Notes under the pieces: generated by a model
What the model was told of the DNA's origin: nothing
The model's input: the letters and a program-made list of their open reading frames with translations, nothing else
Database searches by the model: none
Shown: positions 1 through 64,000 of the stretch, piece after piece
Layout of the letters: each line of letters begins with the position of its first letter
How positions within the stretch are numbered: the first letter of the stretch is position 1
NCBI GenBank assembly: GCA_022822265.1
Contig: JAJECA010000025.1
Coordinates: 62,001-126,000, forward strand
Direction of reading: 5' to 3'
Source of the DNA: Acidimicrobiia bacterium
Lineage (GTDB): Bacteria > Actinomycetota > Acidimicrobiia > Acidimicrobiales > Bin134
Length of the DNA stretch: 64,000 nucleotides
Position numbers and translations under genes: made by a program

Positions 1-83
1 CGTCGATGGGCGAAACCCGCCAAACCAACTACGTGTTCATGCCCCGCTCGGCCGAGCAGTGGATGGCGATGTTCGGCGGGTGA
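1..83 (+). CDS. 3' end of an unrecognised gene
   Basis: Only the last 26 codons are inside the window, read in frame 3 and ending at a TGA at 81-83. The visible tail contains TNYVFMPRSAEQW and ends MAMFGG. I do not recognise the family from this fragment. The stop overlaps the ATG of the next gene (TGATG), so the two are probably translationally coupled and belong to one operon with the two AhpD-like genes that follow. Confidence 0.5.
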   Translation, partial: SMGETRQTNYVFMPRSAEQWMAMFGG

Positions 84-457
84 TGGGAATGAGCTCAACT
101 TCCACCGACAATCCCCTGGCCGCCTTGGACTCCCATGTGGCTGGCCCGCTGGAGGAGTTGGTGCAGGCCCTCGATGGCGTGGGGCTGGATCGCGGATTGT
201 TGGAACTTTGCGCTGCCCGCATCGAGCAGATGATCGGCGGTGGGGCGTCGGCCGCTTCTCCCCAAGACGACCGAGAGAGGGTCGTGCTGGCGTTCACCGA
301 GCAATACGTGCTGGACGCCCACGGGGTGACCGATGAGCTGTGCGCCGAGTTGAATGCCCATCTGTCGCCGCCGGAGCTGTCCGCGCTCACCACGGCCATA
401 GCCACGTTCGAAGCCCTGGCTCGCAGCCGGGCAGTGTTGAAAGGAGTCATGGAATGA
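83..457 (+). CDS. Carboxymuconolactone decarboxylase (AhpD-like) family protein lacking the CxxC motif
   Basis: A 124-residue protein. The segment ERVVLAFTEQYVLDAHGVTDEL followed by LSPPELSALTTAIATFEALARSR is the helical second half of the CMD/AhpD fold, where many family members read ALAFAEQ...HGVTDEL...L...IA.FN. No Cys pair is present at the place where thiol-active members carry CxxC, so peroxidase or disulfide chemistry by this chain alone is unlikely. I chose the ATG at 83, which overlaps the previous stop; an internal ATG at 89 is possible. It is followed by a second CMD protein with a 4-nt ATGA overlap, so the two may form a heteromeric pair. That partnership is inference. Confidence 0.7.
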   Translation: MGMSSTSTDNPLAALDSHVAGPLEELVQALDGVGLDRGLLELCAARIEQMIGGGASAASPQDDRERVVLAFTEQYVLDAHGVTDELCAELNAHLSPPELSALTTAIATFEALARSRAVLKGVME

Positions 458-957
458 CCAGGATCGCCATCCCCGAAGGTGGAATGTCGCTCTTCGACCA
501 CCAGCCCGAGCTGTTCGCGGTGTTCAACCGGTTCTACGGCACGCTGTGGAGCGAAGGGCAGTTGGACCAGGCCACCAAGGAGGTGGGCCGGCTCCGCAAC
601 GCCAGGGTCAACGACTGCAACATTTGAAAGAACCTCCGCTTCGCAGGTGCGAAGCAGCAGGGGCTCACCGAAGATCTGGTGGAGCAGATACAGGATGGCT
701 ACGGCGACAGCGATCTGCCCGATCGATTGAAGCTGGCCTTGCGAATGGCCGATGCGGTGATCTCCGACCCGTCAGGGCTGAGCGAGGCTGATCAGACGGC
801 TCTGCGGGAGGAGTTCACCTCGGCCGAGTTGGCTGAACTGGCATTGACAGTGGCAATGGCTGCCGGATTCTCCAAAGCGGCCATCGCTTGGGGCCCGCCC
901 CCGGTCATCCCCGTTACCGAAGTGCCCACCCCCACCCCCGATGGAACGGTGGGCTGA
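454..957 (+). CDS. AhpD-like (CMD family) selenoprotein with a CxxU redox motif; TGA at 625-627 read as selenocysteine
   Basis: Conceptual product of 167 residues if TGA 625-627 is decoded. Frame 1 runs without break through the TGA: upstream it encodes RLRNARVNDCNI and downstream KNLRFAGAKQQGL, which together give the AhpD-type core with C-N-I-U where relatives have CxxC. The second Cys is the attacking thiol in AhpD, so Sec would replace the nucleophile. The C-terminal half (LALRMADAV...TSAELAELALTVAMAAGFSKAAIAWG) is typical CMD sequence, so the reading frame is conserved beyond the TGA, which argues against a dead gene. A hairpin at 638-655 with a GGU-containing loop lies at bacterial SECIS distance. 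The ATG at 454 overlaps the previous stop and has AGGAG at 442-446. Expected role: thiol/selenol peroxidase or reductase partner. A selA/B/C/D system must exist elsewhere; it is not in this window. Confidence 0.8.
638..655 (+). promoter_or_regulatory. SECIS-like hairpin for UGA 625-627
   Basis: GCTTCGC (638-644) and GCGAAGC (649-655) form a perfect 7-bp stem closed by the tetraloop AGGT (645-648). The loop carries GGU, the feature SelB recognises in bacterial SECIS elements, and begins 17 nt after the UGA, within the usual spacing. The hairpin lies inside the coding sequence, as bacterial SECIS elements do. SelB recognition is inferred from known elements such as E. coli fdhF. Confidence 0.75.
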
Positions 958-966
958 GTTGAACGG

Positions 967-1050
<84 letters not shown>

Positions 1051-1149
1051 TGGTTGTCGGGGTGGTCAGCGTACAAGACAACCGAACAGATCGATAACCA
1101 AGAATCACGCGAAATCCCTAGCCGAATGCCAAATTTGTCGAACGCTGGT

Positions 1150-1155
1150 TATAGT
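1150..1155 (+). promoter_or_regulatory. Possible -10 box for the PP2C gene
   Basis: TATAGT lies 38 nt before the PP2C start in the 143-nt space after tRNA-Leu. The hexamer 17 nt upstream (TGCCAA at 1127-1132) is a weak -35 match. The rest of this intergenic stretch shows nothing else I can identify. Confidence 0.3.
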
Positions 1156-1193
1156 CCTCCGCAAAGTGGGGGCACCACGGTCATGGAACTCTG

Positions 1194-1991
1194 ATGATCC
1201 GGCTAGAGGCGGGGCAAGCCACCGATAGAGGCCGACGTCGAGAGAAAAACGAAGACTCGATGCTGGTTGAAGGAGAACTCTTCGCGGTCGCTGACGGGTT
1301 GGGGGGTCACCGAGGCGGGGAGGTGGCGTCGGCCTTGGCGGTGGAGGTGCTGGCTGCCCAGGTAGAAACCGCGGTAGAGGCGCGAACTGGTGATCGTCGG
1401 CGACATCTGTTTGCCCGTCGGCCGAATGAGTCGCGGGCTCCTACGCTCGATGAGCTGGTGGATGCGGTGGATCGGGCGAATGAGGAAATCTTGGCCAAGG
1501 CCACGTCGAGTCCTGAATTGGAGGGGATGGGGACCACGTTGTGCGCGCTGGCGGTGGTAGAACACGAGCAAAGCCGGGAGTTGGCGGTGGTCAATGTCGG
1601 CGACTCCCGGGTGTATCGCTGCGATGACAGCGGGTTCCACCAGCTCACCGAGGACCACACCGTGGTGCAAGAGATGGTCAAAGCAGGAATCCTCACTCGC
1701 CAAGAAGCGGAAGTCCACACTTACCGTCACCATCTCAGCCGAGCACTGGGCATTGAGTCGAAAGTGGTGGTGGACGACTGGGTTCTGGAGCCGGTGAGCG
1801 GCCATCGCTACCTGCTGTGCTCAGACGGGCTGACCAACGAGGTACCCGATCGGGACATCCATTCGATCCTGCTGCAATTCGAGTCGCCGGCCGAGGCGGC
1901 GGATGCGTTGGTAAGCCAGGCCTTGCAGCACGGGGGCAGCGACAACATCACGGTCGTTATCGTGGACGTGGCCGACGTCGCCCTACCTTAA
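1194..1991 (+). CDS. PP2C-family protein Ser/Thr phosphatase (PstP/Stp type)
   Basis: A 265-residue soluble PPM phosphatase. Metal-binding and active-site motifs are present in order: RRREKNEDS near residue 15, DGLGGH near 35, GDSRVYR near 140, SDGLTNEV near 207 and DNITVVIV close to the C-terminus. It hydrolyses phosphoserine and phosphothreonine and most likely reverses the kinase encoded immediately downstream (start 34 nt after this stop), as PstP and PknB do in other actinobacteria. Unlike mycobacterial PstP it ends right after the catalytic domain, with no transmembrane or extracellular part. The ATG at 1194 lacks a strong Shine-Dalgarno sequence, but no better start precedes the conserved N-terminus. 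Confidence 0.92.
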   Translation: MIRLEAGQATDRGRRREKNEDSMLVEGELFAVADGLGGHRGGEVASALAVEVLAAQVETAVEARTGDRRRHLFARRPNESRAPTLDELVDAVDRANEEILAKATSSPELEGMGTTLCALAVVEHEQSRELAVVNVGDSRVYRCDDSGFHQLTEDHTVVQEMVKAGILTRQEAEVHTYRHHLSRALGIESKVVVDDWVLEPVSGHRYLLCSDGLTNEVPDRDIHSILLQFESPAEAADALVSQALQHGGSDNITVVIVDVADVALP

Positions 1992-2024
1992 AACCAGCAG
2001 GTCGAGAAGTACGCTAGTTTCGCC

Positions 2025-4385
2025 ATGCCAGACAACGGTCAGGAGCTTTTGGGCGGTCGATACCAGCTGCGAAGCCAGATTGCTCGCGGCGGTATGACCG
2101 ATGTTTTCCTGGGTCACGACACCTTGTTGTCGCGGCCGGTGGCCATTAAGCGCCTGTTTCCAGAATTCGCCGCTGATCCAAGCTTTGTGGAGCGATTCCG
2201 GCGGGAGGCCACGGCGGCGGCCAACCTCAATCACCCCAACATCGTGGCGGTGTATGACTGGGGTTCGGCCGAGGGCACGTACTACATCGTCATGGAGTAC
2301 ATCGAGGGCCAAAGCCTGGCCGAGCTCTTGCGCTCGGATGGCCCACTGCCACCGGAACACGCCGCAGAGATCGCCCTTTCGGTAGCTGCCGCACTGGGCT
2401 TCGCCCACAACAACGGGGTCATCCACCGAGACGTGAAGCCGGGCAACGTGCTGCTGTCGCCCGACGGGAAGGTGAAGGTCACCGATTTCGGTATTGCCAT
2501 TGCCGCATTCGGGGGAGCGGAGGCGAACCTCACCCAGACGGGCTCGGTGATGGGAACAGCCACCTACTTCTCCCCCGAACAGGCCCAGGGGCAGTCGCTG
2601 GATCACCGCAGTGATCTGTATTCGCTGGGGATCGTGTTATACGAGATGCTCTGCGGCCGACCCCCGTTCACCGGCGACAGCTCGGTGGCGGTGGCCTACA
2701 AGCACGTTCAGCAAGCAGTGCCCGCCCCGTCGTCGCTGGGCGTCGTGCTGCCGGAGTCGCTTGAGGCCATCACCATGAAGTTGCTGGCCAAGAATCCGGC
2801 CCAGCGGTATCCGACCGCTCGAGACCTCCAGCGGGACTTGCGGCGATTTCGAGAGGGTCGCCATCAATTGTCAGCCCGCAAGCAGCCAGCTGAGACCCCT
2901 CCGGCATCCGACGCTCCGCTCGCAGCAGAGACTCCGCCAGCCAAAGAAGCGGAGCAGCCTGCGGTTGCCCAGCAACCACCACCGGCCGCGGGCGGGCCGC
3001 CCCAGCCCCCGGCCTCCCCACCTCCCGCACCGGTAACGGTTTTGGAGCCCTCGTCTCGCGCTGGTTTGTACACCGCCGCCGCGGTGATATTCATCGCCGT
3101 GGCCGTTCTCGTGTTCTTTGTGCTGTCGAACGTTCTCGAAAACGGCGAGGACGTCGCTCCGCCGCCGGTGACCGTTGCCCCGGTTCCCCTGGTTTCGGTG
3201 CCCGACGTGGTGGGATTGTCCAGCCAAGCGGCCATTCGAGAGCTTCGGGCTTCCGGATTCGTGGTCAGCCAGGTGTTTGAGGCCAGCGAGACGGTGCAGG
3301 CCAATGAGGTGATCTCCCAGTCCCCGACGGCGCTCTCCGAATTGGAGCAAGGAGACGAAATCGAGATCACGGTGAGTTCGGGGGCGGTTCCGGTGGCGGT
3401 GCCCGGGGTGGTGGGCCAAAACGCCAATGACGCTGCTCGCTTCCTGCAAGACCGCGGATTTGCAACAGAACTGCGAGTGGAAACAGGGTCCACTGCTCCG
3501 GCAGGACAAGTGCTGCGCCAAGAACCGGCGCCCGGCAGCGAAGTAGCACCGGGCAGCACCGTCGTACTACATGTGGCCGAGGGGATTCAGCCCGTGGAGG
3601 TCCCCGATGTCAAGGGTATGACCCTGCTGCAAGCCACGCAGGTTCTGGCCCAGGCCGGACTGTCGGTGACCGACGAGCCTCTGATGGAACCGTCCAGCGA
3701 CGTGGAGGAGGGTTTGGTGATCGGCACTGAGCCCGCGCCGCCCGTCCTGTTGCTGCCCGACTCTTCGATCACCATCGTGGTATCCACTGGTCCGGAGTAC
3801 GCGGTGGTGCCCAGTCTGATCGGTCTGACCCCGGACACTGCCGCAGAGCGTTTGGCCGAACTGGAGCTGGTGCTGATTCAACCGGTTCTCGAATGCGATT
3901 TTCCCAATGACACAGAGGAGCTGGTTGGCCGAATCATGGGACAGGTACCGCCGGCCGACGAGGAGCATCCTCTGGGTACGGAGGTGATCGCGTGTCTGGG
4001 TCAGCCTGCTTCGTTCATACCGCCTCCGGCGACCGTCGAACCCGGGCCCACCAGGGACCCGGGTCGCCCGGTTGAGCCCTTGACCCCCCGACAAACCCAG
4101 GCCAGGGACGCAGCTGCGGATGTAAATTTGAGGTCCATTGCGGCGGCGAGTCAACCGGGTGCTCTGGGAAGCATCGCCAACTGGAATGCGCTGTCGAACA
4201 GGTTCCAATCGGAGTGCGGTGCGCTGGCCGCGGCCTACTTAGACATCCCCGGGTTCTCCGTGGAGTGGAACCTTGAGCCCCCCTATCCGATGCCGGCCGC
4301 GGCGGCCAACGCCTCCAACTGGGCTGAAGGGATCGATGGCGACACGCCGGGCGTGGACGATGGTTGCGCGGTGTCTTGGAACTAG
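2025..4385 (+). CDS. pknB: PknB-like Ser/Thr protein kinase with four PASTA domains
   Basis: A 786-residue membrane receptor kinase. The cytoplasmic kinase domain is at about residues 12-275: catalytic Lys42 in [14 protein letters not shown] with Asp136, DFG at 154-156 and [11 protein letters not shown] Pro/Ala-rich juxtamembrane linker (about 285-345) leads to one transmembrane helix ([20 protein letters not shown], about 347-366). Four PASTA repeats follow, each opening V-P-(D/G/S)-(V/L)-x-G; such repeats bind muropeptides or lipid II. The last 110 residues after PASTA 4 form an extra extracellular domain with paired Cys that most PknB proteins lack. Role by family: control of septal and apical peptidoglycan synthesis. 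Its stop shares CTAG with the convergent amidotransferase. A TACGCT box 9 nt before the ATG may be its promoter. Confidence 0.95.
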
Positions 4386-4969
4386 GGGCTGGCGGCCGTC
4401 TGAGCCAGAAAATTGGACAGCATGTCGTGGCCCGAAGCGGTGAGAATCGACTCAGGATGGAACTGCACTCCCTCCACCGGGTGATCACGGTGGCGCAGCC
4501 CCATCACCAGCCCGTCGACGGTCTCCGCCGTGATGGCCAGGACATCGGGCACCGAAGACCGCTCCACAATCAGTGAGTGGTACCGGGTGGCCTCGAGGGG
4601 ATTGGGAAGCCCGGCAAAGACCCCTTCTCCAGTGTGGTGGATCACCGACGTTTTGCCGTGCATGACCTGGGGGGCTCGGATCACCTGCCCGCCAAAAACC
4701 TCCCCGATGCATTGCAACCCAAGGCACACTCCGAGCACTGGTCGGACACCGCAGAACTCTTGAATGAGGGCATTGCTCAACCCGGCATCGGAAGGTCGTC
4801 CCGGCCCGGGGCTGATGAGCACGCCGTCGGGGTCCAAGTCGAGGGCCTGCTCGAGGGAGAGGGCGTCGTGGCGAAAAACGATCGGTTCTGCCCCCAGTTC
4901 ACCCAGGTATTGGACCAGGTTGTAGACGAACGAGTCGTAATTGTCGATCACCAGGATTCTGGAGCTCAC
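4382..4969 (-). CDS. pabA: Glutamine amidotransferase, anthranilate / aminodeoxychorismate synthase component II
   Basis: A 195-residue class I glutaminase that supplies ammonia to a chorismate-using partner (TrpE or PabB, not in this window). It begins with [14 protein letters not shown], has the oxyanion and nucleophile motif GVCLGLQ with Cys82, and carries HPES near residue 172 for the catalytic His-Glu. I chose the GTG at 4969 because it sits directly before the conserved [10 protein letters not shown]; a longer frame upstream has no family similarity. The kinase-amidotransferase-crgA order resembles the mycobacterial pknB-trpG-crgA neighbourhood near oriC. Which of PabA or TrpG it serves cannot be told from sequence; the enzyme may serve both. 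Confidence 0.9.
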
Positions 4970-5035
4970 GGGTGCCAACGATATCGGGGGCCGCTGACCA
5001 CGAGTGCTGGATAATTCGGGGTCTATCCTTGGCCC

Positions 5036-5311
5036 ATGGCCAAGCCGACCAAGCGCAGAGTGCAAGGCGGGCGGGTAACACCAAGAGGTACCCGGCCCGA
5101 GAACGAGGCCGCACCTCGAGTGCCGGTCTCCGCCGAGAAGATCAGCCCAATCTGGGTGCCGGTGTTGATGTGCACCCTTCTGGCGCTGGGCGCCATCGTG
5201 ATCGTGCTGAACTACGTGGCGCTTCTGCCCGGCGATACCAACAACTGGTACCTGATGGGCGGCCTCGGGCTGCTGCTAGCGGGAATGCTGGTAGCCACCC
5301 AGTGGCATTAG
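5036..5311 (+). CDS. crgA: Cell division protein CrgA
   Basis: A 91-residue protein with a basic cytoplasmic N-terminus ([12 protein letters not shown]) and two transmembrane helices (about residues 40-62 and 70-88), matching the short two-TM CrgA family. The conserved segment [23 protein letters not shown] joins the helices. CrgA is an actinobacteria-specific septation factor that recruits or restrains FtsZ and penicillin-binding proteins. The ATG at 5036 follows TATCCT (5024-5029) by exactly 6 nt, so it is probably translated from a leaderless mRNA. The last 24 nt are duplicated in tandem just after the stop. Confidence 0.9.
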
Positions 5312-5334
5312 CTGGTAGCCACCCGGTGGCAGTA
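5287..5334 (+). repeat. 24-bp tandem duplication of the crgA 3' end
   Basis: Two copies (5287-5310 and 5311-5334) of a unit beginning GCTGGTAGCCACCC, differing at two positions. The first copy is the end of crgA. Each copy contains GCCAC-3 nt-GTGGC, so the duplication puts two small hairpins across the stop codon, possibly acting in transcription termination or 3'-end protection. Confidence 0.85.
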
Positions 5335-5404
5335 ACAACCTGGTTGCCTCCAAGTTACGGGTTAGTTACGAGCTTGTAGTTTGTGCCCAGATTTGTTCAC
5401 AGTC

Positions 5405-5413
5405 TGTGGATAA
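5405..5413 (-). promoter_or_regulatory. Perfect DnaA box
   Basis: TGTGGATAA on the plus strand is TTATCCACA on the minus strand, the consensus DnaA 9-mer. Only this single box is evident in the 125-nt gap, so this is not an origin, but crgA-pknB regions lie close to oriC in several actinobacteria. Confidence 0.5.
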
Positions 5414-5436
5414 CCAGGGGCGCGCCTGACTGGGCA

Positions 5437-5694
5437 CTATTCGTCGATGGGAGCGAGCAGATCCATATCGTCGCCGCAATGGCGGGGCGGTTCGGGATCT
5501 TCCTCGGGGGCGACGGTCATGCGGACTTCGGCATAGCAGATTGAACACCGGTAGGTGATCTTCACCCTTCGCAGCTCACCGGGCGGTGGCGGAGGGGGAA
5601 GGGGCTGGCGGATCATCAACAGCACGCCGATGCCCACCCGGATGAGGATCATTCCGGCGAGGGTGGCGATGAGCACGCTTAGCCACAGAGGCAC
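5437..5694 (-). CDS. Small membrane protein with a C-terminal zinc-ribbon-like segment
   Basis: An 85-residue hypothetical protein. The N-terminal 30 residues form one hydrophobic helix (LWLSVLIATLAGMILIRVGI), followed by a proline run (PLPPPPPPG) and a cytoplasmic tail with CSIC and a later HC, a partial zinc-ribbon pattern. I do not recognise a function. The start is GTG at 5694, 6 nt after TACGCT on the minus strand, so probably leaderless. It is divergent from doxX across only 34 nt. Confidence 0.7.
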   Translation of the reverse strand: MPLWLSVLIATLAGMILIRVGIGVLLMIRQPLPPPPPPGELRRVKITYRCSICYAEVRMTVAPEEDPEPPRHCGDDMDLLAPIDE

Positions 5695-5728
5695 CTATTC
5701 AGCGTAGACGTGCCAGTACTGTGGGCCC
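5695..5728. promoter_or_regulatory. Back-to-back leaderless promoters
   Basis: On the minus strand TACGCT (5706-5701) precedes the GTG at 5694 by 6 nt. On the plus strand TACTGT (5717-5722) precedes the ATG at 5729 by 6 nt. Both transcripts would begin at or next to their start codons, so the two -35 regions must overlap in the opposing genes. Confidence 0.6.
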
Positions 5729-6241
5729 ATGGACGAGATGAATTTGGCAATGCTGCTGCTGCGGGTAGGCATCGGACTTACCTTCGCCGCCCACGGTTAC
5801 GGCAAGATCTTCCAGGGCGGGCGAATCCCCGGTACCGCTGGCTGGTTCGACAGCATGGGGATGAAGCCGGGCAAGCTGCATGCCTGGATGGCGGCGCTCA
5901 CCGAGATCAGTGCCGGTTTGCTGTTGGCATTGGGATTTCTCACCCCGTTGGCGGCCGCGGGAATGGTCGGGGTCATGGTGGTGGCCGCATGGACCGTTCA
6001 CCGCCACAACGGATTCATGATCGTGCGGGAAGGTTGGGAGTACACCTTCGTGCTGGCACTGGTCGCCGTGGCGGTGGCCACGCTAGGGCCCATGGAGTGG
6101 TCGGTGGACAACGCTCTGGGAATCGATGACGACTGGGACGGATACGTTGGCCTGGCCATCGGTGCGGGCGGCGGCGTCCTGGCTGGGATTACCCAGCTCG
6201 CCCTGTTCTATCGCCCCCCCAAGTCTGAGGAAGCCAGCTGA
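5729..6241 (+). CDS. DoxX family membrane protein
   Basis: A 170-residue integral membrane protein with about four hydrophobic helices. It opens with LLLRVGIGLTFAAHGYGKIF, the DoxX signature, and continues with LTEISAGLLLALGFLTPLAAAGM. DoxX proteins are linked to redox and thiol-stress systems, but the exact reaction is not established for this member. The start is fixed by TACTGT 6 nt upstream of the ATG. Its TGA at 6239-6241 is 3 nt before the GTG of the next gene, so the two are likely co-transcribed. Confidence 0.88.
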   Translation: MDEMNLAMLLLRVGIGLTFAAHGYGKIFQGGRIPGTAGWFDSMGMKPGKLHAWMAALTEISAGLLLALGFLTPLAAAGMVGVMVVAAWTVHRHNGFMIVREGWEYTFVLALVAVAVATLGPMEWSVDNALGIDDDWDGYVGLAIGAGGGVLAGITQLALFYRPPKSEEAS

Positions 6242-6244
6242 ACA

Positions 6245-7315
6245 GTGAGCGATACCGGTGTGGTCCTGTTGGATCACGAAGCGCTGCGGCGCTACGAGAA
6301 GCACATCTTGGAAGGACTGGGGGTTCCCTCCGACCAGGCTGAGATCGTCGTCGACAACCTGGTGGAAGCCGATTTGCGGGGCGTGGACTCCCATGGCGCC
6401 CACCTGATCGAGCTGTACGTGGCCCGGCTGAGGTCGGGGCACTTGCGACCTGTTACCGAAGTCGAGGTTGTCCGCGACGACGGCGCCACCGTGATGCTGG
6501 ACGGCGGCATCGGTTTCGGGCAGGTGTCAGGGGTGGCGGCCATGGAGTTGGCGGTCGAGCGGGCCAAGGCCCATGGGGTGGCGGCCGTCTCCGTTCGAGA
6601 GGGAACCCACTTGGGGGCCTTGGCCTATTACACGCTCCCCGCGGCCGAGGCCGGCTGCTTCGCCATGGCGGTGCAAAACGGCCCGGCCATCGTCCCTCCC
6701 TATGGAGGCCGGTCGGGCATCTTCTCCACGAATCCTTTCTCCTGGGCGGTTCCTGCGGGAGAGGAACTGCCCGTGGTGTACGACATCGCTACGACCGCGG
6801 TGGCCGGAAACAAGATTCTGCTGGCCAAGAAGCGGGGCGACCCGACCATTCCCGAAGGATGGGCCAACGACGAAATGGGCCGCCCCACCACGGACACCGC
6901 AACCGCGTCGGCTCAGAATCTGTGCTGGTTTGGGGGCTACAAGGGGTTTGGCATCGCCCTCATGGTGGAGGTGCTCTCGGGGATCGTTGCCGGAAGCAGC
7001 TTCGGGCACACCGAGCAAACCGAGAGTGAGCTGGTGGGCAATCGCCGTTTGGCCAAGGGATGGATGTTCTTCACCCTGGACCTGGAGCGGTTTTGCGGGG
7101 TGGACCGATTTCGGGAGCAAATGGACCAGCTCATAAGAGACGTCCACAACACCGAGCGGGCCGAAGGCGTGGACCGGATCTTTGTGCCCGGCGAAATCGA
7201 GCACGAGAACCGGGCCGAACGGCTCGCTTCGGGGATCCCCCTGCCGGTGGCGCTGGTGGAGGAGATCAGCGCAATCGGCGCCGACTTCGGCCTGCCCCCG
7301 CTGGGTTCTGACTAG
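6245..7315 (+). CDS. Malate/L-lactate dehydrogenase family (Ldh2) NAD(P)-dependent oxidoreductase
   Basis: A 356-residue protein of the MDH2/LDH2 superfamily, which is unrelated to the Rossmann-fold LDH. Family motifs visible are ADLRGVDSHG near residue 45 (catalytic His), GGIGFGQVSGVAAMELA, REGTHLGALAYY, the nucleotide-site segment IVPPYGGRSGIFSTNPFSWAVP, and GGYKGFGIALMVEVLSG. Members oxidise 2-hydroxyacids such as malate, lactate, ureidoglycolate or sulfolactate; the substrate here cannot be assigned. It starts with GTG just after doxX. It converges on the zinc-type dehydrogenase downstream. Confidence 0.85.
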   Translation: MSDTGVVLLDHEALRRYEKHILEGLGVPSDQAEIVVDNLVEADLRGVDSHGAHLIELYVARLRSGHLRPVTEVEVVRDDGATVMLDGGIGFGQVSGVAAMELAVERAKAHGVAAVSVREGTHLGALAYYTLPAAEAGCFAMAVQNGPAIVPPYGGRSGIFSTNPFSWAVPAGEELPVVYDIATTAVAGNKILLAKKRGDPTIPEGWANDEMGRPTTDTATASAQNLCWFGGYKGFGIALMVEVLSGIVAGSSFGHTEQTESELVGNRRLAKGWMFFTLDLERFCGVDRFREQMDQLIRDVHNTERAEGVDRIFVPGEIEHENRAERLASGIPLPVALVEEISAIGADFGLPPLGSD

Positions 7316-7328
7316 CGGGAGATCGACG

Positions 7329-8495
7329 TTAGACGTTCTGCTCGAAGACCACCTTGACGGCCCCTCGGGCGCCGGCCTCCGCGGCATGGGCGATGGCCTC
7401 CCGATAGCGATGCAGGGGATAGCGGGCCGAGACCAGCTGCTCGAGGTTGGCTGAGGCCACCAAGTCGAAGGCCATCTCGAAGCTGGTCGCCGTCTTTCCG
7501 CCATGGAGGGTTTCCGTACCGTAGGTGTAGGCACCCACCAGTTCGGTCTCACGATGCCACAGGCCGGTCAGGTCGATGCGGGCCGACTCCGGCATTCCCA
7601 AAAGCACCACTCGCCCCCGAGGCCGGGTGATGGCGATGGCATCGGCCACTGAACCTGGATTGCCTACGGCGTCAATCGTGATATCGACCCCTCCCGAAAG
7701 GTAGTCGCCCAGCATTCGACAACCGCAGAATCTCCGCACAGCCCGGCGCACCTCATGGGGGTCGACCACGATGTCGGCACCCAGGGCGGTGGCCAGATCT
7801 TGCTGGTGGGGGTATTTGGCGGTGGCGATGATCGTTCCCGCCTCAGTCAGTGAACGCAGGGCGGCCAGCGAGCACAATCCCATCGTTCCCGCCCCCAGCA
7901 CCGCTATGGAATCCCCCGGCTGGACCTGGGCTTTGAGGGCAGTATGGACCCCGCCGGCCGCGGGCTCCAGCATGACGGCCGCTTCATCGGTGAAATCGTC
8001 GGGCACCTGATGAAGCTGGCTCTGATGGGCGACTAGAGCTTCTCCCCAGCCGCCGCCGGTGCTGGAGCAGAAGCCGATCTGGATGCCGTCCTTGATGGTG
8101 CCACCGAGCAGGTAGCCGTAGTCCTCCCCGTCGCCGGGGGCGGCACCGGGGAAGGGAAGGGGCTCGTCGCGGGCCGCGGGTCCCAGAACCGGTTCGAGGG
8201 CCAGTCGGCGGCCGTCGTCGTCGACGCCCACCACTTCGTGGCCGGGAACGAACGGGAACGACACCAAAGGCTCGAAATAGCGGGATGAGCGGCCCTCCAC
8301 AGTGGCCAGGTCTGAGCCGCAGATCCCCGTTAGCCGAGGCCGAATCGTATGCCATTCTGGTCCCGGCAGATCGGGAGGATCGATGTCGCGCAGGCGCAAT
8401 GGGCCCACCCCGCCTCCGGCGCCAGGCATCACCCGGGAAGCCGCCGCGGCGGCTACATAGCGGACGGGCTTGCGCTCGAAGACCAGAGCCTCCAT
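7329..8495 (-). CDS. Zinc-type alcohol dehydrogenase family protein lacking the structural zinc cysteines
   Basis: A 388-residue medium-chain dehydrogenase. The catalytic zinc ligands are recognisable in GICGSDLATVEG and FVPGHEVVG, and the nucleotide fold in SIAVLGAGTMGLCSLAAL. The lobe that normally carries four clustered Cys is replaced by a Cys-free loop (PAARDEPLPFPGAAPGDGED), so the structural zinc is probably absent. The closest general type is threonine/sorbitol-dehydrogenase-like; the substrate is unknown. I start at the ATG at 8495 (MEALVFERKP), where family similarity begins; a longer N-terminal extension to 8531 looks spurious. It lies downstream of the M23 gene on the same strand, separated by a 36-bp tandem repeat. 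Confidence 0.82.
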   Translation of the reverse strand: MEALVFERKPVRYVAAAAASRVMPGAGGGVGPLRLRDIDPPDLPGPEWHTIRPRLTGICGSDLATVEGRSSRYFEPLVSFPFVPGHEVVGVDDDGRRLALEPVLGPAARDEPLPFPGAAPGDGEDYGYLLGGTIKDGIQIGFCSSTGGGWGEALVAHQSQLHQVPDDFTDEAAVMLEPAAGGVHTALKAQVQPGDSIAVLGAGTMGLCSLAALRSLTEAGTIIATAKYPHQQDLATALGADIVVDPHEVRRAVRRFCGCRMLGDYLSGGVDITIDAVGNPGSVADAIAITRPRGRVVLLGMPESARIDLTGLWHRETELVGAYTYGTETLHGGKTATSFEMAFDLVASANLEQLVSARYPLHRYREAIAHAAEAGARGAVKVVFEQNV

Positions 8496-8556
8496 TCGCC
8501 CAGTCTTGCCGTGTGCTCCGGTCCAGGACAACCAAGCGTGGCAATGTGGCCCACCC

Positions 8557-8664
8557 GGGCCGCGATGTTCTCAGAGACTGAGGTACTTGGCTGGGCCGCG
8601 ATGTTCTCAGAGACTGAGGTGTTAAACCGGGCCGCGATGTTCTCAGAGACTGAGGTACTTGGCT
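8557..8664 (-). repeat. Three tandem 36-bp copies of the M23 gene 3' end
   Basis: Units at 8557-8592, 8593-8628 and 8629-8664, each starting GGGCCGCGATGTTCTCAGAG on the plus strand. The outer two are identical; the middle one differs in its last 8 nt. The third copy contains the last codons and stop of the M23 peptidase. Each unit carries CTCAG-AGA-CTGAG, a small hairpin. With no unique spacers this is not a CRISPR array. Confidence 0.9.
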
Positions 8665-9983
8665 GGGTCGCGAGGGGAGCCGCGATAGCGCACCTCAAAG
8701 TGGAGATGGGGGCCGGTGGACCAGCCGGTGCTGCCGATAAAGCCGATGGTGTCGCCGATTTGGACTTGTTGGTTCAGACCCACGTTGTACTGCGAAAGGT
8801 GGGCGTACAGCGTGGACCATCCGTCCCCGTGATCGACGATGATTGTGTTGCCGTAGCCCTCTCGGTTCTTGACTTGTATGACGGTGCCGGAAGCGGCCGC
8901 CCAGATGGGGTCGCCCATGTCGTTGGCGAAATCGACCCCGGCGTGGAATCGAACGTACCCGAAAATGGGGTGGACACGATTGCCGAATCCCGACACCACC
9001 TCGCCCGTCACCGGGCGAAAGAACTGCGGGGGTGCAGGAATGTCGATGTCGTCGAATTGGCCGGCGCGCTCCTGCTCGGCGAGGCGGGCTAGGTCTTCCT
9101 GGCGCTGACGCTCCAATTCGGCCAGGCGGGCCAACTCAGCCGCGCGCTTGCGCCGTTCTTCCTCGAGGCGGATCCGCTCGCGCTCACGCTCGATCTCGTC
9201 TTCGATTTCTTCGATGTTCTGTTCGAGCCCAGATATGTCGCTCTCGATGTCGGCTTGTTCTTGGGCTTCGACAGCGATTCTCGCTTGGAGGAGTTCCCGC
9301 TTTCGGTTCCACTCGTCTTGGAGCCGTTCTTGGGCCTCTTGGAGCTCGGCCAGCTCGACAAGAGTCTCCTGGATCTCGATTTGGGCCTGCTCAATCTCGA
9401 TTTGGGCCTGCTCAGCTTGCTGAACCGTTACCTGCTGGTCGTCGTAAGCCCTGCGCAGCCGGTCTATTAGCACCTGGACATCCCCGCCCAGTTCCTCAAC
9501 GTAGAACTGCCGCCGGGCATTTCGGTTGGGATCGCCGTCTTCCAGCAGGAAGTTCGGCTCATACACCAAGTCGAGATAGAACTGAACCACCTGGTCTTGC
9601 AACTGATCTCGGATGGCTGCGATCTCCTGGCCCAGTTCCACGGCCAGCTCTTGGGCATCGACCACCCGCTTCTGAGCAGCGGATTGAGAGAGCTCCACTG
9701 CTCCTAGACGAGTCTTGGCTGCCGCGATCCAGGAAAGGACCTGGTTGAGCTGGGCGTCTACCTCCTCGATCTGGGCGTTGGTCACATCCAGCTCTTTGAT
9801 GGCGAACAATGCCTCGCGCTGGAGCGCTTCCTGCTCTTGGCGCCGCTCTTCGATCTCCTGTCTCTTCTTTTCGATCTCTTGCTGGCGATCCTCAATAAAT
9901 GAGTCTTGGGCCGCGCTGGGGGAGACAAGGGCCAGCGGCATTATGACCGAGAAAATGATGACGACCCGGAGGAAATTGCGCAT
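8643..9983 (-). CDS. Secreted M23 peptidase with a long coiled coil (murein hydrolase or its activator)
   Basis: A 446-residue exported protein. A signal peptide (MRNFLRVVIIFSVIMPLALV...SPSAAQ) precedes about 280 residues of Glu/Gln/Arg-rich coiled coil, as in EnvC and other PcsB-like division proteins. The C-terminal LytM/M23 domain keeps zinc and catalytic motifs: HAGVDFAND near residue 350, DHGDGWSTLYAHL and GPHLHFEVR near 425. With all the expected His residues present it may be an active endopeptidase rather than a degenerate activator. Likely role: septal peptidoglycan splitting. The promoter is at 10020-10048 with a short 5' UTR. Its 3' end has been triplicated. Confidence 0.9.
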   Translation of the reverse strand: MRNFLRVVIIFSVIMPLALVSPSAAQDSFIEDRQQEIEKKRQEIEERRQEQEALQREALFAIKELDVTNAQIEEVDAQLNQVLSWIAAAKTRLGAVELSQSAAQKRVVDAQELAVELGQEIAAIRDQLQDQVVQFYLDLVYEPNFLLEDGDPNRNARRQFYVEELGGDVQVLIDRLRRAYDDQQVTVQQAEQAQIEIEQAQIEIQETLVELAELQEAQERLQDEWNRKRELLQARIAVEAQEQADIESDISGLEQNIEEIEDEIERERERIRLEEERRKRAAELARLAELERQRQEDLARLAEQERAGQFDDIDIPAPPQFFRPVTGEVVSGFGNRVHPIFGYVRFHAGVDFANDMGDPIWAAASGTVIQVKNREGYGNTIIVDHGDGWSTLYAHLSQYNVGLNQQVQIGDTIGFIGSTGWSTGPHLHFEVRYRGSPRDPAKYLSL

Positions 9984-10019
9984 GAAGAGCTATCAGAACT
10001 CGCAGTGGCGGTGGCTATG

Positions 10020-10048
10020 ATCGTAACCAAATCGCAACATAATTCCAA
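10020..10048 (-). promoter_or_regulatory. Promoter of the M23 gene with an MtrA-like direct repeat in the spacer
   Basis: On the minus strand: -35 TTGGAA (10048-10043), 17-nt spacer, -10 TACGAT (10025-10020), about 37 nt before the ATG. The spacer contains GTTGCGATTTGGTTACGA, two 7-mers (GTTGCGA, GTTACGA) 11 nt apart, which resembles MtrA response-regulator sites reported upstream of actinobacterial cell-wall hydrolases. MtrA binding is inference. Confidence 0.5.
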
Positions 10049-10156
10049 GCACCCCTTTGATGTGATCAGTGTGACTGATGGGGCTGTTGTGGTCAACGGT
10101 ATGTCGACTTCAGCGGCAGTTTCTCCAGGCATTCATGTGATGGATACCCTGGGGCA

Positions 10157-10561
10157 ATGGCCGGGGGTTCCGACGTTTTAGATCGGCGAGAAAGGGTCAT
10201 CCTCGCCGAAGACTTGGCCGGGGTTGCCGAGGGAACCCCGGGTGAAGTGATGCTTCACACTGGGATGCGCTGGCTGCGCTATTGGGTGCGGTTCGACAGC
10301 GGGGCTGAACGGGGCTCGATCCATCGCGACAAGCTGGTCAAAGAAGCCGAATGGGAGGACTTTCTGGTCAAGCGGGCCGAAGCCGAGGCGGCGGCCGAGG
10401 CGGCAGCCGAGTCCGGTGGCGGACCGAGCAGCGACCCAGAGGAGCAGACCACCGCAGCCGCAGGTGACGGGGCAAGCGAGGACGTGGTGGTGAACGGCGC
10501 AACGGTGCCTGCCCATCTGTTGTCCCGCAGCGCCTCAGCCCGCGAGCGCTTGGGCGGTTAG
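10157..10561 (+). CDS. Conserved hypothetical acidic protein
   Basis: A 134-residue protein I do not recognise. Residues 1-65 look folded (RERVILAEDLAGVAEGTPGEV, then WLRYWVRFDSGAERGSI), suggesting a small beta-rich domain. The rest is a low-complexity Ala/Glu stretch ending in VNGATVPAHLLSRSASARERL, a conserved-looking C-terminal motif. No signal peptide or TM helix. ATG 10157 is preceded at 6 nt by TACCCT (10145-10150), supporting a leaderless start. It is divergent from the M23 gene across 173 nt. Confidence 0.6.
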   Translation: MAGGSDVLDRRERVILAEDLAGVAEGTPGEVMLHTGMRWLRYWVRFDSGAERGSIHRDKLVKEAEWEDFLVKRAEAEAAAEAAAESGGGPSSDPEEQTTAAAGDGASEDVVVNGATVPAHLLSRSASARERLGG

Positions 10562-10607
10562 TTGGGCGGCGAGCAGGCCGGCTTTTCCGAGGCTGGCAAT
10601 AGGGCGG

Positions 10608-12323
10608 CTAGCCCAGGGCGGCTGCTCCCGAAGTGACTGCGGAGAGCAGGGCAGGGGCCGTCGGGAGGATCTGATCGAGGTAGAAGCGGCTGGATGTCTG
10701 CTTTGCCCTCCAGAAGTCAGCCCGCTCCGGTTCGGCTGATTCGAGCAGACGGGAAGCGTCCCCCGTCTGAGCCATGATCCATCCGCCGACGGTGAGGCCG
10801 AGCATCTCTAGGAACGGAGTGGCGCCGGCCAAGGCGTCGTCGCCAGGGTGCTCGGCCAGCCAGCGGGCGGCATCGGCCACCACGGCGACCGCCTGGTCCA
10901 AGTTCTTGTCCAGGCCGGTCATGTCTTCCAGCAGCGACGCCAGCGGAGCGCCATCGGCCATGGGAAGCTTGCGTCCGACCAGGTCGATGGCCTGGATTCC
11001 ATTGGTTCCCTCATAGATGGGGGCGATGCGGCTGTCACGCCAATGCTGGGCGGCCCCGGTTTCCTCGATGAATCCCATGCCGCCGTGTACCTGGATGCCC
11101 AGCGAAGCCACCTGCACGCCCTGGTCGGTACACCAGGCCTTCGATACCGGAGTCAGCAGTTCGGCCCGCTGCTGGGCCTGTAGGCGGTGGTCTGGATCGG
11201 GATGGCTGGCGGCGCGATCGGCCGCGGCCGCATTGAGGAGCAGCAACCCCCGCATGGCCTCCGTCCGGGCTCGCATGTCCAGAAGCATGCGGCGCACGTC
11301 GGGGTGTTGAATTATCGGCGCTTGGTGGCCGGGCTCGGTGTCGGCGCGTCTACCTTGGCGCCGGTCTGCGGCAAAGGCCGCCGCTTGCTGGTAGGCCCGC
11401 TCGGCCACCGCTAGACCTTCTAGCCCCACCAAGAGGCGGGCCTTGTTCATCATGGTGAACATAAGGCGCATGCCCTCGCCCTCTTCTCCCACCAGCTCTC
11501 CCACTGCCCCATCGAGTTCCATCACACAGGTGGGACTGGCATGTATGCCCACCTTGTGCTCAAGCCCGATGCACCGAATGGCATTTCGCTGAGCCAACGT
11601 GCCATCGGCTTCCACCAAATGCTTGGGCACGATGAACAAGGAGATTCCCCGGGTTCCCATCGGTGCGTCGGGAGTGCGAGCCAGCACAATGTGGACGATG
11701 TTGTCGGCCATGTCGTGCTCGCCCCATGTGATGAAGATCTTCTGTCCCCACAGGCGGTAGCTCCCATCGCCTTGGGGTTCGGCGCGAGTTGTGAGCGCGC
11801 CGACATCAGAACCCGCCTGGGGCTCGGTCAAGAGCATGGTTCCGGTCCAGGTGCCGCCGGTGAGAGGGGGCAACCAGCGGTTCTTTTGCTCGGGACTGCC
11901 GTGGGTGCTGAGGGCGCCGATGGCGCTCTGGCTCAGCATCGGGCAAAGCGAGAACGCCATGTTGGCCGATGTGAACATCTCCTGGATGGCCACGTCGACC
12001 ACCAGCGGAAATCCGGCCCCTCCGTGTTTGGGATGAGCCGACACCGCGGTCCAACCGCTCTGGATGTACTGCTGGTAGGCCTGACGAAATCCCTCAGGGG
12101 TGATGACGTTGCCGTTGGCGTCGAGCACGCTGCCTGCCTCATCGCCGGTTCGATTGAGGGGGGCCATGACTTCGGCGGCCAGCCGCCCGGCCTCGGCCAG
12201 GAGGTCTTCGGTGTGGTCGAGTCCGACATCGGCCCATGCGGGCAGCTGGGCGAGGTCGTCCAAACCGGCAATGTGGCGCAGAGCAAAGGCGATGTCGTCC
12301 AAGGGGGCGGAGTAGGTGCTCAT
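10608..12323 (-). CDS. Acyl-CoA dehydrogenase with C-terminal extension
   Basis: A 571-residue FAD enzyme of the larger acyl-CoA dehydrogenase subgroup. Visible features are MLLTEPQAGSDVGALTTRA (flavin/substrate loop), KIFITWGEHD, GIHASPTCVMEL, QVHGGMGFIEE and the fourth-domain tail (residues about 470-571) of the ACAD C-terminal type. It introduces an alpha,beta double bond into an acyl-CoA. It is the last gene of the mutase operon: its ATG (12323) is 1 nt beyond the stop of meaB, so it is translationally coupled. Linkage to the mutase suggests a branched or methyl-branched acyl-CoA substrate; that is inference. Confidence 0.9.
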   Translation of the reverse strand: MSTYSAPLDDIAFALRHIAGLDDLAQLPAWADVGLDHTEDLLAEAGRLAAEVMAPLNRTGDEAGSVLDANGNVITPEGFRQAYQQYIQSGWTAVSAHPKHGGAGFPLVVDVAIQEMFTSANMAFSLCPMLSQSAIGALSTHGSPEQKNRWLPPLTGGTWTGTMLLTEPQAGSDVGALTTRAEPQGDGSYRLWGQKIFITWGEHDMADNIVHIVLARTPDAPMGTRGISLFIVPKHLVEADGTLAQRNAIRCIGLEHKVGIHASPTCVMELDGAVGELVGEEGEGMRLMFTMMNKARLLVGLEGLAVAERAYQQAAAFAADRRQGRRADTEPGHQAPIIQHPDVRRMLLDMRARTEAMRGLLLLNAAAADRAASHPDPDHRLQAQQRAELLTPVSKAWCTDQGVQVASLGIQVHGGMGFIEETGAAQHWRDSRIAPIYEGTNGIQAIDLVGRKLPMADGAPLASLLEDMTGLDKNLDQAVAVVADAARWLAEHPGDDALAGATPFLEMLGLTVGGWIMAQTGDASRLLESAEPERADFWRAKQTSSRFYLDQILPTAPALLSAVTSGAAALG

Positions 12324-12324
12324 G

Positions 12325-13284
12325 TCACTCTTCTGGGGGGTTGTCGGGGATCAAAGCGGCCAGCAGCTGCTCGGCGGCCGCAGCGGGGGAGAGCTCGTGG
12401 CGCTCGACGCGGCCCATTGCGGATTCACCGGACTGGGCCTCGATGATGCGGAGAGCCCGGTCGCGCAAACCGAGCTCGATTCTGTCGGCCACCTCGCTGC
12501 GACGGCGTAGGCAGCGGCGGCGGATCAGCTCGCCGGAGTGGTGCAGAAATGAGGTGTGGCGCTCGATCTCCGACCACAAGTCGTCGATGCCCTCCCCTTC
12601 GGTGGCGGTGGTCAACACTATGGGGGCCCGCCACTCTCCTCGGTGTCCGAGATCGAGCATCAACTCCAAGTCCCGGCGAGCGCCGCGGGCATCGGGCCGG
12701 TCGGCCTTGTTCACGACGAAGATGTCGGCCACCTCCAACAGCCCTGCCTTGTTGGCCTGCACCGCGTCGCCCCAGCCGGGGGTCACCACCACCACGGTGG
12801 TATCGGCGGCGGCGGCGACGGTCACCTCCACCTGGCCAACGCCAACGGTCTCCACGATGATCGGGTCGCAGCCCGCGGCGTCGAGCACCCGGACAGCGTC
12901 GGGCACGGCCACCGCCAACCCGCCGGCGTGCCCCCGGGTAGCCATCGACCGGATGAAGGTGCTGCTGCTGACGTTGTTGTCCATGCGGATGCGGTCGCCC
13001 AAGATGGCCCCTCCGGTCAAAGGAGAGCTGGGATCAATGGCCAGGATGGCCGGCCGGGCTGCACCGGAGACGGCGGCCAGTCGCCCGGTGATGGTGGACT
13101 TGCCGCTGCCCGGGGCGCCGGTCACCCCGATCACCCGGGCCTGCCCGGCATCGCGGTGGGCTCGTTCGGACACTATGACGGCGTTGTCGTCTTGGCGTTC
13201 CACCATGGTGAGCAGCCTGCCCAACGCCCGCCGGTTTCCGGCCCGGGCCGATTCGAACAGCTCGTCGAGCGAGGTGGGGCTCAT
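12325..13284 (-). CDS. meaB: MeaB/ArgK-type GTPase, chaperone of the cobalamin-dependent mutase
   Basis: A 319-residue P-loop GTPase. Walker A is GAPGSGKST; GilSwitch-like DPSSPLTGGAILGDR and ETVGVGQVEV follow, then NKAD for guanine recognition. MeaB proteins gate cobalamin loading and protect or reactivate methylmalonyl-CoA and related mutases. I use the ATG at 13284 (MSPTSLDELFESARAG); an upstream in-frame extension is low-complexity and unlike the family. It lies between the B12 subunit and the acyl-CoA dehydrogenase, exactly the context expected for a mutase chaperone. Confidence 0.93.
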   Translation of the reverse strand: MSPTSLDELFESARAGNRRALGRLLTMVERQDDNAVIVSERAHRDAGQARVIGVTGAPGSGKSTITGRLAAVSGAARPAILAIDPSSPLTGGAILGDRIRMDNNVSSSTFIRSMATRGHAGGLAVAVPDAVRVLDAAGCDPIIVETVGVGQVEVTVAAAADTTVVVVTPGWGDAVQANKAGLLEVADIFVVNKADRPDARGARRDLELMLDLGHRGEWRAPIVLTTATEGEGIDDLWSEIERHTSFLHHSGELIRRRCLRRRSEVADRIELGLRDRALRIIEAQSGESAMGRVERHELSPAAAAEQLLAALIPDNPPEE

Positions 13285-13321
13285 GGGTTGACGCCCAAGG
13301 AGGGATCCACGGGCCGAGGGC

Positions 13322-13783
13322 TCACCGGGCTGGGGACTGGTGGTCTGGGGACTGGCGGTTTGGGGCAGCGCGCACCGCGGCCACCACCTCCTCGGCTGAT
13401 GCCCCGGGTCCAAGCACCGCGGCCACGCCGGCCTCGATCAGAACGGCCACATCTTCGGCTGGCACAATGCCTCCGATCACCACCGGCACGTCCAAATCGG
13501 CTTCTTCGACGGCCTGCACCATGCGGGGCGCCAATGTGAGATGGCCGGCGTTGTGCATCGACAGCCCGATCACGTCGGCGTCCTCCTGCTCACAGGCCGC
13601 GACAATGCTGTCGGTAGTCTGGCGCAGTCCCAGGTAGATAACTTCCATGCCCGCATCACGCAGGGTTCGGGCCACCACCTTCAGGCCTCGGTCATGGCCG
13701 TCGAAACCCAGCTTGGCCAGAACCACCCGCAGCGGCTCTGGGTCGTCGACAGACTGCGGCGAAATGCCGAGTGTCTCGCTCAT
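13322..13783 (-). CDS. Cobalamin-binding small subunit of an acyl-CoA mutase
   Basis: A 153-residue B12-binding domain. It contains GFDGHDRG, the DxHxxG motif whose His replaces dimethylbenzimidazole as lower cobalt ligand, then VIGLSMHNAGHL (S-x-L) and VVIGGIVP (GG), the full base-off/His-on signature. It pairs with the large subunit encoded 4 nt upstream (its stop at 13788) to form a two-chain mutase, as in archaeal MCM and bacterial ICM/HCM enzymes. The short tail after AAVRA is repetitive and poorly conserved. Confidence 0.92.
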   Translation of the reverse strand: MSETLGISPQSVDDPEPLRVVLAKLGFDGHDRGLKVVARTLRDAGMEVIYLGLRQTTDSIVAACEQEDADVIGLSMHNAGHLTLAPRMVQAVEEADLDVPVVIGGIVPAEDVAVLIEAGVAAVLGPGASAEEVVAAVRAAPNRQSPDHQSPAR

Positions 13784-13787
13784 CGGG

Positions 13788-15353
13788 TCACACCATCGCG
13801 GTTTCGACGTAGGTGCCGAACACCGACTCCAGTGCCGCGACGATCTCGCCCTCGGTGGCATAGGTCTGCACCGCGTCGATGATGGGCGGCATGAGGTTGA
13901 CATCGGGCTGACCGGCGGCTTGTACCAGCGCGGCCAGCGAAGCTCGAACCGCATTGTCGTCGCGATCGTTGCGTACCTGATCAAGACGCTTGGTCTGCAT
14001 CTCCTCGGTGGCGTGTCCAATGGACAGCAGATTGGCTTCGTCGTCGTCGTTCTCGGTGAACTCGTTGACTCCTACGATGATGCGCCGACCAGCGTTCACC
14101 TCGCGTTCGAAGCGATAGGCGGCGTCGGCGATCTCCCCGACGAAATAGCCGTCGTCGATGCCGGCGTACACCCCCTCGAGCATGGAGCCGCTACCGATTT
14201 GATCGATGTGGTCGAATATCTCGTTGGCTTGACGCTCCATCTCATCGGTCATCCACTCCACGAAGTGGGAGCCGCCCAGCGGGTCGACCACCGATGCGGC
14301 GCCGGTCTCGTGGGCCACGATCTGCTGGGTGCGAAGGGCGATACGAGCGGCCTTCTCGGTGGGCAGCGCGAGGGCTTCGTCGTAGGAGTCGGTGTGCAGG
14401 CTCTGTGTGCCTCCGAGCACCGCCGACAGGGCCTGGACGGCCACACGGGCGATGTTGTTCTCGGGCTGCTGGGCCGTGAGGGAGACCCCCGCGGTCTGGG
14501 TGTGGAAACGGCACATGTGCGACTTGGGGTTGGTGGCGCCGTAGCGGTCCTTCATCCAGGTAGCCCAGATTCGGCGGGCCGCCCGGAACTTGCCGATCTC
14601 TTCAAAGAAGTCGCTGTGGGCGTTGAAGAAGAACGAGAGCCGGGGGGCAAAATCGTCCACTTTGAGACCGGCGGCGACAGCGGCCTCGACATAGGCGAAT
14701 CCGTTGGCCAGTGTGAAAGCCAGCTCTTGGGCGGCGGTCGAGCCGGCCTCGCGAATGTGGTAGCCGGAAATGGACACCGGGTGCCAGCGGGGCATCTCCG
14801 CAGTGGTGAAGCGGATCAAATCCGTTACCAGGCGGACCGACGGCCGGGGCGGGAAGATGTATTCCTTCTGCGCCTGGTACTCCTTCAAGATGTCGTTCTG
14901 GATTGTGCCGCCGAGATGGACTCGGCCGACGCCGCTCTTCTCGGCCACCGCGATGTACATGGCCATGAGGATTGCGGCTGGCCCGTTGATGGTCATCGAG
15001 GTGGTTACTTTGTCCAATTCGATGCCCGCGAACAGATCCTCCATGTCGGCCAGGGTGTCAACGGCAACCCCGGCGCGTCCGACTTCGCCCACCGACCACT
15101 CGTGGTCGGAGTCGCGGCCCATGAGAGTGGGCATGTCGAAAGCAGTGGACAGCCCGGTTCCCCCGGCCCGAAGCAAAGCGTGGAAGCGGGCGTTGGTGTC
15201 GGTGGCGGTTCCGAACCCGGCGAACATCCGCATGGTCCATAATTTGCTGCGGTAACCGGTGGGGTACAGCCCGCGGGTGTAGGGGTACTCGCCTGGTTGC
15301 AACCCGTCGCCGTAAGTGGGGTCGAGGGGAATTCCCGACATGGTCTCGACCAT
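13788..15353 (-). CDS. Acyl-CoA mutase large subunit (methylmalonyl-/isobutyryl-CoA mutase family)
   Basis: A 521-residue TIM-barrel subunit that lacks its own B12 domain. Family motifs include [20 protein letters not shown] near the N-terminus, [52 protein letters not shown] and [21 protein letters not shown]. In the usual substrate loop P-T-M-Y-R the Met is Gly here (PTGYR), so specificity could be MCM, isobutyryl-, 2-hydroxyisobutyryl- or another acyl-CoA. The ATG at 15353 is exactly 6 nt after TAGAAT, supporting this start and a leaderless operon; ATG 15341 is an alternative. First gene of mutase-B12 subunit-meaB-ACAD. Confidence 0.92.
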
Positions 15354-15359
15354 TGGAGA

Positions 15360-15401
15360 ATTCTATCAAGGAAGTCCGATAGTTGGAAGTGCAACTATCG
15401 G
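15360..15401 (-). promoter_or_regulatory. Mutase operon promoter with a perfect 26-bp palindromic operator
   Basis: The -10 box TAGAAT (minus strand, 15365-15360) sits 6 nt before the ATG. Just upstream, 15376-15401 is a perfect inverted repeat: CCGATAGTTG, 6-nt spacer, CAACTATCGG. It covers the expected -35 region, where no good -35 hexamer is seen. This is the architecture of a repressor or activator site, for instance of the TetR or GntR families. The regulator is not encoded next to it. Confidence 0.7.
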
Positions 15402-15414
15402 CCAATCTCCGCCA

Positions 15415-15430
15415 GCCAGAAAAAACTGGC
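15415..15430 (-). terminator. Possible terminator hairpin after the amidohydrolase gene
   Basis: GCCAG (15415-15419), six A, CTGGC (15426-15430); on the minus strand the loop is six T. It lies 24 nt beyond the amidohydrolase stop. The stem is short and the T-run is in the loop rather than after it, so confidence is low. Confidence 0.3.
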
Positions 15431-15453
15431 ATAGCCTGGGATCTAGGAGTGGT

Positions 15454-17142
15454 TCAGCTCCTGACCAGCTTTCCGGGGCGGGCTCCGGTGAGATCGCCGT
15501 CGGCAATCACAACCTGCCCGGCGACGAGGGTGGCGACGAAGCCGTCGGCCTTTTGGATCAGTCGCCGTCCGCCCGCGGGCAAGTCGAACACCATCTCGGG
15601 AGCTTGCAGGCGAAGCTCGTCGAGGTCGATGAGGTTGATGTCGGCCCGGCGGCCGGTAGCGAGCACTCCCCGGTCGTGGAAGCCGACCAGGGCCGCGGTG
15701 TCGGCACACTGCCACTTGACGAGATGCTCAACCGGGATGGTCTCGCCTCGGGTCCGGTTCCGTCCCCAGTGGGAGAGGAGGAAGCTGGGCATGCTGCCGT
15801 CGCACAGAAACCCGACGTGGGCGCCGGCGTCGCCCAAGCCGGGGACGCTGAGCGGGTGGGAGAGCATCTCCCTGGTGAGCTCGAAATCCCCGTCGCCGTA
15901 GTTCATCACCGGGACGTAGAGCAGCTCGGTGCCCTCGCGGGCCAGCAAGGCATCGTACAGGGCTTCGTGAGGATTTACGCCCCGCCGGGCGGCATCGGCC
16001 GCCACGCTGGCCTCCGGCGACGGCTCGTAGTCGGGGGTCTCGCCCAACGGAAAGAGCTTGTCGAGTTGGTTGAACGTGTGAAGGGGCTGAGCGGCCAATT
16101 CGGACACCAGCAGCGCCCTCATGTCGGGTTCCCGCAGGCGGGCCACCCGCTCGTCCAGCTCGAGGGCGGCGATCGGGCCATAGCTGGGACAGGACAGGAG
16201 GGCGTGATAGGTGGATTGGAGGCCCACCAGCACCCCCACGGGCCGGCTGGCCACTTGGGCCCGCAGCGGGATGCCCGCGTCGTTGGCCTGCGTTATGCGA
16301 TCTAGCAGCTGGCGTCCCAACTCGGGCCGGGTGTCGGGGACGGCAATGGTCATGGACAGCGGTCGGCCGCTGCGCCGGGCCATTTCGGCGATGAGGTCGA
16401 ATTCAGCGTCCAAGTCGTTCCAGTCGCCCACCATCTCGAATACGCCTTTACCGGTTCCTCCCACCGCCTCGGCAATCGCCCACAACTCCGGCGCGCCGGC
16501 GGTGAGGCTGGGGGTGTGCTCCCCGGCTTTGGTCTTGTGATTGATCGTGCGGCTGGTGGTAAAGCCCACTGCTCCGGCGGCCACGCCCTCGGCGGCCAGC
16601 CGAGCCATCTCTGCTATCTCTGCCTCGGTGGGGTGGTTGCTGTGATCGGCGCCCCGCTCGCCCATGACGTAAGCGCGCAGGGCGCCGTGGGGTACTTGGG
16701 CGGCCACGTCGATGGTGCGGGGCTTGCGCTCGACGGCATCGAGATACTCGGGGAAGCTCTCCCACTCCCATTCGATGCCCTCGGCAAGGGCCGCGCCGGG
16801 GATGTCCTCCACGCCCTCCATCAGGCCGATGAGCCAATCTTCGGAGCCGGGGCGCACCGGGGCGAAGCCCACTCCGCAGTTGCCCATCACCACGGTGGTC
16901 ACGCCATGCCACACCGACGGGGTGATCTCGGAGTCCCATGACACTTGGCCGTCGTAGTGGGTATGGATGTCGACGAAGCCGGGGGTGACCAGGAGGCCGT
17001 CGGCGTTCAGCTCCTGGCGTCCTTGGGAGATGTTGTTGCCGATCTCGGTGATTGTCTGGTTGTTGATGGCGACGTCGGCGGTGAATCCGGGCTGGCCGGT
17101 GCCGTCTATGACTGTTCCGGCTCGGATGACGAGGTCGTGCAT
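15454..17142 (-). CDS. Amidohydrolase of the N-acyl-D-amino-acid deacylase family
   Basis: A 562-residue metal-dependent hydrolase. Visible: N-terminal [13 protein letters not shown], metal motif [12 protein letters not shown] near residue 56, [17 protein letters not shown] (the characteristic Cys of the D-aminoacylase group), [12 protein letters not shown] near residue 435 with the catalytic Asp, and a C-terminal [12 protein letters not shown] small beta domain. Members deacylate N-acyl-D-amino acids or cleave related amides; substrate unknown. ATG 17142 follows TATCCT by 6 nt on the minus strand (leaderless). It is divergent from the SnoaL-like gene across 35 nt. Confidence 0.88.
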
Positions 17143-17177
17143 GGGGCGAGGATACTCCTTGTCGGTAATCTCGGAGC
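17143..17177. promoter_or_regulatory. Back-to-back leaderless promoters
   Basis: Minus strand: TATCCT (17154-17149) then CGCCCC then ATG 17142. Plus strand: TAATCT (17166-17171) then CGGAGC then ATG 17178. The 35-nt gap therefore holds both -10 boxes, the same arrangement as at 5695-5728. Confidence 0.6.
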
Positions 17178-17567
17178 ATGAGTGATGATGCTGCTATCAG
17201 GAATGTTGTTGCCCGGTTGGCGATTTTGGCGGACGAGGGGGATTTGGAGGAGTACGTGGGCTTGTTCACGGACGACGCTCGGTGGGACATGCCGGGGGGA
17301 GAATTACAGGGGCGAGACAATCTCTTGGCGGGGGCCATAGAGCGTCGAGCGGCGGGGACGGTCGGGCCGGGGAGTAATACGCGCCATGTGATCACTACTC
17401 AGGCGGTGGCGGTGGACGGCGATGAGGCTGTTTCTGATGCCTATTTCCAATTTTGGGTGAACACGGCCACTGAGCCGTCGATCGCGTTGTTCGGCACGTA
17501 TCGGGATCGCTTGGTGCGGACCGAGAACGGCTGGAAGCTGGCCCACCGCACGATCTCATTCGGCTAG
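17178..17567 (+). CDS. SnoaL/NTF2-like domain protein
   Basis: A 129-residue alpha+beta barrel protein. The pattern VARLAILADEGDLEEYVGLFTDDARWDMPGG, then NTRHVITTQAVAVDGDEA and YRDRLVRTENGWKLAHRTI is typical of SnoaL_4-type NTF2-like proteins, which include hydratases, isomerases and ring-hydroxylating dioxygenase-like beta subunits. No function can be assigned. Start fixed by TAATCT at 6 nt. The SDR starts 11 nt after its stop, so the two may act on the same small-molecule substrate. Confidence 0.8.
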   Translation: MSDDAAIRNVVARLAILADEGDLEEYVGLFTDDARWDMPGGELQGRDNLLAGAIERRAAGTVGPGSNTRHVITTQAVAVDGDEAVSDAYFQFWVNTATEPSIALFGTYRDRLVRTENGWKLAHRTISFG

Positions 17568-17578
17568 GGGAGCGACAG

Positions 17579-18352
17579 TTGCCAGTGCTTGAAGGCCGGG
17601 TGGCGGTGGTCACCGGCGGAGGCCGGGGGATCGGACGGGCCATTGCTGTGGACATGGCCCGGGAGGGGGCGACGGTGGTGGTGTCGTCGCGAACCCGCCA
17701 GCAGCTCGATGCGGTGGTGAGCGAGATTGCCGATGTCGGAGCTACAGGCTTGGCGGTGGTGGCCGACGCGGCCGATGAAGACCAGGCACGGTCACCGGTA
17801 CGGACCGCGATGGACGAGTTCGGGCGAATCGACGTGCTGGTGAACAACGTGGGGGGCTCGTCGGGGGGCAACCACGACCCATTCTCAGGTGACGCCGAGC
17901 CGTTCATGGCCACGCTGCGGCTGAACCTCATCTCGGCCTTCTGGACCAGTCAGGAAGCGCTGGCCCCAATGCGGGAGCAGGGCTATGGCCGCATCATCAA
18001 CATCGGCTCGGGCGCATCCAAGCGGGCGGCGGCCAGCGTGGGCTACACCGCAGCCAAGCACGGTCTGGTGGGCCTGACCAAGCAGCTGGCCATGTCGGCC
18101 GCCCCTTACGGGATAACGGTGAACTGCCTGTGCCCGGGGTGGACCAACACGGCGTTGGTGGACTTTGAGCGGCTGGCTGCCGCCAAGGGCATCAGCGCAG
18201 CCGAGGCCGAGGCCGATGCCCATGCCGACAGCGCCCAGCGCCGGATATTGGAGCCGGAGGAACTGGCCCCGATGGCGGTGTTGCTGGCCTCAGAGGCCGG
18301 CGCCGGCATCACCGGGCAAGTGATAAGCGTTGACGGTGGCTACCGTCTCTGA
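17579..18352 (+). CDS. Short-chain dehydrogenase/reductase
   Basis: A 257-residue classical SDR. Cofactor motif TGGGRGIGRA near residue 12, NNVGG at about 90 (NNAG variant), Ser in NIGSGASK, and YTAAK with catalytic Tyr and Lys near 160. The C-terminus ends GQVISVDGGYRL, the usual SDR tail. It interconverts an alcohol and a ketone with NAD(P)H; substrate unknown. I take TTG at 17579 because GGGGAG lies 6-12 nt upstream; the GTG at 17585 would remove only two residues. Confidence 0.88.
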   Translation: MPVLEGRVAVVTGGGRGIGRAIAVDMAREGATVVVSSRTRQQLDAVVSEIADVGATGLAVVADAADEDQARSPVRTAMDEFGRIDVLVNNVGGSSGGNHDPFSGDAEPFMATLRLNLISAFWTSQEALAPMREQGYGRIINIGSGASKRAAASVGYTAAKHGLVGLTKQLAMSAAPYGITVNCLCPGWTNTALVDFERLAAAKGISAAEAEADAHADSAQRRILEPEELAPMAVLLASEAGAGITGQVISVDGGYRL

Positions 18353-18399
18353 TTGCGGGTCACCGTGATCGGTTCTCCAATCGAGTAAACAGAGCCGCA

Positions 18400-20926
<2,527 letters not shown>

Positions 20927-21026
20927 GCACAAACGCTACCGGCCCCTCATGGGCACTTTTGTGGTTGTTATCCGAGATTCTTGCGCCGATAGGCACTTGG
21001 GCGATTGCCATCGTAGATTTCAGGCA

Positions 21027-22520
21027 ATGGCCACCGACAAGAGACAGCGTCAGCGGGAGCGCCGACAGGTTGCGCAGCAACGGGCCAAGGTAACCGAGAG
21101 CCGCGGCCGAATCCGCTCTAAGGGCCTTCGGGTCGCTCTGATCGCGGCGGCGATTGTGGTGGCGATATTGATTTTGTGGCTGGTGGTGAGAGATGACGGC
21201 AGCGACAGCAGCAGCGGCGACGTCCCACCGCCACCCACGGTGGCCGCGGACGACAGCGGGTCGGATGTCGAGCCCGTCAGCAGCGGCTTTCCCGATCTCC
21301 TTCCGCCACCGTCCCCTGGCGAAGCCCTGGTCGGGGAAACACCTTGTCCTGATTTCGGTGGAGGTGCCGACCGGGTGACCCAGTTTGCTGAGGCGCCAGG
21401 ACAGTGCCTCGATCCCGAGCTTGACTACATAGCGGTGTTCGACACCAGTTTGGGACAAATGCGAGTGGCACTCGACCAGGCGACCAACCCAGAGGCGGTG
21501 AACGCATTCGCGGTGTTGGCTGGCTACGGCTACTACGACGGAACCGCCGTGTTCTACACCGATCCCACCGGGGGGTACATCCAAGGAGGGTCGCCTCACA
21601 CCAACGACGCCGACGATCCCGGGCCGGGGTTCGCCGTGGCCCCGGGTGAGGTGGCGGAATACCAGCAGGGCCAGTTGCTGTGGTCGGCTGAGGGTGATTC
21701 GACTGGCCAGTTCGTCTTCTTGGCCTTTGACGAGTTCTTGCCATCCCAGCCGATTTCCGGGTTGACCACCATAGGGCGGATCTCCGACGGCAGCTTGACC
21801 GTGGTGCTGGACACCCTGGTCAGCCATGTGGACAACCCGGACACCGCCTTTGGCGGCAGGCCGTCGGAGTCGGTCATCGTCAACTCCGTTGCCATACAAT
21901 CCACCGACCCCACTCCTGAAGGGAGCATTGACTTGAGCGGATGTCCTCCGGCCGACGGATCAGGACCACAGGTCCTAGATTTCGACGGCCCTCAGCCCAT
22001 GTGTTTGGACGCTTCCAAGCAGTACACCGCGGTGTTCGACACCACCGCGGGAGAGATGCGGATCGACCTCGACGTGGCCAACACCCCGGTCACGGCCAAC
22101 AACTTCGCCGTGCTGGCCCGGTACCACTACTACGACAACACGCTGCTGTTCCGGACTGATCCGGGCATCGGCATCATCCAGGGCGGGGCGCCCCACACCA
22201 ACTCCCCATCGGACCCCGGACCGGGGTACACCATCCCCGACGAGGGCTCGGGGTTCACCTATGAGCCGGGCCAGATCGTGATGGCCCGCACCGCGGCGCC
22301 CAACAGCGCTAGCGCCCAGTTCTTCTTCGCGGTCAACGAGAACACCGCCCTGCTCAACAGCCAGGGCACCTATGTGGTGTTCGGCCAGATGGACAGCGAG
22401 AGCCTGGGGGTGGCCGAGGCCATCTTGGCCAGCCACGTCGACCAGCCTGGCAACCGGCTGGGCGGGGCGCCCGAGCCTCAGGTGATCGTCAACTCGGTGA
22501 CCATCGAAGAATCCGGCTAG
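21027..22520 (+). CDS. Membrane-anchored protein with two tandem cyclophilin-like domains
   Basis: A 497-residue protein. A basic cytoplasmic tail (KRQRQRERRQVAQQRAK) and one TM helix (LRVALIAAAIVVAILILWLV, about 34-53) are followed by an acidic linker and two cyclophilin-type peptidyl-prolyl isomerase domains (about 125-290 and 320-495). The second keeps PVTANNFAVLARYHYYD, GIIQGGAPHTN and SASAQFFFAVNE, good matches to cyclophilin; the first is more diverged (AVLAGYGYYD, GYIQGGSPHTN, STGQFVFLAF) and may be inactive. Probable extracytoplasmic folding factor. TAGATT lies 7 nt before the ATG. Confidence 0.87.
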   Translation: MATDKRQRQRERRQVAQQRAKVTESRGRIRSKGLRVALIAAAIVVAILILWLVVRDDGSDSSSGDVPPPPTVAADDSGSDVEPVSSGFPDLLPPPSPGEALVGETPCPDFGGGADRVTQFAEAPGQCLDPELDYIAVFDTSLGQMRVALDQATNPEAVNAFAVLAGYGYYDGTAVFYTDPTGGYIQGGSPHTNDADDPGPGFAVAPGEVAEYQQGQLLWSAEGDSTGQFVFLAFDEFLPSQPISGLTTIGRISDGSLTVVLDTLVSHVDNPDTAFGGRPSESVIVNSVAIQSTDPTPEGSIDLSGCPPADGSGPQVLDFDGPQPMCLDASKQYTAVFDTTAGEMRIDLDVANTPVTANNFAVLARYHYYDNTLLFRTDPGIGIIQGGAPHTNSPSDPGPGYTIPDEGSGFTYEPGQIVMARTAAPNSASAQFFFAVNENTALLNSQGTYVVFGQMDSESLGVAEAILASHVDQPGNRLGGAPEPQVIVNSVTIEESG

Positions 22521-22554
22521 CCCCCTAACCTCGGCGCTCTGGGTGGGGCAGAGT

Positions 22555-23241
22555 ATGGGGATGAGGCCAGATGGTCCGCTCCGGCCCGAGCCCAGCCAGT
22601 GGGAGTTCCCCCCCGCGGACACGGCCGACGAGCACGGGTTGGTGGCAGTAGGCGCCGATCTGGCCCCCGGCACGCTGCTGGCGGCCTACCGATCTGGGTT
22701 GTTCCCCATGCCGCTGGGGCGCACAGACAAGCTTGGGTGGTGGTCGCCCGATCCCCGCGGGGTGATTCCGCTGGACGAATTGCGGATCACCCGCTCGCTA
22801 AGGCGCTCGCTGCGGCGCTATCGGATCACTGCCGACATCGCCTTTGCCGACGTGATCGACGCCTGTCGCACCATCGAGAGGCCTCACGGATGGATCTCGC
22901 CGGACATCCGGGATGCCTATGTGCGGCTACACCGCCTGGGATGGGCTCACAGCGTGGAGGCGTGGTCGGAGGAAGGGGAGTTGGTAGGCGGGCTCTACGG
23001 GGTGTCGATCGGCGGGCTGTTTGCCGGGGAGTCGATGTTCCACGTGGATCGCGACGCGTCCAAGGTGGCGCTGGTGTCTCTGGTGGGGAGGTTGAATCAC
23101 GGTGGAGTTGCTCGGCTGCTGGATGTGCAGTGGGCGACGGAGCACATGCAGAGCCTCGGGGCGGTGGAGATTCCGCGAAGTGAGTACCTGGAGCAGTTGA
23201 GAGCTGTGGTGAAACAGCCTGCGCCGCCTTGGGGTAGCTAG
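22555..23241 (+). CDS. aat: Leucyl/phenylalanyl-tRNA--protein transferase
   Basis: A 228-residue enzyme that adds Leu or Phe to N-terminal Arg/Lys of proteins, marking them for ClpS-ClpAP/ClpCP turnover. Family signatures: FPPADTADEHGLVAVGADL, YRSGLFPMPL, WWSPDPRGVIPL, AYVRLHRLGWAHSVEAW, GGLYGVSIGGLFAGESMF and LLDVQWATEHMQSLGAVEI. The start could be 22555 or ATG 22561. The stop shares CTAG (23238-23241) with the convergent MOSC gene. Confidence 0.94.
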   Translation: MGMRPDGPLRPEPSQWEFPPADTADEHGLVAVGADLAPGTLLAAYRSGLFPMPLGRTDKLGWWSPDPRGVIPLDELRITRSLRRSLRRYRITADIAFADVIDACRTIERPHGWISPDIRDAYVRLHRLGWAHSVEAWSEEGELVGGLYGVSIGGLFAGESMFHVDRDASKVALVSLVGRLNHGGVARLLDVQWATEHMQSLGAVEIPRSEYLEQLRAVVKQPAPPWGS

Positions 23242-23804
23242 CTGAGACGGGCCACCGGGTCGCCCTGGCGAATGGTGCCGGGCTGGATGACTCGGGCGTT
23301 GATGCCGCGGAGGTTGAGGGCGCGGCCGACCGGGGAATTCACGAAGCGCAGCGCGTCGAGGCCGAACCGGGAGGAGAACTTGCCGCAGCCGGTGTGGGGC
23401 TCGGCGGTGACTTCGATGACTGCTTCGCCGATGGCGAGCTGAGTGCCGGCTGGGAGGGTTTCCAAGCTGATGTCGAGGTCGATGTAGAGCTGATCGCCAG
23501 CAAGGGCCCATCGTTCGATGGGTCCGGCCACCGCGGCCGCGGCGCGGGCGTTCATGATGTTGAGCTGGGCGTCGAGAAGGGGGCCGCCGTCGGGGGTCTT
23601 GGTTGAGCTCCGCTGGTTCCAGGTATCGCCCACCAAGCCCTCGTCCAGGCTGAGCATCCCGGCGTCCAATACCTCTCGCTCGTCCACTGCCGGGCGGCGC
23701 ACAATCAACTCGAGGATGCCGTGGTCGGCGGGGGCTTGGCGGATGTGGTCGAGCGCGGCCTCCAGCTCTTCGGGAGTTCGATGGTGGGCGGGATCGGCGG
23801 TCAT
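23238..23804 (-). CDS. MOSC domain protein
   Basis: A 188-residue protein with a MOSC beta-barrel: GILELIVRRPAVDEREVLDAG, GLVGDTWNQRSS, NIMNARAAAAVAG and the near-C-terminal HTGCGKFSSRFG with the conserved Cys, then RGINARVIQPGTIRQGD. MOSC domains bind molybdenum or iron-sulfur cofactors or act as small-molecule adaptors. ATG 23804 overlaps the accE stop (ATGA), so it is cotranslated from the accD-accE operon although no functional link to carboxylation is known. Confidence 0.85.
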   Translation of the reverse strand: MTADPAHHRTPEELEAALDHIRQAPADHGILELIVRRPAVDEREVLDAGMLSLDEGLVGDTWNQRSSTKTPDGGPLLDAQLNIMNARAAAAVAGPIERWALAGDQLYIDLDISLETLPAGTQLAIGEAVIEVTAEPHTGCGKFSSRFGLDALRFVNSPVGRALNLRGINARVIQPGTIRQGDPVARLS

Positions 23805-23995
23805 CGCTTGAGAGCCTGCCGCTGGCGGCGGGTGGTGGCCGGTGCGCTCCACCAGCGGCCGCTGAACCGCCAGCGAGTAGCCGCGGGCGCAGACGGCTCT
23901 GCGGTCACCGGACGGGGCCAGAGAGCCTCGTAGGCGGCCAGAATGGCAGCCACTTCAGACTTAGTGGGCTGCGGTGTGATCTGAATGAGGCTCAT
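23801..23995 (-). CDS. accE: Acyl-CoA carboxylase epsilon subunit
   Basis: A 64-residue protein with the AccE pattern: N-terminal ITPQPTKSEVAAILAAYEAL and C-terminal RWRFSGRWWS, with a short Pro/Ala linker. Actinobacterial epsilon subunits bind the carboxyltransferase beta subunit and raise activity of acetyl/propionyl-CoA carboxylases. It sits 57 nt downstream of the beta-subunit gene on the same strand, as in Mycobacterium and Streptomyces. Such short genes are easily missed. Confidence 0.88.
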   Translation of the reverse strand: MSLIQITPQPTKSEVAAILAAYEALWPRPVTAEPSAPAATRWRFSGRWWSAPATTRRQRQALKR

Positions 23996-24052
23996 GGGGC
24001 TGTTCTAGCTGGTCCTATCTGCCCTGCCGGAGTGAATTTCCCGACACCGAGA

Positions 24053-25609
24053 TCAGAGTGGGATGACGCCGTGCTTTCGGGGCAGCAGCTCCTCGCGCTT
24101 GGAGCGGAGCATCTCGAAGCCGGAGATCACCAGGCGGCGGGTGTCGGCCGGGTCGATGACATCGTCGATGTAGCCCCGCTCGGCGGCGATGTAGGGGTTG
24201 GCGTAGCGCTCGGTGTAGTCGTCCACCAACTCGGCCCGCCGGGCCACCGGGTCGGCCGCCGACTGGAGCTCGCGGCGATAGATGATCTCCACGGCCCCCT
24301 GCGGTCCCATTACGGCCAGCTCGGCACCGGGCCAGGCGAACGACAGGTCGGAGCCCACCGACTTGGAGTCCATCACCACATAGGCCCCGCCGTAGGCCTT
24401 GCGGGTGATGACCTGGATGCGGGGCACGGTGGCCTCGCAGTAGGCGTACAGCAGCTTGGCCCCGTGGCGGATGATGCCGCCGTGCTCCTGGTCGACGCCG
24501 GGCAGAAAGCCCGGGACATCCACGAACGTCACGAGCGGGATGTTGAAGGCATCGCAAGTCCGCACGAATCGGGCTGCCTTGGACGAAGACTCGATGTCCA
24601 GCACCCCGGCCAGCACCATGGGCTGGTTGCCCACCACGCCGACGGTGTATCCGTTGAGCCGGGCGAAACCGCACACGATCGACTGGGCCCAGTGGGCGTG
24701 GTACTCCATGAACTCCCCGTCGTCCACCACCGCCTGGATCACCGTGCGCATGTCGTAGGGCAGGTTGGGGCTGTCAGGCATTATGTCGCGCAGCTCGGGG
24801 GTCAGCCGCTCGGGATCGTCGGTGGCCGCGACCTGAGGGGGCTCTTCCAGGTTGTTGGCCGGCAAGTGGCCGACCAGGAACCGAACCTCGTCGAGAACCT
24901 CCTCCTCGGTCGGGCCCACAAAGGTGGCCACGCCCGATTTCGTGGAGTGAGAGCGGGCCCCGCCCAGCTCCTCCAGGGTCACCTCTTCGCCGGTCACCGT
25001 CTTCACCACGTCGGGGCCGGTGATGAACATGTGGGACTTCTCGGCCACCATGAACACGAAATCGGTCATGGCCGGGCTGTACACCGCTCCCCCGGCGCAA
25101 GGTCCGAGGATCACGCTGATCTGGGGGATGACGCCCGAAGACTTGACGTTGCGGTGGAAGATGCCCCCATAGGAGTCGAGCGACACAACCCCCTCTTGGA
25201 TGCGGGCGCCTGCGCCGTCGTTGAGGCCGATCATGGGTGCGCCCACCGACAGGGCCAGGTCCATCACCTTGTGGATCTTCTCGGCGAACACCTCGCCCAG
25301 CGCCCCGCCGAACACGGTGAAGTCTTGGGCGAACAGAAACACCTTGCGGCCGTCGATGGTGCCCCAGCCGGTGATCACCCCGTCGGTGTAAGGCCGCTCC
25401 TCGATACCGCTGTCCAGTGCCCGGTGGCGGGCCAGCATGTCGAGCTCGTGGAAGGAGCCGTCGTCGAGCAGGTACTCGATGCGCTCCCGGGCGAGCATCT
25501 TGCCCTTGTCGTGCTGGCGGTCGACCGCCCGCTGGGGTCCGGCGTGGAGGGCCTCGTGCTTGCGGCGCTCCAAGTCGTTGAGGCGGTCCTTCATCGAGTG
25601 TTCAGGCAT
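24053..25609 (-). CDS. accD: Acyl-CoA (propionyl-/acetyl-CoA) carboxylase carboxyltransferase beta subunit
   Basis: A 518-residue carboxyltransferase that moves CO2 from biotin to acyl-CoA. Two crotonase-like halves are visible: FAQDFTVFGGALGEVFAEK, GAGARIQEGV and GGAVYSPAMTDF in the N-half, then VDVPGFLPGVDQEHGGIIRHGAKLLYAY and KAYGGAYVVM in the C-half, with oxyanion Gly-Gly/Ala pairs in both. Propionyl-CoA specificity is plausible because a mutase operon lies nearby, but is not proven. The biotinylated alpha subunit is not in this window. Operon with accE and the MOSC gene. Confidence 0.93.
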   Translation of the reverse strand: MPEHSMKDRLNDLERRKHEALHAGPQRAVDRQHDKGKMLARERIEYLLDDGSFHELDMLARHRALDSGIEERPYTDGVITGWGTIDGRKVFLFAQDFTVFGGALGEVFAEKIHKVMDLALSVGAPMIGLNDGAGARIQEGVVSLDSYGGIFHRNVKSSGVIPQISVILGPCAGGAVYSPAMTDFVFMVAEKSHMFITGPDVVKTVTGEEVTLEELGGARSHSTKSGVATFVGPTEEEVLDEVRFLVGHLPANNLEEPPQVAATDDPERLTPELRDIMPDSPNLPYDMRTVIQAVVDDGEFMEYHAHWAQSIVCGFARLNGYTVGVVGNQPMVLAGVLDIESSSKAARFVRTCDAFNIPLVTFVDVPGFLPGVDQEHGGIIRHGAKLLYAYCEATVPRIQVITRKAYGGAYVVMDSKSVGSDLSFAWPGAELAVMGPQGAVEIIYRRELQSAADPVARRAELVDDYTERYANPYIAAERGYIDDVIDPADTRRLVISGFEMLRSKREELLPRKHGVIPL

Positions 25610-25715
25610 GTTCGCGACAGGCTACATGGGGTCTGGGTGGTTGAGCGTGTCGTTGCGATCCTCCGGAGGGAACGTAATCGCTCATTCGCGTTTGGGGGTG
25701 GGTAGCCTCACTCTC

Positions 25716-26291
25716 GTGGATTTGGATTCGGGGCAGAGGCGGGTGGCGGTCTTTTGCAGTTCGTCGCTGGGGACTGAGGCAGGGTATGCGGAATTGGCGG
25801 CTGATTTGGGCCGGCGGCTGGCCGACGAAGGCATTGGCGTGGTGTTCGGCGGGGGACGGGTCGGGCTCATGGGGGTGATGGCCGACGCGGCCATGGCCGC
25901 GGGCGGCGAGGTGATCGGGGTCATCCCGAACTTTCTGGACGAGATCGAAGTGGCCCATCAGGGGCTGACCGAACTGCACCTGGTGGCCGACATGCACGAG
26001 CGCAAACAGCTCATGTACTCGCTGTCGGACGGGTTCTGCGCATTGCCGGGCGGGTTGGGGACCCAGGAAGAGCTGTTCGAAGCAGCCACCTGGACGCAGC
26101 TGGGGCTGCACGAGGGCGGGCGGCACAAGCCGGTGGTGCTGTTGGACCGGGACGGGTTCTGGGCGCCGTTGGCCGCGTTTCACCAACAGCTTGTCGATGT
26201 TGGATTCATCAAGCCCGAGAAGGCGGGGATCATTCAGCGGGCACGTTCGATTGATGAGGCGCTGGAGCTGCTCTACCCGTCTTCCAACTGA
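25716..26291 (+). CDS. LOG family protein (TIGR00730-type, cytokinin riboside phosphoribohydrolase-like)
   Basis: A 191-residue Rossmann protein. VAVFCSSSLGTEAGY, GIGVVFGGGRVGLMGVMADAA and LPGGLGTQEELFEAATWTQLG give the LOG signature GGGxxGLMG and PGGxGTxxE. Members hydrolyse nucleoside 5'-monophosphates to the base and ribose 5-phosphate. GTG 25716 follows TAGCCT by 7 nt; GTG 25698 is the alternative. Its 3' end overlaps the convergent nitronate monooxygenase gene by 19 nt. Confidence 0.87.
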   Translation: MDLDSGQRRVAVFCSSSLGTEAGYAELAADLGRRLADEGIGVVFGGGRVGLMGVMADAAMAAGGEVIGVIPNFLDEIEVAHQGLTELHLVADMHERKQLMYSLSDGFCALPGGLGTQEELFEAATWTQLGLHEGGRHKPVVLLDRDGFWAPLAAFHQQLVDVGFIKPEKAGIIQRARSIDEALELLYPSSN

Positions 26292-27409
26292 GATTGCAGG
26301 CCCTCCACGGCCTCGATGAACTCCTCGACGAGGTTGTAGACCACCTGGCGGGTGGGGAGCACCTGATTCATGTTTCCCACAATTTGGCCGACGAAGTAGT
26401 TGGCCAGCTTCTCGGCCCCGCTGTCGGGGTGGTGGGACACCCGGTCGATGCGGCGGCGGGCCTCGCCGGTCAGAATGATCTGCATCGGCATGGGCAGCGG
26501 GTCGGGCGTGTCGGCCCGATTCCACTCCTCGGTCCAGGCTGAGCGCAGCATCCGCGCGGGCTTGCCGGTGAGGGTGCGGGACCGCTCGGTGTCGGATGAT
26601 CCCGCGGCCAAGAACTTCTGCTTGACGGTTGGGCTGGTCTCGGCCTCTTCGGTGGTGAGCCATACCGATCCGCACCACACTCCCTGGGCGCCCAAGGCGA
26701 TGGCGGCGGCCATTTGACGGCCTCGGCCGATGCCACCGGCGCCGAGGACCGGCACGGGGGCCACCGCGTCCACCACTTCGGGGATGAGCACCATTGATCC
26801 CACTTCGCCGGTATGGCCTCCGGCCTCGTAACCCTGGGCGATGATGAGATCGACGCCGGCCGCTACATGGCGCTCGGCGTGGACGGCCCGGCCGGCCAAG
26901 GCGGCCACCCTGGCCCCAGCGGCGTGGCTCTGGGCGATCATCTCCGGGGGTGGGGGACCAAGGGCGTTGGCCACCAACGCAGGTTCATGGGCCAGGGCAA
27001 TCTCCAGCTGTCGATCGGCCCGACGGCTGGAGAGCGGGGCGGCGGGACCCCAGTTCTGAGTCGGACCGTCGTCGTCGGGCAGTGGGGGCACGTCGTAGCG
27101 GTCGAGCAGTTCATCGAGGAACTGCTGGTGCTCCTCAGGGATGAGCGCCTTCACCTGGTCGGTGTCCAGTCCGCCTTGGTCGGCGCCCTCATATCGGGCG
27201 GGGACGATGAGGTCAACGCCGAAGGGGCGGTCGCCCACCTGTTCCCGGATCCAAGCCAGGTCGGTCTCCAGATCGTCATCGGTGTGGCCGACCACGCCGA
27301 GCACCCCCAGTCCGCCAGCCCGGCTGACCTCGGCGGCCACGTCACGGCAGTGGGTGAAAGCGAAGATCGGGAACTCGATGCCGAACATCTCGGTGACTGC
27401 GGTGCGCAT
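26273..27409 (-). CDS. Nitronate monooxygenase-like FMN oxidoreductase
   Basis: A 378-residue TIM-barrel flavoprotein of the NMO/2-nitropropane dioxygenase superfamily. Seen: FGIEFPIFAFTHCRDVAAEVSRAGGLGVLG at the N-terminus, GVDLIVPA, GVDLIIAQGYEAGGHTGEVG (FMN phosphate site) and VPVLGAGGIGRGRQMAAAIALGAQGVWCGSVW. It may oxidise nitronates or reduce quinones. It lies 14 nt downstream of the exonuclease gene, same strand. Confidence 0.86.
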   Translation of the reverse strand: MRTAVTEMFGIEFPIFAFTHCRDVAAEVSRAGGLGVLGVVGHTDDDLETDLAWIREQVGDRPFGVDLIVPARYEGADQGGLDTDQVKALIPEEHQQFLDELLDRYDVPPLPDDDGPTQNWGPAAPLSSRRADRQLEIALAHEPALVANALGPPPPEMIAQSHAAGARVAALAGRAVHAERHVAAGVDLIIAQGYEAGGHTGEVGSMVLIPEVVDAVAPVPVLGAGGIGRGRQMAAAIALGAQGVWCGSVWLTTEEAETSPTVKQKFLAAGSSDTERSRTLTGKPARMLRSAWTEEWNRADTPDPLPMPMQIILTGEARRRIDRVSHHPDSGAEKLANYFVGQIVGNMNQVLPTRQVVYNLVEEFIEAVEGLQSQLEDG

Positions 27410-27423
27410 GTCTGGTCTTCCTC

Positions 27424-28299
27424 TCAGCCTTGTCCGATCCGGGCCTGCAACTTCTCTGCCCGCTCGACAAGGTGCTCTCCCCCCAGTTTGCCAATCAGGT
27501 CGGGGAATTCGGCGGTGGGGCCAGCCCAGGCCAGTTCGTCGAGGCGGTCGAAGGTGGGGGCTTCTTCGTCAATGGTGGCGATCCGGCGAAACAGCATGGC
27601 CAGCTCCCGATTCTCGGCCAGGGTGGCGGCCAGCTTGGCCGAACCCCGCACGCTCACCTCCCACTGGCCCACAGCATCGGGGATGTTCTCCAGATGGATG
27701 TAGTGGGACAGCACCGTCGCGGTGGAGCGGGCCCCCCAGCCGGCCAAGCCGGGGAAGCCGTCGGCGGTGTCGCCCACCAGGGCCAGGTAGTCGGGGATCG
27801 ACTCGGGCACAACCCCGAACTTGGCTACCACTCCTTGGTGGTCGATGAGCTTCTGCTGGCGGCGGTCGTATTGCACGATGCGCCCGTCGGCGGTGACGCA
27901 TTGGGCCAGATCCTTGTCAGGAGTGCAGATCAGCACCTGCTCCACTTCAGGATCTAGAGCGGCCTTGCGGGCCGCCGCGCCCATCGCGTCGTCGGCCTCG
28001 TGCTTGACCATGGGCCAGATGCAGAAACCGGCGGCGGTCAGTGCCTCTTCGACCAAGGGGAATTGGGCCATCAGCTCGGGGGCCACGCCCTCGCCGCTCT
28101 TGTAGCCGGGCCACAGGTCATTGCGGAACGACTCGATCACCTGGTCGGTGGCTATTCCCACGTGGGTGGCGCCGTCGTCGATCAGCTGGAGCATGCTGTG
28201 GACCACGCCGCGCGCCGCTCCGTGATCGGGATCGCGGTTGCCGGGCGAGTAGTGATAGCGGAACAGCTCGTATGTGCCATCGACCAGGTGGATTCGCAC
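27424..28299 (-). CDS. 5'-3' exonuclease (PolI N-terminal/FEN-like)
   Basis: A 291-residue stand-alone flap-type nuclease. It starts IHLVDGTYELFRYHY with the first metal Asp, and has ATDQVIESFRNDLWPGYKSGEG, KHEADDAMGAAAR, VLICTPDKDLAQCV and the helix-hairpin-helix segment YLALVGDTADGFPGLAGWGARSTATVL. It probably trims primers or flaps, or serves repair, beside PolA. The GTG at 28299 follows TACGGT by exactly 6 nt, which fixes the start; a longer upstream frame shows no similarity. Confidence 0.88.
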   Translation of the reverse strand: MRIHLVDGTYELFRYHYSPGNRDPDHGAARGVVHSMLQLIDDGATHVGIATDQVIESFRNDLWPGYKSGEGVAPELMAQFPLVEEALTAAGFCIWPMVKHEADDAMGAAARKAALDPEVEQVLICTPDKDLAQCVTADGRIVQYDRRQQKLIDHQGVVAKFGVVPESIPDYLALVGDTADGFPGLAGWGARSTATVLSHYIHLENIPDAVGQWEVSVRGSAKLAATLAENRELAMLFRRIATIDEEAPTFDRLDELAWAGPTAEFPDLIGKLGGEHLVERAEKLQARIGQG

Positions 28300-28351
28300 A
28301 CTGTGACCGTATCCTGTTCGGCATCGACGGCAAATGGACAAAGGGGACGCA

Positions 28352-29530
28352 ATGAGCGACACAGTGGTATTGGCCGGAGCCCGTACGCCCATCGGGAAGA
28401 TGTCGGGTGGGCTGGCTTCGTTTCGGGGCGCCGAGCTGGGGGCGCTGGCCATTGAGGCCGCGCTGCACCGGGCCGGCGTGGCCCCCGAACAGGTGGACTA
28501 CGTGTTCATGGGCCAGGTGCTGTTGGCCGGAGAGGGCCAGGCCACGGCTCGACAGGCGGCGGTGGGAGCGGGCATCCCCATGACGGTGCCGGCCACCACG
28601 GTGAACAAGGTGTGCTTGTCGGGCATCAACACCGTCTATTTGGCCCACCAGATGATCTCCGCGGGCGACGCCGAGATTGTGGTGGCCGGGGGGATGGAGT
28701 CGATGACCAAGGCGCCCTATCTGCTGACCCGAGCTCGGGAGGGTTATCGCCTGGGCGACGGCGACTTGGTGGACTCCATGATGTACGACGGGCTGTTCTG
28801 CGCGTTCGACCACTGCGCAATGGGAACCGGGACCGAGAAGTACGCGGCGTCGAGCGGGTTGGACCGCGAGCCCCAAGACGCCTTCTCGGCGCAGTCGCAC
28901 CAGCGGGCCGCCGCCGCGGCAGCCGCAGGCCTGTTCGACGACGAGCTGGTGGCGGTGCAGGTGCCCCAGCGCCGGGGCGACCCCGTGCCGGTGTCGGCCG
29001 ATGAGGGGGTGCGCTCCGAGGCGACGGCCGAGTCTCTGGGCCGGCTGCGCCCGGCATTCGCCGAGTCGGGCAACATCACCGCAGGCAACGCCTCGCAGAT
29101 CTCCGACGGGGCCAGCGCGCTGGTGGTGGCCAGTCGGGAGCGGGCTGAACAGCTGGGTGTGGAGCCGTTGGGGACCTATGCGGGCTACGGGCAGGTGGCC
29201 GGGCCCGATCCCTCGCTGCTTACCCAGCCGTCGCGGGCCATCTTCCAGGCGCTTAAATCCTCCGATCTGAGCCTGGGCGACGTGGACCTTTTTGAGATCA
29301 ACGAGGCGTTCGCCGCGGTGGCGGTGGCGTCGATGGCCGATCTGGGGATTTCAGACGACGTGGTAAACGTCAACGGCGGCGCCATCGCCCTGGGCCATCC
29401 CATTGGCGCCAGCGGAAACCGCATCGTTCTCACCCTTTTGCATGAGCTTCGCCGCCGAGGCGGCGGTACGGGGGCCGCGGCCCTGTGCGGCGGTGGCGGC
29501 CAGGGAGACGCGCTGCTGGTTCAAGTTTGA
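28352..29530 (+). CDS. Acetyl-CoA acetyltransferase (thiolase)
   Basis: A 392-residue thiolase. Active-site Cys lies in NKVCLSGINTVYLAHQMI near residue 88; the C-terminal motifs NEAFAAVAV, GGAIALGHPIGASGNRIV (His) and ALCGGGGQGDALLV (second Cys in CGGGGQ) are complete. It condenses or cleaves acyl-CoA/acetyl-CoA. The ATG at 28352 (MSDTVVLAGARTPIG) has GGGGA just upstream. It is divergent from the exonuclease and followed by the candidate structured RNA at 29587. Confidence 0.94.
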   Translation: MSDTVVLAGARTPIGKMSGGLASFRGAELGALAIEAALHRAGVAPEQVDYVFMGQVLLAGEGQATARQAAVGAGIPMTVPATTVNKVCLSGINTVYLAHQMISAGDAEIVVAGGMESMTKAPYLLTRAREGYRLGDGDLVDSMMYDGLFCAFDHCAMGTGTEKYAASSGLDREPQDAFSAQSHQRAAAAAAAGLFDDELVAVQVPQRRGDPVPVSADEGVRSEATAESLGRLRPAFAESGNITAGNASQISDGASALVVASRERAEQLGVEPLGTYAGYGQVAGPDPSLLTQPSRAIFQALKSSDLSLGDVDLFEINEAFAAVAVASMADLGISDDVVNVNGGAIALGHPIGASGNRIVLTLLHELRRRGGGTGAAALCGGGGQGDALLVQV

Positions 29531-29551
29531 TTGTTACAGAACCGATATGAC

Positions 29552-29580
29552 TTGACTTTGTTTCGTCATTTTTGTAATGT
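29552..29580 (+). promoter_or_regulatory. Sigma-70-type promoter in the thiolase-recR gap
   Basis: TTGACT (29552-29557), 17-nt spacer, TAATGT (29575-29580), followed by a transcription start expected near 29587. There is no coding sequence downstream on this strand, which points to an RNA gene. The -10 overlaps a 19-nt motif (29574-29592) also found in the M23 promoter. Confidence 0.5.
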
Positions 29581-29586
29581 AATCGC

Positions 29587-29700
29587 AACATACAAGCACC
29601 GCCTTATGCGTGCCGGTTCCCAATGCCCCCCGCCCGGCTCGCTAAGGCGGTGTCTTGCGTCTGAGGGGCATTCGAACCAGGCCGGTGCCTCGGATTTGGC
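29587..29700 (+). ncRNA. Candidate structured small RNA with a long hairpin and C6 loop
   Basis: Positions 29593-29657 fold into 22 base pairs: CAAG/CTTG, CACCGCCTTA/TAAGGCGGTG, GCG/CGC and GCCGG/CCGGC, interrupted only by single-base bulges or one T-T mismatch. The 17-nt loop (29617-29633) contains AATGCCCCCC. A second region, GGGGCATT (29665-29672), is complementary to loop bases 29622-29629. A promoter lies directly upstream. C-rich loops in Gram-positive sRNAs pair with Shine-Dalgarno sequences; the actinobacterial 6C RNA is one such type, but it has two C-rich hairpins and here I see one. The alternative is an unusually elaborate thiolase or recR terminator. It lies between convergent genes. 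Confidence 0.45.
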
Positions 29701-29711
29701 GGACGACTGAG

Positions 29712-30323
29712 TCAGCCGGCCGAGATGCGCTGGCGGCCTTCCAGAGCCCGGGTGAGGGTGAGCTCGTCGGCGTATTCCAGATCGCCGCCCACGGGTAGGC
29801 CGCTGGCAATGCGAGTGACGGCCACCCCGAGGGGCTCGATGAGCCGGGCCAAGTACATGGCGGTGGCCTCGCCCTCGATGTTGGGGTTGGTGCAGCAGAT
29901 GACCTCGGTCACGTTCTCGTCGTCGATGCGGGCCAGCAGCTCCTTGACTCGAAGCTGATCGGGGCCGATGCCCTCGATGGGATTGATGGCGCCGCCGAGC
30001 ACGTGATAGCGGCCCCGGAATTCTCGGGTTTTCTCCAAGGCCACGATGTCGCGGGGCTCTTCCACCACGCACAGGATGGCTGGATCGCGCCGGTGGTCGG
30101 AGCACAGCTCGCACTCGGGGTGCTCGCTGATGTTGAAGCACCGCTGGCAGAACCGGACTCTTGCCTTGGCCTCCTTGATGGCCTCGGCCAGCTTGAGGGC
30201 ATCGTGCTCAGATGCCTTCAGCAGATGAAAGGCGATGCGCTGGGCAGACTTCGGGCCGATGCCGGGCAGGCGGCCCAGCTCGTCGATCAGCACTTGTACC
30301 GGGGCGGTGTAGACGCTGCTCAT
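29712..30323 (-). CDS. recR: Recombination mediator RecR
   Basis: A 203-residue protein. N-terminal helix-hairpin-helix ([20 protein letters not shown]), a four-Cys zinc finger ([16 protein letters not shown]) and a Toprim domain ([31 protein letters not shown]) followed by the Walker-like C-terminus ([17 protein letters not shown]). RecR with RecO and RecF loads RecA at gaps. It lies 45 nt downstream of dnaX, the usual dnaX-recR order, although the YbaB gene often found between them is absent. Confidence 0.96.
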
Positions 30324-30368
30324 GCTCGCCTCGTGAGTCCCATCTTCCCTGGCCCCGCTGCCCCGGCC

Positions 30369-32297
30369 CTACTGCCCCGAGCCCTGTTGGCCAGATCCCT
30401 GTTGGCCAGATCCCTGTTGGCCAGCGGCCGCCGGCGGCTCTATGGAAACCAGCTCGGAGTCCGGGAATGCCGCCATGAGGTTGGAGATGGCCTCCTGGGC
30501 GACGGTCTCCTCGTCCATGAGCTCGTCGGGGTCGATGGCCTCGGCCTCATCGTCGGCGGAGGGGGCCGACCGCGGTGAGGCGGCCCTGAGATCGGGGGGA
30601 GGAGCGGTGCTGTCGTCATCGGTGGTCAAGCGCATGGGCACAGCCCGTCCGAAGTGCTCGCGAAGGGCGCTGTCCACCTCGTCGCGGACTTCTTCGCAGC
30701 GGTCGATTTGGATTTGGCTGGGCAAGGCGAACACGGCGCGGCCCGAGTCGTGGGCCAAGAAGCGCCCGACCTGAAAGCGAATCCTGGCCCTGTTGGTCAG
30801 GTTGGCCAAGATGGCGTCTCCCCAGGCCAAGACGATCTCCTCGCGGGAGGGCAGCGGCTCGGTGGCCTCGGTGGGGCCTGCGCTGGCGTCGGGGGATGAG
30901 TCGGCTTCGGAGGGCTCGGGGCCGGCCGGCTGAGTTGCGGGTGCCGTTCCCGCTCGCACTGCCCCCAGCGTGGGCCGCGGGGCTCGCTCGGGGGGCGGGG
31001 CTGCTTCGGGCTCTGAACCTCCGGCAGCAGGAGCGGCGGAGTGAGCCTCGGCCTCGGTTTGCTTGGCCTGAATTTGGGCGATGGCCGCCCGGGCCCGCTC
31101 GTGCCCGCTGGTGGGGCCGGCAGCCCTCCGGGCAGGGGTTGGGGCTTGGGCAGCAGGGGCCGGGTTGTCGTGGTCTGAGCTTCCGGCCGACGTCGGTGGC
31201 CCTCGGCGCTCCAGGCGCTCGACACGCTCCAATAGGGCGGCAATGTCGGTGTCGAGGTCGCGGCGAGTGAGCCGCCCCAAGGCCACCTCCAAGTCCACTC
31301 GGGGATCAGGGGCCTGTCGCATGTCCACCAGGGCGGTGCCCAGTACCTCTAGGGCCCGGGTGAGCCCGGCCGGGGGTATTAGCGCCGCGGTGGCTCGGGC
31401 GCTCTCTTGCTGGGCGTCGGTTAGGTGGCTGAGATCGGCGCCCATCGCGCACAGAAAGGCATTGCGGAGGCGGTCGAGCACGGCCTCGCCGATAATCCGG
31501 GGCTCGCGTCCCGAACGCAGGGCGTCGTGTACCGCGACGACTGCGGGGCCGTAGTACTGGCCTCCCAAGGCCTCGATAACGGTGTCCACCGCGTCGAGCC
31601 GATCGGCCACCCCGCCGGCGGCCGCGATCTGGTCGAGGGCCGAGAGCGTGTCGCGGGCCGATCCGGCCCCTCGGTGCACGGCATGGTCGATGGCGTCGTC
31701 GTCTACTTCCAGCCCGGCCTGTTCGACTACCCAGCGTGCGTGGTCGGCCAGTACGTCGCCGTCGATGAGGTTGAACTCCAGGTGCTGGGTGCGGCTGCGG
31801 ATGGTGGGCACCACTTTGTGGGGCTCGGTGGTGCACAGCACGAACACCACATGGTCGGGGGGCTCCTCGAGCGTCTTCAAAAGGGCGTTCTCGGCTCCGG
31901 GGGTGAGCATGTGGACCTCGTCCAGCACATACACCTTGGCCTTTCCGGGCGAGCCCATCGCCACCCGGGAGATGAGGTCGCGGACATCGTCCACCTTGTT
32001 GTTGGAGGCGGCGTCGAGCTCGATGAGGTCGTAGGAGGTGTTGTTGGCGATGTCCAGGCACGATTGGCACTGGCCGCAGGGCTCGCCGTCACTGCTCAGC
32101 TCGGTGCAGTTGAGGGCTTTGGCCAAGATGCGGGCCGTGCTGGTCTTGCCGGTGCCCCGAGGGCCGCTGAACAAGTAGGCGTGGCCGACCCGCCCCTGTT
32201 GGACCGCGTTTTGCAGAGCTCGGACGACAGGCTCCTGGCCCCTCAACTCCGCGAAGGAACCCGGCCTATACCGTCGATAGAGCGCCTGATTGGCCAT
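30369..32297 (-). CDS. dnaX: DNA polymerase III subunits gamma/tau
   Basis: A 642-residue clamp-loader ATPase. Walker A FSGPRGTGKTSTARILAKAL, a zinc module CGQCQSCLDI, Walker B VYVLDEVHML, and SRC-like arginine finger region RTQHLEF. After about residue 375 comes an Ala/Pro-rich tau-type linker and a C-terminal domain. The extreme C-terminus is GQQGSG repeated three times, encoded by an 18-nt tandem repeat (30373-30424). The ATG at 32297 (MANQALYRRYRPGSF) has TAAAGT 7 nt upstream, so it is probably leaderless and six codons shorter than the longest frame. Confidence 0.95.
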   Translation of the reverse strand: MANQALYRRYRPGSFAELRGQEPVVRALQNAVQQGRVGHAYLFSGPRGTGKTSTARILAKALNCTELSSDGEPCGQCQSCLDIANNTSYDLIELDAASNNKVDDVRDLISRVAMGSPGKAKVYVLDEVHMLTPGAENALLKTLEEPPDHVVFVLCTTEPHKVVPTIRSRTQHLEFNLIDGDVLADHARWVVEQAGLEVDDDAIDHAVHRGAGSARDTLSALDQIAAAGGVADRLDAVDTVIEALGGQYYGPAVVAVHDALRSGREPRIIGEAVLDRLRNAFLCAMGADLSHLTDAQQESARATAALIPPAGLTRALEVLGTALVDMRQAPDPRVDLEVALGRLTRRDLDTDIAALLERVERLERRGPPTSAGSSDHDNPAPAAQAPTPARRAAGPTSGHERARAAIAQIQAKQTEAEAHSAAPAAGGSEPEAAPPPERAPRPTLGAVRAGTAPATQPAGPEPSEADSSPDASAGPTEATEPLPSREEIVLAWGDAILANLTNRARIRFQVGRFLAHDSGRAVFALPSQIQIDRCEEVRDEVDSALREHFGRAVPMRLTTDDDSTAPPPDLRAASPRSAPSADDEAEAIDPDELMDEETVAQEAISNLMAAFPDSELVSIEPPAAAGQQGSGQQGSGQQGSGQ

Positions 32298-32349
32298 TGC
32301 GCCGACTTTACTCACGCTGAGTGACAGCTAGACCCCACCAGCCAGAATG

Positions 32350-32452
32350 TCCCGGTCTCGAATGCGATGGCAGAGTCAGTCGTGCCATGGGTCCCGGCCT
32401 CGATAGTGACGGCAGAATCAGTCTTGCCGTTGGCCCCCGGTCTCGAAAGTGA
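32350..32452 (-). repeat. 42-nt degenerate tandem repeat with covarying hairpins, between SRP RNA and dnaX
   Basis: Two full units and one partial unit, each beginning CCCGG(T/C)CTCGA on the plus strand. Unit 1 holds ATGGCA-10 nt-TGCCAT; unit 2 holds ACGGCA-10 nt-TGCCGT. The A-T to G-C change in the stem is compensated on both sides. The third unit keeps only the first half. The repeat is downstream of ffs and upstream of the dnaX -10 box. Confidence 0.7.
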
Positions 32453-32460
32453 TGGCCAGG

Positions 32461-32545
32461 CGGTCTGCGGCACACCCCAGGATCCGCTGAGAGCTGCTGC
32501 CTCCCGGCCCTGACTCGGTTCACGGGCTGGCGTTGCACAGGACCC
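32461..32545 (-). ncRNA. ffs: Signal recognition particle RNA (small bacterial type)
   Basis: On the minus strand the core reads CCCGTGAACC, GAGTCAGGGCCGGGAGGCAG and CAGCTCTCAGCGGATC, matching the conserved SRP helix 8 with the GTCAGG..GGAAGGCAGCAGC-type symmetric and asymmetric loops. The ends pair: GGTCCTGTGC at the 5' side with GCCGCAGACC at the 3' side. Boundaries are estimated from this pairing. The gene lies beside tRNA-Ser and dnaX, as in other actinobacteria. It binds Ffh for membrane targeting. Confidence 0.85.
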
Positions 32546-32645
32546 GACCATCACATTCCAAACCGGGCCCACGGCCCAGATGGCAACAGGATAGCGGCAA
32601 TCGGTTCAGGTCTGCCCGTTGGGTTGCGGTAGTTTTTTGGCTCCC

Positions 32646-32733
32646 GGAGGGGTGCGAGAGCGGCCGAATCGGCACGCTTGGAAAGCGTGTGTGGCGCAAG
32701 TCACCGTGGGTTCGAATCCCACCCCCTCCGCCA
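32646..32733 (+). tRNA. tRNA-Ser (anticodon GGA)
   Basis: Acceptor GGAGGGG (32646-32652) pairs with CCCCTCC (32723-32729), then G discriminator and encoded CCA (32731-32733). The anticodon loop TTGGAAA gives GGA, reading UCC/UCU. The long variable arm (GTGTGGCGCAAGTCACC) and T arm GTGGGTTCGAATCCCAC are typical of serine tRNA. Confidence 0.96.
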
Positions 32734-32759
32734 TTTTGGCGGGTTCGCCGCGGTGGCGG

Positions 32760-34670
32760 TCAGGTGGCTTGGCCGGCGAATTGGGCGGCGTGGAGGTCGG
32801 CGTAGGGGCCGGCGCGGGCTAGGAGCTCTTCGTGGGAGCCCTGTTCGGCGATGCGGCCGCCGTCCATCACCACGATGGTGTCGGCCCCGCGGATGGTGGA
32901 CAGCCGGTGGGCGATGACGAAGCTGGTCCGGTCGGCCCGCAGGGCGTTCATGGCCTCTTGGATGAGCACTTCGGTGCGGGTGTCCACCGATGAGGTGGCC
33001 TCGTCGAGGATGAGGATGGCGGGGTTGGCCAAAAAGGCCCGGGCGATGGTGAGGAGCTGCTTTTGGCCCGCTGAGATGTTGTCGCCCTCGTCGTTGATCA
33101 CCGTGTCGTACCCGTCGGGCAGCGAGTGGACGAAGCGGTCCACATAGGTCACCCGGGCGGCTTCGATGATCTGAGCGTCGGTGGCGTCGGGATTGCCGTA
33201 GCGCAGGTTCTCCCAGATGGTGTCGCCGAACAGCCAGGTGTCTTGGAGCACCATGCCGAACTTGGAGCGCAGCTCTTGGCGCGACAGCGAGGTGATGTCG
33301 GCCCCGTCGAGGGTGATGCGTCCGCCGTCGAGCTCGTAGAAGCGCAATAGCAGGTTCACCAGCGTCGTCTTGCCCCCGCCGGTCGGCCCCACGATGGCCA
33401 CCGTCTGGCCCGGCTCGGCCACCAGGTCGAGTCCGGTGATCAGCGGCTTTTCGGGCTCATAGGAGAAGTGGACGCCGTCGAACACCACCCGGCCCTGGGT
33501 GGGCTCAGGATCAGCAACGGGCTCGGGATCAGCGCTGATCTCGTCCACATCGAGCAGCTCCACCACCCGCTCCAGCGAGGCGATGCCCGATTGGAAAGTG
33601 GCCGCCATCGACGCCACCTGTTGGACGGGCATGGCGAATTGGCGGGTGTATTGGATCATGGCCTGCATGTCGCCGATGGTGATGGCCCCACTGGATATGC
33701 GCAGCCCGCCCACCACCGCCACCGACACGAACTGGAGGTTGCCCATCAGCATCATCACCGGCTGCATGGCCGACGACAAGAACTGGGCCGAGCGGCTCGA
33801 CTCATACAGCTTGGCGTTCTCCTCGGCGAAGCGCTGGCGCTCTTGATTCTGCCGGCCGAAGGCGGTGACGATGGCGTGGCCGCTCACGGCATCCTCGGCC
33901 TGCGCGTTGAGCGTGCCGGTGGTGCGCCATTGCCGCAGGAACCGGGGTCGGGCTCGGGTGGCGAAGATGCGGGTGGCCACCACCGACAGGGGCACAGTCA
34001 CAAAAGCCACCAGCGCCAACAGAGGGGAGACCGTGAGCATCATCACCGTCACGCCCACCAAGGTCAACACGGCGGTGAGCATTTGGTTGATGGTCTGCTG
34101 GAGGCTCTGGGAGAGGTTGTCGATGTCGTTGGTCACCCGGCTGAGCAGGTCGCCTCGGGCGTGCTGGTCGACATAGGAGAGGGGAAGGCGGTGGAGCTTG
34201 GCCTCGATGGTCTCCCGCAGTCGGAACATCGATCGCTGTAGCGCCCCGCTGAGCAGGTAGTTCTGAATGTGGCCCAGCGCCCAAGCCACGGCGAACACCC
34301 CGCCGATCAGCAAGAGCCGATCCTGTAGCCGGCCGGTGTCGATGCCGCCTTGGCGCACCCCGGTCACGATGATGTCGGTGGCCCCGCCCAGCAACCACGG
34401 CCCGATCACCGTCAAGCTCACGCTCATCACCGCCAGCACCATCACCAGGATCAGCACCGGGGTTTCCCGGCCGGTGATCTTGGCCAGCTGGCGGAGGGTC
34501 CCCCGGAAGTTGCGGCTGGTCTCCACCGGCAGCGGAGCGCTCATACGCCCCGAGAACCGCAGCGCCTCTCGCCCATAGGTCTGCAAGGCCTCTTGGTCTT
34601 CGTCTTCGGAGTTGTCGTCGTCGACGATGTCGTCGCCGGGAGCGCCGTTGCCGGAGTCGTCTTGGCTCAT
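32760..34670 (-). CDS. ABC exporter half-transporter (consensus-Glu subunit of a heterodimer)
   Basis: A 636-residue TMD-NBD protein. An acidic N-terminal tail precedes six TM helices (about 75-370) and the ATPase with Walker A GPTGGGKTTL, Q-loop VLQDTWLF, Walker B ILILDEATSSVD with catalytic Glu, and H-loop IAHRLSTI. Its signature is ISAGQKQ, which departs from LSGGQ. Together with the partner encoded upstream it forms a heterodimeric exporter of the TM287/288 or YheHI type: here the good Glu is paired with a weak signature. Substrate (drug, lipid or peptide) unknown. The ATG overlaps the partner's stop. Confidence 0.93.
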   Translation of the reverse strand: MSQDDSGNGAPGDDIVDDDNSEDEDQEALQTYGREALRFSGRMSAPLPVETSRNFRGTLRQLAKITGRETPVLILVMVLAVMSVSLTVIGPWLLGGATDIIVTGVRQGGIDTGRLQDRLLLIGGVFAVAWALGHIQNYLLSGALQRSMFRLRETIEAKLHRLPLSYVDQHARGDLLSRVTNDIDNLSQSLQQTINQMLTAVLTLVGVTVMMLTVSPLLALVAFVTVPLSVVATRIFATRARPRFLRQWRTTGTLNAQAEDAVSGHAIVTAFGRQNQERQRFAEENAKLYESSRSAQFLSSAMQPVMMLMGNLQFVSVAVVGGLRISSGAITIGDMQAMIQYTRQFAMPVQQVASMAATFQSGIASLERVVELLDVDEISADPEPVADPEPTQGRVVFDGVHFSYEPEKPLITGLDLVAEPGQTVAIVGPTGGGKTTLVNLLLRFYELDGGRITLDGADITSLSRQELRSKFGMVLQDTWLFGDTIWENLRYGNPDATDAQIIEAARVTYVDRFVHSLPDGYDTVINDEGDNISAGQKQLLTIARAFLANPAILILDEATSSVDTRTEVLIQEAMNALRADRTSFVIAHRLSTIRGADTIVVMDGGRIAEQGSHEELLARAGPYADLHAAQFAGQAT

Positions 34671-36400
34671 GTCTCATCACCTCCCCTCTGGGAGGACACG
34701 ATCTCGGCGTAGGTGGCACAGGTATCCACCAGCTCGTCGTGGCGGCCCAGGCCCTCCACCACTCCACCCTCCAACACGATGATCTGATCGGCGGCCTCGA
34801 TGGAGGAGATCCGCTGGGCCACCACCAAAACGGCGGCGTCGCGGGTGCGGGGTTCGAGAGCCTGGCGCAGTCGGGCCTCGGTGGCCAGGTCGAGGGCGGA
34901 GAAGGAGTCGTCGAACAGATAGACCGCCGGTTGGGCCACCAGGGCCCGGGCGATGGACAGCCGCTGGCGCTGGCCGCCCGACACGTTGGTGCCGCCTTGG
35001 GCGATGCGGCTCTTCAGCCCGTCGGGCATCGACTGAACGAATCCCGCGGCCTGGGCCACCTCTAGGGCCTCCCAAAGCTCTCCGTCGGTGGCCTCGGGGC
35101 GTCCGTAGCGGAGGTTGGAGGCCACCGTGCCGCTGAACAAATAGGCCCGCTGGGGCACGTAGCCGATGGCCCCCCACAGCAAGGCGGGGTCGAGCCGCCG
35201 GACATCGATGCCGCCTACTGCCACTTGGCCGGAGCTGGTGTCGGCCAGGCGGGCGGCCAGCGTCAACAGCGTGGTCTTGCCCGCGCCGGTCGACCCGATG
35301 ATGGCGGTGGTCTCCCCGGGAGCGGCAGTGAACGACACGCCCTCCAGCACCGGATGCTCCGCTCCCGGATATCGGAAGCCGACCTCTTGGAACTCCACCG
35401 TTCCGGGCCGGGTGAAATCCTGCACCGGGTCGGTCGGAGGAACAACCGACGACTCGGTGTCGAGGATCTCGACGATGCGCTCGGCGGCCACCGCCGCTCG
35501 GGGGATCATCGACACCATGAACGCGGCCATGGTCACGGCGAGGAGAATCTGGAGCAGATAGGTGAGATAGGCCACCAGCGACCCAATCTGGGTGGACCCG
35601 TCCTCGATCCGGTCGGCGCCAATCCACAACAGCGCCACGCTGGACAGGTTCACCAGCAGCGTGACCGCGGGGAACACGGCGGCCATGAGCCGCGCCGCCC
35701 GCAGTGACGATTCGGTGAGGCGGTGGTTGGCCTCGGCGAACCGGGCGCTTTCGGTTGGCTCTCGGGTGAAGGCCCGCACCACTCGGACTCCGGTGATCTG
35801 CTCGCGCAGCACAGCGTTGATCCGGTCGATGCGCTCCTGCATCTGCTGGAACGCCGGGGTCATGGCGGCGATGATCGCGCCCGCCACCACGATCTCCAGG
35901 GGCACCACCACCAGCAGCAGCACCGACAAGCCGGCGTCGGTGCGGATGGCCAGCACCGTGCCGGCGATCATGGTGAGCGGGGCGGTGATCATCATGATGG
36001 TGACCAGTGCCGTCAGCGTCTGGATCTGGTGGGTGTCGTTGGTGATGCGGGTGATGAGCGAGGGGGTGCCGAATCGGCCGATCTCCCGGGTGGAGTAGCG
36101 GGTGACCCGGTCGAACACGTCTCGCCGGATGTCTCGGCCGAAGGCCATGGCCACCTCCGACCCGTACCAAACAGCCACGGTGAGCAGCACCACCTGGATG
36201 AACGAGACCAAAAGCATGAATCCGCCCATCCGCCAGATCACCGACTGGTCTCCGAGCAGAACGCCGTCGTCGATCAAGGTGGCGTTCAGCCCCGGCAGCA
36301 GCAGCCCGGTGGTGGTCTGGCCGGCCTGGAGGATGAGAACGAGCACGATGGCCCGACGGTGGGGGGCCAGATGGCTCTTGAGGAGTCGTCGAAGGCTCAT
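34667..36400 (-). CDS. ABC exporter half-transporter (degenerate Walker B subunit of a heterodimer)
   Basis: A 577-residue TMD-NBD protein: six TM helices (about 15-300), Walker A GSTGAGKTTL, Q-loop VPQRAYLF, signature NVSGGQRQRLS and Walker B VYLFDDSFSALD, where the catalytic Glu is replaced by Asp. The H-loop His is also altered (VAQRISSI, Gln for His). Its own ATP site is therefore expected to be non-hydrolytic, while its canonical signature completes the partner's active site. First gene of a two-gene operon with a 4-nt overlap (34667-34670). Confidence 0.93.
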   Translation of the reverse strand: MSLRRLLKSHLAPHRRAIVLVLILQAGQTTTGLLLPGLNATLIDDGVLLGDQSVIWRMGGFMLLVSFIQVVLLTVAVWYGSEVAMAFGRDIRRDVFDRVTRYSTREIGRFGTPSLITRITNDTHQIQTLTALVTIMMITAPLTMIAGTVLAIRTDAGLSVLLLVVVPLEIVVAGAIIAAMTPAFQQMQERIDRINAVLREQITGVRVVRAFTREPTESARFAEANHRLTESSLRAARLMAAVFPAVTLLVNLSSVALLWIGADRIEDGSTQIGSLVAYLTYLLQILLAVTMAAFMVSMIPRAAVAAERIVEILDTESSVVPPTDPVQDFTRPGTVEFQEVGFRYPGAEHPVLEGVSFTAAPGETTAIIGSTGAGKTTLLTLAARLADTSSGQVAVGGIDVRRLDPALLWGAIGYVPQRAYLFSGTVASNLRYGRPEATDGELWEALEVAQAAGFVQSMPDGLKSRIAQGGTNVSGGQRQRLSIARALVAQPAVYLFDDSFSALDLATEARLRQALEPRTRDAAVLVVAQRISSIEAADQIIVLEGGVVEGLGRHDELVDTCATYAEIVSSQRGGDET

Positions 36401-36462
36401 GGGTGGATTTGCTGGCGGCTCGCAGCCGCAGGCTTCAGGTTATGCCCGAAGTCGTTGCGGGA

Positions 36463-37233
36463 TCAGACGATTACCCGCCCGCCGTTTACGCCGAGCACCT
36501 GCCCGGTGATGTAGCCGGCGTCGTCACGGCACAAAAAGGCGCAGGCCGCGGCGATATCGGCGGGCTGGCCCACTCGGCGCACGGGGGTGGTGGGGATGTG
36601 CTCTTCGATTCCGCGGCCGAGCTGGCCCGCTTCGGCCGCTCGGTGAAGCGAGGGAGTCTCGACGAAGCTGGGGGGGACGGCGTTGACGGTGATGCCCTTG
36701 CGGCCGAACTCCTTGGCCAGCGACTTGGTGAGCCCGATCACCGCTGCTTTGGAGGCCGAATAGTGGGTTTGGCCGAAATTGCCGGTTTGGGCGCTCGACG
36801 ACGAGATGTTGACGATCCGGCCCCACCCCTCTTCCACCATGTGGGGGATTACCACCTGGCAGAACTCGAAGGTGCCCCGGAGGTTGACCGCAATCACTTG
36901 GTCGAAGGACTCCCGGCTGATCTCCAAAAACCGACCGAACGGGGTGATGCCGGCGTTGTTGATCAATATCGTCGGACGGCCGAGCCGCTCCACGGTTTCG
37001 GCCACTCCCGCTTCGATCGCCGCCCGATCGGCCACATCGCAGACCACCGCCAGGGCCGTGCCCCCCGCCGTCTCGATGCCCGCCGCGGTGGCCGCCGCCG
37101 ACTCCCCGTCGAGGTCGAACACCGCCACCGCAGCCCCGTCGGCCGCCAACCGCTCACTAACGGCCACGCCGATGCCGGAGCCGCCCCCGGTCACGATGGC
37201 GATCCTGGGCTGCGACCAGATGGGAACACTCAT
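36463..37233 (-). CDS. Short-chain dehydrogenase/reductase
   Basis: A 256-residue SDR. TGGGSGIGVAV near residue 16, DLDG after beta 2 suggests NAD preference, NNAGITPFG near 92, NISSSSAQ with catalytic Ser and YSASK with Tyr-Lys near 160. Ends GQVLGVNGGRVIV. Similar to 3-oxoacyl-ACP reductase/2-hydroxycyclohexanecarboxyl-type SDRs, but no substrate can be assigned. It lies 62 nt downstream-facing from the ABC operon on the same strand and 63 nt from tRNA-Ser(TGA). Confidence 0.88.
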   Translation of the reverse strand: MSVPIWSQPRIAIVTGGGSGIGVAVSERLAADGAAVAVFDLDGESAAATAAGIETAGGTALAVVCDVADRAAIEAGVAETVERLGRPTILINNAGITPFGRFLEISRESFDQVIAVNLRGTFEFCQVVIPHMVEEGWGRIVNISSSSAQTGNFGQTHYSASKAAVIGLTKSLAKEFGRKGITVNAVPPSFVETPSLHRAAEAGQLGRGIEEHIPTTPVRRVGQPADIAAACAFLCRDDAGYITGQVLGVNGGRVIV

Positions 37234-37296
37234 TGCCTTGCCACCTTCACCTTGCTTGCTCGGTCACCGACGGTAGGGCACTTACCGGCGGCGTTG

Positions 37297-37383
37297 CGGA
37301 GGGAGGGGGATTCGAACCCCCGGGACCCCGGAAGGCCCTACGGCTTTCAAGGCCGCTGCAATCGTCCGCTCTGCCATCCCTCC
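37297..37383 (-). tRNA. tRNA-Ser (anticodon TGA)
   Basis: Minus-strand acceptor GGAGGGA (from 37383) pairs with TCCCTCC (37304-37298), discriminator G at 37297, CCA not encoded. The anticodon loop CTTGAAA gives TGA, reading UCA and other UCN codons. The long variable arm (GTAGGGCCTTCCGGGGTCCC) and T arm with GGTTCGAATC confirm serine type. Confidence 0.95.
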
Positions 37384-37426
37384 GAGGGGGAGATTAGTGG
37401 CGGGCCGGCGGTACTGAGGAGGTGGA

Positions 37427-38071
37427 TTACGCCCAGGTGTTCCAGGCGATGATCTCGTCGGGGTCTCTGCGGGCGGGGGCCTTGAGGTCGCCGCCCCGCA
37501 GGTAGGCCACCGGGATGAGGCACATCTGGAGGTAGTCGTCGGGAATGCCCAGCAGCTCGGCTACCTCGTCAGCGGCCAGCAGGTGGGCGGTGGTGAAGGT
37601 GGAGGCCAGGCTCCGGCTGTGCAGGGCGAGCTGGAAGCTCCACACGGCGGGCAGAATGGAGCCGAGCAGGCTGGCGGTCCAGGCAAGATCGAGCTCAGGG
37701 TCGAGTTGTCCTCGGATGCAGGGGATCACCAATGCGGGCACCTCGTGGAACCGCTCGGCCAGGTACAGCACCGCCTCGGAGTGGCGGACGCCGGCGGCGT
37801 CTCCGTCGGCTCGGCGCCGGTCGAGCAGTTCTTGCATGGGCGGGACGATTCCCGCTCGATAGTGCTCGGCGATGGCCGCCCGCTTCTCAGGATCGGTCAC
37901 GATCACCCAGCGCCAGTCCTGGGCGTTGGAGGCATTGGGGGCATAGGCAGCCAGGCGCATGCAATCCTGCAAGACCTCGGGATCCACTGCCCGGTCGAAG
38001 TCCAACCGACGCCGCACCGACCGAGTGGTGGACAGCAGCCGATCCGTGATGTCGGTGTCAAACGGTGTCAT
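37427..38071 (-). CDS. Nitroreductase family FMN oxidoreductase
   Basis: A 214-residue protein. STTRSVRRRLDFDRAV near residue 12 (FMN contact), APNASNAQDWRWVIVTD, a central helix region AVLYLAERFHEVPALVIPCIRG and the C-terminal GIPDDYLQMCLIPVAYLRGGDLKAPARRDPDEIIAW (NTR cofactor loop). It reduces nitro compounds, quinones or acts like BluB-type enzymes. I start at ATG 38071; the open frame continues far upstream but only as antisense of the coiled-coil gene and tRNA-Ser(GCT). Confidence 0.87.
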   Translation of the reverse strand: MTPFDTDITDRLLSTTRSVRRRLDFDRAVDPEVLQDCMRLAAYAPNASNAQDWRWVIVTDPEKRAAIAEHYRAGIVPPMQELLDRRRADGDAAGVRHSEAVLYLAERFHEVPALVIPCIRGQLDPELDLAWTASLLGSILPAVWSFQLALHSRSLASTFTTAHLLAADEVAELLGIPDDYLQMCLIPVAYLRGGDLKAPARRDPDEIIAWNTWA

Positions 38072-38077
38072 AATCTG

Positions 38078-38106
38078 TTGCAATCGAGGTGACGGGTCGT
38101 TATCCT
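38078..38106 (+). promoter_or_regulatory. Promoter of the coiled-coil gene
   Basis: TTGCAA (38078-38083), 17-nt spacer, TATCCT (38101-38106). The ATG at 38186 is 79 nt further on, with GGAAGGAG as a good ribosome-binding site, so unlike most genes here this one has a leader. Confidence 0.55.
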
Positions 38107-38185
38107 GCGAAAAGCTATCGGAACCGGCGTAGATCCCGTAAATGAGGATCAAGAGTTCCCTCTGATTTGAAGGAAGGAGCTCAAA

Positions 38186-38605
38186 ATGCCGGTCACCGAG
38201 ATTGAGCGTAGGGAGCTGGTGAACCGACTGGTTGCCACAATTGGAGAGGAGTCGACAGAAACTCTTATGCAGTGCCTCCTCACCGAAGGACGCGACCAGC
38301 TCGCCACCAAGGACGACCTGAAGGCGTTCGCCACCAAGGACGACCTGAAGGCGTTCGCCACCAAGGACGACCTGAAGGAAGCTCTGAAGGTTTACGCCAC
38401 CAAGGAGGACCTGAAGGCCTACGCCACCAAGGAAGACCTGAAGATGTTGGAGAAGGTCCTCCGTGCGGAAAGCAATGCCGGGTTTGCCCAGCTGCATGGG
38501 CTCATCAACACGGCCATGGGCAAGCAAATGCGCCTCTACGTCGCCATGCTGGGTGGAGTCCTGCTCACTTTGTGGGGGACGCTCATCGTTGTTGCCGTCG
38601 GGTGA
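38186..38605 (+). CDS. DUF1640-like coiled-coil membrane protein
   Basis: A 139-residue protein. Residues about 38-92 are five repeats of A-T-K-(D/E)-D-L-K, forming a heptad coiled coil, encoded by near-identical 24- to 27-nt units. A C-terminal TM helix (LYVAMLGGVLLTLWGTLIVV) ends the chain, so the coil is cytoplasmic. This matches DUF1640/CCDC90-type proteins of unknown bacterial function. The repeat number is probably variable between strains. It has a leader and Shine-Dalgarno sequence. Confidence 0.75.
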   Translation: MPVTEIERRELVNRLVATIGEESTETLMQCLLTEGRDQLATKDDLKAFATKDDLKAFATKDDLKEALKVYATKEDLKAYATKEDLKMLEKVLRAESNAGFAQLHGLINTAMGKQMRLYVAMLGGVLLTLWGTLIVVAVG

Positions 38606-38675
38606 CATCGCGTCGGCATCGTCTAAGCAATCCATAGAGCCCTGCTGAGGGCGAGCCGCTAGGGTGGGAGGGCCT

Positions 38676-38766
38676 GGAGAGGTGGCCGAGTCCGGTTGAA
38701 GGCGCTTCCCTGCTAAGGAAGTAACTGCCGCAAGGTGGTTCGTGGGTTCGAATCCCACCCTCTCCG
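38676..38766 (+). tRNA. tRNA-Ser (anticodon GCT)
   Basis: Acceptor GGAGAGG (38676-38682) pairs with CCTCTCC (38759-38765), discriminator G, no CCA encoded. The anticodon loop CTGCTAA gives GCT, reading AGC/AGU. The long variable arm and T arm GTGGGTTCGAATCCCAC fit serine. It is the third serine tRNA within 6.2 kb. Confidence 0.95.
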
Positions 38767-38835
38767 CTCATTGCTGGTTGCTCGTGGCCTTGCCCAACTC
38801 ATCGGGCCCAACTTGCCGGGATAGGGTTCGGCCCC

Positions 38836-39591
38836 ATGGGAATGCTTGACGGGAAAACGGCCATCGTTACCGGCGGGGGCCAGGGAGTGGGCCGGGGGAT
38901 CGCCTTGGCGCTAGCCGCAGAGGGGGCCGGGGTCACGGTGGCGGCTCGCACCGAGTCGAAGGTGCAGGCGGTGGCGGCGGAGATTGCTGACCGGGGCGGA
39001 TCGGCGCTGGCGCTGGTGTGCGACGTGAACGAACTGGACGACATCCAGGCGTGCGTGGACCGCACGGTGGAGCACTTCGGCACCGTCGACATCTTGGTGA
39101 ACAACGCCCAGCAGGTGCCCCACGGGCACTTGCTGGAGGTGAGCGACGAGGCCTGCATGGCGGCGTGGACTTCGGGGGCGCTGGCCTCCATCCGCTTCAT
39201 GCGACTGTGCCATCCGTATCTGAAGGACGGCGGCGTGATCATCAACCAGGGCTCGGGCTCGAGCCTCAAGACCGACCCCAGCGGCATGGGGGTGTACGCC
39301 GGGGTGAAGTCGGCCATCCAGTCGATCACCCGGGCCGCGGCCATGGAGTGGGGCGCCGACGGCATCCGGGCCATCACCCTGATGCCGGTGGCCATGTCGC
39401 CGGCCATGGAGGACTGGAAGGGATTCAACCCCGACGGTTTCGCCGCCCTCCAAGAGCGCTTCGCCCTGAAACGAGTGGGCGACGCCGAGATCGACATCGG
39501 CCGAGTCGTGGCCTTCCTGTGCAGCGACACCGCCAGCTACATAACCGGCACCACCATCAACATCGACGGCGGAGACGCCTACCTGCGCTAG
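38836..39591 (+). CDS. Short-chain dehydrogenase/reductase
   Basis: A 251-residue SDR. TGGGQGVGRG near residue 12, NNAQQ in place of NNAGG near 90, NQGSGSS with the Ser, and YAGVK (Tyr-x-x-x-Lys) near 157. It ends TINIDGGDAYLR. The central motif changes are within SDR variation; substrate unknown. A TAGGGT box lies 8 nt before the ATG. Its last 31 nt reappear at 43660-43690, so the 3' end may be the insertion site of the toxin-antitoxin island that follows. Confidence 0.87.
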   Translation: MGMLDGKTAIVTGGGQGVGRGIALALAAEGAGVTVAARTESKVQAVAAEIADRGGSALALVCDVNELDDIQACVDRTVEHFGTVDILVNNAQQVPHGHLLEVSDEACMAAWTSGALASIRFMRLCHPYLKDGGVIINQGSGSSLKTDPSGMGVYAGVKSAIQSITRAAAMEWGADGIRAITLMPVAMSPAMEDWKGFNPDGFAALQERFALKRVGDAEIDIGRVVAFLCSDTASYITGTTINIDGGDAYLR

Positions 39592-39592
39592 C
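39562..39592 (+). repeat. Left direct repeat (SDR 3' end) of a putative genomic island
   Basis: ATCGACGGCG, 2 variable nt, GACGCCTACC, 1 variable nt, GCGCTAGC. It matches 43660-43690 at 28 of 31 positions in the same orientation. The two copies bracket two AbiEii-like modules, a MazEF-like pair and a DUF4258 remnant. Confidence 0.55.
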
Positions 39593-39634
39593 CAGGGGAG
39601 CGGCATGCCCCGGTGTCGACAACCGATAGCTAAT

Positions 39635-40336
39635 TCAGATCCGGTGGACGGCGGTGTCGCGCATCTCTGAAAGGCGGGTCCACAGGGCGGGCACCCGGCC
39701 TCTCAGGTAGTCCAGCGATTCGTCGCCGGTCTCGTCGAAGGCCGGGTCGGGCGGCAGGGTGCCGGGGGAGTCGAGCAATCCGATTATCTGCTCGAGCGCG
39801 CGCGGCGGATGGCTGTAGCCATACCTCTGGCAGTAGTAGCCGAGGCCCGATTCGAGACTGCACGCTCCTGATCGGTCGAGGGCGGCCAGATCGATGTAGT
39901 CCCTCAACTTCGCCCGAAAGCAGATGACGTCGAGCTTGGCCGCCATCAGGTCGGGCAGCGATCCGACCTCCATGCCGCTGACAGTGGCACTGGGAGCTAT
40001 CCAGCGCATCGACGACGGCTCCACGCCGTTTGACTCCAGGGCCCGGAACACATCCACCTTTACGGTGTCTACAAATCCGTGGAACATATTCTCGGCCACC
40101 TCGATCACCTCGACCGCTGCCCCGGACTTCGCAAGCCTGTTTTTGATCGCGTTGCCCGAGAACTCTTTGAGCGTCATAACGTCGAGGTCTTCGGATTCAC
40201 GGTGTCTCAAGTGGATCGCCACCGCCGTGCCGCCCACCAGCACCCCGCCAACTTTCTGGGCGCACTCAGCAACATGCGGCCACACCCCCCGCAGGCTGTC
40301 GGGGAGGAAATCCGCATACTCCTCGATGTCGGTCAT
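39635..40336 (-). CDS. AbiEii/AbiGii-like nucleotidyltransferase (toxin-type), module 1
   Basis: A 233-residue protein. VLVGGTAVAIHLRHRESEDLDV holds the MNT-type G-G plus D-x-D active site, and LRDYIDLAALDRSGA the later conserved Asp region, as in AbiEii toxins, which transfer nucleotides to tRNA acceptor ends or other targets in family members studied. Its ATG overlaps the stop of the partner gene (ATGA, 40333-40336), so the pair is an operon with the DNA-binding partner first, as in AbiE systems. A clear paralogue is at 42168-42863. Toxicity is inferred from family. Confidence 0.82.
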   Translation of the reverse strand: MTDIEEYADFLPDSLRGVWPHVAECAQKVGGVLVGGTAVAIHLRHRESEDLDVMTLKEFSGNAIKNRLAKSGAAVEVIEVAENMFHGFVDTVKVDVFRALESNGVEPSSMRWIAPSATVSGMEVGSLPDLMAAKLDVICFRAKLRDYIDLAALDRSGACSLESGLGYYCQRYGYSHPPRALEQIIGLLDSPGTLPPDPAFDETGDESLDYLRGRVPALWTRLSEMRDTAVHRI

Positions 40337-41319
40337 GAGTTGGCCTCGCGCCGAGAGACCTCGGCGTCGAGCAGGGCGGCGGCCATTCCCGTGTCGCAGC
40401 CGCGCAGCGTGCGGCACTCCCGCAAAACTCGGGTGGGTAGAGCGCCGAGCGCCCACGCCTTGGCACACGGATCCCTGCCTCCGATGAGGGTTTCAGCAAT
40501 GTGCAATCCGTGGAGGGAGATCCTCAGTTCGTCGCCCGGTGCTCCAGACCAAAAGTTCCTCCAGAATCTAGACGGCACACGATCGCTGGCTTCGACCACC
40601 GGCATGGTCGGGCGATCGCGCAAGAAGGCAAGCGCCCGCATGCAGGAATCGGACCATGTCAGAGTCCACAGGCCCACCGGCTTGAACTTGTAGCCGTGCT
40701 GGACGGTTTTCGGAGTCCGCTCGGCCCAGCCGCGGCGCTCGAGATCGGCGAGAACCCGCGAGGTCTGCGAATACGACAGGCCGGACAGGGCAGCCAGCTT
40801 TGCCGCGGTGGCGCCGAACGGGCGGGCCCGCAGGGAGTTGAGGGTGGCTTTGGCGCCGTCGCTCAGCTTGGCCAGCGGGTTGTCACATGAGCGCAGAGGT
40901 GCGGGGAGGGGATTGACCAGCCACGGGTCTGGGCGGGGCGCAGCATCTCGTCGGTCGGCCAGCAGGCGTCGGAGCCTCGCTTCCGATGGGAGGTTGACCA
41001 CGGGTTGGATCAAGGCGGCGATTCTGCGGGCTGTTACCCGCGAGACGCCGATCTCCCCGGCTATCGCAGCCGGATTGGGCCGTTTGAGCTCGACGACCGC
41101 AAGCCAATCGCCCGGAGCCAGTTTGGTCGCGTGGATCGCCGTGCCAGTGGTGACCGTGTACCGCTTGCGGCAGCCTCCGCAGCGCCACCTGCGCCAGTTG
41201 CAGCCAGTGGCCTCAACCTGGGTGGCCGACTCGCTCCCACAAGACGGGCACGTCGGCACCCCGCGCCACCTGGCTTCAACCAGACGGTGGTCGAGTGCTT
41301 CGGACCGCGGCAGTGCCAT
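40333..41319 (-). CDS. AbiE-like partner/antitoxin with an IS1595-type zinc ribbon and winged helix
   Basis: A 328-residue protein with three parts. Residues about 15-75 form a zinc ribbon (CPSCGS, then C-x-x-C in CGGCRKRY) followed by TVTTGTAIHATKL, strikingly like the N-terminus of IS1595 transposases, with an HTH-like stretch (IAGEIGVSRVTARRIAAL). A MarR-like winged helix follows (LAALSGLSYSQTSRVLADLERRGW, about 185-210). The C-terminal third (FWRNFWSG...ETLIGG..CAKAWALGALP..VL.ECRTLR) is shared with the partner of module 2 and probably contacts the nucleotidyltransferase. ATG 41319 is 6 nt after TATACT (leaderless). Confidence 0.72.
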   Translation of the reverse strand: MALPRSEALDHRLVEARWRGVPTCPSCGSESATQVEATGCNWRRWRCGGCRKRYTVTTGTAIHATKLAPGDWLAVVELKRPNPAAIAGEIGVSRVTARRIAALIQPVVNLPSEARLRRLLADRRDAAPRPDPWLVNPLPAPLRSCDNPLAKLSDGAKATLNSLRARPFGATAAKLAALSGLSYSQTSRVLADLERRGWAERTPKTVQHGYKFKPVGLWTLTWSDSCMRALAFLRDRPTMPVVEASDRVPSRFWRNFWSGAPGDELRISLHGLHIAETLIGGRDPCAKAWALGALPTRVLRECRTLRGCDTGMAAALLDAEVSRREANS

Positions 41320-41331
41320 GCCCAAAGTATA
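41320..41331 (-). promoter_or_regulatory. Leaderless -10 box of AbiE-like module 1
   Basis: TATACT (41331-41326) followed by TTGGGC and ATG 41319. GCCCA and TGGGC flank the box as a 5-bp inverted repeat with a 16-nt gap, a possible autoregulatory site. No convincing -35 is seen. Confidence 0.5.
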
Positions 41332-41398
41332 GCTCATTTGTGGGCCATTTCCTTTCTCATGCGAACAAGATCGGCACCTTGGATTGCCCGCTTTCGGC

Positions 41399-41716
41399 CT
41401 AGTTCAGCCCCAGCACAACCGCCAGGGCGGTGTCCACGCCCCACTGCTCTTCGGGGGTGAGCCGGCCGACGAGGTCACCGAGTCGGCCCGCGTCCACCGC
41501 CCCGACTTGCTCGACCAGCACCTTGGTGGCTGATCCTTCCACTTGGACTTCGGGGCGAAAAGACGCGGACCGGGCGCTCGTCGATGTCGGTGCAACCAGT
41601 ACTACCGAGCGAGGCAGCAGGGCATCCGACTGAACGACCACGCCAAACCTCTCCCCCTGCTGCTCGTGGCCGATGCCCTTGGATGGGCGCAGGCGAAAGA
41701 CGTCACCCCTCTGCAC
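41399..41716 (-). CDS. MazF/PemK-like toxin
   Basis: A 105-residue protein with the MazF fold sequence pattern: MQRGDVFRL at the N-terminus, RFGVVVQSDALL, VVLVAPTSTSARSASFRPEV and KVLVEQVGAVDAGRLGDLVGRLT. MazF enzymes are ribosome-independent endoribonucleases. The gene overlaps the preceding antitoxin gene by 14 nt and is second in the operon. It sits between the two AbiE-like modules. Confidence 0.82.
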   Translation of the reverse strand: MQRGDVFRLRPSKGIGHEQQGERFGVVVQSDALLPRSVVLVAPTSTSARSASFRPEVQVEGSATKVLVEQVGAVDAGRLGDLVGRLTPEEQWGVDTALAVVLGLN

Positions 41717-41942
41717 GCAGGCTCTCCATCAACTCTGCGACGGCGAGCATTTCGGCCCGATCAAGCTCGTCGGCCTCCAGTGCTCTGGCCTCAGCGGCCA
41801 AGGAGTCCATGTCGTACAGACGTCGGGCCGTGTCAATGAGAGCGCTCCGGATCGCCTCCGACTGGGATAACCCTGTCGAAGTGAGCCGATTCAGAGCTCC
41901 AACGGCCTCATCATCAAGCCGAACCGAAACAGCATGAGCCAC
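41703..41942 (-). CDS. Ribbon-helix-helix antitoxin of the MazF-like toxin
   Basis: A 79-residue protein. HAVSVRLDDEAVGALNRLTSTGLSQSEAIRSALIDTARRL is a ribbon-helix-helix DNA-binding domain; the acidic C-terminus (AAEARALEADELDRAEMLAV) would neutralise the toxin. The GTG at 41942 follows TACACT by 6 nt (leaderless). A TGTATC/GATACA inverted repeat overlaps the promoter, fitting autoregulation. Confidence 0.8.
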   Translation of the reverse strand: MAHAVSVRLDDEAVGALNRLTSTGLSQSEAIRSALIDTARRLYDMDSLAAEARALEADELDRAEMLAVAELMESLRAEG

Positions 41943-41971
41943 GAGCAAAGTGTATCACCAAATGAGATACA
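41943..41971 (-). promoter_or_regulatory. Promoter-operator of the RHH/MazF pair
   Basis: On the minus strand TACACT (41954-41949) then TTGCTC then GTG 41942. TGTATC (41951-41956) and GATACA (41966-41971) form an inverted repeat with a 9-nt gap that overlaps the -10 box, so a bound antitoxin would block transcription. Confidence 0.6.
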
Positions 41972-42010
41972 TTCGGCAGGCCTACGAGGGCAGTAGCCTG
42001 GCTTCCAATA

Positions 42011-42160
42011 ATGCTCTTGACCTACACGTTGCATGCGCAGCACGTCATGGAGGAGCGGGGCAATTTCCCTGGGTGGGAGGAACGGGCAGTGGCCCAACCG
42101 GACCGACGGATGCGTGACCCCCACGATGATGCGGTGAAGGGGTTCTACCTCTCGTTGTGT
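42011..42160 (+). pseudogene. Decayed DUF4258 toxin-like gene
   Basis: The first 48 codons (MLLTYTLHAQHVMEERG...ERAVAQPDRRMRDPHDD) align with the intact DUF4258 gene at 48950, and the DNA is also visibly similar. Homology stops near 42155, where the end of the neighbouring nucleotidyltransferase gene begins. The DUF2283 partner is missing. It is therefore a truncated copy, probably cut by insertion or rearrangement of module 2. Confidence 0.7.
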
Positions 42161-42167
42161 CGGGGGT

Positions 42168-42863
42168 TCAGTCGAGGGTGGTTGCGAGCCACGCTGCTAT
42201 TTCGGGTTGGCGTTGTTGCCAGTACGTGATGACGGAGGCGCTGGCGTCGGTATCGGCGGCTTCTGCGAGCCACGGGTCGTCGGCTACATCGGCAAAGGAG
42301 CCGAGCGCCGTCACGATGTGAGCGACGCTGGGGTGCTCGAGTGTCACGCCGTAGCGCTCTGAGTAGAGGCGCAGCCCGATGTGCGGGCTGATGCCTGCGT
42401 CGGTGGTGATGCGCATGAGGTCGTAGTAGTCGCGCATCTCGCCTCGGTCGCCGATCACCTTGTATTTCGTCGCGGCGATGTCTCGCATTGACCCGATCGC
42501 CAGTCCATCAACGGTGACCGGGTCGTCGAGCGGGCTCTGATCACTTGCATGCAGGTACTGAACCTTGACCCCGTTGACGCTGGCGTTGAGTGTTCCATCG
42601 GCGATGTCATCGACGGCCACCGCCGCTTCGGTTTCCAAGCGCTCCAAGACCGCCTCGGGGTTGAACGGCTCATGTACAAACACGTCGAGATCTCGGCTGC
42701 GGCGATGCCTGAGATACATGGCCAAAGCAGTGCCTCCCATGAGCACCCCCGAATCGGGCGTCGCCGCTGCGACTAGGGGCCAGCATGCTCGTGTTGGTGC
42801 GTCGATAATGTCCGACCAGTCGTCGAGGGACTCTCCGTGCAGCCGGAAGCGGTCGACGGTCAC
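42168..42863 (-). CDS. AbiEii/AbiGii-like nucleotidyltransferase (toxin-type), module 2
   Basis: A 231-residue paralogue of the module 1 enzyme. VLMGGTALAMYLRHRRSRDLDVFVHEPF carries the GG and D-x-D residues; DGLAIGSMRDIAATKYKVI and EMRDYYDLMRI match the same positions in module 1 (EVGSLPDLMAAKL, LRDYIDLAAL). The start GTG at 42863 overlaps the partner stop as GTGA. The N-terminal 35 residues are longer than in module 1. Expected to modify tRNA or another acceptor when unrestrained; inferred from family. Confidence 0.82.
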   Translation of the reverse strand: MTVDRFRLHGESLDDWSDIIDAPTRACWPLVAAATPDSGVLMGGTALAMYLRHRRSRDLDVFVHEPFNPEAVLERLETEAAVAVDDIADGTLNASVNGVKVQYLHASDQSPLDDPVTVDGLAIGSMRDIAATKYKVIGDRGEMRDYYDLMRITTDAGISPHIGLRLYSERYGVTLEHPSVAHIVTALGSFADVADDPWLAEAADTDASASVITYWQQRQPEIAAWLATTLD

Positions 42864-43603
42864 GATGGTGCCACAGCGCGGTGGGCGAGCGCGTTGTTGA
42901 TGAGGTCGCGGGTGTGGGGCTGCGTCGAGCGCAGCTTCAGGCACGACTGCAACGCGTCAACCGGCAAGCGGGCCGATGCCCACAGCGCGGCGTGGGGGGA
43001 CGGGCCGTTCAGCAGGCGATTGGCGACGAAGTCGGCGTCGGCCGGCAGCGCCAGCGAGGACGGGTCGGGATGGTTCCAGAACAGCGACCAGAACTGGGGC
43101 GGGAGGGGCCCGGTGAAGTCGCCCGGCGCCCCAGCCGCCGGCAGGCGCACATGCTGTGCTTGGGCCTGGAGCTTGAGGCAATCCGGCAGTGACATCACCG
43201 GCTCCCAGGCGCTGCGCTCACGGACACCGTGACGCCAGCTCTGCGTCGAGGTGCGTCGCCTGACCGCTCCGCGACGGGCCAGTGAATCCAGGGCTGCCTT
43301 CGCCGCCGACCAAGAAAGGCCCGCTGCTTCGGAGACGGCCGAGATGTTGCTGATGCCAGCGTGGAGCGTGACTGCCGCCAGCACAAGCCGTTCGCTTCGC
43401 GTCAGCGGGTGGTCGTCGGCCGACAATTCGGTTCCGGCAGCTTCGCGCCTTTGCTCCTCAACCTCCCCGCACTTGTCGCTCACCGCCTGCCGGACGAACT
43501 GCGCGACCGTCGCGCCCGACGCAAGGGCGGCCTCTGTGACTCGGCTCAGGTCCTCAGCACTGATCCGAAGCGACAACTGAGCCTCTAGGAGTTGCGCAGC
43601 CAT
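42860..43603 (-). CDS. AbiE-like partner/antitoxin with ribbon-helix-helix and winged-helix domains
   Basis: A 247-residue protein. Residues about 8-45 (LRISAEDLSRVTEAALASG, then TVAQFVRQAVSDKCGE) look like a ribbon-helix-helix domain. A winged-helix-like domain follows (ISAVSEAAGLSWSAAKAALD, then SLARRGAVRRR). The C-terminal part (FWSLFWNHPDPSSLAL..FVANRLLNG..PHAALWASARLPVDALQSCLKLR) aligns with the module 1 partner. Thus the toxin-contact region is kept while the N-terminal DNA-binding domain differs (zinc ribbon there, RHH here). ATG 43603 is 6 nt after a consensus TATAAT. Confidence 0.72.
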   Translation of the reverse strand: MAAQLLEAQLSLRISAEDLSRVTEAALASGATVAQFVRQAVSDKCGEVEEQRREAAGTELSADDHPLTRSERLVLAAVTLHAGISNISAVSEAAGLSWSAAKAALDSLARRGAVRRRTSTQSWRHGVRERSAWEPVMSLPDCLKLQAQAQHVRLPAAGAPGDFTGPLPPQFWSLFWNHPDPSSLALPADADFVANRLLNGPSPHAALWASARLPVDALQSCLKLRSTQPHTRDLINNALAHRAVAPS

Positions 43604-43641
43604 ACGCAAATTATATCTCGCGATTCACTACACAATCGCGA
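43604..43641 (-). promoter_or_regulatory. Promoter-operator of AbiE-like module 2
   Basis: Minus strand TATAAT (43615-43610), TTGCGT, ATG 43603. Directly upstream, TCGCGATT (43618-43625) and AATCGCGA (43634-43641) form a perfect 8-bp inverted repeat with an 8-nt gap, covering the -10/-35 spacer. Confidence 0.65.
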
Positions 43642-43659
43642 AACATATTCCTCGGGAGT

Positions 43660-43690
43660 ATCGACGGCGACGACGCCTACCGGCGCTAGC
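43660..43690 (+). repeat. Right direct repeat (SDR 3' end copy) of a putative genomic island
   Basis: Same-orientation copy of 39562-39592 with 28 of 31 identities. Read in frame it encodes IDGDDAYRR then TAG, mimicking the SDR tail IDGGDAYLR. Upstream of it no SDR homology remains, so it is a short repeat rather than a whole second SDR gene. Confidence 0.55.
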
Positions 43691-43778
43691 TGGCGTTTGA
43701 ATTACACCTTGCTGGGCTCATCCGATGTTCTGGGGGAATCGGGCCGGAGCGCTTTGGCGGAGAGCTGGGTGAGGTGCT

Positions 43779-43807
43779 TTGTCGATGGGATGTTGGATGA
43801 ATATGAT
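43779..43807 (+). promoter_or_regulatory. Promoter of the giant secreted protein gene
   Basis: TTGTCG (43779-43784), 17-nt spacer, TATGAT (43802-43807). The start codon is 144 nt beyond the -10, leaving a long leader that contains GTGACA/TGTCAC (about 43831-43867) and CGCGG/CCGCG hairpin arms just before a G-rich ribosome-binding region. I could not match a known riboswitch. Confidence 0.5.
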
Positions 43808-43950
43808 TAGTACACAGAGCAAACATAATGGTGACATACCAGGGCGGATCGGGTAGGTGTTGTCACTAGGTGGATTAGCGGTATCGGATTCCTTGGGAGG
43901 GCTGCTGTGAACACGATGATCGACGCGGGGCCGAACCGCGGGGGGGGGTG

Positions 43951-46900
43951 ATGAGGCCCAGCGCTTTGCTTGTAGCGCTGGTGATGCTGGCAGCGCTGCT
44001 CGTTGCGGTAGCGGCACCCCCGACGGCGCTGGCCGCCGAGACGACGCTGGTGTCGAACACGGGTGAGTCCACCCCGTCAGCAGGCAGCCCCTTCAGGGCG
44101 CAGAGCTTCACGACCGGCGCGCAGGGTGCCACGATCTCAGAGATCCAGGTCAAGCTCATCGGCCATAGCGGTGATGTTTCGGTCAAGCTGCGCAAGGACG
44201 CCACCAGTGGCTGCCCGACCGGCATCGGCAACTGCCCGGGCGATTTGGTGGCCACCTTCACCAACCCGTCCAGCATCGTTGCGGGGCTCAACAGCTTCAC
44301 CGCGCCAGCCGGCACCAAGCTCGATGCCAGCACTACCTACTGGGTGACTCTTCACGAGGGCGTCAGCAACAGGCGGAACATACCCGTTACGGCTTCGGAC
44401 AATCAGACAGGCACTACTGGCTGGACCATCGGCGACGGGAGCTTGTGGAGACAATCCGAGTCGAGCGATTGGCAGACTTCGACCAACTCGTTGGCGATCG
44501 CTGTCAAGGGCGAGCTCAGGGTGGCGGAGTTTGTGTCGGCGGAGGTGAACGGCACGAAGCTGAGCATTGACTTCGGCGAGAGCCTCAATACGACTTCGGT
44601 ACCGGCGACCACCGATTTTGGGGTGACGGTGGGCGACCAGCCTCGGAGTGTGGCCGCTGGCGGTGTGGCAATTGCCGACACGAAGGTGACGCTGACGCTG
44701 GCGGACCCGGCGGTGACGGTCGGGCAGACCGTGACGGTGAGCTACACGAAACCTTCAGGGGACGGGGCGATGCCGCTCAAGGACGCAGCCGATGTTGACG
44801 TGGAGACGTTCGGCGCCCAACCGGTGACCAACACGACGGCACCGTTGATCGAGAGCGTATCGCTGGTGTCCAAACCCCGGGCCACGCTGAGCGATTCTGA
44901 CAACACAAAGGTCTATGGAGTTGGCCAGAACATCGTGGTGGCGGTGACGTGGAACGGTCGGGTGTCGTGGGATGTGAGCGGCGCTGCCGCCGACGGCATC
45001 GGCGTGCGCCTGAACATCGGGGGCACCAACCAGCGGGCGCAGTTGGTCACGGACGGGGCGACCAGCGGCACTGCGACCACGCTGTGGTTCAGCCACACGG
45101 TTGCGAGCGGCGATTCCGACAACGACGGCGTGGCCACGGCCCTGGTCAACAACAAGCTGGTGTTGTTGGGCACCGGTGCGACGCTGAAGGGCGCCGAGGG
45201 AACCGACGCTGCACAGAGCGATGCCGGAGTGACCCACGCGGGGCTCGGCAATCAGTCTGCCCACAAGGTGGTAGCCACCCGCACCCCGGTTGCCAACAGA
45301 GCGCCCGCCTTCGACGATGGGGATGACAGTACTCAGGGGATGAGCATGGGTACCCTCAATGCGATTCCGGGCACCTTGGTGCACCAAGGATTGGAGTACC
45401 AAGACTCAGAGAACCAGATCGTCCCGTTCTTTAGCGACGCCGACAAAGACAGCTTGAGGTTCACCTTCAGCGCCACCCGCCTGGACGCGCTGGAAGTCAA
45501 GCCGCGGATTATTGGCACCAGACTGTTCCTTCAGACTGCAAGAAGTTGTGTGCTCGAAGATCTGCTGCCCGCGTTGCAGCGCAACAACAATGACGAGTTC
45601 GAGAATGTCGTAACCGTCGCGGCTTTCGACCCGGACGGAGCGAGTGTCTCAGCAACACTGAAGCTGCTCATCAATTGGGATTGTGGTGAATTTGTCAGCG
45701 CCACGGTGAACGGCAGCGCGCTCAAGCTGACCTTCTCCAACCTCCCCGGATCCAGCGCGCCGTGGTTCACCAGCCAATTTGGCGGTCTAGCGGCTGACCA
45801 GTTTGAGGTGAAGGTGAACGGGTCCGAGGTGGCGCTTGCGGCCGCCAATACATTCTCGGTGAGCGGCAACGTGCTGACGGTCAATTTGGCGGCGGCAGTG
45901 ACCCGCGGCCAAACCGTCACTGCGAGCTATGAGCCCGGAATCGAGGAGGTTCGAGGGCTGAGCGACCAGCCGGTGGTCAACCTGCTGAACACGGCGCCCG
46001 AAAGCGCGTCGATGACCGGGAACACGTTGACGGTCACCTTCACTCGCGATCTGAAAGTGCCGGACGCAGCAGCGCTGGCGAAGCTCGTTTACGCGTTCAG
46101 AGTCACGGGCGTGTACTGGGAAGGGGCCCCGCTGCGCAATGTGTCACCCCAGACGGTCGCGGTGAGCGGCAAGACGGTGACGTTGACCCTGGGGACGCCT
46201 GAGTTTGGGGGGAGGCCGGAGCAAGGTAAGTGGGATCTAGAGACGGAACTCAGTGAGTCGGCCCTGTCGCCGGGCCGGGATGTGAGAGTGGAATATCTCC
46301 GGAGCGTCGCGAGCGGTTTCGGGGTCGCCCTCCTAGACAATGCCGATAGCACCGAGGTTCCCGGCTTCACCGACTATGCGGTGACGACGACATTCGCTAC
46401 CACGGAGCCGCCATTGGCGACGGGAGTGCAGGTGGATGGGACGGCGCTGACGTTGTCTTTCGATCAGGATCTGGACACGGCGTCGCTGCCGGCGGGGAGC
46501 CGTTTTCGCGTGTCGACGTCGCCGCGGGGCCTCTACATCAATCCGCATGTCACCGTGCCGCGTGCCATCTCGGGCACAGGCACCGCAGCAGTGAGCGGCA
46601 AGACGGTAACGGTCACGCTGGAGTCGGCGGTGGACCCTGAAGAGGACTTCATCGTGTGGTACCGGCCAGGTGACGATGCCAATCCTCTGCGGGCAAGCTC
46701 CACCGGGCCGAAGGTGGCGGAGATCCTGGGGGCGCTGGGCAGCAGGCGAGACCGAACGGCACCAGCGCTGGACAGCGCGGTGGTAGCGGGCACATCTCTT
46801 TGGCTGTACTACAGCGAGAAACTGGACACCGGCTCGGTACCGAGCACGGGTGATTTCACGGTGATGGAGGGCACCACGGCCAGGACAGAGAGCGATGTGA

Positions 46901-48861
46901 CGGTGAGCGGCAACGCGGTCAAGCTGACGCTGTCGGGAAATGCGGTGGGAACGAGCACTGCGGTGACGGTGGGTTACACCGCGGGCACGAACCCGGTCCA
47001 AGATCTGGCGGGCAACGACGCCGGGAACCTCTCAAGCCATTCGGTTACCAACGCAGGAGACAACCCTATGGCTGCGCCGACGCTTTCGACGACAGACCCG
47101 GCGGTGGCGGATCAACTGGTGCTGAGGCTCACCTTCAACCAGTGGTTGGATGGGGCGGAGGTTCCGGGAGCCGGCGCGTTCACGATCGCGGGCGGGGATA
47201 CGCCCATGAGCGTCCGCGGTGTTGCGGTGCGAGGCAAATCGGTAGAGCTGCGGGTCTCTCCTGGTTTCTTACCGTGTTCCTCGGGCTACACCGTGAGTTA
47301 CACGAAGCCGAGCAGCAATGCGCTGCAAAGCGTGTGGGGCACCGACGTGGAGGCGATTTCTAGCCAGGCGATCACGAACAAGTGGTCGGCTCGATGCCGG
47401 TCCACGGACCCTCAGCCGAGGCAAATCGGTAACAGCGACGGCGTCGTTGGCGGCTTAGGCGGCAGGTCGCTGAGCCTTGAGTTCGACCGGCCGCTGAGCC
47501 CCCTGCAGCCACCGAGCCCTGAGGGGTTCACGGTGAAATCGAGCATTCCCGGCGGTGCAGCCGCAATGCCCGTCGAGGTCGTCGAAATCCGGCTCTCGCC
47601 CAACGACAGGCAACTTCAGATGGCGCTGAGCCGACAGCTCACCCCTGGCGAGCAGGTGGCGGTCAACTACCAGCACCCACGCTCCGCCCCTGGGATTTGG
47701 GACGCCGAGGGCGACCAGATAGCGCCGTTCTCGGTGGAAACCGTCGTTCCCGGCGCCGCACCGGAAGTTACCGGTGTGGAGGTGGTGTCGGATTCCGGTG
47801 ACGACAACACCTACGCCATGGGCGAAGTCATCGAGATCAAGGTCACGTTCGACAAAGCGGTGACCGTGACCGGCACGCCGCTTTTGGGCATTGACATGGA
47901 TCCGGCGCATTGGGGCCGCAAGGACGCGGTTTATGCCAGTGGCAGCGGCACCGCCGAGCTGATCTTCACCCACACCGTGATAGAGCCGAACTACTCGTCG
48001 CAGGGCATCGCGGTGCTTGCCGACACGCTCGACCTTGACGGCGGCACCATCACGGCTACGGCTGGCGGCACCGACGCCGATCTGTCCCATACTGGGCTAG
48101 GCCACGATTCCGATCACAAGGTGGACTGGCGGCAGTCGCCGCCCGATGCCAACGGGAACCGTTCGCCGGTGTTTGGCGGCGTAGATCCGGGATGGGTCAA
48201 CGCGCCCCCTGGGTACCTAGTTAGCCTTTCGGTGTCGCAGTCTGATTTCAGCGATCCCGATGGCGACACGCTCACGTTCACACTGTCCACGAACCGCGAC
48301 GACATCTACGCGGCGGGCGATTTGGTGTACGTCGACAGGATCGGTCGCATCTTCTTCGCTGCGAAGACGGCGTGCGCGCTGGCCAGCCTTGATCCACCGG
48401 AGAGCGGCACGTACGACACGGTGGTCACCATGACCGCGACCGACCCCGACGGCGCCACCGCGCAGGTTTCGGCGACGTTCCGTACCAATCCGGCGACGTT
48501 CGCGTGCCCTTCGCTTTCGACCGCCACGGTGGACGGCGCGACGCTGACGATGGCGTTCAACGGAGCGTTGGCCCCGAGCTACAAGCTCGTGCCGGCCAAT
48601 GGGGTGTTTGAAGCGCTGACGGCGGGCCAATTCGAGGTAGAGGTGGACGGCGCCGCAGTCAGTCTTGCCGATGCGGTGTCGGTGAGCGGCGACGCGATCC
48701 GCGCTGACAACCTCCGCGGACCCGACACAATTAGCCTGACCCTGGCCGAAGCGGTGACGGCAGGCCAGACCGTCACCGTGAGCTACACCCCAGGCAACTA
48801 CCCACTAGCGGCCGCGTTCACCGACCAGCCCACCACCAACACAACCACATCGCAAAACTGA
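43951..48861 (+). CDS. Giant secreted multidomain protein with SwmB-like repeats
   Basis: A 1,636-residue exported protein. Signal peptide: MRPSALLVALVMLAALLVAV then AAPPTALA. Residues about 30-190 resemble a choice-of-anchor beta domain (SFTTGAQGATISEIQV...NSFTAPAGTKLDASTTYWVTL). Then come at least seven roughly 100-residue beta modules with the SwmB-like pattern V-x-G-x-x-L-x-(L/I)-x-F...L...V..G..V.VSY, for example near 195, 585, 830, 945 and at the C-terminus, interleaved with cadherin-like FSDPDGDTLTFTLS modules. There is no LPXTG, TM helix or lipobox; the end TTNTTTSQN is free. Probably a surface- or matrix-associated adhesin or structural protein. Start ATG 43951; GTG 43948 adds one residue. 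Confidence 0.8.
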   Translation: MRPSALLVALVMLAALLVAVAAPPTALAAETTLVSNTGESTPSAGSPFRAQSFTTGAQGATISEIQVKLIGHSGDVSVKLRKDATSGCPTGIGNCPGDLVATFTNPSSIVAGLNSFTAPAGTKLDASTTYWVTLHEGVSNRRNIPVTASDNQTGTTGWTIGDGSLWRQSESSDWQTSTNSLAIAVKGELRVAEFVSAEVNGTKLSIDFGESLNTTSVPATTDFGVTVGDQPRSVAAGGVAIADTKVTLTLADPAVTVGQTVTVSYTKPSGDGAMPLKDAADVDVETFGAQPVTNTTAPLIESVSLVSKPRATLSDSDNTKVYGVGQNIVVAVTWNGRVSWDVSGAAADGIGVRLNIGGTNQRAQLVTDGATSGTATTLWFSHTVASGDSDNDGVATALVNNKLVLLGTGATLKGAEGTDAAQSDAGVTHAGLGNQSAHKVVATRTPVANRAPAFDDGDDSTQGMSMGTLNAIPGTLVHQGLEYQDSENQIVPFFSDADKDSLRFTFSATRLDALEVKPRIIGTRLFLQTARSCVLEDLLPALQRNNNDEFENVVTVAAFDPDGASVSATLKLLINWDCGEFVSATVNGSALKLTFSNLPGSSAPWFTSQFGGLAADQFEVKVNGSEVALAAANTFSVSGNVLTVNLAAAVTRGQTVTASYEPGIEEVRGLSDQPVVNLLNTAPESASMTGNTLTVTFTRDLKVPDAAALAKLVYAFRVTGVYWEGAPLRNVSPQTVAVSGKTVTLTLGTPEFGGRPEQGKWDLETELSESALSPGRDVRVEYLRSVASGFGVALLDNADSTEVPGFTDYAVTTTFATTEPPLATGVQVDGTALTLSFDQDLDTASLPAGSRFRVSTSPRGLYINPHVTVPRAISGTGTAAVSGKTVTVTLESAVDPEEDFIVWYRPGDDANPLRASSTGPKVAEILGALGSRRDRTAPALDSAVVAGTSLWLYYSEKLDTGSVPSTGDFTVMEGTTARTESDVTVSGNAVKLTLSGNAVGTSTAVTVGYTAGTNPVQDLAGNDAGNLSSHSVTNAGDNPMAAPTLSTTDPAVADQLVLRLTFNQWLDGAEVPGAGAFTIAGGDTPMSVRGVAVRGKSVELRVSPGFLPCSSGYTVSYTKPSSNALQSVWGTDVEAISSQAITNKWSARCRSTDPQPRQIGNSDGVVGGLGGRSLSLEFDRPLSPLQPPSPEGFTVKSSIPGGAAAMPVEVVEIRLSPNDRQLQMALSRQLTPGEQVAVNYQHPRSAPGIWDAEGDQIAPFSVETVVPGAAPEVTGVEVVSDSGDDNTYAMGEVIEIKVTFDKAVTVTGTPLLGIDMDPAHWGRKDAVYASGSGTAELIFTHTVIEPNYSSQGIAVLADTLDLDGGTITATAGGTDADLSHTGLGHDSDHKVDWRQSPPDANGNRSPVFGGVDPGWVNAPPGYLVSLSVSQSDFSDPDGDTLTFTLSTNRDDIYAAGDLVYVDRIGRIFFAAKTACALASLDPPESGTYDTVVTMTATDPDGATAQVSATFRTNPATFACPSLSTATVDGATLTMAFNGALAPSYKLVPANGVFEALTAGQFEVEVDGAAVSLADAVSVSGDAIRADNLRGPDTISLTLAEAVTAGQTVTVSYTPGNYPLAAAFTDQPTTNTTTSQN

Positions 48862-48949
48862 AACCTCGCCCACGGGACCAGACCAGAGGGTTACACAAAG
48901 GCCGAGCGGCTGAACGGTGCCGCTGTGATCAGGGAAAGCTCGACATTCG

Positions 48950-49201
48950 ATGTTCTTGACCTATACCTCGCATGCGAAACATGTCATGGAGGAGCGAGGG
49001 ATCTCTTCCGAGTGGGTGGAGCGAGCGGTGGCCGAACCGGAGCGACGGACGCGTGACCCCCACGATGAGACCGTGGAACGGTTCTATATTCGAATACCTG
49101 AATGCGGTGGTAGAGTCCTACGCGTGGCCGTGAACACGGACGCAGATCCTTGGCGTGTAGTAAGCACGTTCTTTGATCGCTCTATGCGAGGCGAGCTATG
49201 A
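48950..49201 (+). CDS. DUF4258 family protein, probable toxin of a type II pair
   Basis: An 83-residue protein. LTYTSHAKHVMEERGISSEWVERAVAEPERR followed by ERFYIRIPECGGRVLRVAVN and PWRVVSTFFDRSMRG is the DUF4258 pattern (H-A...R-M-x-R-x-I). DUF4258 genes are regularly found with DUF2283 genes, as here, where the stop overlaps the next ATG (49198-49201). The pair is generally regarded as toxin-antitoxin-like; activity is not shown. A truncated copy lies at 42011. Confidence 0.82.
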   Translation: MFLTYTSHAKHVMEERGISSEWVERAVAEPERRTRDPHDETVERFYIRIPECGGRVLRVAVNTDADPWRVVSTFFDRSMRGEL

Positions 49202-49398
49202 GACTTCAGGTAGACAAGGAAGCTGATGCCCTGCACCTCCGCTTGGACGACTCGGCCATCGTCGAGTCGGTAGAGGTAGTGCCCGGAGTTGTATTGGATT
49301 TCAACGAGGCCCAAGAGGTGGTTGGCGTTGAAATGCTCCGCCTTTCCATGCGATCAGCCGACTTGAATCTCTCGGCGTTGGAATTCGAGACCGTCTAG
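49198..49398 (+). CDS. DUF2283 family protein, probable antitoxin
   Basis: A 66-residue protein with the DUF2283 pattern: RLQVDKEADALHLRLDDSAIVESVEVVPGVVLDFNEAQEVVGVEML. Members are small beta-rich proteins paired with DUF4258. It overlaps the upstream gene by 4 nt, so the two are translationally coupled. The C-terminal SADLNLSALEFETV is short. Confidence 0.82.
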   Translation: MRLQVDKEADALHLRLDDSAIVESVEVVPGVVLDFNEAQEVVGVEMLRLSMRSADLNLSALEFETV

Positions 49399-49423
49399 AG
49401 CACGCATCGACGGCCTGTCCGCG

Positions 49424-50554
49424 CTAGCCGGCGGGGGCGATGTGGCCTTCTAGGTTGTAGGGGCGGTAGGGGCCGAAGATGGATTGCTCCAGCACGCCGA
49501 TGCCTTGGCGGTCGCCCATGCGGACTTTCATCAGGTGCTGGACGTGCTGGTTCTCGAAGGCGGTCTCGTTCACGTCGGCCAGCTTCCAGCGCTCTGACTC
49601 CATGGCCAGCTCGCCCTTCCAGTCGCCGTGCGACCAGGTGGGGTGGCTGTAGCCGATGCCCTTCATGCGGTAGGTGAACTGTTTGTCGAAGGTGATCTCG
49701 TGGCGGGTGTCGTCTTCCAGTGAGGTCATGGCCAGGGTGGCGCTTTTGATCATGCGGCTGCCGGGCTCGAACTCGAGTTGGTGTTCGAGGCGGTGCATGG
49801 GCTCGACGCCGGGATCCTCCACGCCGGGGTTGTCGGCCAGGGAGTCATAGGCGGGGAGGAAGGCGCCCACGTGGAATCGGGGGCGGCCCAGAGTGTCCTC
49901 AAACAGCTGGTAGTGGCTGCACATGTCGTCCCAGTGCAGCGGGGCCCACAGAAAGAACAGCCCCATGGCCCGCGGTGCCTGGGGGGCGCCCCGGTTGTCG
50001 CCGCCGGCCACCGGGCGCACGCCCCAGGAGCGGTCTTTGGTGCCGTAGGTCTCTGTTCGGTCGATCTCCATGCGCTGGCCGTCGTATTCGATCCAGCCGT
50101 GCCAGCGGCCGAACTGGGTGAACCGGGTGGTGTCCATGATTTTGCGGCTGCCGTCGGACCAGTGATGGCGGGGTTCCTCGATGGCCGCGGTGCGGGCCTC
50201 GAAGGTGAGGTCGGCGGCGAAGTCGGTGTCGTTGGGCTCCAGCACCACCCGGCAGGCCTTCATGGGCTCGGTGATCTCTAGGCGGAACGGACCGACGGTG
50301 ACGTCGGACGGCTCGGGGTTGGCCCGGGCCGAGGCGTGGAAGGCGTGCTGCACGCCGTTGTGGACGATGCTGATGCCGCAGTCCTGGATGTCGAGGTGGG
50401 GATAGCGGGCGGTGCCCACGCCGAGGTACATATCTCCGATCTTTGAGTAGCCGTTGAACCAGTACCGCTCGTAGAAGTCCTTCTCCCCGGTGGCCGGAGT
50501 GGAAATGGGGTCGGGCGTTTGGTGGATGGGGAAATCGTCGAATTTGGTCAGCAC
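49424..50554 (-). CDS. Conserved hypothetical protein, possibly AttH/CrtC-like beta-barrel
   Basis: A 376-residue protein with no signal peptide or TM segment. Conserved-looking parts are KDFYERYWFNGYSKIGDMYLG, RLEITEPMKACRVVLEPND, DGQRMEIDRTETYGTKDRSWGVR and FFLWAPLHWDDMCSHYQLFED. The succession of two beta-rich halves with W-G-x-R suggests the two-lipocalin AttH/hydroxyneurosporene-synthase-like fold, but I cannot confirm it. The GTG at 50554 was chosen as the first start before conserved sequence. It is divergent from the KamA gene across 104 nt. Confidence 0.6.
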   Translation of the reverse strand: MLTKFDDFPIHQTPDPISTPATGEKDFYERYWFNGYSKIGDMYLGVGTARYPHLDIQDCGISIVHNGVQHAFHASARANPEPSDVTVGPFRLEITEPMKACRVVLEPNDTDFAADLTFEARTAAIEEPRHHWSDGSRKIMDTTRFTQFGRWHGWIEYDGQRMEIDRTETYGTKDRSWGVRPVAGGDNRGAPQAPRAMGLFFLWAPLHWDDMCSHYQLFEDTLGRPRFHVGAFLPAYDSLADNPGVEDPGVEPMHRLEHQLEFEPGSRMIKSATLAMTSLEDDTRHEITFDKQFTYRMKGIGYSHPTWSHGDWKGELAMESERWKLADVNETAFENQHVQHLMKVRMGDRQGIGVLEQSIFGPYRPYNLEGHIAPAG

Positions 50555-50658
50555 ACGACAATCGTGGCAGACCGCGTCTTCCCGATGATTGTCGGAGGGA
50601 CTGGTATCATCGGCTACATCAGTTGAGTTTGGCTACAAACGACTGCGAGGACCCCACT

Positions 50659-52023
50659 ATGAGCACCGGCAACGGCGAACAGCACACCTTCCGCACCTTC
50701 CAACTCCGCAATCTGGAAGACACCCCCGGCTTCGACCGGCTGAGCGACCACCAGAAGATGGTGACCCGCGTAGTGGGCTCGGTGTTGCCGTTCAAGACCA
50801 ACAACTACGTGTGCGAGGAGCTCATCAACTGGGACAACGTGCCCGACGATCCCATGTTCCAGCTCACATTCCCTCAAGAGGGCATGCTCGATCCCGAGCA
50901 CTTCAACCGCATTGCCGATCTGATCAAGGCCGAGGTTCCGGCCGCCGAGCTCAAGGCCGCGGCCCGGGAGATCCAGCTCAGCCTCAATCCGCACCCCGCC
51001 GGGCAGGTGGAGATGAACGCTGGGTACTTGGAAGAAGAGGTGGTGCAGGGCGTGCAGCACAAGTACCGGGAGACGGTGCTGTTCTTCCCCACCCAGGGCC
51101 AGACCTGCCACGCCTACTGCACCTATTGCTTCCGGTGGCCGCAGTTCGTGCAACTCGACGACCTCAAGTTCGCCAGCAAGGAGATCGATCGGCTGGTGTC
51201 CTATCTCAAGCTGAATCCGACGGTGTCCGACGTGTTGTTCACCGGGGGCGATCCGATGATCATGCGCACCGAGCTGATCCGCCGCTACGCCGAGCCGCTG
51301 ATGGACGACAGCCTGGAGATCAACACCATCCGATTCGGCACCAAGGCCCCGGCTTACTGGCCCTACAAGTTCACCGAGGGCGAAGAGGCCGACGACCTGC
51401 TGCGGCTGTTTGAGGAGATCGTGGCCTCAGGGCGCCACCTGGCGATCATGGCCCACTACTCGCATCCGGTGGAGCTGGCCACCGATGCGTCGCGGGAGGC
51501 GCTGCGGCGCATCATCGAGACCGGTGCGGTGGTGCGGTGCCAGGCTCCGCTGATCCGCCACGTGAACGACAGCGCCCGGGCCTGGGCCGACATGATCACC
51601 ACCGAGGTATCCCTGGGGGCGGTGCCCTACTACATGTTCGTGGAGCGCGACACCGGGGCCAAGCGCTACTTCGAGGTGCCGCTGGTGGAGGCCTACCAGA
51701 TCTACACCGACGCCTATAAGCAGGTGTCGGGGCTGGCCCGCACCTGGCGAGGGCCGTCGATGTCGGCCACTCCGGGCAAGGTGCTGGTGGACGGCATCGT
51801 CGAGGTCGGCGGCGAGAAGGCGATCGCCCTGAAGTTCGTCCAGGCTCGCGACCCCGAGTGGGTGAACAAGATCTTCTTCGCCGCCTATGACGAAGAGGCG
51901 TCGTGGCTCGACGAGCTGCGCCCGGCGTTCGGCGAGGAGAAATTCTTCTACACCGATGAACTGAACGCCATGAAGACCGACACCCCCCAGCGGGTGCAAC
52001 TCATAACCACCCGCGCGGCCTAG
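50659..52023 (+). CDS. KamA-family radical SAM protein (lysine 2,3-aminomutase-like)
   Basis: A 454-residue radical SAM enzyme. The cluster motif CHAYCTYCFRW (CxxxCxxC) is near residue 150, then VLFTGGDPMIM (GGD, SAM binding), INTIRFGTKAP, and HYSHPVEL as in the aminomutase substrate site. The PLP-lysine loop of true lysine 2,3-aminomutases (GGGGK) is not intact: the corresponding region reads SATPGKVLVDG. Function as a beta-lysine or other amino-acid mutase is therefore uncertain. The ATG at 50659 follows GAGG; the longer frame upstream has no similarity. Confidence 0.82.
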   Translation: MSTGNGEQHTFRTFQLRNLEDTPGFDRLSDHQKMVTRVVGSVLPFKTNNYVCEELINWDNVPDDPMFQLTFPQEGMLDPEHFNRIADLIKAEVPAAELKAAAREIQLSLNPHPAGQVEMNAGYLEEEVVQGVQHKYRETVLFFPTQGQTCHAYCTYCFRWPQFVQLDDLKFASKEIDRLVSYLKLNPTVSDVLFTGGDPMIMRTELIRRYAEPLMDDSLEINTIRFGTKAPAYWPYKFTEGEEADDLLRLFEEIVASGRHLAIMAHYSHPVELATDASREALRRIIETGAVVRCQAPLIRHVNDSARAWADMITTEVSLGAVPYYMFVERDTGAKRYFEVPLVEAYQIYTDAYKQVSGLARTWRGPSMSATPGKVLVDGIVEVGGEKAIALKFVQARDPEWVNKIFFAAYDEEASWLDELRPAFGEEKFFYTDELNAMKTDTPQRVQLITTRAA

Positions 52024-52058
52024 CCCGTTCGCTAGTCGTCTCGTTCGAACAGGGGGCT

Positions 52059-52094
52059 ATACCAATCTGCATTGCGGCTTGGTATGCTCATTGT
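52059..52094 (+). promoter_or_regulatory. Promoter-operator of the second RHH/MazF pair
   Basis: TATGCT (52083-52088), CATTGT, ATG 52095: a leaderless start. ATACCAA (52059-52065) and TTGGTAT (52079-52085) are a perfect 7-bp inverted repeat whose right arm enters the -10 box. Confidence 0.6.
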
Positions 52095-52352
52095 ATGGCG
52101 CAATTGGTGACGAGGGTGGATGACGGGCTGGTGGCTCGTTTGGACGAGATGGTGGATAGCGGCGAGGTGGAGTCGCGCTCTGATGCTGTGCGGCGGGCGT
52201 TGGTGCAGATGCTCGATGAGCGCCGGCGCCGCCTGACGGGGGAGGCCATGGCAGAGGCGTATAGGCGCGTTCCCGAAACCGAGGAAGAGTTGCGCTGGGC
52301 TGAGGCCAATGGAAGGGCCATGGTGGCCGAGGAACCCTGGGAGCGTTGGTGA
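52095..52352 (+). CDS. Ribbon-helix-helix antitoxin
   Basis: An 85-residue protein. AQLVTRVDDGLVARLDEMVDSG, then EVESRSDAVRRALVQMLDERRR is a CopG/MazE-type ribbon-helix-helix domain; the acidic tail (RVPETEEELRWAEANGRAMVAEEPWERW) is the likely toxin-binding part. It overlaps the toxin start by GTGA. Leaderless start with an operator-like palindrome upstream. Confidence 0.85.
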   Translation: MAQLVTRVDDGLVARLDEMVDSGEVESRSDAVRRALVQMLDERRRRLTGEAMAEAYRRVPETEEELRWAEANGRAMVAEEPWERW

Positions 52353-52657
52353 CACCGGCACAATGCGACATTTGGTGGGCCGAGAGCGAGGGGGAGAGCA
52401 GGCCGGTTCTGGTGGTCACCCGCAATGAGGTGATCCCAAACCTACAGAGGATCATGGTTGCCCCCATCACCCGCACGATTCGAGGGCTGGCCACTGAGGT
52501 GCCCCTTGACGTGGAAGACGGTATGGCCCAGCCCTGTGCGGCGTCGTTCGACAACCTGAGAGTTGTCCTTCGCTCGCAACTCACTACCCGGGTGGGTTCG
52601 ATAGCCCACCGCCGCTACGAAGTCTGCGCCGCCCTAGCCGCCATCGCCGACTGTTGA
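52349..52657 (+). CDS. MazF/PemK-like toxin
   Basis: A 102-residue toxin-like endoribonuclease. QCDIWWAESEGESRPVLVVTRNEVI (N-terminal barrel with the R-P-V-L-V-V motif), IMVAPITRTIRGLATEVPLD and CAASFDNLRVVLRSQLTTRVGSI match the PemK/MazF family. The GTG at 52349 overlaps the antitoxin stop at 52350-52352. It is not closely similar to the MazF-like gene at 41399. Confidence 0.87.
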   Translation: MTPAQCDIWWAESEGESRPVLVVTRNEVIPNLQRIMVAPITRTIRGLATEVPLDVEDGMAQPCAASFDNLRVVLRSQLTTRVGSIAHRRYEVCAALAAIADC

Positions 52658-52733
52658 GGGACTGCCAGCTCCGGCAAGGGCGTGGGGCTATTTCGATGCC
52701 GCGCTGGGCCAGGGCGGCGCGGCAACGAACCTG

Positions 52734-53429
52734 CTACAAGCCGCCGGACACGGTGCAACTGATGGTTGAAAGCGTGCTCTCGGTGCCGTCGTCAAGGGTC
52801 GCGGTGCCGGACACGCTCCATGTGCCTTGAGCAGTTTGATTGAATTCGACCCAGGTAGGCAAATGACCCGAGAGTGAATCACGGAGGACCGTTGTCCCCC
52901 ATCTCGGATTTCCCAAGGAATGCTCTGCCCACACATCCCAGGAGGTCGTCCCGTCCTCTGGGTTGAGCTGCACAAAGATTCGATACGAGTCCGTTGTACA
53001 CGCCAGGCTGCCAACCTCTGGAGTCTCGTGGAATGTGACAGTCGGGGTGGCTGTGACGGTCGAGGTAGTCACCGTGCAGCTCGTTTCCCCGATGTTGATC
53101 CACGTCCCGTCGTCGGTCTCCATGTTCACCCACACGGTGTATGTACCCGCTGACAACGAAGAAATCGTCGTCGAGGCGGGCTCCGAGGATCTTTCGCTCC
53201 AGTCTAGAAGCTTCCCGCTCTGGTTGCCTGAGGAGTTCTGCACCCACGCCGTGTACTGAAACGCGCGAGCTTCACCGGTCCACGTCACCGTGATCGAAGA
53301 CTCACCCGCACTACACGACACACCCGACGCCCGCGCGCCAGAAATCAGGGCCAAACCCAACACGAAAACCAAGGCAACCGCAAGGAGAGCAGCTATGCGG
53401 GCTGTTGGCCGGGTTCTTGTGTCAGACAT
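52734..53429 (-). CDS. Secreted two-domain protein of a local paralogous family (copy 3)
   Basis: A 231-residue exported protein. Signal peptide: TARIAALLAVALVFVLGLAL then ISGARA. Domain 1 (about 36-125) is fibronectin-III-like, with Cys at both ends (VSCSAG, ETSCTV) and the motif ISSLSAGTYTVWV. Domain 2 (about 142-231) starts LACTTD and ends ISCTVSGGL, with the repeat-family motif AQGTWSVSGTA. A Thr-rich linker joins them. Function unknown. Last gene of a four-gene operon; its ATG is 25 nt after the stop of the related gene upstream. Confidence 0.7.
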   Translation of the reverse strand: MSDTRTRPTARIAALLAVALVFVLGLALISGARASGVSCSAGESSITVTWTGEARAFQYTAWVQNSSGNQSGKLLDWSERSSEPASTTISSLSAGTYTVWVNMETDDGTWINIGETSCTVTTSTVTATPTVTFHETPEVGSLACTTDSYRIFVQLNPEDGTTSWDVWAEHSLGNPRWGTTVLRDSLSGHLPTWVEFNQTAQGTWSVSGTATLDDGTESTLSTISCTVSGGL

Positions 53430-53453
53430 GACAGCGATGTGATACCTGGGTCG

Positions 53454-54245
53454 CTACAGGCCGCCACTCACAGTGCAGCTGATGGCAGCGAGTGTCGACC
53501 ACTCCGATTGGCCGGCGATTCTCGCGGATCCGGAAATGTTCCACGTGCCCTGAGCAAGACTTTCAAACGTCATTGAGAGCTGCAAAGAGCCCGCCGGTCC
53601 TGCGGCCAAGACTGCTTCGTCGTCGTCGGGGTCGTCGTTGTTGAGTATGGCCAGTTGTTCTTGAGACCAGGCGGCGCCGACCAGTCCCCCTATCTTCGGA
53701 TAACCCGAGGAATGCTGCAGAGTTGCCTCCCAGGTGTCCGTTCCGGTCTCAGGATCCAATGTAACTGTGATCGAAGAATTACTTGCTGAACAGCTAATGG
53801 TGCCCGCCCCGCTCGCCGCCGCTGTGGGCGTGGCAGTGGGGGTGGGCGTGGCAGTGGCTGTGGGCGTGGCAGTGGGGGCGGTCACCGTGCAGGTCGTTCG
53901 CCCGATCTCGATAATCGAGCCGCTGGTGGTGTGCTTGTCTACGTATACGGTGTAGGTACCCGCTGACAATGAGGAGAATGTCGTTGAGGCGGTGGGAGCA
54001 GTGCTGCTCCACCAAGGCACTATCTGCGATATCTGCTCCTCTGCGGAATTTATCACGTAGGCCGTGTACTGCCTTACGTGTGTCTCGCCGTTCCAAGACA
54101 TCGAGAGGGAGCCCTCACCCCCCGTGCACGTGAGGCCGCCGGAGGCCTGCGCGCCTGACGTCAGAGCGAGGCCCGACGCAAGCACGAAGGCAACTAAGAG
54201 GACGGCCGCTACTCGAACTGTTGGCCAGGTTCTTGTGTTGGACAT
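53454..54245 (-). CDS. Secreted two-domain protein of a local paralogous family (copy 2)
   Basis: A 263-residue exported protein and close relative of the gene downstream. Signal peptide TVRVAAVLLVAFVLASGLAL then TSGAQA. Domain 1 (LTCTGG ... FSSLSAGTYTVYV ... TTCTV), then a Thr-Pro-Ala linker of TPTA units, and domain 2 (ISCSAS ... HSSGYPKIGG ... AQGTWNISGSA ... AISCTVSGGL). The linker DNA is a short tandem repeat likely to vary in length. I start at ATG 54245 (MSNTRTWP), matching the start of the paralogue (MSDTRTRP). Confidence 0.7.
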   Translation of the reverse strand: MSNTRTWPTVRVAAVLLVAFVLASGLALTSGAQASGGLTCTGGEGSLSMSWNGETHVRQYTAYVINSAEEQISQIVPWWSSTAPTASTTFSSLSAGTYTVYVDKHTTSGSIIEIGRTTCTVTAPTATPTATATPTPTATPTAAASGAGTISCSASNSSITVTLDPETGTDTWEATLQHSSGYPKIGGLVGAAWSQEQLAILNNDDPDDDEAVLAAGPAGSLQLSMTFESLAQGTWNISGSARIAGQSEWSTLAAISCTVSGGL

Positions 54246-54252
54246 GGCTGAG

Positions 54253-55164
54253 TCAGTTCCCTTCATGGTTGTACCAGCCGGCACCGATGAGGGTGCCGTC
54301 GACATTCACAATCCACATGCGCATGGTGCTGGGGCCTCCGGCTCCGGCCGGATTGTCGTCGGCGGTGATCCAGCTGCCCTCGGCGTTGGCGCCGCGCACT
54401 GCGGGGCCCAGCAGGTCTTCGATATCGGTTCCGATAAGCCCGGGATCCAAGTGGGCCAGGATCTCGCCGTCGGGGGCGGCGATGATCCCGGTGAAGTACC
54501 TGTCGAGGGTGTCGTTGCGGTTGTAGTACTCGATGGTCGGCATCAGGCCCGCAGAGATGCTCTGGGGGTCGTTGTGGAACGCCACGACGGCTTCCACCCC
54601 GCCGCGGCGGAATTGCTCGGCCGAATCAGAGACGAGCTGTTGCGCCAAATCGTCGGTGTTGATGTACCAGCCCGAGCTGAACAGCAGCCCATCATGGCGG
54701 ACGACCCAAGTATTTTTGAGCTCGAAGCCGCCTTGGTCGCCGAGCGTGCTGGCGGCGGGGTTCACATACACGTAGGGCACCCAGCGGCCTGCTTCGGTGG
54801 CCGCGAGCAACTCGGTACCGAAGCGGTAGCCGTTGATGTCGGTGCCCACCCAGCCATTGACATCCAGCCCCCGCCGGTCGGGCACGTAATGGCCGACCAC
54901 GATGTCGTTCTCGTCGATGACGAACACATACCACTGGCCATCGACGCTGTCTGGGCTGTTCACATGGGCCAGCGCGGCATCCAGCCCCTCGTTCTCATAG
55001 AGGGCGATGGCCTGATCCACGATGAACTTCGTGAAGGCCGCCGGATCAGACTTGGGCGGCGCCGGGGCTTCGTCAACACCGTCGCTACAGCCAGCACCAA
55101 GGAACAGGCCGACGGCCAAGACAGCGGCCATTGCGAGCTTGCTCATCTTCAAAAGAGCAGTCAT
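54253..55164 (-). CDS. Lipoprotein with Cache-like sensor domain
   Basis: A 303-residue lipoprotein. Lipobox LGAGC places the lipidated Cys near residue 26, followed by a short linker. The rest has two Cache-like halves: QWYVFVIDENDIVVGHYVPDRRGLD ... FELKNTWVVRHDGLLFSSGWY and DRYFTGIIAAPDGEILAHLDPGLIGTD ... STMRMWIVNVDGTLIGAGWYNHEGN. Double Cache domains normally form the extracellular part of receptors; here it is a free surface lipoprotein that could bind a small ligand. It lies within the operon of the secreted family, 7 nt before copy 2. Confidence 0.75.
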   Translation of the reverse strand: MTALLKMSKLAMAAVLAVGLFLGAGCSDGVDEAPAPPKSDPAAFTKFIVDQAIALYENEGLDAALAHVNSPDSVDGQWYVFVIDENDIVVGHYVPDRRGLDVNGWVGTDINGYRFGTELLAATEAGRWVPYVYVNPAASTLGDQGGFELKNTWVVRHDGLLFSSGWYINTDDLAQQLVSDSAEQFRRGGVEAVVAFHNDPQSISAGLMPTIEYYNRNDTLDRYFTGIIAAPDGEILAHLDPGLIGTDIEDLLGPAVRGANAEGSWITADDNPAGAGGPSTMRMWIVNVDGTLIGAGWYNHEGN

Positions 55165-55220
55165 TTGGAGGCCAACTCAGCGCTCTCGTTGCCGTGTGCA
55201 GTCGCGTGACATCCAGACCG

Positions 55221-55697
55221 CTACAAGCCGCCGGCCACCGTGCAGGTGATGGCAGAGAGTGTTGTCCAATCACCTTCCGCTTGGCCCCGCGATCTCGTAG
55301 ATGCGGACACATTCCATATCCCCTGAGGAAAACTCTGAGCGGTATCTCCACCGAACAAATGAGTGAGCGGCAATTCGCCCGCAGGTCCTTCGGCTAAGAC
55401 TTCTTGTATGGCGTCCAAGTCGTCGCCGCTGATTATCTCCAGCTGCTCTTCAGTCCACGGGATGCCAATGGTTTCCACATACCTCGGACTCCCCGAGGAA
55501 TGCACCGCAGCCACCTCCCAGCTGATGACTTCGCCTTCAGGATGCAACGACACTTTGATCAATTGATCGGTTGTTGCACAGCTAATGGTGCTCGCCCCGC
55601 TGGCCGACGCTGAGCCGGACATGAGAGCAAAGACCACCGCGAGGACCGCGGCAACTAGGAAGGGCGACCGGGGCCTCAAATAGTTGTACACATACAT
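55221..55697 (-). CDS. Secreted single-domain protein of a local paralogous family (copy 1)
   Basis: A 158-residue exported protein that keeps only domain 2 of the family: signal peptide (LVAAVLAVVFALMSGSASAS), ISCATTD, HSSGSPRYVET, WTEEQLEIISGDD, QGIWNVSASTR and the C-terminal AITCTVAGGL. WTEEQLEI corresponds to WSQEQLAI in copy 2. First gene of the operon; ATG 55697 is 6 nt after TATACT, so leaderless. Function unknown. Confidence 0.72.
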   Translation of the reverse strand: MYVYNYLRPRSPFLVAAVLAVVFALMSGSASASGASTISCATTDQLIKVSLHPEGEVISWEVAAVHSSGSPRYVETIGIPWTEEQLEIISGDDLDAIQEVLAEGPAGELPLTHLFGGDTAQSFPQGIWNVSASTRSRGQAEGDWTTLSAITCTVAGGL

Positions 55698-55709
55698 CTT
55701 CGCAGTATA
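55698..55709 (-). promoter_or_regulatory. Leaderless promoter of the secreted-protein operon
   Basis: Minus strand TATACT (55709-55704), GCGAAG, ATG 55697. It gives the four-gene operon its own promoter 70 nt downstream of the guaA stop. Confidence 0.55.
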
Positions 55710-55767
55710 TCACGGAGGATGTGCAGGACGAATGTGCATCAAATATGTGGAGAGGAGATCGTTTCGC

Positions 55768-57354
55768 CTATTCCCACTCGATGGTGCCGGGGGGCTTGGA
55801 GGTGATGTCGTAGGCCACCCGGTTGATGCCGTCCACCTCGTTGATGATGCGGCTCGACATCTTCTCCAGCAGGTCGTAGGGCAGCCGGGCCCAATCGGCG
55901 GTCATGGCGTCCTCGCTGGTCACCGCTCGGATGACCGCCACTTGGCCGTAGGTGCGCTCGTCGCCCATCACGCCCACGGTGCGGATGTCGGGCAGCACGG
56001 CAAATGCCTGCCACACTTCCCGCTCCAGTCCGGCGGCGTGGATCTCGGCCCTCACGATGGCGTCGGCCCTTGAGAGCAGCGCCACCTTGCCGGGAGTTAC
56101 CTCCCCGATCACCCTCACTCCGAGTCCCGGACCGGGGAAGGGATGGCGCCACACGATCTCATCGGGCAGGCCCAGCTCGTGGCCAACGGCCCGCACCTCG
56201 TCTTTGAACAGATCGCGCAGCGGCTCCACCAGCTCGAAGTCCATCTCCTCGGGGATGCCGCCCACGTTGTGGTGGCTCTTGATCTTGGCCGCGGAGTCGG
56301 AGCCCGACTCGATCACGTCGGGATACAGCGTGCCCTGCACCAAGAAGGCGGCACCGTCCACCTGATTGGCGGCCTCCTCGAAGATGCGGATGAACAGCTC
56401 GCCGATGATCTTGCGCTTCTCCTCGGGGTCGATCACCCCTACGAGGGCCTCGAAGAACCGGTCGGCAGCGTCCACCGCAATCAGCTCGATGCCTTGGGAG
56501 CTGCGGAAGGCGTCGATCACTTGCTGGCCCTCGTCTTGGCGCATCAAACCGGTGTCCACGAAAACGCAGGTGAGCTGATGACCCACCGCCCGGTGCACCA
56601 GGGCGGCGGCCACCGCTGAGTCCACCCCGCCCGACAGGCCGCACACTGCCCGGCCGTCGCCGATTTGGGCGCGGATGGCGGCCACCGACTCGTCGATGAA
56701 CGACTCGGTGGTCCACGACGGGGACAAACCGGCCCCCCGGTACAAGAACCGCTCCAACACGGCCTGCCCCCCTGGAGTGTGGGCCACCTCGGGATGGAAC
56801 TGGACTCCGAAAATGCGCTGGGCGGGGTTCTCCAGGGCGGCCACCGGTGCCTGGGGCGTGGAGGCGGTGACCACAAAGCCCTCGGGCGGGATTGCGATGG
56901 AGTCGAAGTGGCTCATCCACACCGGGCGCTCAGTGTCTTCGTCGGGGCTGAACAGCGTGCCGGGATCGCTCACGCTCATGGCGGTGCGGCCGTACTCGCC
57001 GATGCCGGTGCGGGACACCTCCCCGCCGAGTTGGGCGGCGATGAGCTGGGCGCCGTAGCAGATGCCCAAGATGGGTACGCCCAACTCATAGATGGCGGGG
57101 TCGATGCGGGGAGACCCCTCGACGTGAACCGACTTGGGGCCGCCGGAGAAGATCACCGCCCCAGGCTGGCGGGAGGCGATCTCAGCGGCGCTGATGGAGT
57201 GGGGGACGATCTCGCTGTAGATGTGGGCCTCGCGCACCCGCCGGGCGATGAGCTGGGCGTACTGGGCGCCGAAGTCCACCACCAAGACGGGGTGGTCTCG
57301 GCTGGCGGAATCGGTGCCGATGGCCGCCGATAATCCGTCGGCGGTGCTGCTCAA
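55768..57354 (-). CDS. guaA: GMP synthase (glutamine-hydrolysing)
   Basis: A 528-residue enzyme converting XMP to GMP. The GATase domain has [22 protein letters not shown] with the Cys nucleophile and GVQFHPEV; the ATP pyrophosphatase domain has [15 protein letters not shown]; the dimerisation domain ends [17 protein letters not shown], the universal C-terminus. The start is TTG at 57354, which overlaps the stop of the upstream IMPDH-like gene (TTGA), so the two are coupled. Confidence 0.97.
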
Positions 57355-58514
57355 CGGCCCATCCCGATGCCCTGAGACCGCTGGAGGGACTTGCCCTCGG
57401 TTTGCAGGGAGGGGGCGATCATGATGTCGGCCTTCTGGAACTCCTTGAGCGACTCATAGCCGCAGGTGGCCATGGAGGTGCGCAGTCCGCCGAACAGGTT
57501 GAGGCGGCCATCGTTCTCCCGGGCCGGTCCAACCAGGATCTCCTCCAGCGTGCCCCGGGGGGTGGTCTGCACCCGGGCGCCTCGCGGCAGGGTGGGATGG
57601 AAGGTGGCCATGCCCCAGTGGTGGCCCCGGCCGGGAGCCTCGTGGGCGGCGGCCAGCGGGGAGCCGATCATCACCGCGTCGGCTCCGCACACGATGGCCT
57701 TGGCGATGTCGCCGCCGGTGGACATGCCGCCGTCGGCGATTATGTGGACATACACCCCGGTCTCGTCGAGATGGCGCATCCGAGCCGCTCGGGCGTCGGC
57801 GATGGCGGTGGCCTGGGGAACGCCGATACCCAGCACCCCCCGGGTGGTGCAGGCCTGACCCGGCCCGACGCCCACCAGGATGCCGGCGGCGCCGGTGCGC
57901 ATGAGGTGAAGCGCAGCGTCGTAGCTGGCGCAGCCGCCGACGATCACCGGGATCTCCAGGCGGCGCACGAACTGCTTGAGGTTCAACGGCTCATGGTTCT
58001 TGGATTTGTGCTCGGCGGTGACCACCGTGCCCTGGATCACCATGAGGTCTAGCTCGGCGGCCAGCAAGTGGGGGGCGAGCTGCTCGGTGCGCTGAGGGGT
58101 GACCGACGCGCACGAGATCACCCCGGCGTCTTTGATCTGGCGAATGCGCTCGCCGATCAGCTCGGGCTTGATGGGCTCGGCGTAGAGCTCCTGCATCCGC
58201 AGGGTGGCCTTCTCGGGGGGCTGGGCCGCGATTTCATCCAGAATCGGCTCGGGATCCTCATAGCGGGTCCACAGCCCCTCCAGGTTGAGCACCCCCACCC
58301 CGCCCAGGCGCCCGATGGCAATTGCAGTCTCGGGACTGACCACGCCGTCCATGGCCGAGGCCATGAGGGGCAGGTCGAAGCGGTAGGCGTCGATCTCCCA
58401 GGCGATGCTCACATCTTCGGGATCGCGGGTGCGGCGGGTGGGGACGATGGCAATGTCGTCGAATCCGTACGCCCGCCGTGCGGTCTTGCCCAGCCCGATG
58501 TCAATCTCGGCCAT
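57351..58514 (-). CDS. guaB3: GuaB3-type IMP dehydrogenase-related protein
   Basis: A 387-residue TIM-barrel protein of the IMPDH/GMP reductase superfamily, typical of the GuaB3 form found in actinobacteria: no CBS domains, [19 protein letters not shown] at the N-terminus, [20 protein letters not shown] with the catalytic Cys, and [28 protein letters not shown]. Whether it acts as IMP dehydrogenase or GMP reductase cannot be told here. Start ATG 58514 has AGGGG 7 nt upstream; a GTG one codon earlier is possible. Operon with guaA. Confidence 0.9.
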
Positions 58515-58605
58515 CACGACGCCCCTTTTGCTTGGAAACCAGGAATTCTAAAGCCTTCGGCCTTGCTATAGGGGGATTTACTTCTCCCTCAAGAAGAAGG
58601 CGAAA

Positions 58606-60009
58606 TCAAGCGGCCGATTGGATGAGATTCCATAGATCTTCGATGTGGTGGCGCTCGGTTTGGGGGCTGCCGATGGCTACGCGGAGGATGAGTTGGCCGT
58701 CGATGGTGGTGGGGGTGAGGTAGGCCCGGCCGGACTGGTTGACCGCCTCCAAAACCCGCTGGGAGGCCTCGTTGCCGTCGACGTGGCGGAAGCACACCAG
58801 GCTGACCACGGTTGGGGCGGCCAACTCGAACCGGTCGTCGGCCTCCACCCACTCGGTGAGCTCGGCGGCCCAGGCGATGTGGCGGCGGATGTGGGCCCGC
58901 AACCCCTCGAGCCCGTAGTGGCGGAGCACAAACCACAGCTTCAAGGCCCGGAACCGCCGGCCCAAGGGCACCTGCCAGTCGCGGTAGTCCACCACCGCTC
59001 CCGACTCGCTGGCCGGATTGCGCAGGTACTCAGGAGTAATCGACAAAGCGTCGTTGAGACTGGCCCGGTCGGCCACATAGAAGGCCGAGCAGTCGAAGTT
59101 GGTGAGCAGCCACTTGTGGGGGTTGAACACGTAGCTGTCGGCGGTCTCCAAGCCGGCGTTGAGAAACCGCATCTCCGGGCACAGGGCAGCGGAGCCGGCG
59201 AATGCGGCGTCCACGTGCAGCCAGGCCTCGAAGTTAGTGGCCACCCATCCCGCCTCGGCCACCGGGTCAAGTGCGGTGGTGGAGGTGGTGCCCACGGTGG
59301 CGGCAACGAAGAACGGAGTCAGGCCGTCGTTTTTGTCGTTGACGATCTCGTAGGCCAGATGGTCGGCTCGCATGGCGAAGTCTGGGGTGGTGGCGATGGA
59401 GCGCACTCGCTCGTCGGGGATTCCGGCCACCCGCAGCCCCTTGGCGATGGACGAGTGGGCCTGCTCGGAGGTGTAGGCCACCAGCCTGGGCAGTGCGTCG
59501 ATGCCGCCGGCCCGGTGCCGAGCGGCGAGGATGGCGCACAACGTGCTGCTGGACGCGCTGTCCTGGATGACGCCGTTGCCCCGGAACTTCTCAGGCAGGT
59601 CCATCTCGACGGCCAGCCAGTCGAGCACATGCTGCTCCAGTTCGGTTACCGCGGGGCCGGTGTCCCACAACATGCCTTGGGCACCGAGGCCCGAAGACAC
59701 CAGATCGGCCAGCGCAGACGGCCCGCTGGCGTTGGCCGGGAAGTAGGCGAAGAACCCCGGTGCCTGCCAGTGGGTGATGCCCGGCAGGATCACCCGATCC
59801 AGGTCGTCCAAAACGTCGGCGAAGTCCTCGCCGTGCTCAGGGGCCTCAGCGGGCAGCATGGCCCGGATATCGCCCGGCTCCACCGGAGCCTTGACTGGGA
59901 GGTCGCCGAGGCGGGCCATGTAGTCGGCCACCCAGTCCACTGCCTGGTGGCCCGCTTGCCGGAACTCCTCGGGGCTCATGTGGTTCGGTCGCTCAGCCAT
60001 GGCTGCCAT
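58606..60009 (-). CDS. PLP-dependent aromatic-L-amino-acid-type decarboxylase
   Basis: A 467-residue group II decarboxylase. ITHWQAPGFFAYFPANASGPS near residue 80 is the DDC N-terminal signature; DSASSSTLCAILAAR holds PLP phosphate ligands; WLHVDAAFAGSAALCPE carries the Asp that contacts the pyridine N; FNPHKWLLTNFDCSAFYV contains the Schiff-base Lys near 303. It probably makes tryptamine, phenylethylamine or tyramine; the exact amino acid is unknown. ATG 60009 or 60000 (MAERP) may be the start. Confidence 0.92.
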   Translation of the reverse strand: MAAMAERPNHMSPEEFRQAGHQAVDWVADYMARLGDLPVKAPVEPGDIRAMLPAEAPEHGEDFADVLDDLDRVILPGITHWQAPGFFAYFPANASGPSALADLVSSGLGAQGMLWDTGPAVTELEQHVLDWLAVEMDLPEKFRGNGVIQDSASSSTLCAILAARHRAGGIDALPRLVAYTSEQAHSSIAKGLRVAGIPDERVRSIATTPDFAMRADHLAYEIVNDKNDGLTPFFVAATVGTTSTTALDPVAEAGWVATNFEAWLHVDAAFAGSAALCPEMRFLNAGLETADSYVFNPHKWLLTNFDCSAFYVADRASLNDALSITPEYLRNPASESGAVVDYRDWQVPLGRRFRALKLWFVLRHYGLEGLRAHIRRHIAWAAELTEWVEADDRFELAAPTVVSLVCFRHVDGNEASQRVLEAVNQSGRAYLTPTTIDGQLILRVAIGSPQTERHHIEDLWNLIQSAA

Positions 60010-60095
60010 TGTTGCCGAAAGACCGGGATGCGGCGATGCCTAGTCATGGGAGATATCCCGCCGAGATGCTTGAGCGCTGGAGGCTGGGGGTTCAG

Positions 60096-60704
60096 TCAAC
60101 CCCAGAGGCCGGCGATGAGGTCGATTTCCTGCTCTCCGCGCTGGGACCGCAGGTGGTATAGCTGCACTGGGCGGTTTGAGGCTTCTGCCTCCACGCGTAG
60201 CTGGGCCGCGACATAGGTGTCGAGCAGGCGGCCTCGGGCGTCCGTATCGCGCTGGGCGGCGTCGAAGTCCACTCCTGACAGCCAGGCCGCGAGCCCTGAA
60301 TCGGTGAAGTAGCGCTTTGGGGTTGACGTGAGTCGCTTGAGTCGGTTGGAGCGCCACGCCGGGGCGTCGGCGGTGAGTCGCAATATATGGAGGATCTCGT
60401 GATAGCCCGCCGCAGTTTTTCGGTCGAGCTGGGCCGACTCTGCCAGCGCGGTGTCGGCTACGACGCCCGCGGAGTGCAGGGCATATGCCTGCATGTACCG
60501 CCGCATGCTCTCAGGGCTGCGGCGGCGGCTGGTGGCCCCGTCGAACTCGCCGAGGTCGCGGGTTGTGGCGACTTGGATGTAGCTGCGCATCCATCGGGAC
60601 CGCCGGCCGGCGTCAGGGGCGCCCACTGCTCCGGGAAACCCGCCGGCCAGTGCGATTTGGAGGTACCTCAGAATGTTCGGGGGGTTCTCGGGAACGGTGA
60701 ACCG
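60096..60704 (-). pseudogene. Remnant of a DUF4143-type AAA ATPase
   Basis: The frame is open from just after a TAG at 60705-60707 and gives the C-terminal half of an AAA_14/DUF4143 protein: NILRYLQIALAGGFPGAV, WMRSYIQVATTRDL, then KTAAGYHEILHIL, RYFTDSGLAAWLSG and QLYHLRSQRGEQEIDLI. The P-loop ATPase half is missing upstream, and the protein stops at EIDLIAGLWG, where relatives continue into a nuclease-like (EIDLV..E) segment. Both ends are thus lost. GTG 60626 could start a 176-residue product but there is no reason to think it functional. It lies next to VapBC. Confidence 0.7.
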
Positions 60705-60971
60705 CTATCGTGAGCAGACTAGTTATTCCACTGTTTTGTCCCCTAGTTGTTACCTAAATTGGTGAACAGTTACGCCCCAAACTCGCCCAAATCGCAAAAG
60801 TTGTGTGTCCGCAGCGCGGTCAGCGCTAGAGGTGGCCTGTGAAGGCTTGGGTCTTGTGGGGGCCGTAGCGGTGGATGCGGAAGTCAGCGGCAGCCGGAAG
60901 ACCACTACTCCAACATGGAGCCCGTGTACCAGTAGGGGGTGCAGCTCCGGCGAGTGTAAGTGGGCAGCCCA

Positions 60972-61403
60972 CTAGCCGCCGGCCAGCGGATTCTCCCAGC
61001 GAACCTCTGCGAAGCGGGCGAAGTCGGTGTCGGCGCTCATCACCGTGAGACCGTGCTCAATGGCGAGAGCCGCCAGCATGGCATCGGGGACCAGGTTGGC
61101 TGTGACGTGATGGCCGGTGACGAGTGCACCGAGGATGGCAGCCGTACGTTCGGTGGCCGGAGGTATCCAGGTCGGCTCCGCGTCCAACCAGGCTCGGACG
61201 CATCCCCATGCCCGCTCGGCCGACATGGGGTTCGCATACACGCGGGGGCTGGTGCCGATGCGCAGGAACGCCCCGAGCGACTGCCAGGGGATCCCGACCC
61301 TCCGGTCGCCGCGCAGAGCCGACGTGAGCCAAGCGGCGGACCGCTCATGAAGAGGACTAGACCTGTCGGTGGCGTACAGCAACAGGTTGGCGTCTAGCAG
61401 CAC
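60972..61403 (-). CDS. vapC: PIN-domain toxin VapC
   Basis: A 143-residue PIN nuclease. LLDANLLLYATD has the first catalytic Asp, WQSLGAFLRIGTSPRVY the central Glu/helix region, LVPDAMLAALAIEHGLTVMSADTDFARF the later acidic residues. VapC toxins cleave tRNA or rRNA loops. It follows the antitoxin by 4 nt. The segment RVYANPMSAERAW is typical of this VapC subgroup. Confidence 0.88.
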   Translation of the reverse strand: MLLDANLLLYATDRSSPLHERSAAWLTSALRGDRRVGIPWQSLGAFLRIGTSPRVYANPMSAERAWGCVRAWLDAEPTWIPPATERTAAILGALVTGHHVTANLVPDAMLAALAIEHGLTVMSADTDFARFAEVRWENPLAGG

Positions 61404-61407
61404 GTCG

Positions 61408-61629
61408 CTAGGCCTCGTCGAGCAGGCTCAGCACCTCACCGATGTCGGTTACATCGATCCGCTGGCCCAATTCATACGAGGTGTGCTCGTAGCGCGGTGC
61501 CGCCGCCGGCTTGGCCAGACCATCGCGAGCCAACCGGTTGACCGCCTCGCTGACCCCGATTCCCTCGGCCCGCCGCATCCCCTCAACCGCCGCCGCGACA
61601 TCTGCCGCCAAAGTCACAGTCGTCCTCAT
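61408..61629 (-). CDS. vapB: Ribbon-helix-helix antitoxin VapB
   Basis: A 73-residue protein. RTTVTLAADVAAAVEGMRRAEG, then IGVSEAVNRLARDGLA is a ribbon-helix-helix DNA-binding domain; the tail YELGQRIDVTDIGEVLSLLDEA would wrap the toxin. ATG 61629 follows TAAAAT by 6 nt. A perfect 14-bp palindrome overlaps the promoter, consistent with autorepression. Confidence 0.86.
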   Translation of the reverse strand: MRTTVTLAADVAAAVEGMRRAEGIGVSEAVNRLARDGLAKPAAAPRYEHTSYELGQRIDVTDIGEVLSLLDEA

Positions 61630-61654
61630 ACCAGGATTTTAGCATCATGATGCT
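61630..61654 (-). promoter_or_regulatory. Promoter-operator of vapBC
   Basis: Minus strand TAAAAT (61641-61636), CCTGGT, ATG 61629. AGCATCATGATGCT (61641-61654) is a perfect palindrome abutting the -10 box. Confidence 0.65.
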
Positions 61655-61744
61655 GTTACTCATGCATCACTATGACGATACTTAACGGATGCCAATCCAA
61701 CTCTCGGTCCGACCGAGCGCCACTGGTCGGGGCGGGGAATGAAT

Positions 61745-61781
61745 TGGGGGCCGCCCCGCTTGGTTGCGATGGCAGCCCCCA
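61745..61781 (-). terminator. Terminator-like hairpin after groEL
   Basis: TGGGGGC (61745-61751) pairs with GCCCCCA (61775-61781), extended by GCC/GGC inside after one mismatch. It lies 35 nt beyond the groEL stop with no T-run, as is common for high-GC actinobacterial terminators. Confidence 0.45.
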
Positions 61782-61815
61782 GACTGTTCTTTGGGTTGTT
61801 GATGCGGCCGGGTGG

Positions 61816-63758
<1,943 letters not shown>

Positions 63759-63790
63759 CTTGGCCTCCAAATGGTTGGTTGACTAGAGCT

Positions 63791-63817
63791 TTAGCACTCT
63801 CAATAGGCGAGTGCTAA
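63791..63817 (-). promoter_or_regulatory. CIRCE operator (HrcA binding site)
   Basis: TTAGCACTC (63791-63799), 9-nt spacer, GAGTGCTAA (63809-63817): a perfect CIRCE inverted repeat 33 nt before the groES start. Predicts HrcA-mediated heat-shock repression of groESL. Confidence 0.95.
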
Positions 63818-63847
63818 GAGTAGGGCTTGAGCCGCCCTGAGTCCAAT

Positions 63848-64000
63848 TCAGGCTGCCGGTTCGCCCGACAACAAGAAGGGGAGGGGGAGGTTGGGGTCGG
63901 CCCCGGTGTCCAGAGGGGAGGGCCCGTCGAGATGGAGCCTCTGCCATCCGGCGGCGGCCACCATGGCGGCGTTGTCGGTACACATGGAGCGGCTGGGCAA
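63848..64000 (-). CDS. tsaD: tRNA threonylcarbamoyladenosine transferase TsaD (3' end only)
   Basis: The last 50 codons are present, ending at TGA 63850-63848. The segment RSMCTDNAAMVAAAGWQRL is the conserved C-terminal metal/active-site region of TsaD (CTDNAAMIA), followed by a short Pro-rich tail. TsaD with TsaB/TsaE installs t6A37 on ANN-decoding tRNAs. The tsaD-groES-groEL order is common in actinobacteria. The gene runs out of the window. Confidence 0.9.
   Translation of the reverse strand: MPSRSMCTDNAAMVAAAGWQRLHLDGPSPLDTGADPNLPLPFLLSGEPAA

Follow-up and report, generated by a model that had tools for sequence, protein, structure and literature searches.

Selenoproteins of the CMD/AhpD type with a CxxU active site have been known from marine metagenomes since the Sargasso Sea study of 2005 (PMC1088965). 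The AhpD-like 1 and AhpD-like 2 selenoproteins of GOS were described in 2008 (PMC2398784), and AhpD-like CxxU selenoproteins are also listed in a 2026 review, where they correspond to TIGR01926 (PMC13188914). The published model of the bSECIS element includes a stem of 4-16 bp, a loop of 3-9 nt with a G as its first or second nucleotide, a spacing of 16-37 nt and an MFE of -7.5 kcal/mol or lower (PMC13188914). For AhpD, a relay of five residues has been proposed (Glu, Cys, His/Tyr, Cys, His), and the spacing between the Glu and the first Cys is exemplified by Glu36/Cys48 in PA0269 and Glu118/Cys130 in M. tuberculosis AhpD (PMC3141380). The eukaryotic Sestrins are composed of one redox-active and one inactive CMD half, an arrangement read as a dimer whose halves arose by duplication and then diverged (PMC4674687).

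Here, we analyzed a gene pair at the start of the window, that is, the whole stretch of 64,000 nucleotides under study, from the genome of an Acidimicrobiia bacterium. The second protein of the pair shares with the metagenome AhpD-like/CMD selenoproteins the CMD/AhpD fold, the CxxU motif and a bSECIS directly after the UGA. Since AhpD-like CxxU selenoproteins have been known since 2005, the kind is not new, as the earlier sequence-only reading of this DNA had correctly stated with reference to marine metagenomes. Compared with the published descriptions of the metagenome proteins, the subfamily of the window protein adds a conserved CxxC-less partner and an invariant Arg in the place of the relay His. 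On sequence grounds, we consider it very probable that positions 454-957 encode a selenoprotein acting as the catalytic subunit of a two-subunit thiol/selenol oxidoreductase of the CMD/AhpD fold, and that positions 83-457 encode its active-site-less partner. The conserved pairing with a CxxC-less protein and the use of two alternative SECIS registers within one family both seem to be new; in the open-licence literature, no paper describing either of them was found.

The gene pair and its CxxC-less partner

The partner gene (83-457, forward strand) starts at ATG 83 and encodes a CMD paralogue of 124 aa without CxxC, which overlaps the preceding gene by TGATG and the Sec gene by ATGA. The Sec gene (454-957, forward strand) yields a protein of 167 aa when its single internal TGA, at 625-627, is read through to the stop TGA at 955-957. 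The partner protein alone had no Pfam match; a profile built from its relatives and the Sec subunit can be aligned across 118 columns (hhalign probability 98.9%, E 1.4e-17). The sequence-only reading had proposed a "fused operon" with a Cys-less CMD paralogue. The paralogue is real, and it is weightier than was supposed there; the two genes of the window overlap by 4 nt but are not fused. A tRNA gene (967-1050, minus strand, 54 bits) lies directly after the Sec gene and is convergent with it.

Relatives of the Sec subunit were collected as 80 named sequences from a scan of GTDB genomes, and they span several phyla. By an iterated search, a CMD partner was found near 78 of the 80, in no case with a CxxC; its distance is 2.7 kb in L112. 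L152 has no partner within 3 kb, and for one of the two relatives lacking a nearby partner the available upstream sequence amounts to just 48 nt. Many pairs are separate genes with overlaps of 4 nt or 1 nt, and true gene fusions occur in relatives, with the partner first in L116, L119 and L124 and last in L137, L140, L144, L151 and L153. The partner also adjoins members of the Cys type; the pairing thus does not depend on Sec. Because of the nearness in 78 of 80 relatives, the frequent overlaps and the fusions in both orders, the Sec protein and its partner probably constitute one two-subunit enzyme, the fusions in both orders being an indirect, strong argument for a complex.

Alternatively, the Sec subunit could be a self-sufficient AhpD-like peroxidase that forms a homo-oligomer, next to which the Cys-less CMD protein has a separate role, e.g. 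as a regulator. PA0269-type CMD proteins do form homo-hexamers (PMC3141380), and the 2.7 kb between the genes in L112 would suit such independence. Nevertheless, a self-sufficient subunit accounts poorly for genes that are neighbors almost throughout, overlap and fuse in either order, and in the complete congener G020 a single deletion took out the active parts of both genes, so that the partner gene's start now runs into the final portion of the Sec gene. We therefore regard separate roles as unlikely and prefer the two-subunit enzyme.

The in-frame UGA codon and the selenocysteine machinery

The TGA at 625-627 is codon 58 of the Sec gene, in the context VNDCNI-U-KNLRF, and stands for the second Cys of the CxxC site, which reads DCNIU; the codon for Cys55 (TGC, 616-618), the proposed resolving partner in CxxU, is invariant in a 45-row alignment. 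The protein belongs to the CMD family, with a match to PF02627 over residues 18-76 (40.5 bits against a cut-off of 23). The sequence-only reading had placed the TGA at the second Cys of a CMD/AhpD CxxC and had suggested alignment with homologues; among the 80 named relatives, the codon is TGA in 66 and TGC or TGT in 14, which is the in-frame UGA aligned to Cys expected of a bacterial selenoprotein. The frame remains open beyond the TGA as described, for 109 codons instead of the 110 counted there.

Within the genus, the frame of the Sec gene was found in 15 of 22 genomes, and every one of these, from separate assemblies, has TGA at the codon; a sequencing error, such as a misread TGC or TGT, is therefore not involved. 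The nucleotide identity of the gene among congeners is as low as 80%. In the genus sequences, pN/pS amounts to 0.085 upstream of the TGA and to 0.129 downstream of the hairpin described below, and the region beyond the TGA is therefore a selected protein. Synonymous diversity, which is 0.36-0.45 elsewhere, falls to 0.13 over the hairpin codons, about one third, and third-position diversity is the lowest of the gene in the 12-codon windows starting at codons 57 and 58 (permutation p 5e-5). The Sec gene is dispensable, since several congeners lack a match to it and G020 has only a fragment.

If the TGA at 625 were a real stop, the gene would be split in two or would be a decayed pseudogene, with re-initiation at GTG 679 as a possibility. 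Standard ORF calling takes it in this way, ending one ORF at the TGA and giving a 92-aa ORF from GTG 679, the split that automated annotation had been expected to make, and the hairpin alone is near chance expectation. Yet the TGA is retained in every congener that has the frame, both halves are under purifying selection with silent-site conservation centered on the hairpin, relatives carry Cys at the codon, and the genome has the Sec machinery, which together make a real stop highly improbable.

The genome search for selA, selB, selD and tRNA-Sec that the sequence-only reading had recommended returned all four, the complete set expected of a selenoprotein-producing bacterium, and its possible refutation by their absence fails. 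In the source genome (3.48 Mb, 94.7% complete), tRNA-Sec is located at C60:5193 (67.5 bits, above the cut-off), and SelA (405 bits) and SelB (274 bits) are adjacent at C60:19874-22737. SelD (356 bits; L018, G000:C11:115856) is itself probably Sec-containing because its gene has an in-frame TGA near the N-terminus. G003 is the only genome with the TGA-containing gene that seemingly lacks SelA; it has tRNA-Sec and the C-terminal end of SelB on a short open frame. The small congeners G006 and G016, without the Sec gene, retain tRNA-Sec, SelA and SelB. In the order-wide sample, SelA was detected in 173 of 291 good genomes, and it is present in 20 of 20 good-quality genomes outside the genus that have a TGA-bearing CMD match of at least 50 bits, as judged by comparing two tables by eye. 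The close named relatives of the source organism are MAGs deposited under the titles Acidimicrobiia, marine group Sva0996 and Candidatus Poriferisocius aerobius. From these names, a marine habitat is probable for this actinobacterium and an association with sponges possible; the taxon names of other relative MAGs are those deposited, and some, e.g. "Bifidobacterium breve", look doubtful. A second CxxU CMD protein (ECVVU) with an in-frame TGA is encoded outside the window (L045, G000:C41:117796) and is kept in congeners (L036-L049).

The SECIS hairpin and its two registers

The hairpin GCUUCGC-AGGU-GCGAAGC (638-655, forward strand) is formed by a stem of 7 bp with 0 mismatches (638-644/649-655) and the loop AGGU (645-648), with gaps of 10 nt from the UGA to the stem and 17 nt from the UGA to the loop. 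The perfect 7-bp hairpin reported after the UGA by the sequence-only reading is thus confirmed. With an MFE of -18.2 kcal/mol, it agrees with the published bSECIS model in every item. However, its shuffle z-score is only -1.6, with 9 of 200 shuffles folding equally well; a hairpin of equal or greater stability arises in 2.2% of synonymous recodings; and some hairpin of the required kind was found at 6 of the 68 long-open TGA sites of the 64-kb window. Taken alone, the hairpin is weak evidence, and its strength lies in conservation and covariation. A search of positions 620-690 against Rfam gave no RNA element except a chance-level snoRNA match. Five TGA sites of the window other than 625 have suitable hairpins, among them TGA 6239, rejected because it simply terminates a normal 170-aa ORF, and TGA 28453, where the frame is repetitive and of low-complexity appearance.

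Across the families of the relatives, the SECIS takes either of two positions, never both, with the loop at +17 or at +24 nt after the UGA, and each position has its own covariation. The +17 register comprises 37 sequences including that of the window, with AGGU or GGUC as the predominant loops and 94.7% of cells paired, and shows double changes from G-C to A-U and from C-G to U-A; in four of these sequences, the change from G-C to A-U replaces Ala64 by Thr and Ala66 by Val while pairing is kept. The +24 register comprises 30 sequences, with loops that are mostly CGUGA, CGUGC or CGUGU, 86.7% of cells paired and 25 double-change cells. In the opposite register, only 27-35% of cells are paired for either set. 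The Cys relatives show 50% pairing in the +17 register and 35% in the +24 register, without covariation. Homologues with an absent hairpin and a frame broken elsewhere had been named as a possible refutation; instead, relatives with TGA have a hairpin, and those with TGC/TGT lack a conserved one. Four TGA-containing sequences (L101, L104, L107 and L109) have a +17 stem interrupted by a single internal mismatch (AAG to CAG) and thus offer a natural experiment on how much deviation a SECIS tolerates.

Repeated switches are also seen on an unrooted tree built with the Sec and hairpin columns excluded, where the supported branches cannot be reconciled with fewer than three changes of the Cys label or fewer than three of the +24 label; since the tree is unrooted, the direction of the register and Sec/Cys changes is not fixed. 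These comparisons strongly support that the UGA at 625-627 is decoded as Sec under the direction of the hairpin at 638-655, in an organism predicted to possess the whole Sec machinery. Decoding as Trp or another residue through a code change or suppression is extremely improbable, as only TGC or TGT replaces TGA among the relatives and both the Sec machinery and a covarying SECIS were found.

Predicted chemistry and relation to known CMD proteins

The residues invariant in the 45-row alignment include Lys42, Glu43, Arg46, Arg48-Asn49-Ala50-Arg51, Cys55, Sec/Cys58, Arg62 and Phe63. In the proposed mechanism, the selenolate of Sec58 would be the attacking residue and Cys55 would resolve it as a Se-S bond; Glu43 (codon 580-582), 12 residues ahead of Cys55, may act as the general base in a proton relay, and the invariant Arg62 may stand in for the His of classical AhpD. 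The partner is expected to pack on the Sec subunit and so complete a CMD dimer, in a structural or regulatory role, and the gene overlap would couple the synthesis of both proteins. Candidate substrates are a peroxide, a disulfide or another electrophile. The AhpD-type relay is not reproduced: its positions are held by Glu43, Cys55, Ile57, Sec58 and Arg62. Because Arg replaces the relay His throughout the 45 rows and residue 57 of the window protein is Ile, alkyl-hydroperoxidase activity should not be assumed.

Modeled with AF2 (pLDDT 89), the Sec subunit has the CMD fold, matching 3c1l, 2gmy, 2ijc/2o4d and 6k40. The AhpD-like Cys proteins PA0269, Atu0492 and Mlr4105 (2o4d, 2gmy, 3c1l) share this fold and the Glu-Cys spacing before CxxC/CxxU, whereas PA0269 has Cys and His where the window protein has Sec and Arg; these three are reported homo-oligomers, and to our knowledge no partner gene is known for them. 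No curated NCBIfam model reaches its cut-off for the window protein, and family-wide matches are similarly weak by E-value. The protein falls far below the cut-offs of NF041047, of TIGR01926 (peroxidase-related enzyme; 32 bits against 81.8) and of NF053654 (YciW-related (seleno)protein; 31.8 bits against 310), although the last is among its best profile similarities and is also weakly matched by the partner. As ORF calling splits the gene at the UGA and no NCBIfam model applies at cut-off, a selenoprotein of several phyla may be largely mis-annotated.

As in the layout of the window pair, Sestrins have two CMD halves, one of them without the catalytic motif (PMC4674687). For the fused Cys relative L116, whose AF2 model is weak (pLDDT 64), the one credible two-half match was Sestrin2 9lvj (340 columns, TM 0.65 by target, E 0.1). 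By sequence, no Sestrin chain was found at E<=10, and Sestrin2 differs in having a single catalytic Cys and no Sec and in binding GATOR2; the likeness, at the level of the fold, is one of layout and does not amount to membership in the family. We find it rather likely that two-subunit CMD seleno-oxidoreductases are widespread as a bacterial counterpart of the Sestrin layout, with a SECIS that shifts between +17 and +24 around a fixed Sec codon. If so, they would offer a natural series for the origin, shift and loss of SECIS alongside Sec/Cys exchange. With both registers and recurrent Sec/Cys changes in a single alignable family, SECIS gain and movement in bacteria become directly testable, and the conserved Cys-less partner suggests asymmetric pairs among some CMD/AhpD-like proteins, which bears on the origin of the Sestrin layout.

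Beyond the partner, a neighborhood shared by all relatives was sought and not found. In this genus only, the pair is preceded on the same strand by a larB-like gene, larC (nickel insertion, 395 bits) and a metallo-beta-lactamase-fold gene (L050, 7221-10083), the last of which reaches into the window with its 3' end (1-83, forward strand), while the lar genes lie outside it; the arrangement is conserved in the two congeners examined, G020 and G021. Because lar genes are absent beside the pair outside the genus, they were rejected as a general functional context. Mostly gammaproteobacterial pairs (L127, L131, L135, L136, L138, L141, L143, L145, L148, L156 and L160) are located near acyl-CoA-dehydrogenase-like genes, a possible hint of the substrate.

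Follow-up and report, generated by a model that had tools for sequence, protein, structure and literature searches.

Small RNAs with C-rich hairpin loops are of a known kind, and two of them come closest to the locus considered here. According to the published accounts, 6C/B11 is 93 nt long with two C6 stem-loops (PMC8628891), the loops of B11 repress a 5' UTR bearing six G (PMC10470900), and sX13 of Xanthomonas, which is Hfq-independent, has C-rich loops that require G-rich mRNA motifs (PMC3771888). The family described below appears to be new. It shares with 6C/B11 an actinobacterial host (sensu lato), small size and a run of six C within a hairpin loop, but it has one longer hairpin and other gene neighbours. 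With sX13 it shares a stable stem, an apical C-rich loop and a proposed antisense logic of C-rich to G-rich sequence; sX13, however, has three hairpins and belongs to a distant phylum, and the likeness is one of design, with no homology claimed. Its position and strong GC-rich stem are also those of bidirectional intrinsic terminators of convergent genes, from which it differs in its own conserved promoter, its near-invariant 17-nt loop and its strand-biased covariation.

The locus belongs to a sponge-associated bacterium and lies in the window, that is, the whole stretch of 64,000 nucleotides that was analysed, between the gene for an acetyl-CoA C-acyltransferase (thiolase; 28334-29530, + strand, TIGR01930 above cut-off) and the convergent recR (29712-30323, - strand, TIGR00615 above cut-off). 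An earlier note had described a 22-bp hairpin with a C6 loop at 29593-29657, and direct reading bears this out. The arms at 29593-29616 (5') and 29634-29657 (3'), both on the + strand and defined by folding and covariation, form 22 pairs, interrupted by a U29611/U29639 mismatch and by two bulged residues, U29607 and U29653, and they enclose the 17-nt loop UUCCCAAUGCCCCCCGC (29617-29633, +), whose C6 is at 29626-29631. The minimum free energy of positions 29590-29660 (71 nt) is -37.5 kcal/mol, against -21.2 ± 2.5 kcal/mol in 200 shuffles, none of which folds equally well (z = -6.56). The hairpin is not a chance product. In a wider stretch of 121 nt, z is only -2.31 and 4 of 200 shuffles are equally good. 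Since the opposite strand of the hairpin folds about equally well (z = -5.65), folding alone gives no strand.

We now consider the sequence ahead of the hairpin, where a TTGACT-N17-TAATGT promoter had been noted and is indeed present. This candidate promoter (29552-29580, +) consists of TTGACT at 29552-29557, a 17-nt spacer and TAATGT at 29575-29580. It matches 8 of 12 consensus positions by manual count, and a strict E. coli consensus scan found no promoter site; its conservation compensates for failing this filter. The pattern TTGA[CA]T-17-TANNNT stands 11-12 nt ahead of the ACAA of the hairpin in all 19 loci with readable DNA, the contig of the twentieth (G009) being cut there. Over the 17 genomes compared, the -35 hexamer is invariant (identity 1.00) and the -10 box has an identity of 0.95. 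In the divergent genome G004 the promoter, TTGAAT-17-TATGAT, was recognised by the pattern alone, because MAFFT left it unaligned. Around the -35 region there are nested dyads (29534-29577), TTACA..TGTAA and ATGAC..GTCAT. The inner one, an imperfect ATGAC-N13-GTCAT at 29547-29569 without strand that overlaps the -35 region, is mostly kept among relatives and changes symmetrically in G004 (ATAAC..GTTAT, with different spacing); it may tentatively be taken as a possible operator.

Conservation is concentrated in the promoter and the hairpin. Over the same 17 genomes, identity is 0.90 in the 5' arm, 0.94 in the 3' arm and 0.94 in the loop, compared to 0.68 at the third codon positions of the thiolase, and it drops 3' of the hairpin to 0.66 (29658-29664) and 0.50 (29665-29700). 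Strong same-genus BLAST matches to 29531-29715 mostly stop at query position 127-137, about the end of the hairpin. From the position of the -10 box and the drop in identity beyond 29657, we infer a transcript of ca 70-80 nt (29587-29662, +) that would start about 7 nt past the box.

A covariation analysis among relatives had been proposed in the earlier note, and it reveals a stem that is both conserved and covarying. In an alignment of 20 sequences (14 distinct), to which G004 was added by model alignment, 6 of the 22 stem pairs change on both sides, a number reached in none of 500 shuffles, and pairing is kept in 306 of 308 cells (99.4%). When G004 is left out (MAFFT alignment, 19 sequences, 13 distinct; 23 pairs counted, one of them the mismatch position), four pairs have two-sided changes and 13 of 500 shuffles score as high. 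Control structures slid to other positions have at most one such pair. The standard one-sided changes are all G-U when read on the + strand, which fixes this as the functional strand; read on the other strand, those 10 cells become A-C mismatches (counted by eye). Model scores are ca 92-104 bits on the + strand in the main group, as opposed to ca 32-43 on the other. A promoter at a fixed distance and a covarying RNA structure, the marks of an independent sRNA gene, are thus both found, and on this comparative evidence it is very probable that the locus holds a small non-coding RNA gene.

All 20 homologues, the long-branch relative among them, have the same loop core WTGCCCCCCGCC, and G004 retains ATGCCCCCCGCC while its stem is partly rewritten. 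That the loop stays fixed while the stem varies suggests that it is the loop that does the work. The consensus fold permits an inner stem of 2 bp, which leaves a C5 loop displayed. It had also been proposed that the loop (29622-29629) pairs with GGGGCATT at 29665-29672. The latter exists, but only in the window's genome and not in its relatives, and this pairing was therefore rejected as a general feature.

Next, the known RNA families were considered. At the gathering score, Rfam 15 gives only SRP RNA and tRNAs in the window, all of them elsewhere. At E≤10 the locus gives three weak matches below the threshold, the best with E 1.1, and the divergent member gives one (E 4.4); three further loci have none at E≤1. 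The 6C model (RF01066) fails to match 29500-29760 even at E≤10 and matches none of the 22 genus genomes at E≤0.001, the latter in a search of low sensitivity that detected its control in 1 of 14 genomes, below the cut-off. The searches with 6C and with all of Rfam that the earlier note had proposed thus assign the locus to no family. Of its suggested relation to 6C, a shared logic is plausible, while membership was rejected: there is one conserved hairpin instead of two, the sequence after it is not conserved, and RF01066 does not match. Its wider proposal of a candidate small RNA, possibly of a new class, is supported by the genus-wide conservation, the covariation, the kept promoter and the lack of an Rfam match.

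With model R1 the RNA was matched in 20 of 22 genomes of the genus at E≤1e-7. It is missing from G010 (best E 0.88) and G016 (no match), and with two members lacking it the RNA is dispensable. The thiolase-recR gap of G010 is short and without such a hairpin, and no thiolase was found in the 3.6-kb recR locus of G016. In a recR tree, in which several deep supports are low, G004 and G016 share one long branch and G010 falls among the carriers, which is consistent with an old presence in the genus plus two losses. The RNA is single-copy in the window's own genome, where the other BLAST matches are only 14-27 bases long (E≥0.3). The matching public records (18 stretches) are metagenome-assembled genomes, labelled mostly Acidimicrobiia, Acidimicrobiales or bacterium; one is Candidatus Poriferisocius aerobius. 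Beyond the genus, model R1 matched 17 of 397 genomes of the order at E≤0.01, all within the window's genus; a search of the phylum matched 1 of 396, the window's own genome, and a pattern scan of IMG/VR gave no match. Model R2 matched 9 of 395 genomes of the class at E≤0.1, three of them outside the genus (E 0.004-0.012). These three, judged by eye to resemble terminators, were discarded, two being short hairpins without a C loop and one lacking the loop core. The RNA is thus probably restricted to the window's genus, with no convincing homologue outside in these large searches, whose stricter filters and sampled groups could let weak homologues escape.

Wherever the upstream gene is assembled, the hairpin lies between the thiolase and the convergent recR. 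The latter is present in 19 of 19 loci compared and in the G004 locus, and the thiolase is nearly full length in 17 of those 19 and in G004. The G009 contig ends, and G021 has a thiolase remnant only, beside which RNA and promoter are intact. Large internal losses have cut this thiolase (L025, L051) to ca 34 codons, misassembly being possible. In the window, genes for SRP RNA (32451-32549, -) and tRNA-Ser (32646-32733, +) adjoin dnaX-recR.

We propose that an RNA is transcribed from its own sigma-70-type promoter on the + strand of the thiolase-recR gap and forms a single long hairpin, the stem of which would display, and probably stabilise, the exposed C-rich loop. The GC-rich base of the stem, followed by CUUGCGUUU (UCUUGCGUCU in the window), may also terminate transcription. 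As in other C-loop sRNAs, for which B11 and sX13 offer the closest working model by analogy, the loop would pair antisense with G-rich stretches of mRNA, e.g. ribosome-binding sites. The idea that the C-rich loop pairs with such sites was already in the earlier note, and the small target tests lend it no support. Against the start regions of 44 crudely called genes of the window, 161 of 200 shuffled loops do equally well or better, and by duplex energies internal coding windows pair with the loop still more strongly than start regions do. A genus search for the perfect 12-nt loop complement gave no conserved target, the only site in G004 being the RNA itself. With two mismatches allowed, G004 has 275 sites, compared to 161 for the reversed pattern. 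Thirty of these near-match loci were readable, one being the RNA itself; none of the 29 judged lies within 60 nt 5' of the first possible start of an ORF of at least 100 aa. The strongest candidate in the window is a run of nine G preceding the start of a gene (43948-48861) whose 5' region is matched by no DNA of 21 other genus members. This gene encodes a protein of 1637 aa that contains SWM repeats (Pfam PF13753). As these tests are unsupportive, we set the probability of an sRNA gene with its own promoter that acts antisense through its loop on G-rich mRNAs at about one half. The RNA, present in one copy and combining a promoter, covariation and a C-rich loop that does not vary, is a ready candidate regulator; its existence would speak for a renewed origin of the C-loop design outside 6C. 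The literature search brought up no paper on small RNAs of these sponge-symbiont Acidimicrobiia.

Other explanations must be weighed against antisense action. The invariant loop of the structured RNA could instead be the binding site of a protein or of one particular RNA, and not pair with many mRNAs. The entire core is fixed, on the long branch too, which exceeds what a C6 seed needs, and the target searches turned up no conserved complementary partner. However, there is no known or predicted protein partner, and known sRNAs such as B11 and sX13 use C-rich loops as antisense seeds; we regard this reading as rather unlikely. Its more specific form, a new, genus-restricted family of sponge symbionts whose invariant 12-nt loop recognises one partner, protein or RNA, by a mechanism other than that of C-tract antisense sRNAs, is doubtful to much the same degree. 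A plain transcription terminator, perhaps bidirectional, would account for a location between convergent genes, for strong folding on both strands and for the moderately T-rich stretches that flank the hairpin on either side. It would not require a promoter at fixed spacing, an invariant long loop or a G-U bias to one strand, and the hairpin is kept in G021 next to a mere thiolase remnant. The tail after the hairpin is only moderately U-rich. No terminator-like site came out of a consensus scan, which admits loops of up to 8 and would have passed over this hairpin in any case, and of five thiolase-recR gaps outside the genus, three of them short, none has this hairpin. A terminator function by itself is thus improbable.

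Two further possibilities concern coding and neighbouring sequence. If the transcript extended into the 3' end of recR, it could control the recR/dnaX mRNA as a cis-antisense regulator, and in several genomes recR does end only ca 20-25 nt past the stem. Between the stem and recR, however, conservation is lacking (0.50 identity, as given above), and this stretch is expanded by duplication in several genomes, which makes such a role quite improbable. The statement of the earlier note that no ORF lies downstream of the promoter holds for conserved ORFs, but not for a frame that opens inside the loop (MPPARLAKAVSC...) with ATG or TTG in all 20 homologues. That this frame is the gene of a short peptide is hardly credible: its length ranges between 13 and at least 80 codons, and this lack of conserved length disfavours it, no ribosome-binding site is evident, the start is sealed inside the hairpin, and several changes alter amino acids and track the stem pairing.

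Finally, just after the hairpin, the 3' arm, the tail or both are duplicated in tandem in loci L010, L009, L021, L024 and L044. The repeats share 26 exact bases at a spacing of 35 nt in G020, 19 bases in G011, 16 in G001 and 13 in G006, and G004 likewise has a post-hairpin duplication. These seemingly arose in several lineages, perhaps by slippage driven by the hairpin.
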